Shown here: positions 1 through 49,637 of the stretch, piece after piece
How the letters are laid out: every line of letters starts with the position of its first letter
Numbering within the stretch: position 1 is the first letter of the stretch
Assembly (NCBI GenBank): GCA_029821755.1
Contig: JALGSV010000051.1
Location: forward strand, 1 to 49,637
Source: Candidatus Zipacnadum vermilionense
Lineage (GTDB): Bacteria > Armatimonadota > Zipacnadia > Zipacnadales > Zipacnadaceae
Length of the DNA: 49,637 bases
Direction of reading: 5' to 3'
Translations under genes and position numbers: made by a program
Notes under the pieces: model-generated
The model's input: the letters and a program-made list of their open reading frames with translations, nothing else
Told to the model about the DNA's origin: nothing
Databases searched by the model: none

Positions 1-102
1 TATCAATTCCCAGGAGAAGTGCCTGCTCACCCCCGACACCGGCGTCAACTCCGGGAAGATCTCCATGCGTCCCTGCGGCCCCGCCGGGATTGGGTCCGCC
101 AT
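1..102 (-). CDS. Possible N-terminus of a protein running off the left edge
   Basis: A minus-strand frame opens with an ATG at 100-102 and stays open to the window edge. It reads MADPIPAGPQGR, then a stretch including FPELTPVSG. Third positions are almost all G or C, as in real genes here, and a G-rich run (AAGGGGGGG) lies about five bases upstream as a possible ribosome site. A plus-strand frame sharing the same wobble positions is also open, but it reads less like a protein. The piece is too short to assign a family or function. Confidence 0.35.
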   Translation of the reverse strand, partial: MADPIPAGPQGRMEIFPELTPVSGVSRHFSWELI

Positions 103-122
103 AGGCACCCCCCCTTCGGATG

Positions 123-170
123 CGCCAACATGCCGACGATCTTCCTCGGCGCGTACTGCTTCCCTGGCAT
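123..170 (-). pseudogene. Remnant of IS3-family transposase OrfA N-terminus
   Basis: The minus strand encodes MPGKQYAPRKIVGML, which matches the usual start of IS3-family OrfA proteins (M-x-G-K-x-Y-x-P-E-x-I-x-x-x-L). Similarity stops after about 16 codons, so only the first part of the helix-turn-helix region is left. Two further scraps of the same protein lie at 5209-5331 and 13551-13682. The match is by family knowledge and is short, so confidence is moderate. Confidence 0.5.
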
Positions 171-375
171 CCTGTTTGCCCACCGACGTATTCCAAGTCA
201 GAACATTGGCCCGAACTGGCTATGGGCTCCCTCAGGCTGGGGAGTCCGCCTCCACTATGCGGCGAGCCAGCTTCCGGAGGGACCTTGCCGGCAGGGCAGG
301 GGAACCGGCAGGCGAAGGCCGAGCTGGCGGCGAACAGCTGACCGTTTGCGGGCACCTGCCTCTCAGGAAACGCCC

Positions 376-1596
376 ATGTCAACCGAACTAACGTCCGAAC
401 GCAACCTCGTGCGCGACCTCGCCCAGCAGGTCGCCGAACTCTACTACGGCGAAGAGCAGACCTACCGCCTCAAGCTGTGGACCGACGTACATTCCCTGCG
501 CGTCCCGGAGCGCCCGCCGGTGGTGGCCCATCCCGGCTGCTGGGAGGAGTTGTTGCCACGAGTGGAGTGCCGGTGCCAGGATCCGTGGCTCAGCGGCCTT
601 GAGTACAAGCTCCGTCAGACCCTCTACAAGGAGTGGATCGGCGACGACAGTGTCGTAGAGCCCTTCTGGGTTGTCACGGTGATGCGCCTGCAGGGAGAAC
701 ACGAGTGGGGGTTGCCGATTGGCTACACCCATTCAGGGGTCACCGGCGGGGCGTGGCACTACGTCCCGCCCCTGCGTGAGGAGGGCGATCTGGACAAGAT
801 CGTGCCCCCGCGCTATATCTACGACGAGGCCGCGACCCGGGAGGAACTTGAGCGCACCCGTGACCTTTTCGGCGACCTCCTGCCGGTGCAGCTCTATACC
901 GCCAACCCCACGCCCGGCGCCTGGCTGCACGGATGGGCCACGCAACTCCGCGGGGTGCAGGAACTGCTCTTCGACATGATGGATCGCCCCGAGTGGGTAC
1001 ACCGGCTGATGGGCATCTTGCGCGACGGGACACTGGATCTTCTGGACCAGTACGAGCAGACCGGCGTATTGACGCTCAACAACGTGGGGCTCTTCAGTTG
1101 CGACGATCTGCCCCAGCCGGACTTCGACGGCGAGCATGTGCGCCAAGTGGACCTGTGGGGGCGCGGGGAGAGCCAGGAATTGCAGGGAGTGGGCCCCGCC
1201 CAGTACGAGGAATTCCTGCTGAACTACCAGAAGCCCATTCTGGCCCGCTCCGGCCTGACCTACTACGGTTGCTGCGAAGACTTGACCAACAAGATCCCGA
1301 TGGTCTTGAGTATCCCCAACCTGCGCAAGTTCGTCTGCTCGCCGTGGACCGACTTGGCTGCGCTCGTCGAGGCGACGGGCGACCGCTACTGCATCGAGTG
1401 GCGACAGAAGGCCACCGATGTGGTCTTCACGCCCGGGATGGGCCCGATTCGCGAGCATCTCCAGCGCGGGATGGAGGTCGCCAAGGGCGTGCCCATGCAC
1501 CTGACGCTACAGGAGTTGGAGACGGTCAATGGCCGTCCTGAGCGGCTACAGGAATGGGCAGCGGCGGCGAAGGAGATTGGGGCGGAGCTAGCCTGA
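376..1596 (+). CDS. Uroporphyrinogen decarboxylase-like (UroD superfamily) protein
   Basis: A 406-residue protein. The ATG at 376 is preferred over upstream starts because AGGAA lies seven bases before it and the codons upstream look non-coding. The C-terminal third has the pattern of UroD-superfamily barrels outside haem synthesis: TYYGCCEDLTNKI at about residues 294-306, then IPNLRKFVCSPW. In this family a GCC or HxC motif near the barrel mouth often binds a metal, as in methylcobamide methyltransferases. True HemE is shorter and is unlikely here. Substrate is unknown; methyl transfer or a degradative role next to glycan genes is inference. No signal peptide is seen, so it is cytoplasmic. 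Two degraded relatives lie at 13168-13412 and 17203-17813, so the family was once more numerous in this stretch. Confidence 0.75.
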   Translation: MSTELTSERNLVRDLAQQVAELYYGEEQTYRLKLWTDVHSLRVPERPPVVAHPGCWEELLPRVECRCQDPWLSGLEYKLRQTLYKEWIGDDSVVEPFWVVTVMRLQGEHEWGLPIGYTHSGVTGGAWHYVPPLREEGDLDKIVPPRYIYDEAATREELERTRDLFGDLLPVQLYTANPTPGAWLHGWATQLRGVQELLFDMMDRPEWVHRLMGILRDGTLDLLDQYEQTGVLTLNNVGLFSCDDLPQPDFDGEHVRQVDLWGRGESQELQGVGPAQYEEFLLNYQKPILARSGLTYYGCCEDLTNKIPMVLSIPNLRKFVCSPWTDLAALVEATGDRYCIEWRQKATDVVFTPGMGPIREHLQRGMEVAKGVPMHLTLQELETVNGRPERLQEWAAAAKEIGAELA

Positions 1597-1697
1597 CAGC
1601 ACGCGGTAGCCACTAGCAGCCACGCAGCAACGGCCTCGGCGGTGGGGCCAGCCGCGGCCGTCGGGCCACCGGCGGGGACGCTGCCGACTGCCGACGC

Positions 1698-4600
1698 CTA
1701 GCCGGTGATCCCCTTCGGTGTCACCACCACCTGCTGCCGACCGGCGGCGGTGGCAATCTCTTGCGGGCCGGCGGGGGTCGTGAGGGTAAACCAGCGGGCG
1801 ACGCCGTCAGTTTCCAGCGTGAGAGTGCCGTCTGGTCTGAGCGTGGCAGTGTAGGGGCCAGCACCGTCGATGACCAGGCGGTCGGTCAGGCCCAGGCGCG
1901 TGCCCCGCACTTGCAGCAGAGTCAAGACACCTCCCTGTTCACGGACAGCGCCGGCCTGGCCGTGATAGGTGAGCGCCCCGTCAGCCACACTGCGCACGGT
2001 CGGGAAAAGGAAGGTGCGCTCCTGCAGGTCACCACGGGTCAGGTACGCGCCCCCCGGAACAGCGTCGTCGGCAAGCGTCACCGGCACTGCGGGTGCATGA
2101 GGCAAGAGCAGCGTGCTGAAGTGCTGGCCCGGCGCGCCAGGGATAGTCAGTTGTCGTTGATGGTAGAACTTGGGCGGCAGTTGGGAGCCGAGCTGGGCAT
2201 AGGGCTCGACATTGAACTCACCGTGGGTGATCGGCCGGTCGCCCAAGTCCAGGGCAAGCAACTCTAAGTCCACCCCCATCCGTCCGTCATAGTGCACCAG
2301 GTTGCCGTTCTGCCGCATGCCATCGGCCTTCACGTTCAGGTGATACCGCGTGGCGTAGGGACATTCCAGATCATCGTAGATGAAGAGGTAGTACGGTTTC
2401 ACGAAGAAGAAATGGCGCTTGTGCCATCCCGCCGGGCCGACCTCGCCCTTGAACCCCCAGAGACCCTCGCCTTCCGAGATGTAGCCCACCTGTTCCGGCG
2501 CTTCCACCACGCAGTAGTCAAAGGCGGGGGTGGTGATGAAGGTCGTGAAATCCCCCTTGTTGTAGGCCAATGGCTCGCCGCCGAGAATCTCTATGCAGTT
2601 GTGGCAACTGGGGTCCTGGACGGATCGCCCATCGTCCCCCGTGCCGTACTGCACGCCATATTCGTCGCACAGCGGTTTGCTGTCCCACCAGAGCTGGAAG
2701 GTACCCTCCGGTTCGTGGAAGTGCGAGTAGATGATCCCGGCCTTGATGAAGAGGTAGATCTCCTCCGGCGTCTGCTGGGCATAGCGCAGCAAGCCCCCCA
2801 GCCCGTGATACCACTTGGTGTCGAGAACCGGCAAGTTGGCGGTCGGACCGTGTGGATCCAGGAAGAGGAAGTCGCAGAAGTTCATCCCGAACCGTCCGGG
2901 CTCCACCAGGTACTCCCCGGTGGACTTCCACACCTGGTTCATCAGCGCGGCGAAGGCCGGATCGTTGTCTTTGCACAGGCCGCCCATCCAGCCGAGCACA
3001 TAACAGAAGCTATTGGGGTAACCGCCATCACCAATCACCGGCAGCGTGACCCCGCCGATACGCTCGTCGTACGGGCCCAGTTGCTCGGCGATGCAGCGGA
3101 AGGCGCGTTGCAGGCGCTCGTCGGTGAAGTAGTCGCGAATGTGCGCGTTGCTCAACATACGGCAGTAGACCAGGTAGTCCTTCATGCTGTTAAGCGTATA
3201 GGTGGAACTCTCCAGCCACGGGCCGTCGGGGAAGACCCAGTAGGTAAGCTCCGCTTCCCAGAATTCCAGGGTGCGGTCCACCCAGGCGCGGCTCTCCGGA
3301 TGGGTAGGGAAGGTCATCGCCATGCAGCCCATCGCCGACCAGAGGTCGCCGTGGAAGTTGTGCGGGATGTTATCGATGTTGTAGAAGCTCCAGTCATGCT
3401 GGCGCCGCGGGAACCAGTGGGTGCGGTGCGCGCTGCGCGGATGATCGTCGCGCAGCACAAGATGATCCGCCGGCCAGAAATCCGGATCGTTGATCTTGTA
3501 GCAGAAGAAGGCGAAGATGGCCCGGGCGAGCCGGGCTTCCTCCTCACTGAAGATGCCTTCCGCCGCGGCGAAATCGTAGAGGGCTGCCCAGGGACGTAGT
3601 CCGCGTCCCAGGTTGATGGAGGCGGAGTCACCGTCCAGGTGGCCGACGTTATCGAGCATGGCCGCCAGCCGGTGTTTGAGGCCGTCCAACACCACGTCTT
3701 TCAGGAACGCCGCCTGCTTCCGGCGCTCGTCGTCCGTCTCCGCCGTCACGTAGAGCGCGGCGGGATCGTTGCGGTAGTCAGGCGCGAAGGTGCGGTGGGT
3801 GCCGGAGTGGTAGTAGGTATAGTCGCCGGGCAAGTTGGGGTCTAGCGAGGCCCGGTAGGCGGCTAGTTTGGCGTAAGAGCGCGCAATCTCGCGGGCATGA
3901 GCCAGTTGCTCCTCGTCGGCAAGGGCGAAGGGTCGTTGCGCGGCCGGCAGATCATCCCACGCCAGCACGTACTCCTTCACCTTCTCCAGCGGGGTCTCAT
4001 AGCGCTTCGCCAGGCGGTTGAGGAGGCTCTCGGAGTAGGGCTCCACCTCCGTCACCTCCGCGCGGTCGCCGACGGCCAGTAGCCAGCGTCGGTGCCCGGC
4101 CTTGAGGGAAAGACGGAAGAAGGCGTCGCCGTCGGGGGTCGCCTCAAGGTCGATCTGATTCTCGTAGGGGTAGTCCCAGAAGCCGCCCGTGACGCCTACT
4201 GCCGCAACGCAGTCACGCATCGGGCCCGTTCCCTGGAGGAAGGCGAAGTAGTAGTAATCATCGGGGAGCCAGATGCCGGAGTAGTTGGGCATCTGGATGG
4301 CGCCCAGGTTGCTCTTCTCCTCCGCGGCGGCAAAGTCGAGCTCGCGCAAGCGCCGTTCCCCGCGGAAGGGGTGCGTCCAGGTGGCATCCGGGCCCAGACC
4401 TTCCCGTACGGAGAACTCCCAGCAGGCGGTGCGGCCCAGGGCACTTTCTTCGGTGATCTCCACGAAGGGTTGGTCAGCGAATACCTTCACCGCTACCGTG
4501 TAGTACTCGCCCCCGGCGAAGCGGTAAGTGAGCTCCCACGTACGCCACAGCGGCCCCGCCTGGGTTTCGTGAGTCTCCAGCGCTACCGGCTGCAAGTGCG

Positions 4601-5015
4601 TCGAGAGGCGCATCCGGCCGGAGCCGATCCATGATCCCTCGCCACGCCGCACACCCAACACCGGCGCGGGCACGGACGTAGTGAGGCTCTGGCCGGCAGG
4701 CAAGCGGACGGTGATCAGGCCATTGCCCAATTCGACCGTGTCTGCACTAAGGCGTGTCACGGGTGGGTTGCCGGGCGCCTCGCCCTCCACCAGGGTGAAG
4801 GTCCTCGTACCCAGCGGCGGGAGCTGGTCCACGCGGAAGGCAAGACGGGAGACGCCGTCTTCCTGCACAAGCTGGCAGGGGAGCAGGACGCCCTGCTCGT
4901 CGGCGACCGCGAGGGAAAGGTTCGTCGGGAGATCGGGCACAGGGAAGGTGACCAGTTCGTCGCGCCAGGTGTGGTCAAGGTGGTCGGTCAGGGTGAAAGT
5001 AGATAGTGGATGCAT
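1698..5015 (-). CDS. Large heparinase II/III-like polysaccharide lyase candidate
   Basis: 1105 residues, with no obvious signal peptide. The start at 5015 has a strong GGGAGGAG ribosome site. The first 350 residues look like beta-sandwich. A helical toroid-like middle follows, with many aromatic residues (for example DGPWLESSTYTLN). Around residue 760 comes SHFHEPEGTFQLWWD followed by DEYGVQYG, which fits the His-x-His...Gly-x-Phe...Asp-x-Gly pattern of the heparinase II/III C-terminal beta domain. The order (toroid then beta-sheet domain) matches alginate, heparin and oligoalginate lyases, but the protein is about 1.5 times their usual length. The polysaccharide cleaved cannot be told. It converges with the UroD-like gene and diverges from the hydrolase at 5583. 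The family call rests on domain order and one motif, so it is tentative. Confidence 0.55.
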   Translation of the reverse strand: MHPLSTFTLTDHLDHTWRDELVTFPVPDLPTNLSLAVADEQGVLLPCQLVQEDGVSRLAFRVDQLPPLGTRTFTLVEGEAPGNPPVTRLSADTVELGNGLITVRLPAGQSLTTSVPAPVLGVRRGEGSWIGSGRMRLSTHLQPVALETHETQAGPLWRTWELTYRFAGGEYYTVAVKVFADQPFVEITEESALGRTACWEFSVREGLGPDATWTHPFRGERRLRELDFAAAEEKSNLGAIQMPNYSGIWLPDDYYYFAFLQGTGPMRDCVAAVGVTGGFWDYPYENQIDLEATPDGDAFFRLSLKAGHRRWLLAVGDRAEVTEVEPYSESLLNRLAKRYETPLEKVKEYVLAWDDLPAAQRPFALADEEQLAHAREIARSYAKLAAYRASLDPNLPGDYTYYHSGTHRTFAPDYRNDPAALYVTAETDDERRKQAAFLKDVVLDGLKHRLAAMLDNVGHLDGDSASINLGRGLRPWAALYDFAAAEGIFSEEEARLARAIFAFFCYKINDPDFWPADHLVLRDDHPRSAHRTHWFPRRQHDWSFYNIDNIPHNFHGDLWSAMGCMAMTFPTHPESRAWVDRTLEFWEAELTYWVFPDGPWLESSTYTLNSMKDYLVYCRMLSNAHIRDYFTDERLQRAFRCIAEQLGPYDERIGGVTLPVIGDGGYPNSFCYVLGWMGGLCKDNDPAFAALMNQVWKSTGEYLVEPGRFGMNFCDFLFLDPHGPTANLPVLDTKWYHGLGGLLRYAQQTPEEIYLFIKAGIIYSHFHEPEGTFQLWWDSKPLCDEYGVQYGTGDDGRSVQDPSCHNCIEILGGEPLAYNKGDFTTFITTPAFDYCVVEAPEQVGYISEGEGLWGFKGEVGPAGWHKRHFFFVKPYYLFIYDDLECPYATRYHLNVKADGMRQNGNLVHYDGRMGVDLELLALDLGDRPITHGEFNVEPYAQLGSQLPPKFYHQRQLTIPGAPGQHFSTLLLPHAPAVPVTLADDAVPGGAYLTRGDLQERTFLFPTVRSVADGALTYHGQAGAVREQGGVLTLLQVRGTRLGLTDRLVIDGAGPYTATLRPDGTLTLETDGVARWFTLTTPAGPQEIATAAGRQQVVVTPKGITG

Positions 5016-5208
5016 AGCAGCTCCTCCCAGATACGCTTGTCGTTACACAAGCTCGTGTGCTGAGGTATATACGATGCGGCGCAGGCCGTCAAGGCGCAAG
5101 GCCGGAGGGCAGCGCAACGGCGCCCTGCCCCGGCCCCGCCAACGAGTCCCACTGTCATCTTGGTATAGAGGCGGTGGGGGCTGGAGGGAAGAGGTAAGCG
5201 GAGCGGCA

Positions 5209-5331
5209 GGCAAGCAGTACGCGTCGGAGCAGGTAATCCCGAGGTTGCGGCCGGTCGAGGCGGAGTATTCTCAGGGGGCTGCGGCGGGGGTGGTGCCGCA
5301 GAAGCTGGGGATCACTGAGCGGATGCGGTAG
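5209..5331 (+). pseudogene. Remnant of IS3-family transposase OrfA
   Basis: The plus strand reads GKQYASEQVIPRLR, then VEAEYSQG, and ends PQKLGITERMR before a TAG. This follows the OrfA helix-turn-helix pattern (GKxYxxEQIIxxLRxAExxxxQG...CxKLGITExTYYRW) for about 40 residues, with substitutions at key positions and loss of the Tyr-Tyr-Arg-Trp end. It is the longest and clearest of three such scraps in the window. No terminal inverted repeats, OrfB or DDE domain remain nearby, so this is a fossil and not a mobile element. Confidence 0.65.
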
Positions 5332-5475
5332 CGCCGGCGCGCGATGCTTGGGGGTCGACGGGTGGGCCAGGCCTAACGGGGAGCTCTTCGAGACACCTCC
5401 GGCCACGTGCCGATATCCTCTTTCGCCGGGGGCACGCCAACTCCAGGTTCCGGAGAGTCAGAACCGTCCGGGGAG

Positions 5476-5507
5476 GGGAAAGTATTCTCCTAGGAGAATA
5501 CTTTCCC
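5476..5507. promoter_or_regulatory. Perfect 32-bp palindrome upstream of the GH gene
   Basis: Every base from 5476 to 5491 pairs with its mirror from 5507 back to 5492. The core is AGTATTCTCCTAGGAGAATA and the ends are GGGAA and TTCCC. The AT-rich core stands out in this GC-rich DNA. It sits 75 bp before the ATG of the hydrolase at 5583 and about 460 bp from the divergent lyase start. With no loop and no T-tract it is a poor terminator, and an operator for a dimeric regulator is the better guess. Confidence 0.55.
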
Positions 5508-5582
5508 AGCCCCCGAGTACCACCTCTTCAGGAGAGACAAGAGTGTCCAAACATTGCCTAAGGCAAACACACGAGGTAGTTC

Positions 5583-7958
5583 ATGATGACTGAACAGGCA
5601 TCGGTTGCGGACCACGTTAGCATTCATCAGAGCGATGACACGCTCATCCTCCGCCATCCGTCCTACCAAGCTATCTGGGACCTGGCACGCGGCGGGGTGC
5701 TGGTCTATCTGGAGGACCTGTGCACGGCGGTGACACTACTCGACGCGCGGCAGGGCGGGCCGTCGCCCGACCTGATCGTCGCCGCCAGCGCCACGTTGGA
5801 GGAGGACCCCCATGATATCGCCATGAGCGCATTGGGGCGGGCGGAGGTAGAGGTGTATGAGACGGCCGATGGCGACCGCGCGCAGCTGATCTTCACGGTG
5901 GCGAGCGATGAGGTGAAGATCGAACGCCACCTGACGGTGAAGGCGGCCTCCGCGTGGATCGAGGAGCGGGTCTTCCTGCAGAATGTCAGTGACCACGACC
6001 TGCTCATCGACCGCTACCCCGATTGGGAGGCGGCCGGCAAGACCGCCGTCGCCGGCGACCTGTACCACTGGACGGTGAATCCGGGCGGCGTGGATTACCT
6101 GCTGGCCGGCCTATGCATCGGCGGCGATTACGCCGGCACGCAGTACGTCACCCCGGCGTGCGGCTACCCCTTCTTCTATAATCGCGGCCGCTTCGCCGAA
6201 ATGGACGATACCGCCATCACGCTCGTGGCCGGGCATCATGGCGCGGTGCTGCCCTGCATCATGGCCTACAACGAGCAGCTCGGGAGCGGCGTGCTCCTCT
6301 CCTGTCTCCATGATCGCAGCCTGCGCTATGTGCGGATGTATGCCGACCAGGCTTCCGGCACCGGCACCATCACCGCGCAAGTGTGGTGGGCGCGCTGGCT
6401 CTCCCCGCGCGAGCGGCAGGAGGTGGCTACCTGGCATTTGGTGCCCTTCAGCGGCGACTATGGCGCCATGCTGGACGAATACCGCCACTTCCTGGCAGCG
6501 GAGTATGGCGTCACCCCGCCGGCGGAGGCCAGCCCGGATCTCGATGAGACGTTCGTCGCCTGTATCCACAGCGTCTTGTTGAACGGCCTCGGACACATGG
6601 ACTTGCTGCAGCCGTACATCGACCGCGTTGCCGAGGTGGGCGCGACGGCCTTCTGGATGAGCGGCACCTTCCTCGACGCCTCGGACCTCGAGCCCAAGGC
6701 GATCAAGAGCCGCTGCATGCCGGTGACGGATGGCGAGAAATACGTCCCCACCACCCGCTATGGCGGGCCGGAGGCCCACGAACGGCTGGTTGACTACATC
6801 CACAGCAAAGGGCTGAAGTTCGTTATCTGGGTGACCGGTTACGGCGTTACCGGTTTCGACCCCCTGTACCGGGAGCACCCAGAAGCCTTTATCCGCATGC
6901 GCCGGCCAATCTATCTGGGTACGGACAGCAACCCGAGCTGGCCGGGGTACGATCTGACGTTGGGCCGCTTCGACCCGTGGGTCTACCCACCGTTCGGTGG
7001 AGCGACCATCGGCGGCGATACCACCAACCCCATCTGGCGGGAGTTCTGGCTGCACAACCAGGAGTACTGGGCCGCGCACGGCGTGGACGGCATCTTCTTC
7101 GACAGCTTCAACCCCATGCCGCCCAACTACAACCTGCGCCCATGGCCAGGGCAGATTAACCTGGAGATCATCAACTTACAGCGTGAGGCGCGGCGGCGCG
7201 CGCGAGCGGTGAACCCGGGCTTCTTCACCTTCACCGAAGGCGGAGGCTACTTGATGGCCACGGTGAACGATTTCACCCATACCTGGCATGGGGCCTCGGC
7301 GCCCCCGCTGCCGCCTTTCCGCACGGAGCCGCTCACCCCGGAAGAGGAAGCGCGCTTCCTGCGCGACGAGGCGCTTTCCATGATCCCTGGCGCGCGTGCC
7401 TGGGCGAGCGTGAGCGAGACCGGCGACAACCAAGGCGGCGCCGGCAGCGACTCGCGCCCGCGGGTCGTCTACAACTTCTTCAGCGGGCGCATGCCCATGT
7501 TGTCCATGTACAGCATTGGCGCGCAGCCGGAGCCCATCCGCAACGAAACGGACTACTGGGCCGACTGGAGACCCTATCCTGCCGATGAGCCTCACCCGGC
7601 GGAAGCTGAGCACTGGGAGCAAGTGAAGCGCCTGTGGCAGCTCCGCCAGGCATACCCGGAGCTGAAGTCCGGCACGCTGGATATCGAGCACGTCTCTGCC
7701 GACGACCCTGCCGTGCACGCCTTCCTACGCATAAAGGACGACCACGTCACGGTGACGGCGATCAACTTCCGCCACGAGCCGGTCACCTGCGCGCTGGCGC
7801 TGGACCTGTCGGCGACGGGACTATCGGCGGACGACAACCTGCAGCCGCGCGAGCTGCTCACTGACCAGGCGCTGCCGGCCTGTACCGGCGCCATGCTGGC
7901 GCAAGGATGGTCGGTGACCATTCCGCCGCGTGATGGGGTGGTAGTGCGACTGCGGTAG
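5583..7958 (+). CDS. Alpha-glycosidase-like protein with TIM barrel (GH13/31/36-type)
   Basis: 791 residues, no signal peptide. AGGTAG lies about seven bases before the ATG pair at 5583/5586. The first 300 residues are beta-rich, as in the N-terminal sandwich of GH36-like enzymes. The barrel follows, with FVIWVTGYGVTGFDP near residues 417-431 and GVDGIFFDSFNPMPP near residue 500. The Asp in FFDSF sits where GH13, GH31 and GH36 enzymes carry the catalytic nucleophile. A small C-terminal beta domain ends the protein. Exact family and sugar cannot be fixed; an alpha-linked glycoside is likely from the fold. It diverges from the lyase at 1698-5015 and may share control through the palindrome at 5476. 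It may be read with the two beta-helix genes downstream, because the gaps are only about 55 and 40 bases. Confidence 0.6.
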   Translation: MMTEQASVADHVSIHQSDDTLILRHPSYQAIWDLARGGVLVYLEDLCTAVTLLDARQGGPSPDLIVAASATLEEDPHDIAMSALGRAEVEVYETADGDRAQLIFTVASDEVKIERHLTVKAASAWIEERVFLQNVSDHDLLIDRYPDWEAAGKTAVAGDLYHWTVNPGGVDYLLAGLCIGGDYAGTQYVTPACGYPFFYNRGRFAEMDDTAITLVAGHHGAVLPCIMAYNEQLGSGVLLSCLHDRSLRYVRMYADQASGTGTITAQVWWARWLSPRERQEVATWHLVPFSGDYGAMLDEYRHFLAAEYGVTPPAEASPDLDETFVACIHSVLLNGLGHMDLLQPYIDRVAEVGATAFWMSGTFLDASDLEPKAIKSRCMPVTDGEKYVPTTRYGGPEAHERLVDYIHSKGLKFVIWVTGYGVTGFDPLYREHPEAFIRMRRPIYLGTDSNPSWPGYDLTLGRFDPWVYPPFGGATIGGDTTNPIWREFWLHNQEYWAAHGVDGIFFDSFNPMPPNYNLRPWPGQINLEIINLQREARRRARAVNPGFFTFTEGGGYLMATVNDFTHTWHGASAPPLPPFRTEPLTPEEEARFLRDEALSMIPGARAWASVSETGDNQGGAGSDSRPRVVYNFFSGRMPMLSMYSIGAQPEPIRNETDYWADWRPYPADEPHPAEAEHWEQVKRLWQLRQAYPELKSGTLDIEHVSADDPAVHAFLRIKDDHVTVTAINFRHEPVTCALALDLSATGLSADDNLQPRELLTDQALPACTGAMLAQGWSVTIPPRDGVVVRLR

Positions 7959-8013
7959 CGCAGAGAGCGCATTTCCATGCCCAAGAGAGAATAGAGCGAT
8001 ATTGAGAGGAGCA

Positions 8014-10278
8014 ATGATGATGAAACACTTACTGCTGGTGGTTACGTTCGTGGCACTGGTGTTGTCCGCCGGGATGAAGCCCGTCGAGGTGGCCGCCGCG
8101 GAATTCTTTGGCCCGTTCCCCAGTTGGGCAAACGTGAAAACGGAGTTTGGCGCGGTGGGCGACGGCCAGGCGGACGACACCGCCGCCATCCAGCGGGCGC
8201 TGGATAGCATGCGGATGTTGGCCTCGCCGAAGAAGGTGCTGTACTTCCCCGCCGGCACCTACCGCATCACCAGCACGATCGAGCTGATCCGCATCTCGCA
8301 CAACGAGCCGCTGGGGATGAGCATCACCGGTGAGGACCCGGAGACGACCATCATCAAGTGGGACGGCCCCGCAGGCGAGAGCATGTTCCTCTACGACGCC
8401 TGGTACGCCAGCTTGAGCCGGCTGACCTTCGACGGCGCGGGTAAGGCAAAGACGGCGATACAGCACGGCCCGGCCTTCGCCACGGCCAACGAATGCACCG
8501 ATTGCATCTTCAAGGATGTGCAGTTCGGCATCGAGGCCGGCCTGCGGGACGGCATCGCCGAGACGGCGGTGCTCCGCTGCCGCTTCTACCGCTGCACGCA
8601 GGCGGGCATCAGCATCCAGAATTTTAATACGTTGGACTGGTACCTCTGGAACTGCTGGTTCGAGGACTGCCGCGTGGGCATCACCAACGAGTTCGGGGCG
8701 GGCAACTTCCACGTCTACCAGAGCACCTTCCTGCGCTCCACCGACGCCGACCTCAGCATCCGACATACCGGGTACTTCTCCTTCGTCGACAACGTCTCGA
8801 TAGGCTCGCGCCGCTTCTTCCACGCCAAGCGCGCCTTGAACTGGCAAGACAACGAAACCTGGGGGTCACAGGCGACGCTGCAAGGCAACCTGGTGCTCGA
8901 TCCGCGGGACCGGGTGCCCATCGTGATCGAGAACAATGGCCCGAATATGCTCATCGACAACACCATCCGCACGAGGGGAAGCGGGCTCCTGGTGCGCAAC
9001 ACCCCGCCCTCCGGGATCGCCGACCTCATTGCCGTGGGCAATCGCTGGACCAACGGCGCCCTGCAGGTGCAGGGCCGGCTGACCGAACTGGACAACACCG
9101 TGGTGGAAGCCGGCGCCATCAAGGATGTGGAAGTCGAGCCTACGCCCTTCGCGGCGAAAGTGGAGCTTCCCGTGATTGAGGTACCCGCCGGCGCGGACGC
9201 AGCGACCATCCAGGCCGCTATTGACCAGGCCGTCGCCATGAAAGGGCAACGCCCGGTGGTGCATCTGCCCAAGGGCAACTACCCCCTCAATGAGACCCTG
9301 GTCATCCCGCCGGGCAGCGACCTGCTGCTGCTCGGGGACGGCCCCGAGAATGCCACCATGCTCACCGCCGCCGGCGCCGACGTGCTCCTGCGGATCGTCG
9401 GCCCCACGCACGCCACCATCCGCAGCTGCCTGATCGGCAGCGGTACCGAGGCGGTGGGTATCGTGGTGGAAGACGCTGACCAGCCCGGCGCGCGCATCTA
9501 CGGCGAACAACTCAACACCACCGGGCATGAATACGGGCTTGTCACAGAAGGCCTGGAGAACGCTACCGTCGAGTTGCGCGACCACGGGCACAACGGCATG
9601 CAGGTCATCGGCGCCGGTCCGGGCACGAAGCCCTGGGTGGCGCTTTTTGCCGGCGCGTCTAGCCGCACCTCCAACCAGCAAGCCGGCGTCCATCTGTATG
9701 ACCTCCAGGACGGGGGGCGCCTCTTCGTGCGCGATATCTGGTACGAGGGGGAGTCCTGGAGCCTGATGAACCTCACCGGCAGCGGCGAATTCGCCTATCA
9801 CTGCGGCTTCGTCGCCCCTGCCGACCCCAACCATCTCCGCGATCAGGGGCTCGAATGGGAGAAGGACCTGCGCGATACGGTGGCGGCTCTGCAGTTCGAC
9901 GGCTTCCGCGGCAAGGTCGCCTACACCCTCGTCTCCACCAACGGCGCTGACCTCCGCGTTGTCCCGCCGAGCCCGGACCTCCAGTTGTACCTCCTGGGCT
10001 TTGTCACGAACCGGGACATCGACCTGGGCGGGGCGGCAGTCCAGGGCCAAGTGGTGGCCGAGCACGTCAAGGTCTTCCGCCAGGAACCCACTGGGTACGA
10101 TTCCGTCGACAACGTCGGCCAGGCGACCCCCGCCTTCATCCGCGAGATGCTTGAGCCGTTGCGTACTGTGAAGCCGCAGCCCCTGACCAAACTGTCGGAT
10201 AGCGTCACCGACGTACGCTTCTACCGCGTTTGGGCGAACGGCAGGAACGGCGTGCGCATCCAGGCCGGGGTAGGCTAG
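8014..10278 (+). CDS. Secreted right-handed beta-helix (pectate-lyase-3-like) protein
   Basis: About 754 residues. Three in-frame ATGs occur at 8014, 8017 and 8020. AGGAG at 8007-8011 suits the second or third best. The N-terminus KHLLLVVTFVALVLSAG is a signal peptide. Next comes FFGPFPSWANVKTEFGAVGD followed by GQADDTAAIQRALD, the hallmark start of the pectate-lyase-3/GH55/GH28-like beta-helix. A second start of the same kind, ADAATIQAAIDQAV with HLPKGNYPL, appears near residue 388, so two helices are joined in tandem. Members of this superfamily bind or cleave pectin, beta-glucans or phage-type glycans. No catalytic set can be assigned by eye, so an adhesin or carbohydrate-binding role is possible. 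The next gene is a paralogue. Confidence 0.75.
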   Translation: MMMKHLLLVVTFVALVLSAGMKPVEVAAAEFFGPFPSWANVKTEFGAVGDGQADDTAAIQRALDSMRMLASPKKVLYFPAGTYRITSTIELIRISHNEPLGMSITGEDPETTIIKWDGPAGESMFLYDAWYASLSRLTFDGAGKAKTAIQHGPAFATANECTDCIFKDVQFGIEAGLRDGIAETAVLRCRFYRCTQAGISIQNFNTLDWYLWNCWFEDCRVGITNEFGAGNFHVYQSTFLRSTDADLSIRHTGYFSFVDNVSIGSRRFFHAKRALNWQDNETWGSQATLQGNLVLDPRDRVPIVIENNGPNMLIDNTIRTRGSGLLVRNTPPSGIADLIAVGNRWTNGALQVQGRLTELDNTVVEAGAIKDVEVEPTPFAAKVELPVIEVPAGADAATIQAAIDQAVAMKGQRPVVHLPKGNYPLNETLVIPPGSDLLLLGDGPENATMLTAAGADVLLRIVGPTHATIRSCLIGSGTEAVGIVVEDADQPGARIYGEQLNTTGHEYGLVTEGLENATVELRDHGHNGMQVIGAGPGTKPWVALFAGASSRTSNQQAGVHLYDLQDGGRLFVRDIWYEGESWSLMNLTGSGEFAYHCGFVAPADPNHLRDQGLEWEKDLRDTVAALQFDGFRGKVAYTLVSTNGADLRVVPPSPDLQLYLLGFVTNRDIDLGGAAVQGQVVAEHVKVFRQEPTGYDSVDNVGQATPAFIREMLEPLRTVKPQPLTKLSDSVTDVRFYRVWANGRNGVRIQAGVG

Positions 10279-10318
10279 CAGCAACGCCGCGGAGTCACTC
10301 GACCCTCAGGAGAAGGCC

Positions 10319-13090
10319 ATGAAATCCCAACGCGGATTCGCCATACGCTGGGTGCTGCTGCTAGTCTTTCTGGCGGCAGCACCCCAGTGTGCCCAGACAG
10401 TCACCTACTTCAACCCCGGCGAGGAGTTCGTTGGTCCCTTCCCCAGTTGGCGGAACGTGAAGACCGACTACGGCGCCAAAGGTGACGGGGTCACTGACGA
10501 CACCGCTGCCCTCCAGCAGGCGCTGGACGACATGAGGACCGTCCAGACGAACGACTGGTGCGTCTTGTACTTCCCGGCGGGCACGTATCGCCTGACCAAC
10601 ACCCTGACCACACTGCGCGGCCAAAGGCATCACAATTACCTGGGGGCGAACCTTATCGGCGAGGACCCGGCGACCACGACGCTGTCCTGGGACGGCCCGG
10701 CCGACCAGCCAATACTGCGCTACGATTCCTGGTTCTGCAAAGTGAGCCGGCTGACTTTCGACGGCCAAGGCCAGGCCAACGGGGGGCTGGTGCGCGCCGG
10801 CAGCTTCTCCACCTACTGCGAGATCAGCGATCTGGTCTTCATGGACATCAATGGCATCGCGCTCAACCTCGGCAACAACGAGCGGTTCGGCCAAGCCGAA
10901 CATGCGGTGCTCCGCTGCAAGTTCCTCCGCTGCAACGAAGGCATCTCGACCATCCAATGGAATACGCTGGACATCTACATCTGGTACTGCTTGTTCGAGG
11001 ATTGCGGCAAAGGCATCTACAACCGTATGGGCGGCTACCAGGCGTATGAGAACGTGTTCCTGCGTTCGAGGGAGTTCGACATTGGCTCTATGAACGGCAT
11101 GTGCCTGGCGGTGGTGAACAACACCTCCATCGGCTCGAAGACCTTCATCCAGGGACTGGCCAACTACGTACGCGGCAACCAGGTGTACCAGACTACCGAT
11201 CCCCTCGCGATCAGCGTCTCGGGCAACATGGTGCTGCTCGACAACCTTATTGTCAGCAAGCCAGGAACCACTGGGGCCGTGGTGAACAATGGCATCAGCA
11301 CGCTAGCGGTCGGCAATGCCTTCACGTCCGGCATCTGGCCCCTCCGACCGGCGCCCCACCCGCACCCCAATGCCGGGACGCTACGGGAGGACATGGTAAG
11401 GGCCATCGACAATGACCCAGCGACCGATTTCCTCGATCCCGGCTGTAACGGTCCGAACACTGGTCATCCGGGGTATCCGTATTCGGGCACGCTGCAATGG
11501 AATGGCGCAAGTGACAACCGGCGCCAGGTCGTGAAGTACACCCTCACCTCGGGGACCGATCCGAAGGTTGACCCCCGGGACTTCCAGTTGATAGGCGCCG
11601 ATTTCCCGGGCGGGCCGTGGACCGTGCTCGACACGCAGACCAACCAGCGCTGGGAGAACCGCCAGGAGAAGAGGGAGTTCATCCTCGCAGCCCCGCAGAC
11701 GTTCAGCGTCTACAAGCTTAGCGTTACCGCTAACGCCGAGGGCACCCCAGGCATGCGCGTGGCCGAAGTGGAGTTCACCGACGACCAGGGCCGAGACCTC
11801 ACCGAAGACCCCAACTGCCTGATGACCGGCCGCAATGAAGCGTGGGGATCGTTCTACTCCATCGATCAGAAGGCCCCGGCGCCGGATGTGGCGCAGGTGC
11901 CCACCACTGTAGGGCTTCCGAGTTGTCCCAAGAACCATCGCCGCAAGATCTTCGAGGTGCGGCTGGGAACGGGCGACGACGCGACGGAACTGCAGGCGCA
12001 GATCGACGCCGCCGTGAAAGAGCCGGCTGGGAGCAAGCCGGTGGTACACGTGCCCAAGGGGAATCTGGCGCTGAAGCGAACCGTGACCATCCCGGTGGGG
12101 AGCGATCTGCAATTGGTCGGCGACGGGATAGGCAACGGGACCTTCCTCGACTATGCCGAGGGCCCGGGACCGGTGTTGCGCCTGGCGGGGCCAAGTCGAG
12201 CGACGGTGCGCGATCTGACCGTCAATGGCGGCAATCAGAATGGCGTGGATGGCATCGTGGTGGAGAACGCCGACCAGGAGGGCGGTCGCGTCTACGGCAA
12301 CCAGCTCATCTCGGGAGGCTTTGGTGGCCCGCACATGTGCGGGGCCGCGGTCCGTGTCGAGAAGCTGGACCGCAGCGACGTCACCATGATCTGCGGCGGG
12401 TTGACGAGTTGCCGCAGCGGAATCGAGGTGCGCGGCGGCCCGCGGGCGGCCGAAACTAACAATCAGGTGGCGTTCCTCAGCGGCTTTTCCGGCTCGGGCT
12501 GCCGGCTGTTGAATGTGGCCGAGGGCGGCAAGTTGGTGGGCGAGGCCTTCTGGTATGAGGCCGACTGGGAATACGAAGCCGGTCTCTTGGATCTTGCTGC
12601 GGCGTCCGGGAGCATTTCCGCGGCGGCGGTCTGGTGGCACATGGACTCGAAGCGACAGCCCCGCCCCATGCCGATGGTGTCACTCCAAGACTTCAGCGGG
12701 ATGTGCACCATTGTCGGAAGTAATCTGGACGACCGCAACGACGCGCATATCCGTCTCGCAGGAGACGGTACCAAGGCCGCGCTGTTCTGCGCTGGCACGT
12801 CCTTCACCAACAGCGCTGATTCCACGAAGATAGAGAAGGCTTGGGTCGATACTGCCAAACCCGAGGCCCAAACGGTGATGTTTGCCTGTAACGGCGTCAG
12901 CACGGTCAACAAAACACCCAACACCATGCCCGACGCCGACCTCGTGCGCCGCGCTCTGGCGCAACTCCGCGCCGTGCGCATCGATCTGCCGATGGACCTG
13001 CCGGTAGGCGTCACCGACGTGAAGCTATTCCGGGTGCACGTCATCGGCGGCAACGATAGCGACGCGGTTCGCATCGAGTCGGGGAAGTAG
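10319..13090 (+). CDS. Secreted tandem beta-helix protein with discoidin-like insert
   Basis: 923 residues, a paralogue of the preceding gene, starting after AGGAGAAGG. A signal peptide (IRWVLLLVFLAAAPQCAQT) is followed by EEFVGPFPSWRNVKTDYGA and the GDGVTDDTAALQQALDD beta-helix entry. Between the two helices, roughly residues 354-500, lies an insert absent from the paralogue: DMVRAIDNDPATDFLD, later VVKYTLTSG and YKLSVTANAEGTPGMRVAEV. This is the pattern of an F5/8 type C (discoidin, CBM32-like) domain, and closely similar sequence ends the fucosidase at 46358. The second helix resumes near residue 545 with DATELQAQIDAAVK and HVPKGNLALKRT. The protein is probably exported and glycan-binding or glycan-cleaving. 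The substrate is not known. Confidence 0.75.
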   Translation: MKSQRGFAIRWVLLLVFLAAAPQCAQTVTYFNPGEEFVGPFPSWRNVKTDYGAKGDGVTDDTAALQQALDDMRTVQTNDWCVLYFPAGTYRLTNTLTTLRGQRHHNYLGANLIGEDPATTTLSWDGPADQPILRYDSWFCKVSRLTFDGQGQANGGLVRAGSFSTYCEISDLVFMDINGIALNLGNNERFGQAEHAVLRCKFLRCNEGISTIQWNTLDIYIWYCLFEDCGKGIYNRMGGYQAYENVFLRSREFDIGSMNGMCLAVVNNTSIGSKTFIQGLANYVRGNQVYQTTDPLAISVSGNMVLLDNLIVSKPGTTGAVVNNGISTLAVGNAFTSGIWPLRPAPHPHPNAGTLREDMVRAIDNDPATDFLDPGCNGPNTGHPGYPYSGTLQWNGASDNRRQVVKYTLTSGTDPKVDPRDFQLIGADFPGGPWTVLDTQTNQRWENRQEKREFILAAPQTFSVYKLSVTANAEGTPGMRVAEVEFTDDQGRDLTEDPNCLMTGRNEAWGSFYSIDQKAPAPDVAQVPTTVGLPSCPKNHRRKIFEVRLGTGDDATELQAQIDAAVKEPAGSKPVVHVPKGNLALKRTVTIPVGSDLQLVGDGIGNGTFLDYAEGPGPVLRLAGPSRATVRDLTVNGGNQNGVDGIVVENADQEGGRVYGNQLISGGFGGPHMCGAAVRVEKLDRSDVTMICGGLTSCRSGIEVRGGPRAAETNNQVAFLSGFSGSGCRLLNVAEGGKLVGEAFWYEADWEYEAGLLDLAAASGSISAAAVWWHMDSKRQPRPMPMVSLQDFSGMCTIVGSNLDDRNDAHIRLAGDGTKAALFCAGTSFTNSADSTKIEKAWVDTAKPEAQTVMFACNGVSTVNKTPNTMPDADLVRRALAQLRAVRIDLPMDLPVGVTDVKLFRVHVIGGNDSDAVRIESGK

Positions 13091-13167
13091 CTGTTGCCCC
13101 CGAGGAGCCAAGCACAACCATCCAAGGCCAGGGGCGCGCGCCTGCGGGAAACCTGCTGCTCGTGCCC

Positions 13168-13412
13168 CTACTGCCCCCCTATCGCCTCCCGTAGGGCCAC
13201 CAGGTTCTGCGGCTTGGCGTCCCTCGGGACCGCATGCGCCGGGGTCAGGATGTACCCGCCGTCTTCCCCCACCTCGCGGATCAGCTTCCCCACCTCCGCC
13301 TTCACCTCTTCCGGCGTCCCATACGGCAGCAGCTTCAGGGGTGCTTACCCCGCCGTAGAAGAACGGCCGCTTCACCAAACGCATCCGCCGCCAGGGGCTT
13401 GTAGCGGGCGAG
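13168..13412 (-). pseudogene. C-terminal fragment of a UroD-like gene with frameshifts
   Basis: Reading the minus strand, three frames in turn carry pieces of one UroD-superfamily C-terminus: YKPLAADAFGE, then FFYGGVST, then LKLLPYGTPEEVKAEVGKLI with EDGGYILTPAHAVP and a normal TAG stop at 13168-13170. An extra C near 13340 explains the second shift. The YGGV...LPYGTPEEV...GGYILTPAH order is typical of UroD-like proteins. The N-terminal three quarters are missing, and a GNAT scrap is joined directly upstream. This is a dead gene. Confidence 0.7.
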
Positions 13413-13547
13413 GTTGCACTCCTCTTGCGTCACCTGCCATGGCCCAGGGAACATGCCGAATATGCGCTGTACCGCGGTACGGCCCATCCCCTGTCGGCGA
13501 TACTTACGCAATACGAAGAACTCTAAGGTTATCTTCTGTTGATACAC
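13413..13547 (-). pseudogene. Fragment of a GNAT acetyltransferase gene
   Basis: About 45 codons read QKITLEFFVLRKYRRQGMGR and end FGMFPGPWQVTQEECN. The RKYRRQGMGR stretch is the acetyl-CoA pyrophosphate-binding loop (Q/RxxGxG/A) of GNAT enzymes, preceded by the usual FFVL strand. The N-terminal half and the last strands are gone, and the frame runs on into the UroD-like remnant. It is a broken gene with no predicted activity. Confidence 0.65.
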
Positions 13548-13550
13548 CCA

Positions 13551-13682
13551 TCATCTGTCTCTCTCGGTCATCTCCAGCTTCCAGCACATTACCCCGATCG
13601 TGGCCGCCAGGGCCAGTTCAACCTCCGCTTGCTGCAACATGTCGATGATCCTCTCCGGCGCGTACTGCTGGCTTGGCGTCCC
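13551..13682 (-). pseudogene. Remnant of IS3-family transposase OrfA
   Basis: The minus strand reads SQQYAPERIIDMLQQAEVEL, then ATIGVMCWKLEMTERDR and a TGA. This keeps the OrfA helix-turn-helix order (YxPExIIxxLxxAEVELA...TIGVxCxKLxMTE) over about 40 residues and stops just where TYYRW should follow. It adjoins the GNAT scrap, so insertion and excision of an IS3 element is a likely cause of the local gene damage. No OrfB or terminal repeats were found. Confidence 0.65.
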
Positions 13683-13691
13683 GCTTGCCCC

Positions 13692-13720
13692 TTTCCTTGA
13701 GCCTCAACCGCCTCTATACT
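13692..13720 (+). promoter_or_regulatory. Candidate promoter of the TSUP permease gene
   Basis: TATACT at 13715-13720 is a good -10 hexamer. TTTCCT, 17 bases further upstream at 13692-13697, is only a weak -35. The start codon lies about 70 bases downstream. This is a pattern match only. Confidence 0.35.
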
Positions 13721-13791
13721 AACATAACAGTTGGACTCGTTTCCGGGGGTTAGGTCGCCCTGAAGATGAGGGTGGCGTCAGGAGGATGCAG

Positions 13792-14556
13792 TTGAACGGA
13801 TTGGCAATGGATCTTACTCTGTGGCAGTGGCTGCTGGGCGCCGCGGCGGCGCTCCTGGTCGGCGTGTCCAAGACCGGGATCCCCGGCGTGGGCATCCTGG
13901 TCGTCACCTTGCTGGCGCAAGCCTTCGGCGGGTGGAACTCCGTTGGGGTCATGCTACCCATGCTGATCCTGGGGGACGTGTTTGCCGTGGCCTGGTACAA
14001 ACGCCACGCGCAATGGGACAAACTGGTCCGCCTGTTGCCCTGGGTGCTGATGGGGATCGGCGGCGGCGCGGTGGCCCTGCGCTTCTTTGGGCAGAATGAG
14101 GAAACCAAAGCCCTGCTCGGCCCCGTGATCGGCGGCCTGGTGCTGCTCATGCTGGCGCTGCACTTGCTGGGTGATCGCCTGGGTGAGCATCTGACCCCGC
14201 GCTCGCGCGGCGGCACCATCTCGACAGGGGTAGCGGCGGGCTTTGCCACGACCGTCTCCAACGCCGCCGGCCCGATCATGACCATATACCTAGCGGCCCA
14301 GCAGCTGCCCAAGCAGCAGTTCATGGGCACCATCGCCTGGTACTTCTTCCTGATCAACCTGACCAAGGTGCCAATCTACACGGCGCAGGGCCTGTTCACC
14401 GGGCAGTCACTGCTCATCAACCTCTACACCGCCCCGGCCATCATCCTAGGCGTCTTTGCCGGGCGCTGGCTTCTGCCGCGTATCTCCGAGCGCGCCTTCA
14501 ATGCTACCATACTGGTGCTGGCCGCCGCCGGCGCCCTGCACCTGATCGTGATGTAG
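13792..14556 (+). CDS. TSUP-family (TauE/SafE-like) membrane permease
   Basis: About 254 residues and almost wholly hydrophobic, with around eight membrane segments. LVGVSKTGIPGVGILVVTLL near the N-terminus and TVSNAAGPIMTIYLAAQQLP in the second half are the two matching half-repeat motifs of the TSUP (DUF81) family. Members export or import small sulfur- or carbon-containing anions such as sulfite or sulfoacetate, and the substrate here is unknown. CAGGAGG ends at 13785, directly against an ATG at 13786. A TTG at 13792 has better spacing, and ATG 13807 is a third option. The gene stands alone and intact among pseudogenes. Confidence 0.8.
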   Translation: MNGLAMDLTLWQWLLGAAAALLVGVSKTGIPGVGILVVTLLAQAFGGWNSVGVMLPMLILGDVFAVAWYKRHAQWDKLVRLLPWVLMGIGGGAVALRFFGQNEETKALLGPVIGGLVLLMLALHLLGDRLGEHLTPRSRGGTISTGVAAGFATTVSNAAGPIMTIYLAAQQLPKQQFMGTIAWYFFLINLTKVPIYTAQGLFTGQSLLINLYTAPAIILGVFAGRWLLPRISERAFNATILVLAAAGALHLIVM

Positions 14557-15257
14557 CGAGCCGGTGCTCGCCCTGGCAGGGGTTCTCATCACACAAGACG
14601 ATGGCGAGTTATGATCTAGGCAGTAGAAGCTACTTGGTGGCTGTCCTACCCACACGAAGAGAGGCAACATGTCTCTCCCTGGGAGTGTGCGCTCAAGGCT
14701 GGGGTCTGCTTCCGGTGCGGACCAGCTCCAAAGCGTGCGCACCCCATCCGGCCTATGGACTCAGGGGCTGATTTCGCCTCCGGCGGCGCTAAACACCAAG
14801 AGAAGGTTGTCCCATGCGAATCGAGCCGCTGTACGAAGAGTTCCCCACCTGCCTGTCCGCGGCATATTCTGGTCCGCCCACCGCCTGGGGGCGCAGTCGG
14901 GGCACCATGTCCTCCTCTTTCCCACGCAGGCCCGGCCCCGGGCCCCGGAGTGTCACAACCAAGGGGGAGGGAAGAACCATATCCCCGGGGAAAGGTCTCT
15001 CGGCTCTCCGAACCACACCCGCCAGAAGGGGCTCGAGAATCCACCCATGGCTGACCACGAACAGAGCGAACTCCCACTCCTCGCAACGGACCTATCGTGC
15101 GCGCCTCGACTCTCTGGCGTACAGAGATAACCGAGGTGTCCGGATCTGTCGTCGGGATCGATGGGCTGGTCACGCGAATCACCAGAGCGTTACCGGCGAA
15201 GCGCGCTCGGTCTGGGAACTGCCGCCGTGGTACTGACGAAAGGAATGACTTCACACG
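14557..15257. other. 700-bp region with no recognisable intact gene
   Basis: Several frames are open here but none resembles a known protein. The only protein-like start is at 14814: GAGAAGG lies eight bases before an ATG that reads MRIEPLYEEFPTCLSA, with 16 of its first 17 codons or so ending in G or C. After that the wobble bias is lost. It may be the stub of a deleted gene. No repeat, transposase scrap or RNA gene was recognised in the rest. Confidence 0.4.
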
Positions 15258-17192
15258 ATGGACACTGCCGTGCCGAAGCGAAGGCTGGTCTTCAACCTCA
15301 TGGCGATCAAGGAGCGATTTGATCCCGGCGAGTTCAGCGCGTTCGCCGCGATGGCGGCGGAATATGGGGCGACCCACGTCAATGTGGGGGTTCTGCCGTT
15401 TGCCTATAGCTGGTTCCTGCCCGACCTGCACGATCCCTATCCCAGTTGGGCGAACTGGTCCATGGGACTGTTCCGCGTCTTTACCCCCCCCGCCCTGCAG
15501 GAGTGGATTCCGCCAGAGTCCTCTCAGGCGCTGCAGGAGATCTTGCAGGAGAAGATGACCATCCTGCGCGGTCTGGGATTGCGCGCGACGGTGTCCAACG
15601 GCGTGGAGCCCTGTTGGCTCCCCGAGGGCGTGTACCGTGCCCACCCGCACTGGCGTGGCGCCCAATGCGAACTAGGGCGCATCGCGGGCAAGCCCTACTT
15701 CTCCCCCTCCATTGATGAGCCGGAAGTGCTGGAGCTGTACGGTTGGGCCCTGGAGGAGTGCGGTCGGCTCTTCCCGGAGATAGACGACTTCCAGTTCCTC
15801 ACGAATGACTCGTCAGCCGGCATCAGTTGGTCCGCCTTCCTCTACCCGGGGGTGAACGGTCCGGCGGCGTATCGCCAGCGGGGGCCCGGCGAGCGCGTCA
15901 GCGGCTGGCTGCAGACGATGGTGGAGGGCGCGGCCCGCGCGGGGTCGGAAGTACGGTTCAACCTGAACGGTGGGCTCACCGTGGCGGAACGGGAAGCCAT
16001 TCGGGCGAAGCTTACGCCCGGCACCTATCTCAGCGGGGCGGGCAGCGACGGCACGCACTTCCGCAACGCCGGCGCCAATCTGGGCGCCGGGTACTGGACC
16101 CAGGCCTGGCCGGCGGTCGGGATCAACAACATGATCGCCTTTGCCGAGGGGCTCCAGCCAATCTTCGACCCGGAAGCAGACCCACAGGCCTTGAGTGCAG
16201 AGATATCCATGGATGAGTATGGCTTGCCGCTGGCCCGGGTGCTGCTGGACAGTGCGCGAGACAATCCGGGTGTGGGCCTCCTGCACCGTGACCGGGTGCT
16301 CCTGCACGCGGGCGCGAAGCTGGCGGGCGAGACGCAGGCCGAGGCGCTGGTCCGGGTGTGGGAGTCCGTCAACAGTGCCTTGCACGCCGTCGCCCAGATA
16401 CGGGTGCGGGGTGCTTCCGACATTCTCTTCGGAGAAACGGTCTCCCGCTGGCTTATTCGTCCCCTGGTTCCCCGGCCCCTGGAGTTGACCGAGGCGGAGA
16501 AGGCTCACTACGAGCCGTTCCTCTTCAGCGTCGGCACGGACGAACAAAACGCCAACCTGGGCTATCTGTGCGGCAAGCCGGTGCTGCTGGGGGACGGGGT
16601 CGTGTGGATGGCGCGTTGGGCGTGCCAGGAGGCCATCGGTACCCTCCAGGGCGCCTCGCGGTCGTTGCAGAGCATCGTCACCCAGGCCGGCGAGGCCGCG
16701 ACCAGCGAGGTGCAACTCTACCACGCGCGGGTCCAAGCGCTGTGCTGTGTGATTGAGAATGTGAAGCTCACCATCATGTACCAGCACGCGCTGAATATCG
16801 CCGACCTCCCCCGTTTCGGTGCCAACACGATGGATTACGACGACAACATCAACTACGATCAGCGCTGCCTGGAACTACGGAAGATCGCCCGAGCAGACCT
16901 CGACAATACGACCGCACTGATCCAGTTGCTGCGCGCCCATGCGGAGCCGGTGATCGGGGTGGCGGAAACGCCGGAAGGCGAAACCGTCTTCAAGTTCGGT
17001 CCGGACCTGGTCGCGTCCTTGCAGCGCAAGCAAGAGATCATGCTCGACCATTGGCACGACTATGAGCGCATGTACCCGACCAGCAAAGAGTGGGATTTCG
17101 AGCCCGCCAGGATGCGGGGCGGCCGAGGCGACGCTGCAGGCTGCGCGAGCGCGAGTACGGATGCCGCCGTCACCTCAGCAGACGATAGCTAG
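15258..17192 (+). CDS. Unrecognised 644-residue protein, probably a TIM-barrel glycosidase-like enzyme
   Basis: No family can be named with confidence. The first half alternates strands and helices like a barrel: YGATHVNVGVLPFAYSWF, GLRATVSNGVEPCWLP, then IDDFQFLTNDSSAGISW near residues 175-191, and RFNLNGG followed by YLSGAGSDG. Repeated strand-end Asn, Asp and Glu residues with aromatic neighbours recall GH20/GH84/GH67-type barrels. The second half (after about residue 370) is mostly helical, with many conserved-looking Trp, His and Tyr. The last 30 residues are Ala/Ser/Asp-rich and probably disordered. No signal peptide is present. The start has only a weak AAGGA site 14 bases upstream. 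It converges with the UroD-like wreck at 17203. Confidence 0.5.
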   Translation: MDTAVPKRRLVFNLMAIKERFDPGEFSAFAAMAAEYGATHVNVGVLPFAYSWFLPDLHDPYPSWANWSMGLFRVFTPPALQEWIPPESSQALQEILQEKMTILRGLGLRATVSNGVEPCWLPEGVYRAHPHWRGAQCELGRIAGKPYFSPSIDEPEVLELYGWALEECGRLFPEIDDFQFLTNDSSAGISWSAFLYPGVNGPAAYRQRGPGERVSGWLQTMVEGAARAGSEVRFNLNGGLTVAEREAIRAKLTPGTYLSGAGSDGTHFRNAGANLGAGYWTQAWPAVGINNMIAFAEGLQPIFDPEADPQALSAEISMDEYGLPLARVLLDSARDNPGVGLLHRDRVLLHAGAKLAGETQAEALVRVWESVNSALHAVAQIRVRGASDILFGETVSRWLIRPLVPRPLELTEAEKAHYEPFLFSVGTDEQNANLGYLCGKPVLLGDGVVWMARWACQEAIGTLQGASRSLQSIVTQAGEAATSEVQLYHARVQALCCVIENVKLTIMYQHALNIADLPRFGANTMDYDDNINYDQRCLELRKIARADLDNTTALIQLLRAHAEPVIGVAETPEGETVFKFGPDLVASLQRKQEIMLDHWHDYERMYPTSKEWDFEPARMRGGRGDAAGCASASTDAAVTSADDS

Positions 17193-17202
17193 TACATGCG
17201 GC

Positions 17203-17813
17203 CTAACACGAAAGGTGTATTGCCGCCAGTGAGCCCGAAGGGAGTAAGTCCCTCATGTATTGGAGCAGGACTGCCGCCCTGACCTTCCTGGGCGCCGTGC
17301 TCGTGTGTGCAGCGCCCTCCGCCTGACCTGCCCCCGCCGCCTCGTACATGGCCCGGACGTTCTCCAGCGGCACGTCCGGGTTGATGGCGTTGGCGGTGAA
17401 GAGGACGAGGTTGGCCCTCCCGCGGCAGATCTCTAGCGCCTGCTCCACCGCCGCGAAGACCTGTCGCGGGTTCCACACCGGCAGCTCCGTGGTCACCGCT
17501 AGCGGGCCGAAGATGACCAGCGACTCGCCGTCGCGGGTGCGGCGCTGGACTAGCTCGTCCAGGATCAGGCCGCACTCGGGCTGGAACCCCTGCAGGCCCT
17601 GGATGCCGGCGTCAATCAGCACATCCAGCAGCGGCCGGTCATCCCCGCCAGCCCGTCCGCCCCCAGTAGCGCGTACGCCGCCAGACTCACCCCCATAATT
17701 GCCGCTATATGCTCCGGACAGCTAGTCCACCCGCCCAGAATCGGCGTCCGATCCGGCGTCTCTCCGGCAAACACGGCTTCCAGTCGCTCGTGAGGGGTCA
17801 TGCGTTGATTCAT
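17203..17813 (-). pseudogene. UroD-like gene with large internal deletion and frameshift
   Basis: The N-terminus reads MNQRMTPHERLEAVFAGETP, then DRTPILGGWTSCPEHIAA up to LGADGLAG. About 17640-17650 the reading frame changes and sequence resumes as DDRPLLDVLIDAG, FQPECGLILDEL, IFGPLAVTTELP and FTANAINPDVPLENVRAMYE. These are the start and the end of one UroD-superfamily protein. About 150-200 middle residues, including much of the barrel, are missing. The C-terminus also runs past its usual end to a stop at 17203. The gene cannot make a working enzyme. A possible longer start lies at 17885. Confidence 0.75.
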
Positions 17814-17945
17814 GCCGCGATGATAGCAGAACGGCGAGGACTCCTCCACAAGGCTTTTCTCGCATCTACCTGATTTCATCTCCACCCGAACTGTCGACTG
17901 ACGGCTGGCATCCTCCCTCGATGTCCTACGTCTCCCCTGTCCCCC

Positions 17946-17976
17946 TTCCGTTGTCCCCCCTCAAATATGCTATACT
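17946..17976 (+). promoter_or_regulatory. Candidate promoter of rimO
   Basis: TATACT at 17971-17976 ends nine bases before the rimO ATG. TTCCGT at 17946-17951 is a weak -35 with a long 19-base spacer. If used, transcription would begin within a few bases of the start codon and the message would be nearly leaderless. No Shine-Dalgarno sequence precedes the ATG, which fits. Confidence 0.4.
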
Positions 17977-17985
17977 CCCTCCGCC

Positions 17986-19392
17986 ATGTCCAAACCCAGC
18001 GTGGCCCTGGTTCCCCTGGGCTGCCCGAAGAATCTGGTGGATGCCGAAGTGATGATGGGCCTGCTGGAGCGCGCCGGCTACCCCCTGGTGGACGACCCGG
18101 AGCAAGCCGAGGTCCTGCTCGTTAACACCTGCGCCTTCATTGAGCCGGCCATCGAGGAGGCCGTGGACGCGCTGCTGGAGCTGGCCGGTCTCAAGCAGAC
18201 CGGCCGCCTGCGCGCGCTGCTCTGCACCGGCTGCCTTACCCAGCGCGGCGGGGAGGAGTTGCTGGAGCAGCTTACCGAGGTGGACGTCTTCCTGGCCCCC
18301 GGCGCCGTCCCCCGCGTGGTGGAGGCGGTGGGGGCCGCCCTCGCCGGTCGGCGCCAGGTCATGCTCGCCCCCCGGGACTACCTCTACTGCGCCGAGACCC
18401 CCCGCTGGCGCTCCGCTCCTGGCTGGACCACCTACGTCAAGATCGCCGAGGGCTGCGACAACCGCTGCTCCTACTGCACTGTGCCGAGCCTGCGGGGGGC
18501 GTACCGGAGCCGGACCGTGGAGGACGTGCTGGCGGAGGTAAGGGGGCTGGTCGGGTCGGCGTGGGGCGAGCTTTCCAGCCCGCCCAGCTTGGGCAGCAAC
18601 GGACAGGGCGGGCTAGAAAGCCCGCCCCACGCGGAGGTCCGCGAGATCATCCTCATCGCCCAGGATACAACCAACTACGGTCGCGACCTGGACCCGCCCG
18701 CCTCCCTAACTGACCTTGTACGCGCCCTGGGCACGCTGGACTACGACGGCTGGCTGCGCTTGATGTACCTGCATCCCGCCCGCCTCAGTGAGCCGCTCCT
18801 GGCCGCCTGGGCCGAGTGCAAGCCGCTGTTGCCCTACCTGGACCTCCCCCTGCAGCACGCCGCGCCAGCGGTCCTGCAGCGGATGGGCCGCCCCGGCTCG
18901 CCCGAGGCCTATCTAGAACTCCTCACCCATATCCGCGAGCACCTCCCGCAGGCGGCGATCCGCACCACCTTCATCGTCGGCTTCCCTGGCGAGACCGAGG
19001 AGGACTTCGCGACCCTGTGCGACTTCGTCCAGGAGGCGCGCTTCGACCGCCTTTCCGTCTTCCGCTACTGGCCGGAGGAGGGCACCCCCGCCGCGACGAT
19101 GCCCGACCAAGTCCCCTTCGAGATCGGCGACGAGCGCCTCGAGCGCCTCATGCAACTGCAGGAGGGGATCTCCCTCTCGTTGAACCAGCAGTTCCTGGGG
19201 AAGCGTCTGAGAGTTCTGGTAGAACAAGTCACGCCCGAGGGCGCGGTCGGTCGTTCCTACCGCGACGCTCCGGAGGTGGACGGCCAGGTCCGTCTCTCGT
19301 CCGCCGCCGGTCTGCAGCCGGGGCAGTTCGTTGACGTAACGATTACCGAGGCCGAGGTTCACGACCTGATCGGCCAAGCGCTGACCATCTAA
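17986..19392 (+). CDS. rimO: Ribosomal protein S12 methylthiotransferase RimO
   Basis: 468 residues. RimO adds a methylthio group to an Asp of ribosomal protein S12, using two iron-sulfur clusters and S-adenosylmethionine. The N-terminal cluster domain shows LGCPKNLVDAEVMMGLL, LVNTCAF and LCTGCLTQR. The radical SAM site is EGCDNRCSYCTVPSLRG (Cys-x3-Cys-x2-Cys) near residue 155, and the C-terminus (LRVLVEQVTPEGAVGRSY onward) is a TRAM domain. Near residues 192-217 an extra stretch of about 24 residues (GELSSPPSLGSNGQGG and flanks) is encoded by an inverted hairpin repeat inserted in frame, just before the conserved EIILIAQDTTNYG. The protein is about 25 residues longer than usual RimO for this reason. 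gltX follows after about 90 bases. Confidence 0.95.
   Translation: MSKPSVALVPLGCPKNLVDAEVMMGLLERAGYPLVDDPEQAEVLLVNTCAFIEPAIEEAVDALLELAGLKQTGRLRALLCTGCLTQRGGEELLEQLTEVDVFLAPGAVPRVVEAVGAALAGRRQVMLAPRDYLYCAETPRWRSAPGWTTYVKIAEGCDNRCSYCTVPSLRGAYRSRTVEDVLAEVRGLVGSAWGELSSPPSLGSNGQGGLESPPHAEVREIILIAQDTTNYGRDLDPPASLTDLVRALGTLDYDGWLRLMYLHPARLSEPLLAAWAECKPLLPYLDLPLQHAAPAVLQRMGRPGSPEAYLELLTHIREHLPQAAIRTTFIVGFPGETEEDFATLCDFVQEARFDRLSVFRYWPEEGTPAATMPDQVPFEIGDERLERLMQLQEGISLSLNQQFLGKRLRVLVEQVTPEGAVGRSYRDAPEVDGQVRLSSAAGLQPGQFVDVTITEAEVHDLIGQALTI
18559..18632. repeat. Inverted pair of GTGG-type REP hairpins inside rimO
   Basis: Two 27-base arms (18559-18585 and 18606-18632) are inverted copies that differ at two positions. 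Each arm is itself a hairpin: GTGG is followed by GGCGGGCT, a short TTC loop and AGCCCGCC (the left arm has one imperfect pair). The same unit occurs once after gltX at 20912-20934. An inverted pair of REPs around a 20-base spacer is the arrangement called a BIME. The element is translated without stops. Confidence 0.75.
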
Positions 19393-19407
19393 ACCCTCCC
19401 CTCGGAA

Positions 19408-19445
19408 CCCCCTACTCCTGCAAGGAGAGGGGGCAGGGGGTGAGG
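19408..19445 (-). repeat. Dispersed C-rich hairpin repeat between rimO and gltX
   Basis: The reverse strand reads CCTCACCCCCTGCCCCCTCT, then CCTTGCAGGAGTAGGGGG. It is nearly identical to 44042-44082 and related to 44968-45025. The arms GGAGAGGGGG and CCCCCTACTCC pair around a TGCAA loop, with one bulged base. It could end rimO transcription, but its recurrence elsewhere marks it as a repeat family. Confidence 0.6.
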
Positions 19446-19449
19446 CCCG

Positions 19450-19473
19450 GGCGGGCGAGACGCCCGCCGTACC
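19450..19473 (-). repeat. REP-like hairpin upstream of gltX
   Basis: GGCGGGCG, a loop AGA and CGCCCGCC form a perfect 8-bp stem, followed by GTACC. The core GGCGAGACGCC is shared with the array at 39625-39810, but the outer stem bases differ in a paired way. On the minus strand it reads GGTAC before the hairpin. It lies about 12 bases before the gltX start codon region. Confidence 0.65.
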
Positions 19474-19485
19474 GGAGGAGAACCC

Positions 19486-20901
19486 ATGCCCGATACCATC
19501 CGCACCCGTTTCGCCCCGTCCCCGACGGGCTATATGCACATCGGTAACCTGCACACCGCCCTCTTTGAGTGGCTCTACGCCCGCCGCTACGAGGGCCAGT
19601 TCGTCCTGCGCATCGAGGACACCGACGAGGCCCGCCATACCCCCGAGGCCGTCGGCGTCATCTACGAGGGCCTGCGCTGGCTGGGGATCGACTGGGACGA
19701 GGGCCCCGACGTCGGCGGCCCCTACGGCCCCTACGTGCAGTCCGAGCGCGTGGAGCTCTACCGGTCGTACCTGGGCAAGCTGCTCGAGCAGGGCTTGGCC
19801 TACGAGTGCTACTGCACTCCCGAGGAGCTGGACCAGCGCCGCGAGATGATGCGCGCCCAGGGCCTGCCGCCGCGCTACGACGGCCGTTGCCGAACTCTCA
19901 CCGCTACCCAGAAGGCCGAGTACTGCTCGGCGGGTCAGCCCCCGTGCATCCGCTTCGCCGCTGCCGAGACCGGCACCACCGTGGTCCACGACCTCATCCA
20001 GGGCGAGGTGCCTTTTGAGAACGCCCTGATGGGCGACCCGGTTATCGGCAAGACCTCCGGCTTCCCCACCTACCACTTCGCCGTGGTGGTGGACGACCAG
20101 CTCCAGGAGGCCCTGGGCTTCCCCACCCCGGTTTACGCGCACCTGCCGCTGATTCTGGGTGAGGACAAGTCCAAGCTTTCCAAGCGGCACGGGGCCGTCT
20201 CGGTGGTGGACTACGCGGAGAAGGGCTTCCTCCCCGAGGCCATGTTCAACTTCCTGGCCCTGCTCGGCTGGTCCCCCGGGAGCACGGAGGAGATACTCTC
20301 CCGCGAGGAGATCATCAGCCGCTTCTCCTTGGAGGCCTGCGGCTCCTCGCCCTCAGTCTTCGACATGGCCAAGGCGGAGTGGATGAACAGCGAGTACATG
20401 AAGACGATGCCGGGGGAGCAGTTGGCCCGCCGCCTGCTGCCCCTGCTGCAAAAGGAGGGCCTCTTCGAGGAGAATCCGACCGAGGAGCGCCTGACCTGGC
20501 TAGCCCAGGTCGCCGATCTGATGAAGGAGCGCGCCCCCCTGCTGACCACTTTCATCACCTGGGCGCGGTACTTCTTCACCGATGACTACGAGTACGACGA
20601 GAAGGCTCGCAACAAGTGGCTGACCAAGCCGGCGACCCCGGCCACCCTCCACGCCCTGGCCGAGCGCCTCCAGGTCCTGACCGACTGGACCTCCGACACC
20701 ATCGAGGCCGAGGTTCGGGCCCTGGCGGAGGACCGGGGGGTAGGCGCCGGCAAGGTAATCCACCCCTGCCGCTCAGCGGTCACCGGCACCACGGTCGGCC
20801 CCAGCCTCTTCCACCTGCTGGAGCTGCTGCCGCAGGAGACGATCATACGCCGCCTGCACCGGGCGGAGGTGGAGTTTGCCGAGGACAGGGCGGCGGACTG
20901 A
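19486..20901 (+). CDS. gltX: Glutamyl-tRNA synthetase
   Basis: 471 residues, normal for bacterial GluRS. It charges tRNA-Glu (and in some bacteria tRNA-Gln) with glutamate, using ATP. Class I signatures are FAPSPTGYMHIGNLHTALFE (HIGH-type motif, here HIGN) near residue 9 and DKSKLSKRHGAVSV (KMSKS-type motif SKLSK) near residue 225. RIEDTDEARHTPEAVG lies between them, and the all-helical anticodon-binding domain fills the C-terminal third. GGAGGAG seven bases before the ATG makes the start secure. A REP hairpin lies just upstream and another just after the stop. Confidence 0.95.
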   Translation: MPDTIRTRFAPSPTGYMHIGNLHTALFEWLYARRYEGQFVLRIEDTDEARHTPEAVGVIYEGLRWLGIDWDEGPDVGGPYGPYVQSERVELYRSYLGKLLEQGLAYECYCTPEELDQRREMMRAQGLPPRYDGRCRTLTATQKAEYCSAGQPPCIRFAAAETGTTVVHDLIQGEVPFENALMGDPVIGKTSGFPTYHFAVVVDDQLQEALGFPTPVYAHLPLILGEDKSKLSKRHGAVSVVDYAEKGFLPEAMFNFLALLGWSPGSTEEILSREEIISRFSLEACGSSPSVFDMAKAEWMNSEYMKTMPGEQLARRLLPLLQKEGLFEENPTEERLTWLAQVADLMKERAPLLTTFITWARYFFTDDYEYDEKARNKWLTKPATPATLHALAERLQVLTDWTSDTIEAEVRALAEDRGVGAGKVIHPCRSAVTGTTVGPSLFHLLELLPQETIIRRLHRAEVEFAEDRAAD

Positions 20902-20911
20902 TCTCCTCCGC

Positions 20912-20934
20912 GTGGGCCGGGCTTCCAGCCCGGC
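20912..20934 (+). repeat. Single GTGG-type REP hairpin after gltX
   Basis: GTGG is followed by GCCGGGCT, loop TCC, and AGCCCGGC, a perfect 8-bp stem. It matches the unit found as an inverted pair within rimO. Lying 11 bases after the gltX stop it may also act as a transcription terminator, but no T-tract follows. Confidence 0.6.
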
Positions 20935-20985
20935 TCCCCGGTACGACGCGCGTTCTCGCCTGTCGGGAACGGAATACCGGCCGCA

Positions 20986-21014
20986 TTGACGCCTTCCTCC
21001 CCTTGCGTCATAAT
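20986..21014 (+). promoter_or_regulatory. Good sigma70-type promoter of the SGNH hydrolase gene
   Basis: TTGACG (20986-20991) and CATAAT (21009-21014) are separated by an ideal 17 bases. The -10 ends nine bases before the ATG at 21024, so the message would be almost leaderless. Confidence 0.6.
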
Positions 21015-21023
21015 GCCCCTGTC

Positions 21024-22217
21024 ATGCGATTGTCCCTAATTCTCCTCCTCGCCGTCTCCCTTCCCGTATCCCTTCCCTTGCCCGCTTGGAGTGATCCCAT
21101 GCTGCTTTCTGCCGACTTTGAGACCGATCCCGCCCTGGCCGGATGGCTGGCCGAGGCACCGGAGGGGAAGACCCTCCCCACCTGGACCGCCGCCGCAGCC
21201 CATTCAGGTGCCTCCTGCCTCGACGCTACTGCCGGGACCTGGAAAAGCCCGGTCTTCCCGGTCACGCCCTCTGAGTACTACCGCCTGGAGTTCTGGGCAC
21301 GGGCAGGTGGGGTGGAGTACTTCGCGGCATACTTCTACGACGAGGCCGGGGAGGCGCTGGTGGCCGACCATTACTCCAGCACCGACGCGAGCGCCGACTG
21401 GACCCGCTACACGCTGTGCTTCCGGGCCAAGGCCCGGGCGGTGACGGCGCGCGTGCTCTTTCAGCCTCTGAGCGGGCAGCCCTTCTATGTGGATGACGTC
21501 GCCGTGCGGTCGGCCACGCGCGCCGAGGCCACGGCCTGGGCGGACGAGGTCTACGCGCAGATCCCGCCAGTGCACCTCCCACCCCGCACCGGCGAGACGC
21601 CGGTGCCACCTACAGCCCTCCCGCGCACCCACGCCCGCCTGGCGCGCGGCGGCACGCTACGCGTGGTGATGCTGGGCGATTCCATCATCAACGACACCGG
21701 CTCCAGCCCGTGGGAGTTGTTGGTGGAGAGGCAGTATCCAGGTTCGCGGATCGAGGTGGTCACTTCGGTCGGCGGGAGTAAGGGATGTTGGTACTACCAA
21801 GAGGATAACCGGGTACAAAGGCACGTGCTGGACTACCAGCCCGACCTTCTGATCATCGGCGGCCTGAGCCAGCGTAGCGATATGGCCTCCATCCAGAGCG
21901 TCATCCACCAGGTCCGCGCCGCCGCCCAGCCGGAGATCCTGCTGATGAGCGGCATGTTCGGCAAGAACGCCGACCCTCGCACCAACGCGGACTCGCAGCC
22001 GAACGCTGACTCCCACAGCACCGCCTACCGGGAGGGCCTGCGCGCTCTGGCGGAGGAGGAACACGCTGCTTACTTCGATCTGTCCGCGGCCTGGGCGGAG
22101 TACATGCGGGGTATTGACACCCCTTACAAGTACTTCATGCGTGACGCAATTCACGCCAACGATCGCGGCCGCGCCCTGGCCGCGCGCCTGATCGCCGGCT
22201 GCTTCACTCCGCGGTAG
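21024..22217 (+). CDS. Secreted SGNH/GDSL hydrolase with N-terminal binding domain
   Basis: 397 residues from the ATG at 21024; upstream in-frame codons look non-coding. RLSLILLLAVSLPVSLPLPA is a signal peptide. Residues about 25-180 form a galactose-binding-like beta-sandwich ending in FYVDDVAVR. A Pro-rich linker follows, partly made by a REP hairpin (TGETPVPPT). The esterase domain then shows VVMLGDSIINDTG near residue 216 (catalytic Ser of the GDS block) and DAIHANDRG near residue 373 (catalytic Asp-x-x-His). Such enzymes remove acetyl or other acyl groups from polysaccharides. A small repeat, NADPRTNADSQPNADS, lies in the middle. The gene converges with the giant at 22278 across the parS sites. 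Confidence 0.8.
   Translation: MRLSLILLLAVSLPVSLPLPAWSDPMLLSADFETDPALAGWLAEAPEGKTLPTWTAAAAHSGASCLDATAGTWKSPVFPVTPSEYYRLEFWARAGGVEYFAAYFYDEAGEALVADHYSSTDASADWTRYTLCFRAKARAVTARVLFQPLSGQPFYVDDVAVRSATRAEATAWADEVYAQIPPVHLPPRTGETPVPPTALPRTHARLARGGTLRVVMLGDSIINDTGSSPWELLVERQYPGSRIEVVTSVGGSKGCWYYQEDNRVQRHVLDYQPDLLIIGGLSQRSDMASIQSVIHQVRAAAQPEILLMSGMFGKNADPRTNADSQPNADSHSTAYREGLRALAEEEHAAYFDLSAAWAEYMRGIDTPYKYFMRDAIHANDRGRALAARLIAGCFTPR
21586..21610 (-). repeat. REP-like hairpin within the SGNH hydrolase linker
   Basis: ACCGGCG, loop AGA and CGCCGGT pair perfectly, followed by GCCACC (GGTGGC on the other strand). The core GGCGAGACGCC is the same as in the big array at 39625-39810, with paired changes in the outer stem. 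It is translated as part of the linker between the two domains. Confidence 0.6.
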
Positions 22218-22228
22218 CCCCAAGTAAG

Positions 22229-22244
22229 TGTTTCACGTGAAACA
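22229..22244. promoter_or_regulatory. parS: parS site, perfect match to consensus
   Basis: TGTTTCACGTGAAACA is an exact copy of the 16-bp palindrome bound by chromosomal ParB in most bacteria. ParB loads here as a CTP-dependent clamp and the complex directs origin segregation. It lies in a non-coding gap between convergent genes. parS sites usually cluster near oriC, so this window is probably origin-proximal and chromosomal. Confidence 0.9.
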
Positions 22245-22246
22245 GT

Positions 22247-22262
22247 TGTTCCACGCGAAACA
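22247..22262. promoter_or_regulatory. parS: Second parS-like site with one central mismatch
   Basis: TGTTCCACGCGAAACA follows the first site with its start 18 bp further on. It differs from an accepted consensus form only at one central base (CACGCG for CACGTG). Tandem placement at nearly two helical turns would put two ParB dimers on almost the same face. Confidence 0.65.
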
Positions 22263-22277
22263 CTCTCCTCCCCCCTT

Positions 22278-25200
22278 CTACGGGTAAGTCCCCGCCGGGT
22301 AGCCTCGCAACGACAGCTCCGTCACTTCCACTTTGCCTGGCCCGTTGGCCACTATCTCTATCTCGTTGGGCTGGCCGAACTTGACGTACGGGGTGAGGTT
22401 CAGGTCGAAGCGGGGGCCGTAGATGTGGTGATGGCGGCGGATCAGGCGGCCGTTGATGATAACGTAGAGCAACGGCCGGCTATTGGCTCCGGTCAGGCCG
22501 TGGATCATCACCGTCTGGTCCTGCCAGTCCTCCGGAAGGAAGATATTCGCCCGGGCCATGCGGCCGTCGAACTCGCCGGGGAGCTGCACTCGGGGGCCCC
22601 GGGTCAGGGCATCGGCGCTGGGTTCCCATTGACCGGCCAGCTGCATCTCCTGGGCCGGGCGGGGCTCGTACTCCAGCCAGCAACTGCCGCGCAAGCCCTG
22701 CGAGTAGGGGCCGCCTTTGATCTGCAGGGCGATGGTATGCCGGCTGCCCGGTTTCAGCGCGTCATTGAGCATCAGCTCCACCGCACCGGCGTTGAAGCCA
22801 CGGACCTCCTGATTGTCGAGCAACACCCGGCCCTGATCGATGAAGGTGTTGCTGAACCAGCTGCTGACGTGCAGGTAGACGTTGCCCTCCTTCCAGGCCG
22901 CGGGGACGGTGAACTCGCGCTGGAAGACCGCGTTCTGCACCGGCTGCTTGACCAGGTAGGTCCAGGGGCCGAGGCTGACGTTGTCCAGCGCAGCGCCGGC
23001 GGGGGCGGTGAACTGGTCGTCCGTCGCGGTGAGGGTCCAGCCATCGGTGAGGTTGAGGACGTAGTCGTACGTGTCGGGGGTCAGCACCTTGCCGGGGACG
23101 CCGCCGCCCTGCCACCAGGTGGTCTGCAGCTTGAGCCACTCGGCGGGGGCCTGGCTGATCCGGCCCCGCGGCACCAGCACAGCGCGCAGGTCGGTGGGCT
23201 GCATCCCCGCCAGCGTCCAGGACAGGCGGCCCTGGTCCACCGTCGCCGCCACTTGCTTCTGCGCAGCCACATCCCACGCCCACGGGACGGGACGGTCGGC
23301 GGAGCGCGGTGCGACACGGTCGGGGAGGGTGAGGGTGAGGTCGGCGGCTTCCTTCCCTTGATTGCATACTAGATACACATTATACAAACCATTGTTACTG
23401 AGGAAGTGTCGGCCCCAGGGAGCGTCGTGGAGCTTGGTCTGGCCGGAGATGAGCCGCCCGTCCACGCGGGCGTCGTCCTCGTTCTGGTAGCCGCAGTAGG
23501 CCAGAATGTCGTTCACGAGCTTGGCCTCCAGTTGCGGCGCCCCTCGCCAGGGGCGGTCGTCGAAGAACTTCAGGCCGACGATGAAGACGCGGCCCTTGCC
23601 GAGTTGGCGCAGGCCCACGGCCAGGGAACCGTCGTCCTTCCAGCGCATCAGCGGCTGGATGCCAACGCCCTCGGGCTGCAGCCCCACGCCGTTAGCGGCC
23701 AAGTTGCCTCCGGCCCCCGCCGTCTCCAGTCCCTGCTGGCCCTTGTCGTCGGTGGCGCGCTGATACTCATGGTCGCCGGGCATTTTCAGCCCGACGCCAT
23801 TGGCGGTCAGGTTAGCCTTGCTCCAGAAATCCTCGTCGAAGACCTGCTGTCCCGGCTCCAGGGCGAACGGCTTCCACTCGTACTGCCCGTCTTCGTCCAC
23901 CTTACTGCTCCAGAGCACGTCGCAGCCGGTTAAGGCGCGGATCGGCCAGGTGTCCGGCTCCTCCTCGGTATGGCGGCCGGTCTGGGCGAGGGTGACGAAG
24001 GTACCGCCCGCTTCCACCCAGTCGCTGATCTTCTGCACCAGCTCCTGGCTCATCACACTCGTCTGCTCGTCGTAGACCAGGTCGTAGCGAGAGAGATCGC
24101 CGGCCAATACATCGCGCTCGGAGAGCAGATCAGCGGGAACCTTAAGCAGGCCGCTGACGTCCGCGCCCCAGTAGCCGCCATTGGGGATGCTGGCCTCGTC
24201 GCGGTACCACGGCCAGCCCTTGAGCCGCTCGCAGCGGATGCCGTTCAGGCCGGCGACGCGCGTATCCGGCAGGTGGTACTTGCCCAGCAGGTGGATCATG
24301 GGCTGCTGCGAGTCGAACCAGGCCTTCTGGTCGGCGCGCCACATGACGCTGCCGATGTGGATGAAGTAGTTGTAGGAGTTGACGCCCTCCAGGGCGATGA
24401 GAGCGAAGTACTTCTTCAACTCGGCCAGGCTGGAGGCAGGGCCACCGGGCTCGGCGGAGGCGGGGAGGCCCACGGAGTTCATCATGCGCGGGTGCAGGTC
24501 GCCAAACCAGGCCGACATGTAGCCGGTGTTGTGGAAGAAGCCGCCGTACTTCGCGGCCAACTCGCGGGCGTAATCGGCCACGCTGTCGGGAGCGGCGAGG
24601 CTGATAGGCCGGTGGGGGTCGACGGCGCGGATGGCCTCCAGACCTCGGCGGAGGGAGTCTACCCGCGTCCAAGTCTGCCAGTCGCGGAAGTCTACCCAGC
24701 GCGCGTTCATCTCCCTACCCAGGTGCGGGTAGGAAACGGGCTCGTGAGCGGCGATATAGACCCGGTAGCCGAGGTAGCCCTGGGGCAGGTAGACGATCAA
24801 CTCGTTGAGGTCCTGGCCCAACTCGTCGGTCAGGTTGGCGATAGTCACGCCGATGCCGTGCTCACGCACGTCGGTCGCCACCAGCTTGCCGTTCCAGTAG
24901 ACCAGCACCGGGCGGGTGGCGTTGCGCTGGTTCAGGTCCCACAGGTACAGATAGACCGGTTCGCCCTGGTGACCGGCCACCCAACCCGGCGGGAGCTGCA
25001 CCGTGCGCCGGAACCAGGCGGGCTTCTTCTCCAGGAGCATCTGCCGGTCGTGGCCGGGGGAGACGATCTCGCCCCAGTCGGTGGTGTCGAGGTCGGGGGC
25101 AAAGAGGTTCGCGTTCTGCCCCTCCTCCTGGTCGGCGTATTTGACCTTCCAGGTACCGGTGAGGTCCACGGCGTCCTGATCTCCGCCCATGAAGAAGGCC

Positions 25201-26345
25201 AACTCGGGGACGCGGACGTGCTCCCAGGAGGTGTACGTCTCGCCGTAGCGCTGGGCGACATTGGGGAGGGTGAGCCGGCGCTCCTGCTGGAGGAACTTGC
25301 GGTAGGAGGCGTCGGCGAGGGGGCCGTACTCGGTGAGCAGGTCATACTCGCCGTGGGCGACCTCGCAGTGCGGCTCCATAATGGTGGAGCAGTTGGGGTC
25401 GTCGACGTAGCGCTTGACCCACTGCTGGGCGAGGGCGAGCAGCTCGTTCTTGCCCTCTACTGAGCACCAGGAGCAGAAGCCGGCGGCGCCCATGTGGGGT
25501 TCGTTGACGCTGTGATAGTTGCCGACGTAGCCGGGCATCTTGGCGATGGTCTCGCCCCGATAGTGGTTGGCCCACCAGGGCATGTTGTCGTTGAGGGTGG
25601 GCTGGATCTGGAAGTCGAGGCCATACTTGCGGCAGGCCTCGGGGGCCCAGGTGATATCGGCATAGTCGTTCATCCCGGCGCCGCGGTCGTGCCCGAACTG
25701 GTGCATCCAGTAGACCATGCCGGTCTTGTTCTGCGCCGCCCACTCGTATTCGCCGTCATAGTTGTACGGCTGGGAGAAGTCGTAGCCCGCCGCTTCCAGC
25801 TCGGGGAAGTCCTTCTTATTGGGGGTGAACCAGAGCCAGTTGTACCACGACCAACCGTGCTGGTCCCACTTGTCCAGGTAGGCGGGGACCGAGGCGACGG
25901 GGGCGAAGCTGGCGGTAGCCAGGGAGACGATGGCCGCAGCGGCGGTGGCCGCGACGGCGGGTTGCTGCTCGCCGGCTACCATGAAGGCGGTCCTCGTGGA
26001 GAAACCGGCGAGGACCCAGCCCTGGTCCTGGACGTGCCAGGCGGGGAGGTCCCGGCCGCCGACGGTGAGCTGGGCCGCCGCAACACCGGGGAGAGACTGC
26101 AGGTCGGAGAGGTACTTGGCGTGTAACAGGGCGGCCTTCGCCTGGCTAGCGCAGGAGATGCGAGTGACCGAAACGTTGGCGTTGTCAGCGACCCAGTTCT
26201 CGATGCGCACGGAGATCTTCCCGTAGCCGCGCAGATTGGCGGGCGGGAGGATCTGCGGGGCCTGCGGAGGCTGAGGCGCGGCGAAGGCGAGGCCGGGGCA
26301 GAGAATCAGAACCAAGAGCAAGGCGAGTGCGTGGCGATGGTCCAT
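22278..26345 (-). CDS. Giant secreted glycoside-hydrolase-like protein
   Basis: About 1355 residues. The ATG at 26345 (MDHRHALALL) is preferred, with AAGGTGA seven bases upstream; a TTG five codons earlier is less likely. RHALALLLVLILCPGLAFAA is a signal peptide. Residues 150-350 look like a TIM barrel with HSVNEPHMGAAGFCSWCS near residue 282; an Asn-Glu-Pro of this kind is the acid/base motif in clan GH-A enzymes. AWFRRTVQLPPGW near residue 445 and VFQREFTVPAAWKEGNVYLH near residue 1140 resemble the sugar-binding sandwich of GH2 enzymes. A trimerisation-like Rossmann segment (SRYDLVYDEQTSVMSQELVQ) suggests a relation to GH42. NxxANGVGL appears twice near residues 845-895. Specificity is unknown. 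It lies 73 bases downstream of the next giant gene, so the two may form an operon. Confidence 0.6.
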   Translation of the reverse strand: MDHRHALALLLVLILCPGLAFAAPQPPQAPQILPPANLRGYGKISVRIENWVADNANVSVTRISCASQAKAALLHAKYLSDLQSLPGVAAAQLTVGGRDLPAWHVQDQGWVLAGFSTRTAFMVAGEQQPAVAATAAAAIVSLATASFAPVASVPAYLDKWDQHGWSWYNWLWFTPNKKDFPELEAAGYDFSQPYNYDGEYEWAAQNKTGMVYWMHQFGHDRGAGMNDYADITWAPEACRKYGLDFQIQPTLNDNMPWWANHYRGETIAKMPGYVGNYHSVNEPHMGAAGFCSWCSVEGKNELLALAQQWVKRYVDDPNCSTIMEPHCEVAHGEYDLLTEYGPLADASYRKFLQQERRLTLPNVAQRYGETYTSWEHVRVPELAFFMGGDQDAVDLTGTWKVKYADQEEGQNANLFAPDLDTTDWGEIVSPGHDRQMLLEKKPAWFRRTVQLPPGWVAGHQGEPVYLYLWDLNQRNATRPVLVYWNGKLVATDVREHGIGVTIANLTDELGQDLNELIVYLPQGYLGYRVYIAAHEPVSYPHLGREMNARWVDFRDWQTWTRVDSLRRGLEAIRAVDPHRPISLAAPDSVADYARELAAKYGGFFHNTGYMSAWFGDLHPRMMNSVGLPASAEPGGPASSLAELKKYFALIALEGVNSYNYFIHIGSVMWRADQKAWFDSQQPMIHLLGKYHLPDTRVAGLNGIRCERLKGWPWYRDEASIPNGGYWGADVSGLLKVPADLLSERDVLAGDLSRYDLVYDEQTSVMSQELVQKISDWVEAGGTFVTLAQTGRHTEEEPDTWPIRALTGCDVLWSSKVDEDGQYEWKPFALEPGQQVFDEDFWSKANLTANGVGLKMPGDHEYQRATDDKGQQGLETAGAGGNLAANGVGLQPEGVGIQPLMRWKDDGSLAVGLRQLGKGRVFIVGLKFFDDRPWRGAPQLEAKLVNDILAYCGYQNEDDARVDGRLISGQTKLHDAPWGRHFLSNNGLYNVYLVCNQGKEAADLTLTLPDRVAPRSADRPVPWAWDVAAQKQVAATVDQGRLSWTLAGMQPTDLRAVLVPRGRISQAPAEWLKLQTTWWQGGGVPGKVLTPDTYDYVLNLTDGWTLTATDDQFTAPAGAALDNVSLGPWTYLVKQPVQNAVFQREFTVPAAWKEGNVYLHVSSWFSNTFIDQGRVLLDNQEVRGFNAGAVELMLNDALKPGSRHTIALQIKGGPYSQGLRGSCWLEYEPRPAQEMQLAGQWEPSADALTRGPRVQLPGEFDGRMARANIFLPEDWQDQTVMIHGLTGANSRPLLYVIINGRLIRRHHHIYGPRFDLNLTPYVKFGQPNEIEIVANGPGKVEVTELSLRGYPAGTYP

Positions 26346-26418
26346 AGGAATCACCTTCAAGGTAGCGGCGTTCGGGTCTGAGGCGGAGCACCGGCGACAC
26401 GCGGTGCCACTGGGACCG

Positions 26419-29400
26419 CTACCCCTCCATCCACGGGGCCATGACGACGGTGTCCTGGGCGCTCTCGAGAGGTCGCCGGTCGCTCTGGCCGGGGGGTATG
26501 GTCAGGTTCAGGTCCACCCCGGCGAGGGGCGCGAAGGCTTTGACGCCGGTGAGGTGGCAAGTGAGAGGCTGGTCGGTCGGGTTGTTGACCTCGAGCACCC
26601 AGTTGGCGCCGTCGGGGACGAGGCTCACCCGCGCCTGCGGGTTATCGCAGCGTAGGAACTCTCCCAGGTAGAGCCGGTGGTCGCGGGAGTTGGTCTCCAC
26701 GGTGGTCCACAGGGCGCCTTCGTAGGCGGCGAGCATCCGGACCTGCTTCGTGTCCAGGTCGTAGTAGCCGACGGTGGCGGCGGCGGGGAGGCCGAAGACG
26801 CGGACGGAGAGGTTGTGCGGCAGGTCGTGCTTACCGATCTCCACCTGCGCTCCGCCCTCGGCGGCGTCCAGGTCCAGGAAGTAATTGAGGTTGCGCAACG
26901 ACCCCTGGGGCACCTGGTAGGGGTAAGCGGGTGGGCAGCCGATGCCGAAGTCGCTGGTGAACTTCTCCAGCCAGGCGTTGTTGGTCTGGTCCTCCCAGGG
27001 ACGCATGAAGACCAGGAAGCGCGCCGTGATCTTCTCGCCGGCCTTCACCGGCTGGTTGCCGCCGTCTATGTAGACCTGGCTCCAGCGGCCGCCGCACTCA
27101 TAAGAGAGGTTGTCGCTGAGAGGAATGACCCCCGGCGCGCCGCCCAGGACGTTGGCCTGGTAGACGTACCCGCCTACCGGCAGGCGTCCCTGGCGGCTGA
27201 ACTTGTCCCCCAGCTTGAAGAGCCAACTGAGCGCCTGCCCGCCGCTGTCTTTCACAAAGAGCTGGTCGTACTCATGCTCCGCGTCGGTGAAGTTCATGAC
27301 GGCCAAGTTGAGGCGCTTGAACTGCTGGTCCTGCTTGAAGGTGGTGGTGACCTCGTAGACGATAGCCGAGACCGGCTGGTGGTAGCGCCCGCGGGGAGCG
27401 ATCAGACGGCTGGTGATGTCGGCGAGTTGCGTCGGCTGGGTGAGGCGTGGTGGACCGTAGAACTCGAAGGGATCGTCCTTCGCGTACTGATGATCGCCGA
27501 CGTAGTCGGTGATGCTGCCGTCGAAGCTGGCCAAGCGTTGGGTGTAGCGGAAACACTCCTGCGTGGGCTCCTCGCCCCGGTCAGTGTAGAGGCGCAGGCG
27601 AACCTTGCAGGCGCCGGTGTAGACATCGCCACCGTCGATGCCCTGGATCTTCAGCTCTCTGCGGCGGGAGCTGGAGGGCTCCTCTCCCCCACCGGGGATG
27701 CCCTTGTGGAAGGTGATCTCGATGCCACCGCCAAACTGCTGCAGTGTCTCCTTCTTCTCGTCCCAACTGACCACGTGGCTCATCCCCATCAGCCGGTCGC
27801 CCATCGCCCACATGCGGTCGCCGTCGGTGTAGGTGGCGAGACAGCCGCCGACCGCGGTCCTACCGGCCAGGTCGGTGACTACCGGGCAGAGGTACCACTG
27901 TTGGCTCAGGTTCTCGTCAACGGTGAGGGTGTAAGTCTGGGCCCCGGCGCAGTCGTAGCGGCGGTAGAGGGAACCGTCCTGGGCGTTGAGGAGGCGCAGG
28001 TCTTTGAGCCCGACCTCGCTGGAGGCCTGCAGGCCCAGGCGGAAGCGGTTGCTGCCCGGGCGGAAGGGAGCGCCGTTGGTGTTGAGCGCCATCCAGCGGC
28101 TGAGGCGGGGACCGTTGGTCAAGTAGAGGGCGCTGGGCTGGACGGCACCGGCGCGGGAGGCGTCCACCAGAGAGGCGAGGGAGTCGGCGCGCAGGACGGT
28201 GAGGTGGGCGGCGGCGGCCGCGGCGGCCAGGTCCTGGGGGCGATCCACGCGGACAACGGAGATCGGGTTCCAGGTGAGGGAGTTGGCTTCCATGTCCAGG
28301 TAGCGGGCCAGGCCGTTGTCGACTAGCTTGGTGCCGTCGTACATGTAGACAGCGCAGCCGAAGGTGACGTAGTTCCACCAGGGGTCCACGGGGGCATTCT
28401 CCAGGTTGCCGAAGCCTGCGCCGACCCGCCACTGGTGCTGGTAGACGATGCGGTTGGGCTCCTTGATGCGGCCGTCGGGGGTGAAGTTGTCGGCGGTGGG
28501 CAGGACGCGGACGCCGATATTGTAGCGGTAGAAGCCGATGGTATCGTAGTAGCCAAAGCCGGGGACAGCGAGGAAGGTGGGACTGCCGGCGGCCTCGCAG
28601 TCGGCCAGGAGCTGCCGGAAGGAGGCCTCGGTGAGCTTGCTGGGGTCCTCCAGGAAGACGAGGTAGGAGAGGCCAGCGGCCTGGGCGGCTTGGGCCCAAT
28701 CGGCCACGGAGCCGGAGCCGCCCCCGGCGGCGGTGCGGGCGCCGATGAGGCCCTTCCACTCGGGACCGGGCTGGCCGAAGCCCATTTTGCTCCAGTCAAT
28801 CGGAGTCAGGTCGGGGCGGTTGGAGCGGGCGGGAGGGGGCTGGTGGCCACCCAGGCCGGCCCGGCGGGCGGGCTCAGCCAGCCAGCGGTAGGCATTGAGC
28901 AGCAGGTCCGCTCCGTCGCTGGGGTGGGTGCCGTCACCGTTGAGCATCAGGGCGTCGCGCAGGCCGGGGTGGCCGTAGTTGCCCCAGGTCCAGGTGATGT
29001 ACAGCGGGAGGACCATCATGCGCCCGCTGGCCCCTTGCGACTCGCGGACGCCGACGATCTCCGGGGCGGAGGCGTAGGTCCCGGTCTGGTCGGAGAAGGC
29101 GAACTCCTCCTTGCCGCTGTCGGGACCGTTGAGGTTGGGAACGGTGCGGGTCGAGTCCATGCCGCGGACTAGGACCTGCCAGGACTTGCCATACTTCATG
29201 GGCACCGTCCCCGGCCAGGACCACTCGCCCCACTTGGGCAGGAAGAGACCGCGCACGCCCTCGGTGACGGGGTGGGGAGTGAGGTTGGTCGTCCAGCAGT
29301 AGGTGCAGAGGGGCTGGTTGGCGGCGCTCACCGATACAGAGACTTGCTTGCTGGGGTCCACCACGGCTTCCTCGAGGGATTGGGCGTCGTACTTGCTGCC

Positions 29401-29808
29401 GATCTTGGCGGCCCAGGTACGCCCGCCGCGGCCCTCGCCGAAAGGCACCCAGAGGACGCTGCCACCGGCTTGGTAGTATTCATCTAGCAGCGGGAGGATG
29501 CCTGGCTTGAGCTGGCCGACGATGGTGGAGGGGAGGGCCTGTTCCACGGTACCCATGACCACCACCACGTGGAACTGCTTGAGGAAATCGAGCGGGTAGT
29601 ACTGCGGGTCCCCGGCGCTGCGGTCGGCGTCCACCCAGTACAGGTGGACATTTTCCGCCGCGCAATCGTCCACGTACTTCTGCTGGATGACCCGGCCGTA
29701 GCCGAGGAAGAGCACGTCCACCGGCTCGGCGGCGGAGGCGGCGAGGCCGGATAGGAGCAGCAAAGGGACAATCAGAAACCAGAAGCTGCGCAAGGGAGAC
29801 TTGGCCAC
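26419..29808 (-). CDS. Giant secreted protein with GATase-like N-terminus, unknown function
   Basis: About 1129 residues. The best start is the GTG at 29808, six bases after GGAGG; a longer frame opens at 29850 but would overlap a TATACT promoter hexamer at 29839-29844. SFWFLIVPLLLLSGLAASAA is a signal peptide. PVDVLFLGYGRVIQQKYVD begins a Rossmann-like domain similar to class I glutamine amidotransferase or ThuA-like folds, with YYQAGGSVLWVPFGEGRGG. A middle part (ADWAQAAQAAGLSYLVFLED, then FLAVPGFGYYDT) recalls PHP-type barrels. The last 500 residues are beta-rich. The catalytic Cys of amidotransferases is not evident. Role is unknown; partnership with the downstream hydrolase is inferred from the 73-base gap. 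Confidence 0.55.
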   Translation of the reverse strand: MAKSPLRSFWFLIVPLLLLSGLAASAAEPVDVLFLGYGRVIQQKYVDDCAAENVHLYWVDADRSAGDPQYYPLDFLKQFHVVVVMGTVEQALPSTIVGQLKPGILPLLDEYYQAGGSVLWVPFGEGRGGRTWAAKIGSKYDAQSLEEAVVDPSKQVSVSVSAANQPLCTYCWTTNLTPHPVTEGVRGLFLPKWGEWSWPGTVPMKYGKSWQVLVRGMDSTRTVPNLNGPDSGKEEFAFSDQTGTYASAPEIVGVRESQGASGRMMVLPLYITWTWGNYGHPGLRDALMLNGDGTHPSDGADLLLNAYRWLAEPARRAGLGGHQPPPARSNRPDLTPIDWSKMGFGQPGPEWKGLIGARTAAGGGSGSVADWAQAAQAAGLSYLVFLEDPSKLTEASFRQLLADCEAAGSPTFLAVPGFGYYDTIGFYRYNIGVRVLPTADNFTPDGRIKEPNRIVYQHQWRVGAGFGNLENAPVDPWWNYVTFGCAVYMYDGTKLVDNGLARYLDMEANSLTWNPISVVRVDRPQDLAAAAAAAHLTVLRADSLASLVDASRAGAVQPSALYLTNGPRLSRWMALNTNGAPFRPGSNRFRLGLQASSEVGLKDLRLLNAQDGSLYRRYDCAGAQTYTLTVDENLSQQWYLCPVVTDLAGRTAVGGCLATYTDGDRMWAMGDRLMGMSHVVSWDEKKETLQQFGGGIEITFHKGIPGGGEEPSSSRRRELKIQGIDGGDVYTGACKVRLRLYTDRGEEPTQECFRYTQRLASFDGSITDYVGDHQYAKDDPFEFYGPPRLTQPTQLADITSRLIAPRGRYHQPVSAIVYEVTTTFKQDQQFKRLNLAVMNFTDAEHEYDQLFVKDSGGQALSWLFKLGDKFSRQGRLPVGGYVYQANVLGGAPGVIPLSDNLSYECGGRWSQVYIDGGNQPVKAGEKITARFLVFMRPWEDQTNNAWLEKFTSDFGIGCPPAYPYQVPQGSLRNLNYFLDLDAAEGGAQVEIGKHDLPHNLSVRVFGLPAAATVGYYDLDTKQVRMLAAYEGALWTTVETNSRDHRLYLGEFLRCDNPQARVSLVPDGANWVLEVNNPTDQPLTCHLTGVKAFAPLAGVDLNLTIPPGQSDRRPLESAQDTVVMAPWMEG

Positions 29809-29957
29809 AGTGGACCTCCGGGCGAGAAGGGTGCGAGGAGTATACCACACGCCCCAGAGCGGAGCGAGGGTCGAACAGGAGGAAGGGACCGCCTCAAGGG
29901 GGAATGGCCCTTCTAACTCTGTGACCCCTATTCGCGACTTTTGACCGGAGGCGACCT

Positions 29958-31643
29958 ATGAGCGACGCTCGCTATGCCCTGGGCCTGGACTATGGCACCA
30001 ACTCGGTGCGCGCGCTGATTGTCGACGTGCGCGACGGGAGGGAAATCGCTACCTTCGTGCACGACTACACGCGCGGGGAGGCGGGGATCATTACCGATCC
30101 CAGCAATCCGCATGTGGCGCGACAAGACCCGGCCGACTACCTGGACGGCCTGGAGGTCTGTGTCCGCGGGGCGCTGAAGGTGGCCGGGGAGGAGCCGGAC
30201 TTCGCGCCGGACCGCCTCATCGGCATCGGCGTGGACACCACCGGGTCGACGCCGCTGCCGCTGGACCGCGAGGGAACCCCGCTGGCCTTCCTGCCGGAGT
30301 TCGCGGGGAACCCGGACGCGCTGGCCTGGCTGTGGAAGGACCACTCCTCCGTAGTCGAGGCGGAGAAGATCACCACGCTGGCCGCCGAGCATCGCCCGCA
30401 GTACCTGCACAAGTGCGGCGGCACCTACTCCTCGGAGTGGTTCTGGTCCAAGATCTGGCACTGCCTGAACACCGCGCCGGAGGTTTTCGAGGCGGCCTAC
30501 AGTTGGGTGGAGTGCTGCGACTATGTGCCGGCAGTAATGGTGGGGGACACGCATCCGGAGCATATCAAGCACGGGGTGTGCGCGGCAGGGCATAAGGCCA
30601 TGTACGCAGGTGCCTACGGCGGCCTGCCGGACGCGGAGTTCCTGGCGCTGGTGGACCCGAAGCTGGCGGCGCTGCGGGGGCGGCTGTACGAGTGCGCGTA
30701 TGACTCGTCGGTGGTGGCGGGGAAGCTGTGCCTGCTGTGGGCGGAGAAGCTGGGACTGCCCGAGGGCATCCCCGTGGCGGTGGGAGCCTTCGACGCGCAT
30801 CACGGTGCGGTGGGGGCGGGAGTGGCGGAGGGGACGCTGGTCAAGATCATCGGGACCTCCACCTGCGACATCACCGTAGCCCCGCCGCGGGGGACCTTCC
30901 CGAACGTGCCGGGGGTGTGCGGGATCGTGGAGGGGTCGGTGCTGCCGGGGTACTTCGGGATCGAGGCCGGGCAGTCGGCGGTGGGGGACATCTTCAACTG
31001 GTTCGTTAGCGAGGTCTGCGAGGGCGACGCGAGCCTGCATGAGGAGCTGACCCGGCAGGCGGCGCTGCTGAAGCCGGGTGAGAGCGGGCTGCTGGCCCTG
31101 GATTGGAACAACGGCAACCGGACCATCCTGGTGGACGCGCGGCTGACGGGGCTGCTGCTGGGGCAGACGCTGCATACCAACCAGGCGGAGATCTACCGGG
31201 CGCTGATCGAGGCGACGGCCTTTGGGGCGCTGACCATCCTCAACCGGATGGAGGAGTACGGGGTGTCGGTGGAGCGAATCGTCAACTGCGGCGGGATCGC
31301 GGAGAAGAACGCGCTGCTGATGCAGATCTACGCGGATGTGACGAACCGAACGATGGAGGTGTCGCGGTCGGCGCAGACCTGCGCGCTGGGGGCGGCGCTC
31401 TTCGGCGCGGTGGCCGCGGGCGCCGAGGCCGGTGGCTACGCCACCACCGAGGACGCCCAGGCCCACATGACCGGCGTGAAGGCGCTCAAGTATGTGCCGA
31501 ATCCGGCGGCGCACGAGGTGTATGCGAAGCTGTACGGGCTGTACAAGCGGCTGCACGATGCGTTGGGGGTGAAGGGGACGGAGGATGATCTGAGCGACGT
31601 GATGAAGGTGCTGTTGGATATCAAGGGAGAGGTCTCCTCCTGA
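29958..31643 (+). CDS. araB: L-ribulokinase (FGGY family)
   Basis: 561 residues. It phosphorylates L-ribulose with ATP to L-ribulose 5-phosphate, the second step of L-arabinose breakdown. The N-terminal ATPase motif GLDYGTNSVRALIVDVRDG and the following VHDYTRGEAG are AraB hallmarks. IGIGVDTTGSTPLPLD, KCGGTYSSEWFWSKIWH, and INCGGIAEKNALLMQIYADV (phosphate-binding loop of the second domain) agree with ribulokinase more than with xylulokinase or glycerol kinase. GGAGGCG seven bases upstream fixes the start. Its TGA overlaps the ATG of araD by one base, so the two are translationally coupled. Confidence 0.9.
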   Translation: MSDARYALGLDYGTNSVRALIVDVRDGREIATFVHDYTRGEAGIITDPSNPHVARQDPADYLDGLEVCVRGALKVAGEEPDFAPDRLIGIGVDTTGSTPLPLDREGTPLAFLPEFAGNPDALAWLWKDHSSVVEAEKITTLAAEHRPQYLHKCGGTYSSEWFWSKIWHCLNTAPEVFEAAYSWVECCDYVPAVMVGDTHPEHIKHGVCAAGHKAMYAGAYGGLPDAEFLALVDPKLAALRGRLYECAYDSSVVAGKLCLLWAEKLGLPEGIPVAVGAFDAHHGAVGAGVAEGTLVKIIGTSTCDITVAPPRGTFPNVPGVCGIVEGSVLPGYFGIEAGQSAVGDIFNWFVSEVCEGDASLHEELTRQAALLKPGESGLLALDWNNGNRTILVDARLTGLLLGQTLHTNQAEIYRALIEATAFGALTILNRMEEYGVSVERIVNCGGIAEKNALLMQIYADVTNRTMEVSRSAQTCALGAALFGAVAAGAEAGGYATTEDAQAHMTGVKALKYVPNPAAHEVYAKLYGLYKRLHDALGVKGTEDDLSDVMKVLLDIKGEVSS

Positions 31644-32383
31644 TGCTCGACGACCTCAAACGACAAGTCTGTGATGCTAACCTGTCGCTGGTGAGCAACC
31701 GGCTGGTCATTCTCACTTGGGGGAATGTCTCCGGGCGCGATCCTGACTCCGGGCTAATCGTCATCAAGCCCTCCGGGGTTGCCTACGACGGGCTGACGCC
31801 GGAGGACATGGTCGTGGTGGATATGGAGGGGAATCAGATCGAGGGCGAGCTGAAGCCCTCCTCCGACACGCCCACGCACCTGGTGCTGTACCGGACTTTC
31901 GCCGGGGTCGGGGGCGTGGCGCATACGCACTCGACCTACGCCACCGCCTGGGCGCAGGCCGGGCGGGGGCTGCCGTGCTATGGGACGACCCATGCCGACT
32001 ACTTCCGGGGGGAAGTGCCGGTGACGGAGGAGCTGAGCCTGCCGGCCCTGCGCGGGCCGTATGAGGTGGAGACCGGACAGGCGATGGTGCGGGCCTGCGC
32101 CGGCCTCGACCCACAGGAGATGCCAGCGGCGCTGGTCTACGGGCACGGCCCCTTCACCTGGGGGAGCGACGCCGCCGAGGCCGCCGAGCACAGCATCATC
32201 CTGGAGGAATGCGCCCGCATGGCGGCGGTCACGGAGGGTCTAGCGCCCGCGGTGGGACCGATCAGCGAGGGGCTGCGGGATAGACATTTCCTGAGGAAGC
32301 ACGGAGAGGATGCGTATTACGGGCAGGGGCGGTCGGTCCCGGGAGGTGACAATCACGCCGGATCAGTGGGAGATGGACCATAA
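31643..32383 (+). CDS. araD: L-ribulose-5-phosphate 4-epimerase with extended tail
   Basis: 246 residues. It converts L-ribulose 5-phosphate to D-xylulose 5-phosphate. Class II aldolase/AraD features are all present: TWGNVSGRD, IKPSGVAYDGL, the zinc-binding HTHSTYATAWAQAGRGLPCY, TTHADYFRGEVP with the catalytic Asp, and GHGPFTWG with the third zinc His. AraD normally ends in AYYGQ. Here AYYGQ is followed by 18 extra residues (GRSVPGGDNHAGSVGDGP). The real stop seems to have been lost where the following nuclease gene was inserted. The catalytic core is intact, so activity is expected. Confidence 0.9.
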   Translation: MLDDLKRQVCDANLSLVSNRLVILTWGNVSGRDPDSGLIVIKPSGVAYDGLTPEDMVVVDMEGNQIEGELKPSSDTPTHLVLYRTFAGVGGVAHTHSTYATAWAQAGRGLPCYGTTHADYFRGEVPVTEELSLPALRGPYEVETGQAMVRACAGLDPQEMPAALVYGHGPFTWGSDAAEAAEHSIILEECARMAAVTEGLAPAVGPISEGLRDRHFLRKHGEDAYYGQGRSVPGGDNHAGSVGDGP

Positions 32384-34058
32384 TGAACGCACACGCGAGG
32401 CCAAGAAGGCCGTCCAGGAGGTCCGGGAGATTCTGCACTCAGCGGTTGAAGCTCCCCACGCTCTCGTTTGGGACGAACTCAAGGACACTGCTCCGTTTCC
32501 TGAACCGCCTCCCGCCACGCCCGGATTCGTTCCTGACCACACCCCGTTCCCGGATCCCCAACCCGAGCCACCCAAGCGATCCCGGCGGCCACGGAAGCCG
32601 AGACCGCCGCCCAAGCCACCGCGAGCCGATCCCAGGTACGAAGTGCATCTAGGTCTAGGTGATCTGTTCAATTGGGCAGAAAAGCGACGCAAGGAAGAGC
32701 AAGCGCGTCAGCTGTACGTGCGGGATAGGGCAGTGTGGCTATGTGCGGTATCAGAGCGCGAGGCTCAGTGGCGTCGGATGGTGCATCAACACGAGCAGGA
32801 AGAGGCAGCGCGTAAGGCAGCCTATGAGTCAGATTTGGCGGACTGGCGGCGTCGCCGGGCTCGCCACTTGCAGGAACAGACTGAGCAGAACAAAGCCGAA
32901 CGAGAGCGACTGGAGCAAGAACATGTGAGAGCCGTCGGCAGATGGCAGGCACGAAAAGAGCAGTTCGAGCGCGAACAACCTAAGCGCAATGAATGGGTGG
33001 ATCCGCTTCGGAGCGACTATCTTGCAGGAAAGCCTGAAGCAGTCTCCGCCTACTGCAAGATAGTGCTGTCAAGATGCGCCTACCCAAGGGGGTTCCCCGA
33101 CGAGGTGGAGGTGGAGTACAACCCGGACTCCGGCATAATCGTGGTCGAGCGAGCGTTGCCGGCACCCGAGCAAATACCGCGCCTCAGAGAAGTCAAGTAC
33201 GTGCGATCCCGGGGCGAGTTGAGCGAGTCATACCTGCCGGACAGAGAGGTCACTGCCCTGTATGACGATGCTCTGTATCAGATAGCGCTGGCAACCGCCC
33301 ATGCTCTATACGATGCCGACTGTGTGGGCGCACTGGTCGCGATGGTGTTCAACGGCTACGTAACGGCAATTGACAAAGCCACGGGGAACGAACTGACCAC
33401 ATGTGTCATGTCCGTCCAGATCTCCCGGGAGGAGTTCGCGAGGCTCGACTTGGCTGCAGTGGACCCCAAGGCCTGCTTCAGGCAGCTGAAAGGAGTCGCG
33501 GCGAGCAAGCTGCACGCTGTCACTCCTATCGCGCCTGTCCTGAGCATAAGTCGCGAGGACAAGAGGTTCGTCGCGTCTCACGAGGTGGCGGCTGACCTTG
33601 ATGATAGCAGCAATCTCGCGGCCATGGATTGGGAGGACTTCGAACACCTGATCCGAGAGCTGTTTGAACGTGAGTTCTCTGAGGAAGGCGGCGAGGTTAA
33701 GGTCACCCGTGCCAGCCGTGACGGCGGGATAGACGCGATTGCCTTTGACCCTGACCCGTTGCGCGGCGGCAGGATAGCGATCCAAGCCAAGCGTTACACC
33801 AATCCAGTCGGCGTTTCTGCCGTACGCGACCTATACGGGACAGTTCTGCATGAGGGCGCAACAAAGGGCATACTTGTTACAACCTCGGAATACGGCCCCG
33901 ACTCGTACGAGTTCGCGAAGGACAAGCCCCTTACGCTGCTAAATGGCAGCAACTTGCTTTACTTGCTGCAAAAGCACGGTTACCGAGCCAAGATTGACAT
34001 AGCGGAAGCAAAGCGCATACTGGCGGAGCGCGAGGCGGCAGAGCGGCGAGGAGAATGA
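32310..34058 (+). CDS. Mrr-like restriction endonuclease with coiled-coil N-terminal part
   Basis: Up to 582 residues. The start is uncertain: ATG 32310 (overlapping araD by 74 bases, GAGGAAG ten bases before it), GTG 32346 or ATG 32373 are possible. A Pro-rich segment (PFPEPPPATPG) is followed by long charged helices at about residues 120-230, probably coiled coil. The C-terminal 150 residues are a PD-(D/E)XK nuclease of the Mrr type: MDWEDFEHLIRELFEREFSE, TRASRDGGIDAIAFDPDP with the metal-binding Asp, IAIQAKRY with the Gln-x-Lys, and KGILVTTSEYGPDSYEF. Such enzymes often cut modified DNA. A 60-base sample (32661-32720) is 32/60 GC, against 44/60 in araB (31021-31080), and codon use is less biased, both signs of transfer. 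No partner methyltransferase is adjacent. Confidence 0.8.
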   Translation: MRITGRGGRSREVTITPDQWEMDHNERTREAKKAVQEVREILHSAVEAPHALVWDELKDTAPFPEPPPATPGFVPDHTPFPDPQPEPPKRSRRPRKPRPPPKPPRADPRYEVHLGLGDLFNWAEKRRKEEQARQLYVRDRAVWLCAVSEREAQWRRMVHQHEQEEAARKAAYESDLADWRRRRARHLQEQTEQNKAERERLEQEHVRAVGRWQARKEQFEREQPKRNEWVDPLRSDYLAGKPEAVSAYCKIVLSRCAYPRGFPDEVEVEYNPDSGIIVVERALPAPEQIPRLREVKYVRSRGELSESYLPDREVTALYDDALYQIALATAHALYDADCVGALVAMVFNGYVTAIDKATGNELTTCVMSVQISREEFARLDLAAVDPKACFRQLKGVAASKLHAVTPIAPVLSISREDKRFVASHEVAADLDDSSNLAAMDWEDFEHLIRELFEREFSEEGGEVKVTRASRDGGIDAIAFDPDPLRGGRIAIQAKRYTNPVGVSAVRDLYGTVLHEGATKGILVTTSEYGPDSYEFAKDKPLTLLNGSNLLYLLQKHGYRAKIDIAEAKRILAEREAAERRGE

Positions 34059-34071
34059 ATAGTCAGCGAAC

Positions 34072-34113
34072 GGGCGGCTGTCGCGGTGCGGACACCGCGA
34101 GAGCCGCCCCTAC
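34072..34113 (-). repeat. Strong hairpin, possible REP, between nuclease and isomerase
   Basis: GGGCGGCTGTCGCGGTG (34072-34088) pairs with CACCGCGAGAGCCGCCC (34093-34109) around a CGGA loop, with one internal mismatch. CTACC follows, so the minus strand reads GGTAG before the hairpin, as in the REP copies at 39 kb. It could also end or attenuate transcription ahead of the isomerase gene. Confidence 0.55.
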
Positions 34114-34161
34114 CGGATGCAGACTGGGAAGCCTGTGCTACCCAGAAACGGAGATTATCAC

Positions 34162-35577
34162 ATGTCCAAGACAACCTTAGGCTTGATCGTCGGTAACCGG
34201 GGGTTCTTCCCGGATCGACTGGTGGAGGAGGGGCGGGCGGAGATGCTGGCGGTGCTGGATGCCGCGGGCTTTGAGGTGGTAGCTCTCGGAACCGAGGAGA
34301 CACCCTTGGGCTCCGTGGAAACGCGCGAAGACGCCAAGAAGTGCGCCGCCGTATTCAAGGCCAAGGCCGACCAGATCGACGGCGTGCTGGTGACGCTGCC
34401 GAACTTCGGCGACGAGCGCGGGATCGCGGAGACGCTGCGCATGGCCGGGCTGGAGGTGCCGGTGCTGATGCAGGCCTTCCCCGATGATCCGGCCAAGATG
34501 TCGCTGCAAGACCGACGGGACTCCTTCTGCGGGAAGATCTCCGCCTGCAATAACTTGCGGCAGTATGGGATCGACTACTCGCTGACCCACGGGCACTGCC
34601 TGGCGCCGTCCTCGGCGCAGTTCAAGGCGGATCTGGCCTGGTTCGACGGGATCTGCCGAGTGGTCAAGGGCCTGCGCAACGTGCGGATCGGCGCCCTCGG
34701 GGCGCGGCCGGCCAACTTCAATACCGTGCGGTACAGCGAGAAGATTCTGGAGGCCAACGGCATCAGCATCGAGGTGCTGGACCTGTCGGAGGTCTTCGGG
34801 CGCATCGGGAAGCTGGACGACAGCGCGGCCGAGGTGCAGGCGAAGCTGGCGGCGATTCGCGACTATATCTGCGCGGATAAGGTGCCCGAGGTGGCGCTGA
34901 TCAAGATGGCCAAGCTGGGCGTGGTCATGGATGACTTCGTCGCCGAGAATGACCTGGCGGCCACGGCGGTGCAGTGCTGGACCTCGATGGAGGAGTACTT
35001 CGGCGTGGTCCCCTGCACGGTGATGAGCATGCTGTCTAACAGCCTCCTACCCAGCGCTTGCGAGGTGGACGTCACCGGGGCGATCGGGATGCTGGCGCTG
35101 CGGCTGGCCTCAGGGACGCCGGCGGGGCTACTGGACTGGAACAACAACTACGGCGACGACCCGGACAAGTGCGTGCTGTTCCACTGCTCGAACCTGCCGC
35201 AGGCGCTGCTGGGCGGGCAGGCGCAGATGTCATGGCAGGATATCGTCGGCGGGACGGTGGGGCTGGAAAACACGTACGGGACCTGCGTGGGCCGGCTGAC
35301 CCCGGGGCCCTTCACTTTCGCGCGGGTGAGCACGGACGACCTCACCGGCGAGATCGGGGCCTACGTGGGACAGGGGCAGTTCACGGATGACCCGCTGAGT
35401 ACTTTCGGCGGGGTAGGGGTAGCTCATGTCGAGGACCTACCGGCGCTACTGGAGTACATCTGCCGGGAGGGCTTTGAGCACCACGTGGCGGTCACCCAGG
35501 GGGACTACGCGGCCGTGCTGGAGGAGGCGATGGGGACGTACCTGCGGTGGGGAGTGTATAACCACACGCCGGAGTAG
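34162..35577 (+). CDS. L-fucose/L-arabinose isomerase family protein
   Basis: 471 residues, starting at the ATG eight bases after GGAG rather than the upstream ATG at 34117. It belongs to the FucI/AraA-like ketol-isomerase fold: LGLIVGNRGFFPDRLVEEG at the N-terminus, DGVLVTLPNFGDERGIAETL, RRDSFCGKISACNNLRQYGI, LGARPANFNTVRYSEKILE, AIQCW-type VQCWTSMEEYFG, PSACEVDVTGAIGMLAL and HCSNLPQALLG. Glu and Asp ligands for a metal lie in the CEVD region. With araB and araD upstream it most likely performs the first step of L-arabinose use, L-arabinose to L-ribulose. L-fucose is an alternative, given the fucosidase at 46358. It was probably adjacent to araD before the nuclease gene arrived. Confidence 0.8.
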   Translation: MSKTTLGLIVGNRGFFPDRLVEEGRAEMLAVLDAAGFEVVALGTEETPLGSVETREDAKKCAAVFKAKADQIDGVLVTLPNFGDERGIAETLRMAGLEVPVLMQAFPDDPAKMSLQDRRDSFCGKISACNNLRQYGIDYSLTHGHCLAPSSAQFKADLAWFDGICRVVKGLRNVRIGALGARPANFNTVRYSEKILEANGISIEVLDLSEVFGRIGKLDDSAAEVQAKLAAIRDYICADKVPEVALIKMAKLGVVMDDFVAENDLAATAVQCWTSMEEYFGVVPCTVMSMLSNSLLPSACEVDVTGAIGMLALRLASGTPAGLLDWNNNYGDDPDKCVLFHCSNLPQALLGGQAQMSWQDIVGGTVGLENTYGTCVGRLTPGPFTFARVSTDDLTGEIGAYVGQGQFTDDPLSTFGGVGVAHVEDLPALLEYICREGFEHHVAVTQGDYAAVLEEAMGTYLRWGVYNHTPE

Positions 35578-35626
35578 AGGAGTCAACAGCACTAGAAAAG
35601 AATGACGCTTATGCACCGAGATGGGC

Positions 35627-35653
35627 TTGACACGCGCCGCCTAAGGGTATAAT
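35627..35653 (+). promoter_or_regulatory. Strong consensus promoter of the prepilin gene
   Basis: TTGACA (35627-35632) and TATAAT (35648-35653) are both perfect hexamers with a short 15-base spacer; TAATAT two bases on would give 17. The AT-rich patch after it and AAGGAG at 35683-35688 complete an efficient start region. Confidence 0.65.
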
Positions 35654-35698
35654 ATATTTGCGTTTGGATAGCAAAACTTGATAAAGGAGATGGTCGGA

Positions 35699-36358
35699 AT
35701 GAGTCGGACCCGCGCCGGTTTCACCCTGATCGAGTTGCTGGTGGTGATTGCGATAATCGCGATCCTCGCGGCGATTCTGTTCCCAGTGTTTGCGCGGGCG
35801 CGGGCGAAGGCCCTGCAGAATAGCTGCTTGTCGAACGTCAAGCAGCTCGCCTTGGGCGTGCTGATGTACGCCCAGGATTTCGACCAAGTCCTGCCCCGCA
35901 ACGCCTATCTCGCCGGCCCTCCCTGGAGCACCTACATCTGTTGGCACGAAATGGTCTTGCCCTACGTCAAGAACGAGAATATCTACTTGTGCCCTCTTGA
36001 CCCCGTTCAGGGTGTGGGCAGCTCCCGCTACAACACTTTTTACCCTGTCAGTTACAGTCTCAACAGCAACGGATCAGGTTCCTACGATTGGACGTACCTG
36101 GCGGTCAAGATGAACATTATGGACTTCCCGGCCGAGCGCATGATGCTCTGCGACGCCGCCACGACTGGAGGATACTTATATTGGTACACCAGCGAAACCC
36201 TGGTGGGGGACTGGCACCAGGAGGGCGCCAACATGGCCTATACAGATGGCCACGCCAAGTTCATCGCCAAGGGAATGGTGCCCGTCTACGCCAGGGACGC
36301 AGACGCGGAATTCACCATCGCCGGCGCGCACTTCTGGTTCGGCAACGACCATTATTGA
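35699..36358 (+). CDS. Type IV prepilin-like protein with H-x9-DG motif
   Basis: 219 residues. AAGGAG ten bases upstream selects the ATG at 35699 over one at 35690. The leader MSRTRAG is cut before Phe in GFTLIELLVVIAIIAILAAI, with Glu at position +5, the class III signal for the prepilin peptidase. FPVFARARAKALQNSCLSNV follows, a form common in Armatimonadota. The rest is a beta-rich pseudopilin head with DWHQEGANMAYTDGHAKFI, the H-x9-DG motif typical of large paralogue families in Planctomycetes and Armatimonadota. It is probably a cell-surface or pseudopilus subunit. The gene stands alone with its own strong promoter and a terminator hairpin, and no pilus assembly genes are near. Confidence 0.85.
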   Translation: MSRTRAGFTLIELLVVIAIIAILAAILFPVFARARAKALQNSCLSNVKQLALGVLMYAQDFDQVLPRNAYLAGPPWSTYICWHEMVLPYVKNENIYLCPLDPVQGVGSSRYNTFYPVSYSLNSNGSGSYDWTYLAVKMNIMDFPAERMMLCDAATTGGYLYWYTSETLVGDWHQEGANMAYTDGHAKFIAKGMVPVYARDADAEFTIAGAHFWFGNDHY

Positions 36359-36393
36359 GTAGTCTAGAGGCAATCCGTACAGCCAGCGCCCCC

Positions 36394-36422
36394 GCGCCCC
36401 CGCCGGAACTCGGCGGGGGCGC
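36394..36422. terminator. Bidirectional terminator hairpin
   Basis: GCGCCCCCGCCG (36394-36405) and CGGCGGGGGCGC (36411-36422) pair perfectly over 12 bp around a GAACT loop. It lies between the convergent prepilin and sulfatase-like genes, 36 and 40 bases from their stops. There is no T-tract, as is common in GC-rich genomes. Confidence 0.7.
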
Positions 36423-36461
36423 TGGGGCGTCGGGAAAGAGCGGGCGCGCAGACCCGCGCTC

Positions 36462-37883
36462 CTACTCGGTCAGCAGGGGAGTGCAGCCGGGCATGCGGGC
36501 GGCGGTCTTGAGGTACTCAGGGAACTCGCCGCCGGCGTCCTGGAGGAAGATCTCCACCGCACGCTCGACTACCTCCGGGTGCTGCTCGGCTACGTTGGTG
36601 GTTAGGCCGGGGTCGCTCTCCAGGTCGTAGACCAACGGCAGGCCACCCCAGAAGAGCGCGTTGCACCACCACTTGTCGTCGATCATCGTCACATCCGGGC
36701 CCCAGCCGATGGTGACGTGGTCGCGGCCCGGCGCCTCGCCGCGTACCACCGGCAACAGGTCGATTCCCTCCATTCCCTCCGGGCTCCCCTCCCCCATCAG
36801 ACTCAGCAGCGTCGTGACCAGGTCGTGGTTGTAGCAGAGGGCGTCGCAGCGGGTACCACCCGCGACGGGCGAGACGCCGGCTCTCCCCGAGGCAGGCGAG
36901 ACGCCTGCGCTACCGGGAGGGCGGATCATCATGACCAGGTCAGCGACGGCGCGGGTGAGGGGATGGCCTTGCTTACCGGTAAGGTTGGAGTCGCCCAGGT
37001 TGTGGCCGTGGTCGGAGATGAGCGCGACTACGGTGTCCTCGGCGCGGCCGGAGTTGTCGAGGGCCGCCAGGAAGTGCCCCAGCCAGCGGTCGACCATGGT
37101 CACCTCCCCGGCGTAGTTGGCCTGCATTCGCTGGAGCTCCCGGTCGGTGTAGCCGTCGGCAGGGCCGTAGGTGGACCAGATGACGTCTACGGGGATTTCC
37201 TCGGGGTCGTAGAGCTTGCGGTAATAGGCGGGCGGGTCCCAGGGCTCGTGGGGGTCGAAGGAATCGAGCACTAGGAAGAAGCTGTCCGCGTCCTGGTTAC
37301 GCCAGAGCCAGTCGGCGCCGCCGCGGAAGACCTGGGCAGGGAAGTAATCCTCCTCGCTGCGGCGCTCGGCGACGTTCATCAGGTACTGGCGGTACATGGC
37401 CCGGCGGTGGGGCTCGTCGTTGTAGGACGGGATGAAGCGCGCCAGTTCCTCGTCGGAGATGGGCGGCCCGGAGCGGTAGTGGTCGGCCTCCTGCCCCCGG
37501 ACCCAGAGCCACTCATCGAAGCCGCGGCCGTAGTTCTTGCTGGGCTTGAACTGGTGGTAGGTGTCGGTGACAAAGCCGGTACGGTAGCCGCGCTCGTGGA
37601 GGATCTCCGCGACCGTGTCTTGGTCCTCCGGAATAGGCCCCCAGCCGGGCGCGCCCACGAAGTCGCCCTTCTGCATACAGTGGTTGTGGAAGGGGTAGGT
37701 GCGCTGGCCGGTGTGCAAGGCGCGACGGACAGGTAGCGTGGGCAGCGACTCGGGATAGGCCCGAGTGAAGACGACCGACTGGGCGGCCAGCGCGTCCAGG
37801 TGCGGCGTGTGGATCCATTCGTTGCCATAGCAGCCGCAATGGTCCTGCCGCCAGGAGTCGACGACGATGAGAACGCAGTTCAT
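36462..37883 (-). CDS. Sulfatase/alkaline-phosphatase-fold protein lacking the formylglycine Cys/Ser
   Basis: 473 residues. The fold is that of the arylsulfatase superfamily: CVLIVVDSWRQDHCGCYGN at the N-terminus, HTPHLDALAAQSVVF, LVLDSFDPHEPWDPPAYY and ALISDHGHNLGDSN with metal-binding Asp-His. In true sulfatases C/S-x-P-x-R carries the Cys or Ser that becomes formylglycine. Here residues 49-53 are T-L-P-V-R (SLPTLPVRRALHTGQ), so a Thr stands in that place. A related phosphatase or phosphonate-hydrolase activity, or loss of activity, is possible. About residues 322-345 (GSAGVSPASGRAGVSPVAGG) are encoded by REP repeats inserted before CDALCYNHDLVTTLLSL. No signal peptide is seen. Confidence 0.75.
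   Translation of the reverse strand: MNCVLIVVDSWRQDHCGCYGNEWIHTPHLDALAAQSVVFTRAYPESLPTLPVRRALHTGQRTYPFHNHCMQKGDFVGAPGWGPIPEDQDTVAEILHERGYRTGFVTDTYHQFKPSKNYGRGFDEWLWVRGQEADHYRSGPPISDEELARFIPSYNDEPHRRAMYRQYLMNVAERRSEEDYFPAQVFRGGADWLWRNQDADSFFLVLDSFDPHEPWDPPAYYRKLYDPEEIPVDVIWSTYGPADGYTDRELQRMQANYAGEVTMVDRWLGHFLAALDNSGRAEDTVVALISDHGHNLGDSNLTGKQGHPLTRAVADLVMMIRPPGSAGVSPASGRAGVSPVAGGTRCDALCYNHDLVTTLLSLMGEGSPEGMEGIDLLPVVRGEAPGRDHVTIGWGPDVTMIDDKWWCNALFWGGLPLVYDLESDPGLTTNVAEQHPEVVERAVEIFLQDAGGEFPEYLKTAARMPGCTPLLTE
36866..36914 (-). repeat. Two REP hairpins inside the sulfatase-like gene
   Basis: GGCAGGCGAGACGCCTGCGC followed by TACC (36891-36914) is an exact copy of the array unit at 39625-39810. A diverged copy, GGGCGAGACGCCGGCTCTCC, precedes it at 36867-36886. 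Both lie in one reading frame of the host gene and contain no stop codon in it. On the coding strand the full copy begins GGTAG. Confidence 0.8.
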
Positions 37884-37912
37884 TGGGTAAGGCCTCCGTG
37901 GGGGATTTGTAG

Positions 37913-37998
37913 GTGATAAATGGACTGCGAGGCCCCGGCGGCTATCGTCGGACTCTCAGGCCCCATTTATCACTTATCGTTTATCACTTATCGTTTAT
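37913..37998. repeat. Inverted and tandem TTATC repeats between sulfatase-like and CDF genes
   Basis: GTGATAAATGG (37913-37923) is mirrored by CCATTTATCAC (37963-37973). Directly after, CACTTATCGTTTAT occurs twice in tandem (37971-37984 and 37985-37998), ending on the stop codon of the CDF gene. Sequence of the same type, as a long hairpin, is at 43394-43498. It is AT-rich and unlike its surroundings. Confidence 0.6.
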
Positions 37999-38984
37999 CA
38001 GTGTGCGTGTTCGTCTTCCGCCTGGATGTGCCGCACCGGATAGACCATGGTGTCGACCGAGCAGACCTCGTCGCATTCGGTCTCGATGGTGGTCTGAGAG
38101 AAGCCGAAGCGCTCCAGCAGCAGGTTCTCCACCTCCCGGCGCAGTTTCATGCGTTCGGCCTCGGTGGTGTAGTCGGCCACCACGTGCACACTGACGGCGC
38201 GAATGTTGGAGCAGATCGACCAAGCGTGCAGGTGATGTACCGAGGTGACCTCGGGGATCTCGTCGAGGGCCAGGGCGATCTCCTCCAGAGTAAGGCCGAA
38301 GGGGACGCCCTCCATCAAGATGTGCAGCGACTCGCGCCCCACGCGGACCGCGCTGCCCAGGATGAGTACGGCGATGAGGCCAGAGAGGACGGGGTCGGCC
38401 AGGTAGCGCCAGGACCAGGGGGTGAGCAGCATGATCAGGGCGGCAAGGATGACGGCCACGGAGGCGAGCAGATCGCTGAGCACGTGCAGATAGGCGCTGC
38501 GCAGGTTCAGGTCGCCGTGGGAGTGGCCGCGCAGGCGCAGGACGACCACCAGGTTGACCGCCAGACCGACGACCGCAATGATCAGCATGACGCCGCTCTT
38601 GACCTCCGGCGGCTCGAACAGGCGGCTATAGGCCTCCCAGAGGATCAGGCCGGCGATGCCGAAGAGAGCGAGAGCGTTGAGCAGGGCGGCGAGGATTTCG
38701 CTGCGATGCAGACCGTAGGTATGGCGAACGGTGGGGGGCCGCAGGGCCAGGCGCAGGGCGACGTAGGCCAGGACGAGCGCAGCGACGTCACCGAAGACAT
38801 GGCCGGCGTCGGAGAGCAGGGCCAGGGAGTTGGTCCACCAGCCGCCCAGGGCCTCGACGACCATGAGGGCGGCGGTGAGGTAAGCCGCCCATATGAGCTG
38901 GGCGCCTTTGGCCCGGTCGCCGGCCGAGACGGGCGCCGCGGCGTGGGCGCGGTGGTCGTGATCGTGGTCGTGGTTGTGGGCCAT
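37998..38984 (-). CDS. Cation diffusion facilitator (CzcD/ZitB-type) metal exporter
   Basis: 328 residues. It uses the proton gradient to export divalent metals such as zinc across the inner membrane. The His-rich start NHDHDHDHRAH is a typical metal-binding tail. Six membrane segments follow, with SDAGHVFGDVAAL in the second (His62, Asp66) and AYLHVLSDLLASV in the fifth, the His-xxx-Asp pairs that bind zinc. The C-terminal cytoplasmic domain (GLTLEEIALALDEIPEVTSV, then HHLHAW) is the usual ferredoxin-like dimer domain. The last residues QAEDEHAH may bind metal too. Two REP hairpins lie between this gene's start and the RAYT stop. Confidence 0.9.
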   Translation of the reverse strand: MAHNHDHDHDHRAHAAAPVSAGDRAKGAQLIWAAYLTAALMVVEALGGWWTNSLALLSDAGHVFGDVAALVLAYVALRLALRPPTVRHTYGLHRSEILAALLNALALFGIAGLILWEAYSRLFEPPEVKSGVMLIIAVVGLAVNLVVVLRLRGHSHGDLNLRSAYLHVLSDLLASVAVILAALIMLLTPWSWRYLADPVLSGLIAVLILGSAVRVGRESLHILMEGVPFGLTLEEIALALDEIPEVTSVHHLHAWSICSNIRAVSVHVVADYTTEAERMKLRREVENLLLERFGFSQTTIETECDEVCSVDTMVYPVRHIQAEDEHAH

Positions 38985-38994
38985 GATTGGCAGC

Positions 38995-39037
38995 GCAGGC
39001 GTCTCGCCTGCCCCGGTAACGCAGGCGTCTCGCCTGC
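38995..39037 (+). repeat. Two REP hairpins between the CDF gene and the RAYT
   Basis: GCAGGCGTCTCGCCTGC occurs at 38995-39011 and 39021-39037. The second is preceded by GGTAAC and the first by GGCAGC, variants of the GGTAGC seen in the main array. Their orientation is opposite to the array beyond the RAYT, so the transposase gene lies between inverted REPs. Confidence 0.8.
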
Positions 39038-39050
39038 TCCCAGCATTGAC

Positions 39051-39608
39051 CTACATCGGTACGTGCATCCCTCGGTCCCAGAAGTAAGGGTACTCCAAGA
39101 AGTCGCGGCAGAGCCCGGCCTTCACCGGGTTGTTCGCCGTGTACCGCAGTTTCTCCATGAATTCGTCGTTGTCACGCATGATGCGATCCCAGTGCTCGGG
39201 CAGCCACACGTGTCCCCCACCGCCCCGCAGCTTGGCGATCAGATGCGCCGTGAAGGACTTGACACTGTGCAGCATCTCGCTCAAGGGGTAGTACCGCGTC
39301 GTTGGGAGAGCATCCCCCGGGAGAGGAAGCGGGCGCACCAGCAGATGAACGTGGTCGGGCATTACCACCAGCGCCTCCACCGTCCACTTCTTCTCGTGCC
39401 ACAAGAGGCAAGCGTCCATGACGAACTGCCGTTCCTCGGGCGACAGCGGAGTCCCCTTCACTCGTAGAGTCACAAAGTAGGTGCGTCCAGCCTGCTCCCA
39501 GTGAGGAAGCCGGCGCCTCAACTGGCGAAGTGCCAGCGTGGCGGGGTCGAAGCCCGTGTCCATTTTTCCGCTCGCCGGCGGTTTGCCTGAGGAATACCCT
39601 TGCTCCAT
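39051..39608 (-). CDS. REP-associated tyrosine transposase (RAYT, Y1/HUH family)
   Basis: 185 residues, typical for RAYTs, starting six bases after GGAG. These are single-copy domesticated relatives of IS200/IS605 transposases that nick and join REP hairpins as single-stranded DNA. The HUH metal site is VVMPDHVHLLV (His86, His88). The catalytic Tyr is Tyr156 in KLRYTANNPVKAGL. YFVTLRVKGTPLS and WLPEHWDRIMRDNDEFMEKL also match the family. All catalytic residues are present, so it may be active. On both sides lie REP hairpins of one family in opposite orientation, including a seven-copy array 17 bases before the start codon, making this a complete transposase-plus-REP unit. Confidence 0.9.
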   Translation of the reverse strand: MEQGYSSGKPPASGKMDTGFDPATLALRQLRRRLPHWEQAGRTYFVTLRVKGTPLSPEERQFVMDACLLWHEKKWTVEALVVMPDHVHLLVRPLPLPGDALPTTRYYPLSEMLHSVKSFTAHLIAKLRGGGGHVWLPEHWDRIMRDNDEFMEKLRYTANNPVKAGLCRDFLEYPYFWDRGMHVPM

Positions 39609-39624
39609 TGCTGTCTCCTAGTGC

Positions 39625-39810
39625 ACAGGCGAGACGCCTGCGCTACCGCGAGGCAGGCGAGACGCCTGCGCTACCGCGAGGCAGGCGAGACGCCTGCGCC
39701 GCGAGGCAGGCGAGACGCCTGCGCTACCGCGAGGCAGGCGAGACGCCTGCGCTACCGCGAGGCAGGCGAGACGCCTGCGCTACCGAGGCAGGCGAGACGC
39801 CTGCGCTACC
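39625..39810 (-). repeat. Seven-copy tandem REP array
   Basis: Seven head-to-tail units of about 28 bp, each GGCAGGCGAGACGCCTGCGC followed by TACCGCGA or a shortened form. The third unit lacks a few bases after CTGCG, the sixth ends TACCGA, and the first begins ACAGGC. Each can fold GCAGGCG-AGA-CGCCTGC. Read on the minus strand the unit is GGTAGC plus hairpin, which is the GTAG-plus-palindrome layout that RAYT proteins recognise. Units abut with no spacers, so this is not a CRISPR. The last unit overlaps the 3' end of the enolase-superfamily gene and gives its stop codon. Confidence 0.9.
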
Positions 39811-41165
39811 AGATCCATCTGATAGCCCAGCCCGGTCCCTTGCAGGCTGGCGGTGGAGGCCAGGCCGTTGTGCAGGCGGAAGAGGCCGGCGTGGATTCGC
39901 TGCTCGCCGGGAGGCGTGGCGGCGGGGAAGAATTGGCGGCTGTTGGCCTCCAGGCCCATCATCGTGTACAACCGCGCCCCCATCCCGACAGAGTGGATCA
40001 ACGCCAGGCTAGGGTTGGTCAGGTCCTGCAGTGCGTAGGGGATGCCCTCTTCCCTCGCCTTGGCGGCCAGGACCAGGTCCATGGAGTGGCCCTTACAGGT
40101 CTTGAGCGCCAGGCCCGACCAGCCCAGTTCCAGGCCGAGTTGCAGCGACTCCAACCCGGCCAGGCTCTCGTCGAGGATCACCGGCTTGAGCTGCGACAGC
40201 TTGTGCATGTCGTGGCGGTGAGTCTCCAAGTCCCGGTCGGTCGGCTGCTCCAGGTACAGCAGGCGGTCAAAGCACTCGGGCGAGGCTTCCCGCAGGCGGG
40301 TACACATCTCCACCAGGTACTCCGGGGAGTCGCACTGCTCGTTGGTGTCGGCGGTCAGGTGCAACTCGGTCTGGCCGCGCTTGGCCAACTCCTCCTGGCC
40401 GATGCGGAACACGGCCAGAGTGCGCTCCAAGTCCCACTCCAGGTCGTTGCCGCGCAGCTTGACCTTGAGGCAGAAGACGCCGTCGCGGGCGATCCACTCG
40501 TCGAGGCTGACCGGCTCGCCGTCCTGCGGGTCGGTGTCGTCCTTCTCGGACTGAGTGAGCTTGTCCAGCCCGCCGACCAAGTGAAAGATGGGGACCTCCG
40601 GTAGGTAGGAGTCGCGGAGGTACTGGGAGACGTACTTGCCCTGGTAGCGCGGCCCCAGGTAGCGGGAGAGGTCGCCCATGAACTCGGGGCCGTAGCCCTG
40701 GTAGGAGTCGATACCATTGACGTTGCCGAAGGCGTCGTGGATAGCGGCGTCAATCGGCGAGGCGCACACTAACGCGCCCAGCAGGGGCTGGCGCAGGCGT
40801 TCGTCCATCAGCACGCAAGCCTCGTGGTTGAGGTTGTCCAACGCGGGTTCGAGGGCCCAGAAAAGGTCGATCGGGTGAGTGTAGTGGGGGTAAGCGGCGA
40901 CCTCGTCGGCGTAGCGCTGCGCCACGCGCTTCATGCAGGCTTCCTTGCTGGCATGGTCCAACTCCGGGGTAGGCCAGGACCAGAAGTCGGCGAGGAAGAT
41001 GCCGCCCCAGCCATCGGCGACCTGCCCGGCGCGGTTCTCCACCGTAGCGCGGATGCGGCAGAAGGTGACCTGGTCCATCACCACCGCGCCGAACTTCAGC
41101 GGCGTGCGAGCCGCGCAGGGCTCGAAATGGATCTCGACTTGCTTGACCTTGAGGTCGGAGTTCAT
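39780..41165 (-). CDS. Enolase-superfamily enzyme (mandelate racemase/muconate lactonizing type)
   Basis: 461 residues from the ATG at 41165; the frame is open further up but without protein-like sequence. The barrel carries the expected residues in order: CLKVKLRG (Lys-x-Lys, acid/base), LTADTNEQC (first metal Asp), LYLEQPTDRD (second metal Glu), VILDESLAG (third metal Asp or Glu) and LALKTCKGHS (second Lys). That Lys/Lys arrangement suits the MLE or dipeptide-epimerase subgroups more than sugar acid dehydratases. It is about 90 residues longer than most. The native end is probably near GYQMDL; the final VAQASRLPR and the stop come from a REP unit. Substrate is unknown. An MFS permease gene lies upstream on the same strand. 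Confidence 0.8.
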   Translation of the reverse strand: MNSDLKVKQVEIHFEPCAARTPLKFGAVVMDQVTFCRIRATVENRAGQVADGWGGIFLADFWSWPTPELDHASKEACMKRVAQRYADEVAAYPHYTHPIDLFWALEPALDNLNHEACVLMDERLRQPLLGALVCASPIDAAIHDAFGNVNGIDSYQGYGPEFMGDLSRYLGPRYQGKYVSQYLRDSYLPEVPIFHLVGGLDKLTQSEKDDTDPQDGEPVSLDEWIARDGVFCLKVKLRGNDLEWDLERTLAVFRIGQEELAKRGQTELHLTADTNEQCDSPEYLVEMCTRLREASPECFDRLLYLEQPTDRDLETHRHDMHKLSQLKPVILDESLAGLESLQLGLELGWSGLALKTCKGHSMDLVLAAKAREEGIPYALQDLTNPSLALIHSVGMGARLYTMMGLEANSRQFFPAATPPGEQRIHAGLFRLHNGLASTASLQGTGLGYQMDLVAQASRLPR

Positions 41166-41330
41166 GATTGAGGGCCTTTCACTTGGGCGGCGGAAGGAGG
41201 TAGGGGTTCGCCGTCGGGAGGAAGGGGACCTTTCGCCACCTGCAGACAGGACCCATGCGGCCCCCGGCTGTCGGAGACAATCCCGGAGAGGGCGCTCCTT
41301 CCGCTCCGGCGGGGGCCGGATGGGACCCGT

Positions 41331-41353
41331 CTCGCGTGCAAACGACGCACGCG
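41331..41353 (-). terminator. Hairpin after the MFS permease gene
   Basis: TCGCGTGC (41331-41338) and GCACGCGA (41346-41353) form a perfect 8-bp stem with a seven-base loop, 22 bases past the stop of the permease gene. No T-run follows. The rest of the 210-bp gap to the enolase-type gene has a direct repeat (ACCCATGCGGCCCC at 41250 and 41357) and no gene. Confidence 0.4.
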
Positions 41354-41375
41354 AGCCACCCATGCGGCCCCTCCA

Positions 41376-42641
41376 TCAGGCCTCCACCCGCGGTGGGCTG
41401 GGTTGGGTGGCGAGGAGGATCGTCCCGGCCAGGCAGATCACCGCGGCCAAACCGAAGGCCGGAGCTGGGCCGACCGTGGCCCACAGGATTCCGACCAGGG
41501 CCGAAGAGACAAAGTCGCCCACGCCGTTGACGGTGGCTAGAATGCCGAAGCCGATGGTGCGCTGGTGGGCGGCCAGGTAATCCGCACCAGTAGCCTTCTC
41601 GAGGGCCTCCTCCGTACCCACGGACGCCCCGGCGAGGAAGAACACCGCAATCATCGCCGGCAGCACCGGGGGCAGCAACGCCAGCATCGCCGCCGCCGCG
41701 ACTCCGCAGGCGTAGCCGCCTACCAACAGCCACTTGCGGCCGAGTTTGTCACTGAGCGCGCCGGTCACGTAGGCGAAGATCGCGCCGACCACGTTGTAAC
41801 CGGCATACATCATCAGTGGCAAGAGCGAGAACTGCCCCGTGCTCTCGATGAGCATAGTCTTGCCCAGCGCCCAGAGAATGAGCAGCGTCTTGGAGAAGTC
41901 CCCCGCGCCGAAGACGCCTACGGCGATCAGCCAGCGCTTGAAGCCGGGGGCCAGCTCGGCCCAGCGCTGGAAGGGGGAGGCCTTGGCGGCGTGAGTGGTT
42001 AGGTAGCGCTCGCGCGCGCCGAAGGCCAATAGCAGGGCGGCGAGGATCGCGGGGATGAGGCTGTAGTAGAAGACGTGGCGGACGCCTACCTCGCTAACGA
42101 CACCCCTACCGACGATCAGGACGATGGCGATGGCCAGGAAGGGCCCGAGCACGGCGCCGATGGTGTCGCCCATGCGCTCGAAGCCGTAGGCCTTACCGTA
42201 GTTGCGCGGATGGGTGTCGTCGGCCAGCAGGGCGTCCTTGAGCGGGGAGCGCCAGCCCTTGCCGAGCCAGCCGAGGCTCTTGGCCACTACCAGCCCGACG
42301 GGGCGGTAGATGAAGCCGAAGGCAGTGGTGGCCAGGCCAGTGACCAGGTACATGGCCCCGCCCCAGACCTTGCGGGGCCGCAAGCGGTCGCCCATCATCC
42401 CCGAGGTGAGCTTGGCACCGCTGGAGAGCAGGTCGGCGGTACCTTCCACCAGGCCCAGGAGGGCCGGCCCGGCGCCGATCATGGTAACCAGGACGGGGAG
42501 GCAGACGGTGGCCATCTCGTAGCTGATATCTCCGCACAAGCTAGCGAGGCCGATGGACAAGACGGTGCGGTTAAGCCAGCGCTTCTCGTCGGGCGGCGGG
42601 GGTTCGGGGTGCTCCAGGGGGTGCAGGTTGCTGCCTCCCAA
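41376..42641 (-). CDS. Major facilitator superfamily permease
   Basis: About 421 residues with 12 probable membrane segments. The N-terminal half has SIGLASLCGDISYEMATVCL and GMMGDRLRPRKVW, the loop 2-3 motif (G-x-x-x-D-R-x-x-R/K-R/K) of MFS carriers. The repeat of that motif, GALSDKLGRKWLLVGGY, begins the second half. The start is uncertain: the TTG at 42641 is the first possible codon and no good ribosome site precedes it. Substrate cannot be told from sequence. Its position before the enolase-type gene on the same strand suggests, weakly, uptake of that enzyme's substrate. Confidence 0.8.
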   Translation of the reverse strand: MGGSNLHPLEHPEPPPPDEKRWLNRTVLSIGLASLCGDISYEMATVCLPVLVTMIGAGPALLGLVEGTADLLSSGAKLTSGMMGDRLRPRKVWGGAMYLVTGLATTAFGFIYRPVGLVVAKSLGWLGKGWRSPLKDALLADDTHPRNYGKAYGFERMGDTIGAVLGPFLAIAIVLIVGRGVVSEVGVRHVFYYSLIPAILAALLLAFGARERYLTTHAAKASPFQRWAELAPGFKRWLIAVGVFGAGDFSKTLLILWALGKTMLIESTGQFSLLPLMMYAGYNVVGAIFAYVTGALSDKLGRKWLLVGGYACGVAAAAMLALLPPVLPAMIAVFFLAGASVGTEEALEKATGADYLAAHQRTIGFGILATVNGVGDFVSSALVGILWATVGPAPAFGLAAVICLAGTILLATQPSPPRVEA

Positions 42642-42785
42642 GTTGCGGCGAATATGGGGATAGGGCGCTCGGGCAGGTTTTCAGTGCGGTGTGGCGAAAA
42701 TCCTCTAGTAATCCACACCAGCGCACGTTCCGTGCGCTGGGCTCGAGGAAACCGGGGAGGAGAGTCGAGGCGACAGGGATCGCTC

Positions 42786-43403
42786 ATGAAGCAGTCAACC
42801 GGCGGCCAACAGTACTTCGCCGCGGAGCCCTCTGCCGGAAGCCAGCCGGGGCAGATACACTGGCGGCTGCCGGATATGACGGTTGCCCTGTGGACCGACC
42901 GGGGGGTGTTCTCCAAGGGGAAGGTGGATCGGGGGACGGACCTGCTGGCGCGGACGATGGAGCTGCCGGCGGAGGGGGAAATCCTGGACCTGGGGGCCGG
43001 GTACGGGCCGCTGGGGATAGTGGCCGCGCGGCGCTCGCCAGAGGCGCCGGTGACACTGGTGGAGATAAACGCGCGGGCGGCGGCCCTGGCGGAGAGGAAT
43101 CTGGCGCTCAACGGCGTCAGTAGGGCCGAGGTTCTGGTCGGCGATGCGCCGGAGGTACTGGGGGAGCGGCAGTTTGACGCGGTGATCTGCAACCCGCCGA
43201 TGCATGCGGGGAAGGCGGTAGTCATGCGCCTGTTCACGGATGCCCACGGGCGCCTGCGGCCGGGCGGGAGTCTGTGGTTCGTGGCCCAGACCAAGCAGGG
43301 GGCGAAGACGCTGGCGCGGGACCTGGGAGGATTGTTTGCGCGGGTGGAAGAAGTGGAGTTGCGCGGAGGGTTCAGAGTGTATCGAGGGGAAATCGATGGA
43401 TGA
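42786..43403 (+). CDS. RsmC-like class I methyltransferase
   Basis: 205 residues. It uses S-adenosylmethionine. ILDLGAGYGPLGIVAA is the cofactor motif I, LVEINARAAALAERNLALN holds the ribose-binding acidic residue, and ICNPPMHAGK is the NPP(Y/M) motif of N-methyltransferases. VALWTDRGVFSKGKVDRGTD matches the start of the catalytic half of RsmC/RlmG (MTS domain), which methylate guanine in 16S or 23S rRNA. The extra N-terminal domain of E. coli RsmC is absent, as is usual outside proteobacteria. Only a weak ribosome site is seen. A long hairpin repeat follows the stop. Confidence 0.85.
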   Translation: MKQSTGGQQYFAAEPSAGSQPGQIHWRLPDMTVALWTDRGVFSKGKVDRGTDLLARTMELPAEGEILDLGAGYGPLGIVAARRSPEAPVTLVEINARAAALAERNLALNGVSRAEVLVGDAPEVLGERQFDAVICNPPMHAGKAVVMRLFTDAHGRLRPGGSLWFVAQTKQGAKTLARDLGGLFARVEEVELRGGFRVYRGEIDG

Positions 43404-43498
43404 TGAACGATAAACGATAATCGATGAATGGGGACAAGCGCCGGCGACTGGTGTCTGCCCTTCCCCGATTACCGATTATCGTCTATCGATCATCAATT
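43394..43498. repeat. Long imperfect inverted repeat of GATAA type
   Basis: The left arm (TGATGAACGATAAACGATAA, then TCGATGAATGGGGA) is mirrored by the right arm ending at 43498 (CCCCGATTACCGATTATCGT, then CTATCGATCATCA). The arms are about 36 bases with several mismatches, around a 30-base centre. It could fold into a long hairpin. Short related repeats are at 37913-37998. It overlaps the last codons of the methyltransferase gene. Confidence 0.65.
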
Positions 43499-43518
43499 CC
43501 GTCCCAAGGAGGCTACCC

Positions 43519-44031
43519 ATGACCGTTCACGAAGCCATTCAGAATCGTTACAGCGTGCGTTCGTATGAGGACAAAGCGGTGGAGGAGGATAAGCTGGCGC
43601 GGGTGCTGGAGGCGGCGCGGCTGGCGCCCTCGGCGGGGAACCGGCAGGAGTGGCGCTTTGTGGTGGTGCGGGAGGTCGAGACCCGCCAGAAGCTGACGGA
43701 GGCCGCCAACGGGCAGGCTTTCGTGGGCCAGGCGCCGGTGGTGATCGTCGCCTGCGCGGAGGGCGAGCAGCATGTCATGACCTGCGGCCAGCTCTGCTAC
43801 CCCATCGACGTAGCCATCGCCCTGGAGCACCTGGCCCTGGCCGCCACCGAGGAGGGCCTGGGCACCTGCTGGGTCGGGGCCTTCAAGGAGGACCAGGTGA
43901 AGAAGATACTGGACATCCCGGAGGGCGTGCGGGTGGTGGAACTGATGCCGCTGGGCTATCCCGCCGGGTCCCCCTCGCCGAAGCGGCGGCTGGGGCTGGA
44001 GGAGATCGTCAAGTGGGAGAAGTGGGGCTAG
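43519..44031 (+). CDS. Nitroreductase-family flavoprotein
   Basis: 170 residues, a compact member. AAGGAGG is placed eight bases before the ATG. AIQNRYSVRSYEDKAVEEDK followed by VLEAARLAPSAGNRQEWRFV is the family's FMN-binding start (RRSxRxF and APSAxNxQPW patterns). ALAATEEGLGTCWVGAF and LMPLGYPAG are the matching later motifs. These enzymes reduce quinones, flavins or nitro groups with NAD(P)H as homodimers. The real substrate is not predictable. It sits between unrelated genes and probably forms a single-gene unit. Confidence 0.9.
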   Translation: MTVHEAIQNRYSVRSYEDKAVEEDKLARVLEAARLAPSAGNRQEWRFVVVREVETRQKLTEAANGQAFVGQAPVVIVACAEGEQHVMTCGQLCYPIDVAIALEHLALAATEEGLGTCWVGAFKEDQVKKILDIPEGVRVVELMPLGYPAGSPSPKRRLGLEEIVKWEKWG

Positions 44032-44041
44032 CCTCTCGGAG

Positions 44042-44082
44042 CCTCACCCCCTGCCCCCTCTCCTTGCAGGAGAGGGGGTGAG
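44042..44082 (+). repeat. Dispersed C-rich hairpin repeat
   Basis: CCTCACCCCCTGCCCCCTCT is followed by CCTTGCAGGAGAGGGGGTGAG. CCCCCTCTCC and GGAGAGGGGG form a perfect 10-bp stem with a TTGCA loop. It is nearly identical to 19408-19445 in reverse. It may terminate the nitroreductase message. Confidence 0.7.
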
Positions 44083-44123
44083 AGAACGTCCTTGGGAGCA
44101 TGGTTCCAGACAGGAGTACGCTG

Positions 44124-44936
44124 ATGCCCCAACCCTATAAGGTCCACGTCTACCACAACCTCGAGTACGCCCGCACGGAGGACAAGGCACTGCTGCTGGA
44201 TCTGTATGTGCCGGAGGAGCCGGTGGGGGCGCTGCCGACGGTGGTGTGGGTACATGGCGGGGCGTGGTCGATGGGGAACAAGGAGTATCCCCCCATTGAA
44301 CGCCTGAGCGCGCGGGGGTTCGCCGTGGCGAGCATCAGCTATCGCTTTAGCCAGGAGGCGATCTTCCCGGCGCAGATCCACGACTGCAAGGCGGCGGTGC
44401 GCTGGCTGCGGGCGCACGCGGGGCAGTACCGGCTGGACCCCGAGCGCATCGGGGCCTGGGGCGCGTCGGCGGGAGGGCATCTGGTGGCGCTGCTGGGCAC
44501 CTCCGGCGAGGTGGCGGGACTGGAGGGCACGGTTGGGGACCATCCGGACCAGTCCTCCCGCTTGCAGGCGGTCTGCGACTACTTCGGGCCTACCGATTTC
44601 CTGGCGATGATCGGGCAGCCCGGGGACCTCGACCGCGAGTCGCCCGAGGCGCCGGAGGCCAAGCTGGTGGGCGGACCGCTGCGAGAGTGCCCGGAGGCGG
44701 TGCGGTCGGCGAACCCCCTCACCTACATCCGCCCGGACAACCCACCCTTCCTCATCCTACACGGCGACTGCGACCGGATTGTGCCGCTCAACCAGAGCAT
44801 GCTGCTGCACGAGGGGCTGATCGCCGCGGGCGTGCCCAGCACGCTGCGCGTGATGGAGGACGCGGGGCATGGCTTCGAGGACCCGGAGATTGAGGAGCAG
44901 GTGGCGGAGTTCTTTGAGGAGCAGTTGAAGAGGTAG
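44124..44936 (+). CDS. Alpha/beta hydrolase (esterase/lipase, BD-FAE-like)
   Basis: 270 residues from the ATG eight bases after CAGGAG. VVWVHGGAWSMGNK gives the HGG oxyanion hole, IGAWGASAGGHLVAL the nucleophile Ser (G-x-S-x-G), LHGDCDRIVPLNQS the Asp and EDAGHGFEDP the His, a complete triad. The N-terminus (LEYARTEDKALLLDLYVPEE) is typical of the carbohydrate-esterase-like BD-FAE and hormone-sensitive-lipase families. No signal peptide is seen. It may remove acyl groups from imported oligosaccharides, but this is inference. Confidence 0.85.
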   Translation: MPQPYKVHVYHNLEYARTEDKALLLDLYVPEEPVGALPTVVWVHGGAWSMGNKEYPPIERLSARGFAVASISYRFSQEAIFPAQIHDCKAAVRWLRAHAGQYRLDPERIGAWGASAGGHLVALLGTSGEVAGLEGTVGDHPDQSSRLQAVCDYFGPTDFLAMIGQPGDLDRESPEAPEAKLVGGPLRECPEAVRSANPLTYIRPDNPPFLILHGDCDRIVPLNQSMLLHEGLIAAGVPSTLRVMEDAGHGFEDPEIEEQVAEFFEEQLKR

Positions 44937-44967
44937 CTGTAAGACGGAGCTACGTCCCCCGCCCGCA

Positions 44968-45025
44968 GAGCCTCACTCCCTGCCCCTTCTCCAGCCGCAG
45001 ACGGTCTTGGCAGGAGAGGGGGTGG
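44968..45025 (+). repeat. Diverged copy of the C-rich hairpin repeat
   Basis: CCTCACTCCCTGCCCCTTCT and GGCAGGAGAGGGGGTGGAG match 44042-44082, but the loop is widened by about 17 bases (AGCCGCAGACGGTCTT). It lies in the gap between the esterase and ceramidase-like genes. Confidence 0.5.
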
Positions 45026-45029
45026 AGAC

Positions 45030-45055
45030 GGCGGGGCACGTAGGCCCCGCCCCAC
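45030..45055 (-). repeat. GTGG-type REP hairpin before the ceramidase-like gene
   Basis: GGCGGGGC (45030-45037) and GCCCCGCC (45044-45051) pair over 8 bp, followed by CCAC. On the minus strand it reads GTGG then hairpin, as in rimO and after gltX. It ends about 16 bases before the next start codon. Confidence 0.55.
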
Positions 45056-45070
45056 AGCAGAGGTCTGACC

Positions 45071-46354
45071 ATGCCTGATCCTTTTCTCCTCGGCTGCGCC
45101 AAGACTGAGATCACCCCACCCCTCGGCACCTACCTGGGCGGGTATGGCAATCCTGAACGCTTTGCCGAGCGGGTGGATGACCCGTTGTTCGCCCGGGCAT
45201 TGGTCTTCTCGCAGGGCGACCTGTCTGCGGCGCTGCTGGTGCTGGATATCAGCATCCTGGACTACGCGGAGCGCTGCCGGATTGTCGACCTGGTGCAGGC
45301 GCAGGTGGGGATTCCCGCCGACCACGTGCTGGCCGGGTCCATCCAGACCCATTCGGGGCCGCTGTGCCACCATGTGTGGGGCTGGGGGGACAAGAACTAC
45401 GAGTATATCGAGACGATGATCCCCAAGGCGGTGGCGACGGTCGGGGCGGCGTGGGAGAGCCGCGAGCCGGTGCGGATGGGCGTCGGGGTGGGGAAGTCGG
45501 ACGCGGGGATCAACCGGCGCGGCCTCGGCCCCGACGGCAGCGTGAGCCTGGGCGAGAATCCCTTCGGGCCGTATGACCCGGAGCTGACGGTGCTGCGCTT
45601 CGACACCGAGGCCGAGACCAAGGCGATGCTACTCAACTATGGCGCCCACCCTACCACGCGCCACGGCGAACAGCGGGGCATCTCGCGGGACTACCCCGGC
45701 GTCCTCGTAGATGCGGTCGAGTCGGTGACGGGGGCCTTCCCGATCTTCGTCAACGGCGTGGTGGGCGATGTCGCCCCGCGCAACACCTTCCCCGGCCCGC
45801 GGGGGAGCCAGGAGATCGGGTTGCTGCTGGCGCGGGAGGCCATGCACGTCTTCCCGAAGATCACCTGCGAGCCCGAGACGAAGCTGGGGATGCACGTAGC
45901 GGAGATGAGGATCCCCCTGGCGCCGCTGACGCCGCGCGCGGAGGCCGAGGCGGCCCTGGCGAAGCTGGACCCCCACGCGGAGCGGGGCCTGGAGCGCGCC
46001 AGGCTGGAGCATTATCGGGCGGTCCTGGCGGAGTGGGAGAGCGGGCAGGTCAAGACCCACGACTCGGTGGTGCAGAACATCCTGGCGCTGGGGGAGGTGG
46101 CGATCGTGCCCTTCCCGGGTGAACCGGCGGCGGAGATCGGCCTGCGTCTCAAGCAGCACTCCCCCTTCCGCCACACCCTGACCGCCAGCACCATGAACGG
46201 CAACTGGGGCTACTTCATCACGCGCGAGGAAGTCGCGCGGGGCGGCTACGAGCGGGCCATCGCCATGGCCTACAGCGCCCATTACCTGGACGAGAAGGTG
46301 GATGACTTCCTGGTGGCGGAGAACCTGCAGAGACTTCGGAAAATGAGGGATTAG
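45071..46354 (+). CDS. Neutral/alkaline ceramidase-like protein
   Basis: 427 residues. LLGCAKTEITPPLGTYLGGY is the usual N-terminus of the neutral ceramidase domain. ARALVFSQGDLSAALLVLDI and AGSIQTHSGPLCHHVWGWGD contain the conserved His-Ser-Gly near the zinc site. NYGAHPTTRHGEQRGISRDYPG carries another conserved His. True neutral ceramidases are about 650-750 residues with a C-terminal immunoglobulin-like domain; this short type is common in Planctomycetes and Armatimonadota and its substrate is not known. No signal peptide is seen. The fucosidase gene begins three bases after the stop, so they form an operon. Confidence 0.8.
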   Translation: MPDPFLLGCAKTEITPPLGTYLGGYGNPERFAERVDDPLFARALVFSQGDLSAALLVLDISILDYAERCRIVDLVQAQVGIPADHVLAGSIQTHSGPLCHHVWGWGDKNYEYIETMIPKAVATVGAAWESREPVRMGVGVGKSDAGINRRGLGPDGSVSLGENPFGPYDPELTVLRFDTEAETKAMLLNYGAHPTTRHGEQRGISRDYPGVLVDAVESVTGAFPIFVNGVVGDVAPRNTFPGPRGSQEIGLLLAREAMHVFPKITCEPETKLGMHVAEMRIPLAPLTPRAEAEAALAKLDPHAERGLERARLEHYRAVLAEWESGQVKTHDSVVQNILALGEVAIVPFPGEPAAEIGLRLKQHSPFRHTLTASTMNGNWGYFITREEVARGGYERAIAMAYSAHYLDEKVDDFLVAENLQRLRKMRD

Positions 46355-46357
46355 CAG

Positions 46358-48994
46358 ATGAAGCTAGCGAAGCTACGGGTGGAGTTCGTGGTGATCTTGG
46401 TGTGTGGCGTAGCCAGCTGGGTCCACGCTGCCGGGAGCGCGGTCAGTGTCACGGTTCCGACCGGCCTGGGCACGCTGATCCAGGAAGGTAACGGCGTCCG
46501 GGAGTTTGACCTGCCCGACCGGCTCGAGTTCCTGGTCAACGGAACTCCCCTGCCCGCCACCGTGGAGGACGGGCGCAACAACGGGTGGGACGTACCGGCG
46601 CGGACGCACTGGCCGCACCCCGAGGAAACCGGTCTCCTCACCATGCTGGGACCGGTGGGGCCGGCGCTGCGCTTCACCAGCGGCTACCTTACCTGCAAGG
46701 GGGTCACGGAGGTGGCCACGGGCGACCACTGGACCCTGGCTTGCTGGCTGCGCCCGGATGACCCGGACTGGGGCATGACCATCCAGCGCAACCAACTTCT
46801 GCCAGTATACACGCGGCCAACGATCGCCGCCCTGGGCAGTGATCTCGCCGCCGCGGACGGTGCGGCGCCACTGTGGGCCGTGCGGCTGTGCCAGATGCGG
46901 CCGGAACTGCAGTTGGGGCCGTGGCATGCCTGGGGAGAAACGCGGCTGTCGATCGGCCGCTGGACGCACGTCGCCGTGGTACGCGATGGGCAGGAGATGC
47001 GTTTGTACGTGGACGGCAAGGCGGAGGCCCTGACGCCCGCCCTGCAGGCGGACGGCACGCCGGCCGCGGAGGAGACCCTGGGGGCGTTGCCCGACCTGCC
47101 GGCACAACTGGCCGCCGCCGCTCCTTGTACGGTGCTGCGCCTGGCCGGGTGGCCTTTCACCCAGAGCTATCCGAAGGCGCCGTTTGTGACGGACATGTGC
47201 GACAAGTTCATCGGCGGCATGGACGGATTCTCCCTGGAGAACCGGGCCTGGAGTGCCGACGAGGTACGCGAGGTGGCCGCCGCCCACCGGAAGGAGGCGG
47301 ATCGGCTGTCGGTGCGCTGCTCGGTGCTGGAGGACCCGACCGTGGGGAATGTATCGCGTATCGCACTGCGGGCCGGGGAGAGTCCGGAGGACTTCCGCCA
47401 GCGCACCGCCTGGTGGCGCGCCGCCAAGTTCGGCCTGTTCATGCACTGGGGCCCGGTATCCCTCACCAAGAAAGAGATCTCCTGGTCGCGGGGCACCGGG
47501 GAGGGCCAGACGCCGCCCGAGGTATACGATAACCTGTATAAGCAGTGGAACCCGGTCAAGTATGACCCGAATCTCTGGGCGGAGCAGATCAAGGCCGCGG
47601 GCATGAAGTATGCGGTGCTCATCACCAAGCATCACGATGGCTTCTGCGAGTGGCCGACGGAGACCAACGAGTACAACATCGCCTTCACGCCCTACCAGGA
47701 GGACGCCGTCGGCAAGTACGTGGCCGCGATGCGCCGGGCGGGCGTCCGGGCGGGCTTCTACTTCTCCGGCTCGGACTGGTGGCACGCCGACAAGTTCGAC
47801 GCCGGTAACACAGGGAAGACGGCCAAGCTGGATGAATATGACACCGCCCAGCTCCGCGAGTTGCTCGGCAACTATGGCCCCATCGATGTGCTGTGGTTCG
47901 ACATGTGGGGCGTCGAGTTTGACGACATGAAGGCCCTACAGCCGAAGATAATCATCAACGATCGCCTCCCAGGCGGGGACTTCGTGACGCCGGAAAACTT
48001 CATGATCGAGCACCCGATCATCAACCCCAACGGGAGCGACGGGCTGTGGGAGACGTGCTCCGGCACCGGCGGCCACTGGGCCTACCCCTCGGATCAGCCC
48101 GGCTTTGATACCGCCTACACGTTGCGGCATCTGGTCGAGGTGGTCGCCAAAGGCGGCAACTGGCTGTGCAACGTGGCCCCGAAAGAGACTGGTGAGCTGC
48201 CCACGACCCACATGGACATGCTGAAGCAGGCGGGCGACTGGCTGCGGGTGAACGGGGAGAGTGTCTACGGAACGCACCGCACCCACCTGGGCCGCCAGCC
48301 CTTTGGGTGGACCACGGCCAACGCCACCACACTCTTCCTGCATGTGTTCAATTGGCCCGGCCGGGCCCTGGCCGTCCCCGACCTCTATGACAAGGCCACC
48401 AACGTGTACCTGCTGGTCGGCAAGACCAAACTGCCCTTCCGCCAGGAGGGCACCACCCTGTCGGTGGAACTGCCGGCAGCCGCGCCCGACCCGGTGGACA
48501 CCGTGATCGCCGTCACGGTGACCCGGAGCGTCCGCCCCGCGGTAGTTAAGGGTTCATTCGTCAACCATGCCACCGGAGGAGAAGCCACGGCCAGCGCGGA
48601 GAACGGGGAGGCGCAAGGAGCGGCCAAGGCCTGCGACGGCGTCGTCGCCACCAAGTGGTTCAACCATGTGGCCCCCACCGGCTGGCTGCAATACGAGTTC
48701 GCTCAGGGCGAGGCCTGGGCCATTACCCATTACAGCTTGATCAGCGCCGAGGATGTCCCGGAGCGCGATCCGAAGGACTGGCAGTTGCAGGGATCAGAGG
48801 ACGGCGCTACCTGGGTGACGCTGGATGAGCAGCACGATCAGACCTTCACCGCCCGCAACGAGACCAGAACCTTCGAGCTCATCAACCAGACGGCCTACCC
48901 GTACTATCGCCTTAACGTCACCGCCAACCACGGTGCCCCGGGCCTGCAGCTTTCGGGGATGCGCCTGCTTACCGTGGCGTGGGGAGGCAGCTAG
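46358..48994 (+). CDS. Secreted alpha-L-fucosidase (GH29) with LamG-like and discoidin domains
   Basis: 878 residues. LRVEFVVILVCGVASWVHAA is a signal peptide. Residues about 60-310 resemble a LamG/concanavalin lectin domain (TLACWLRPDDPDWG, WTHVAVVRDGQEMRLYVDGK). The GH29 barrel follows: WWRAAKFGLFMHWGPVSL, YAVLITKHHDGFCEWPTETN, and PIDVLWFDMWGVEF near residue 510 with the nucleophile Asp. WLCNVAPKETGELP is typical of the barrel end. The last 150 residues are a discoidin domain (WLQYEF, DWQLQGSEDGATWVTLDEQH, YYRLNVTANHGAPGLQLS), similar to the insert at 10319. The enzyme removes terminal L-fucose from extracellular glycans. It is probably translated with the ceramidase-like gene. Confidence 0.9.
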   Translation: MKLAKLRVEFVVILVCGVASWVHAAGSAVSVTVPTGLGTLIQEGNGVREFDLPDRLEFLVNGTPLPATVEDGRNNGWDVPARTHWPHPEETGLLTMLGPVGPALRFTSGYLTCKGVTEVATGDHWTLACWLRPDDPDWGMTIQRNQLLPVYTRPTIAALGSDLAAADGAAPLWAVRLCQMRPELQLGPWHAWGETRLSIGRWTHVAVVRDGQEMRLYVDGKAEALTPALQADGTPAAEETLGALPDLPAQLAAAAPCTVLRLAGWPFTQSYPKAPFVTDMCDKFIGGMDGFSLENRAWSADEVREVAAAHRKEADRLSVRCSVLEDPTVGNVSRIALRAGESPEDFRQRTAWWRAAKFGLFMHWGPVSLTKKEISWSRGTGEGQTPPEVYDNLYKQWNPVKYDPNLWAEQIKAAGMKYAVLITKHHDGFCEWPTETNEYNIAFTPYQEDAVGKYVAAMRRAGVRAGFYFSGSDWWHADKFDAGNTGKTAKLDEYDTAQLRELLGNYGPIDVLWFDMWGVEFDDMKALQPKIIINDRLPGGDFVTPENFMIEHPIINPNGSDGLWETCSGTGGHWAYPSDQPGFDTAYTLRHLVEVVAKGGNWLCNVAPKETGELPTTHMDMLKQAGDWLRVNGESVYGTHRTHLGRQPFGWTTANATTLFLHVFNWPGRALAVPDLYDKATNVYLLVGKTKLPFRQEGTTLSVELPAAAPDPVDTVIAVTVTRSVRPAVVKGSFVNHATGGEATASAENGEAQGAAKACDGVVATKWFNHVAPTGWLQYEFAQGEAWAITHYSLISAEDVPERDPKDWQLQGSEDGATWVTLDEQHDQTFTARNETRTFELINQTAYPYYRLNVTANHGAPGLQLSGMRLLTVAWGGS

Positions 48995-49151
48995 GGTCTC
49001 CCGAACCTGACAGGCGCCTGCCCGGCCCGGACCGCTCCTTGGTGTCGTCAAGGTGGAGGTGACGCCTCCGCTGGCGGGGTAAAGGGGGAGCCGGACCGGT
49101 CGGCCCGCGGGAGGATTCGGCTCCTCTGCGGCGAAATGAAGCTCACGGCAG

Positions 49152-49180
49152 CGCTACCGGGCCAAGTCCCGGGCGCTACC
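49152..49180 (-). repeat. Possible REP-like hairpin in the final intergenic gap
   Basis: CCGGG (49157-49161) pairs with CCCGG (49168-49172), and GCGCTACC occurs at both ends of the element. On the minus strand it begins GGTAGCGC, like the 39-kb array, but the stem is short. The rest of the gap 48995-49245 is GC-rich with small inverted repeats and no recognised gene or riboswitch. Confidence 0.35.
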
Positions 49181-49245
49181 GCGGACTGCGCCTCTCCCGC
49201 GCCCGTCGGCAGGGGATAGCGCCACGCTTGCGAGGAGACTGGTGG

Positions 49246-49637
49246 ATGACCAGCGGGTCCGCTCCGGAGCAAACAGTCGACCAGAAGATGGCCGAGGTGC
49301 GCATGCGCCGCGACACAGCGGCGGAACAGCTCGCCGATACCCCCTCCGCTCCGAATGAGTTCGGGCTGGCGGACCTGCTGGAGAACCTGCGGGCCAGCGT
49401 AAACCGCACGGTGCGGGACGTGGAGGCCCTGGGGCTACCGGCCGAGTCGCTAGAACCCTTCCTGGAAGTGGGCGCGCAGCGGGCGCAACGGGCCGGGGCG
49501 CTGGTCAACCGGCTGGGGCTGCGGGGGGTGGCGATAGACATCTCCCCGCACAGCCTGCTGGCAGCGGAGCGCTTGGCTGAGCCGCTGGGATTCGCGGCTC
49601 CCGCCGAGCGGATTTGCTGCGACGCCTATACGCTGCC
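49246..49637 (+). CDS. N-terminal part of a class I SAM-dependent methyltransferase
   Basis: 131 codons before the window ends. GAGGAG eight bases upstream supports the ATG at 49246. An Arg/Glu-rich helical start (LLENLRASVNRTVRDVEALG) leads to EPFLEVGAQRAQRAGALVNR, where E-V-G-A-x-R is a slightly altered SAM-binding motif I, then GVAIDISPHSLLAAERLAEP with the acidic ribose contact and ICCDAYTLP as motif II. The pattern fits a methyltransferase with small-molecule or ubiquinone-type relatives. Substrate and full length are not visible. Confidence 0.7.
   Translation, partial: MTSGSAPEQTVDQKMAEVRMRRDTAAEQLADTPSAPNEFGLADLLENLRASVNRTVRDVEALGLPAESLEPFLEVGAQRAQRAGALVNRLGLRGVAIDISPHSLLAAERLAEPLGFAAPAERICCDAYTL

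Follow-up and report, generated by a model that had tools for sequence, protein, structure and literature searches.

How REPs and the RAYT genes associated with them spread is an open question, and it is raised anew by a locus of Candidatus Zipacnadia (Armatimonadota) in which a RAYT gene lies between hairpin repeats. RAYTs are usually held to be domesticated and to reside near housekeeping genes (PMC8266576). Did this gene and its repeats travel as one unit, or is it a settled gene that does not move? In the window (the whole stretch of 49,637 nucleotides that was analysed), the locus is very probably a REPtron, i.e. a RAYT with its own GTAG-tagged REP present in inverted copies on both sides, and mobility of the unit forms part of that explanation. 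Such units are already known, and this would be one from a bacterial phylum that has been little studied. The following features were located.

36865-36913, minus strand: a REP unit (GTAG intact, CCTCG tail) and a second, diverged one, in frame within a sulfatase ORF
37998-38984, minus strand: the downstream neighbour, a cation-efflux (CzcD-like) gene
38989-39040, plus strand: two REP units 3' of the RAYT, inverted relative to the array, with degenerate feet (GGCAG and GGTAA)
39051-39608, minus strand: the RAYT gene (TnpAREP-type Y1 HUH transposase, 185 aa), assigned by family model, catalytic motifs and fold
39625-39810, minus strand (the gene's own): seven head-to-tail REP units 5' of the RAYT
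39679-39704, within the array: a unit without GTA
39780-41363, minus strand: the upstream neighbour, an enolase-superfamily (MR_MLE-like) gene

The sequence-only reading had described a 185-residue Y1 transposase with both histidine ligands and Tyr156, and this description was borne out. The DHVH motif occupies residues 85-88 (HUH histidines H86 and H88), and the catalytic Y156, N160 and P161 complete the HUH, tyrosine and N-P motifs. The protein scored 82.5 bits with the NCBIfam model REP_Tyr_transpos (NF047646, cut-off 80) and 19.2 with the IS200 model NF033573 (cut-off 55), which leaves it outside the IS200/IS605 family by that measure. It was also under the cut-off of Pfam Y1_Tnp (PF01797) and was missed by a search with that model; the protein as query and NF047646 were used in its place. 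TnpArep (4er8) was the top relative in a sequence search of the PDB, and this entry, a TnpAREP-REP complex, also ranked first in Foldseek (E 8.5e-10, TMt 0.68) with the AF2 model of the window protein (pLDDT 86.8). The catalytic residues were unchanged across 29 aligned RAYTs of the class, in which K117, W135, N160 and P161 are further invariant columns. In the window protein W135 is followed by L136, at a position of the GTAG-recognition region where Q or E is expected and where most other RAYTs of the class have WQ. The W-Q/E pair is a subclass trait without a catalytic role.

Each array unit has the form GGTAG-C-GCAGGCG-TCT-CGCCTGC followed by a CCTCGCG spacer, which gives a perfect 7-bp stem, a 3-nt TCT loop and a 1-nt spacer to the GTAG. 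This geometry lies within that of GTAG REPs (a stem of 6-13 bp closed by a short loop, with 0-2 nt between stem and foot). Counted from the RAYT side, the units are spaced at 28, 28, 25, 28, 28 and 26 bp. That they consist of GTAG and a palindrome, as had been claimed, was true of six of the seven but not of the unit without GTA; in the two 3' units the foot reads GCAG and GTAA, and GTAG is thus intact in six of the nine units at the RAYT. The gene does lie, as had been read, between two hairpins on its 3' side and seven oppositely oriented tandem hairpins on its 5' side, and family model, fold and inverted REPs agree with the proposed RAYT-plus-REP unit. The span given for that unit (38995-39810) needs correction at its left edge, where the outer hairpin begins at 38989. 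A RAYT with its REPs inverted on both flanks is the REPtron layout; a REPIN, in which a closely spaced inverted doublet is the replicating unit, does not describe the head-to-tail array. Across the whole window the 17-nt core gave 22 matches with up to three mismatches, against 0.72 expected, and no shuffle reached 22. Related palindromes were noted at 16323-16339 and 19451-19467, the latter (GCGGGCGTCTCGCCCGC) being preceded by GGTAC, not GTAG.

REP sequence extends into coding sequence in the window. The final nine codons and the stop of the MR_MLE-like gene (VAQASRLPR, then stop) are REP sequence of the first array units, and relatives of this gene end in GLGYQMEKVLRGQ or similar, then stop. 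The cassette appears to have been inserted between the MR_MLE-like gene and czcD, overwriting the end of the former. At the other end of the same ORF (41168-41363), the first ~60 residues are unmatched in most relatives, and the real start codon probably lies around residue 66. The units inside the sulfatase ORF encode GSAGVSPASGRAGVSPV and fall outside the span originally proposed; the sulfatase match to PDB chains crosses the REP-coded loop, where the alignment is poor and the edges of the insert cannot be fixed.

A RAYT match was present in 216 of 291 Armatimonadota genomes at E 1e-3 (123 above the cut-off), and the nearest named relatives of the window RAYT were in Candidatus Zipacnadia MAGs, two of which (G033 and G032) belong to the family of the window. 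GTRG hairpins numbered 124 in 65.7 kb lying at most 600 bp from a RAYT vs 8 in 82.6 kb farther out, counts in which three loci were entered twice and overlapping hits were included. When loci were deduplicated and overlaps removed, upstream units lay mostly on the strand of the gene (43 to 7) and downstream ones mostly on the opposite strand (26 to 13). For the link between transposase and repeat the sequence-only reading had relied on gammaproteobacteria; within this lineage itself, REP type follows RAYT relatedness over 28 RAYT loci (correlation of REP distance with RAYT distance, Mantel Spearman rho 0.49, 0/5000 permutations as high). The array had also been thought unusual for the lineage, but others occur in relatives, with ten upstream head-to-tail units in G030 and eight downstream units in G029. 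In L032/L050 and L048, the RAYT gene was itself seen to contain REP sequence, in frame and located between its HUH and tyrosine motifs.

The suggested tracking of repeats with the RAYT was found across the class but was not significant within the family. Of the 46 genomes of the class, 21 contained the pattern GTAGNNCAGGCGNNNCGCCTG and none contained the reversed control pattern. All seven class genomes with a close RAYT had at least five repeats vs 6 of the 39 without (Fisher p = 3e-5), the corresponding family values being 7/7 and 4/8 (p = 0.08). Abundance of the repeats in a relative without a RAYT, which had been named as a counter-case, was encountered in part: the same-genus genome G044 has 29 copies, nearly all of them GTAGGA/GTAGGT variants, and its assembly lacks a close RAYT but has other RAYTs. 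With at most one mismatch, the window REP occurs 15 times in the genome, including 10 times in the window, whereas GTAG REPs often exceed 100 per genome; a broader pattern gave 39-54 matches in G037 and G032, mostly of the GTAGGA type. This low copy number, unlike that of classical REP families, counts against a REPtron, as do the loss of GTAG in both 3' units, the leucine after W135 and the G044 repeats without a close RAYT. The genome of the window harbours a second close RAYT (L117, G000:C22:1995-2720; 58% identical), whose distinct REP is found 15 times in that genome, 6 times elsewhere in the genus and never in the other 43 genomes. Another RAYT (L003, G000:C22:123-608) has long GTGG palindromes with 14-bp stems on either side.

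In a second same-genus genome, G045, czcD directly follows the MR_MLE-like gene; the RAYT is missing there, other REP-like palindromes lie between the two genes, and the close RAYT of that genome sits at another location. Like the anatomy of the window locus and the correspondence of REP with RAYT across loci, this RAYT-free arrangement of adjacent genes is read directly from the DNA. Given the palindromes at the G045 site, RAYT loss there is possible: the cassette may have been gained in the window or lost in G045. Neither target duplications nor junctions could be resolved. The genome of the window also has an in-frame inverted REP pair in its mutS (L006, G000:C61:14157-14206); of ten aligned relatives, eight are empty at this loop, and the two from the same genus (G044 and G045) have different inserts.

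RAYTs were also found nested in genes for defence enzymes. Four are in Type ISP restriction enzymes (L110 in G039, L111 in G033, L112 in G040 and L113 in G031), all in frame, without a stop of their own and at three distinct positions; L110 and L113 have a loop in common and carry different RAYT types. Close relatives of the window RAYT inside Type ISP genes were 53-64% identical to it, and the RAYTs of L110, L111 and L112 are among the closest to it. Others are in HmaB-type DNA-adenine methylases, also of defence (L115 in G025, L126 in G074, L127 in G277 and L222 in G079), in frame at three positions, one of which is shared by L126 and L222; L222 was identified from its reading frame and an HmaB match split around the RAYT, without a separate family scan. 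Nine RAYT-bearing ORFs of at least 600 aa were followed up, and eight of these (in eight genomes) had Type ISP or HmaB hosts. In the ninth, L114 (G002:C51), the RAYT reads through stop-free into a GH4-like gene, a host named by eye. Among the Type_ISP_C matches listed, the gaps that read as RAYT-sized were those of G039, G031 and G033, all in frame. The nested RAYTs were mostly found by screening for long open frames, from which a preference for in-frame insertion cannot be deduced; an argument from the chance of each frame was dropped for this reason and because the RAYT's own frame is the likeliest to be stop-free.

Alignment of the host genes revealed several states of the same sites. One Type ISP loop is empty in L168, has REPs in L167 and has the RAYT in L110 and L113; a second has REPs in L164 and the RAYT in L111; and an HmaB loop has a REP-like pair in L115 at the position of the RAYT of L126. 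REP hairpins were present on both flanks of the RAYT in L110-L113, whereas with the same criteria none was found around it in L115 and L126, and L127 had a single one near its RAYT, on the 5' side. In the L113 ORF, four further in-frame GTGG palindromes were noted at bases 647-791, in the N-terminal part of the Type ISP gene. A host segment gave a dN/dS of 0.16 (88 codons), which is no proof of host function after insertion, since the pair compared had diverged with RAYTs at different sites. When the C-terminal part of a Type ISP protein was modelled together with its RAYT, the RAYT domain was predicted with pLDDT ~95 and the host part poorly (pTM 0.39). These genes might indicate, as a tentative but plausible reading, that the Armatimonadota RAYT gene is mobile as a translatable repeat-RAYT-repeat cassette, which becomes an extra domain in Type ISP and HmaB proteins without stopping the host protein and possibly spreads with these transferable genes. 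The fusions may be active, with the transposase serving the defence enzyme. A literature search on RAYTs with Armatimonadota, restriction-modification or fusions, with subscription papers mostly outside its reach, returned nothing relevant; as far as the literature accessible to it goes, in-frame transposases within restriction or defence methylases are apparently undescribed.

At three kinds of site (Type ISP loops, HmaB and MR_MLE-czcD), REPs alone in one genome are thus matched by a RAYT in another. These states favour movement of the whole unit, which is a reasonable inference from the genomes compared, and since related genomes show either REPs alone or REP-RAYT-REP at corresponding sites, such mobility is directly testable. 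By analogy with its family and fold, the RAYT would bind the REP as a single-stranded hairpin (predicted substrate for the window protein: GTAGCGCAGGCGTCTCGCCTGC), with the GTAG foot as guide, and Tyr156, aided by a metal that H86 and H88 bind, would cut and rejoin the REP, as in E. coli TnpAREP. REPs, and sometimes presumably the REP-RAYT-REP cassette, would spread in this manner into protein loops and into sites between genes. The array units recur at a nearly identical period of 28 bp, which points to tandem duplication of one upstream unit and not to seven insertions.

The occurrence of REPs at the corresponding site in another genome, as in the Type ISP loops, HmaB and MR_MLE-czcD, would also fit a cassette that arrived by recombination between pre-existing REPs and not by RAYT-catalysed transposition. 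This is rather unlikely: REPs of ~23 bp are short for homologous recombination, and those at the G045 site are of another family than the REPs of the window RAYT. Slightly less likely again is a domesticated RAYT, immobile and vertically inherited at a stable locus, with the REPs as its by-products. It would accord with the TnpAREP genes described near housekeeping genes (PMC8266576), with the flanks that G032 and G037 have in common around their close RAYTs, and with purifying selection on the RAYT (dN/dS 0.05-0.36, only where synonymous sites were unsaturated, a result that also counts in favour of a REPtron), but G045 has its close RAYT elsewhere and none at the window site, and the RAYTs of relatives occupy several loops of unrelated genes. 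That the array has been retained because it regulates the RAYT or its neighbour in cis, or stabilises RNA, is improbable. Its position in what is presumably the 5' leader and its strong folding as RNA (z = -5.8) would fit, although strong folding is expected of any palindromic array and arrays elsewhere are on either side of the gene (downstream in G029). An Rfam search of the window at 36-42 kb gave no matches. The regular ~28 bp repeats recall a CRISPR, or an ordinary tandem repeat with no connection to the RAYT, but this has a negligible chance of being correct, as the spacers are identical and not unique (for which CRISPR was rejected), the palindromes are perfect, inverted copies lie across the gene, and the motif recurs at the RAYTs of relatives.

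The REPtron reading can be set against several known systems. IS200/IS605 transposases share the HUH-Y1 catalytic fold with the window protein, but it falls below both NF033573 and PF01797 cut-offs and tnpB was not seen adjoining its gene. E. coli TnpAREP (PDB 4er8) is its best solved relative in sequence and fold, at 22% identity over the Foldseek alignment, and recognises a REP with a bulged stem, in contrast to the perfect 7-bp stem and 3-nt loop found here. With TnpAY1 subclass 2.4, or Bertels group 4 (PMC6006769), the window RAYT has the Y-x-x-N-N-P tyrosine motif in common, and its close relatives L032/L050 and L048 share the in-frame REPs within the RAYT; it differs in having DHVH and W-L where the subclass has NH[IFV]H and WQ, a comparison at the level of motifs. 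The 2013 survey (PMC3733652) does not name Armatimonadota among the phyla that have GTAG or CGTC repeats. Compared with described REPtrons, in which RAYTs are accompanied by GTAG REPs (Nunvar 2010, PMC2817692; Di Nocera 2013, PMC3733652; Corneloup 2021, PMC8266576), the window repeat is low-copy, but an HUH-Y1 gene with inverted GTAG-tagged palindromes on either side is common to both, and in known REPtrons, too, REPs occur inside genes.
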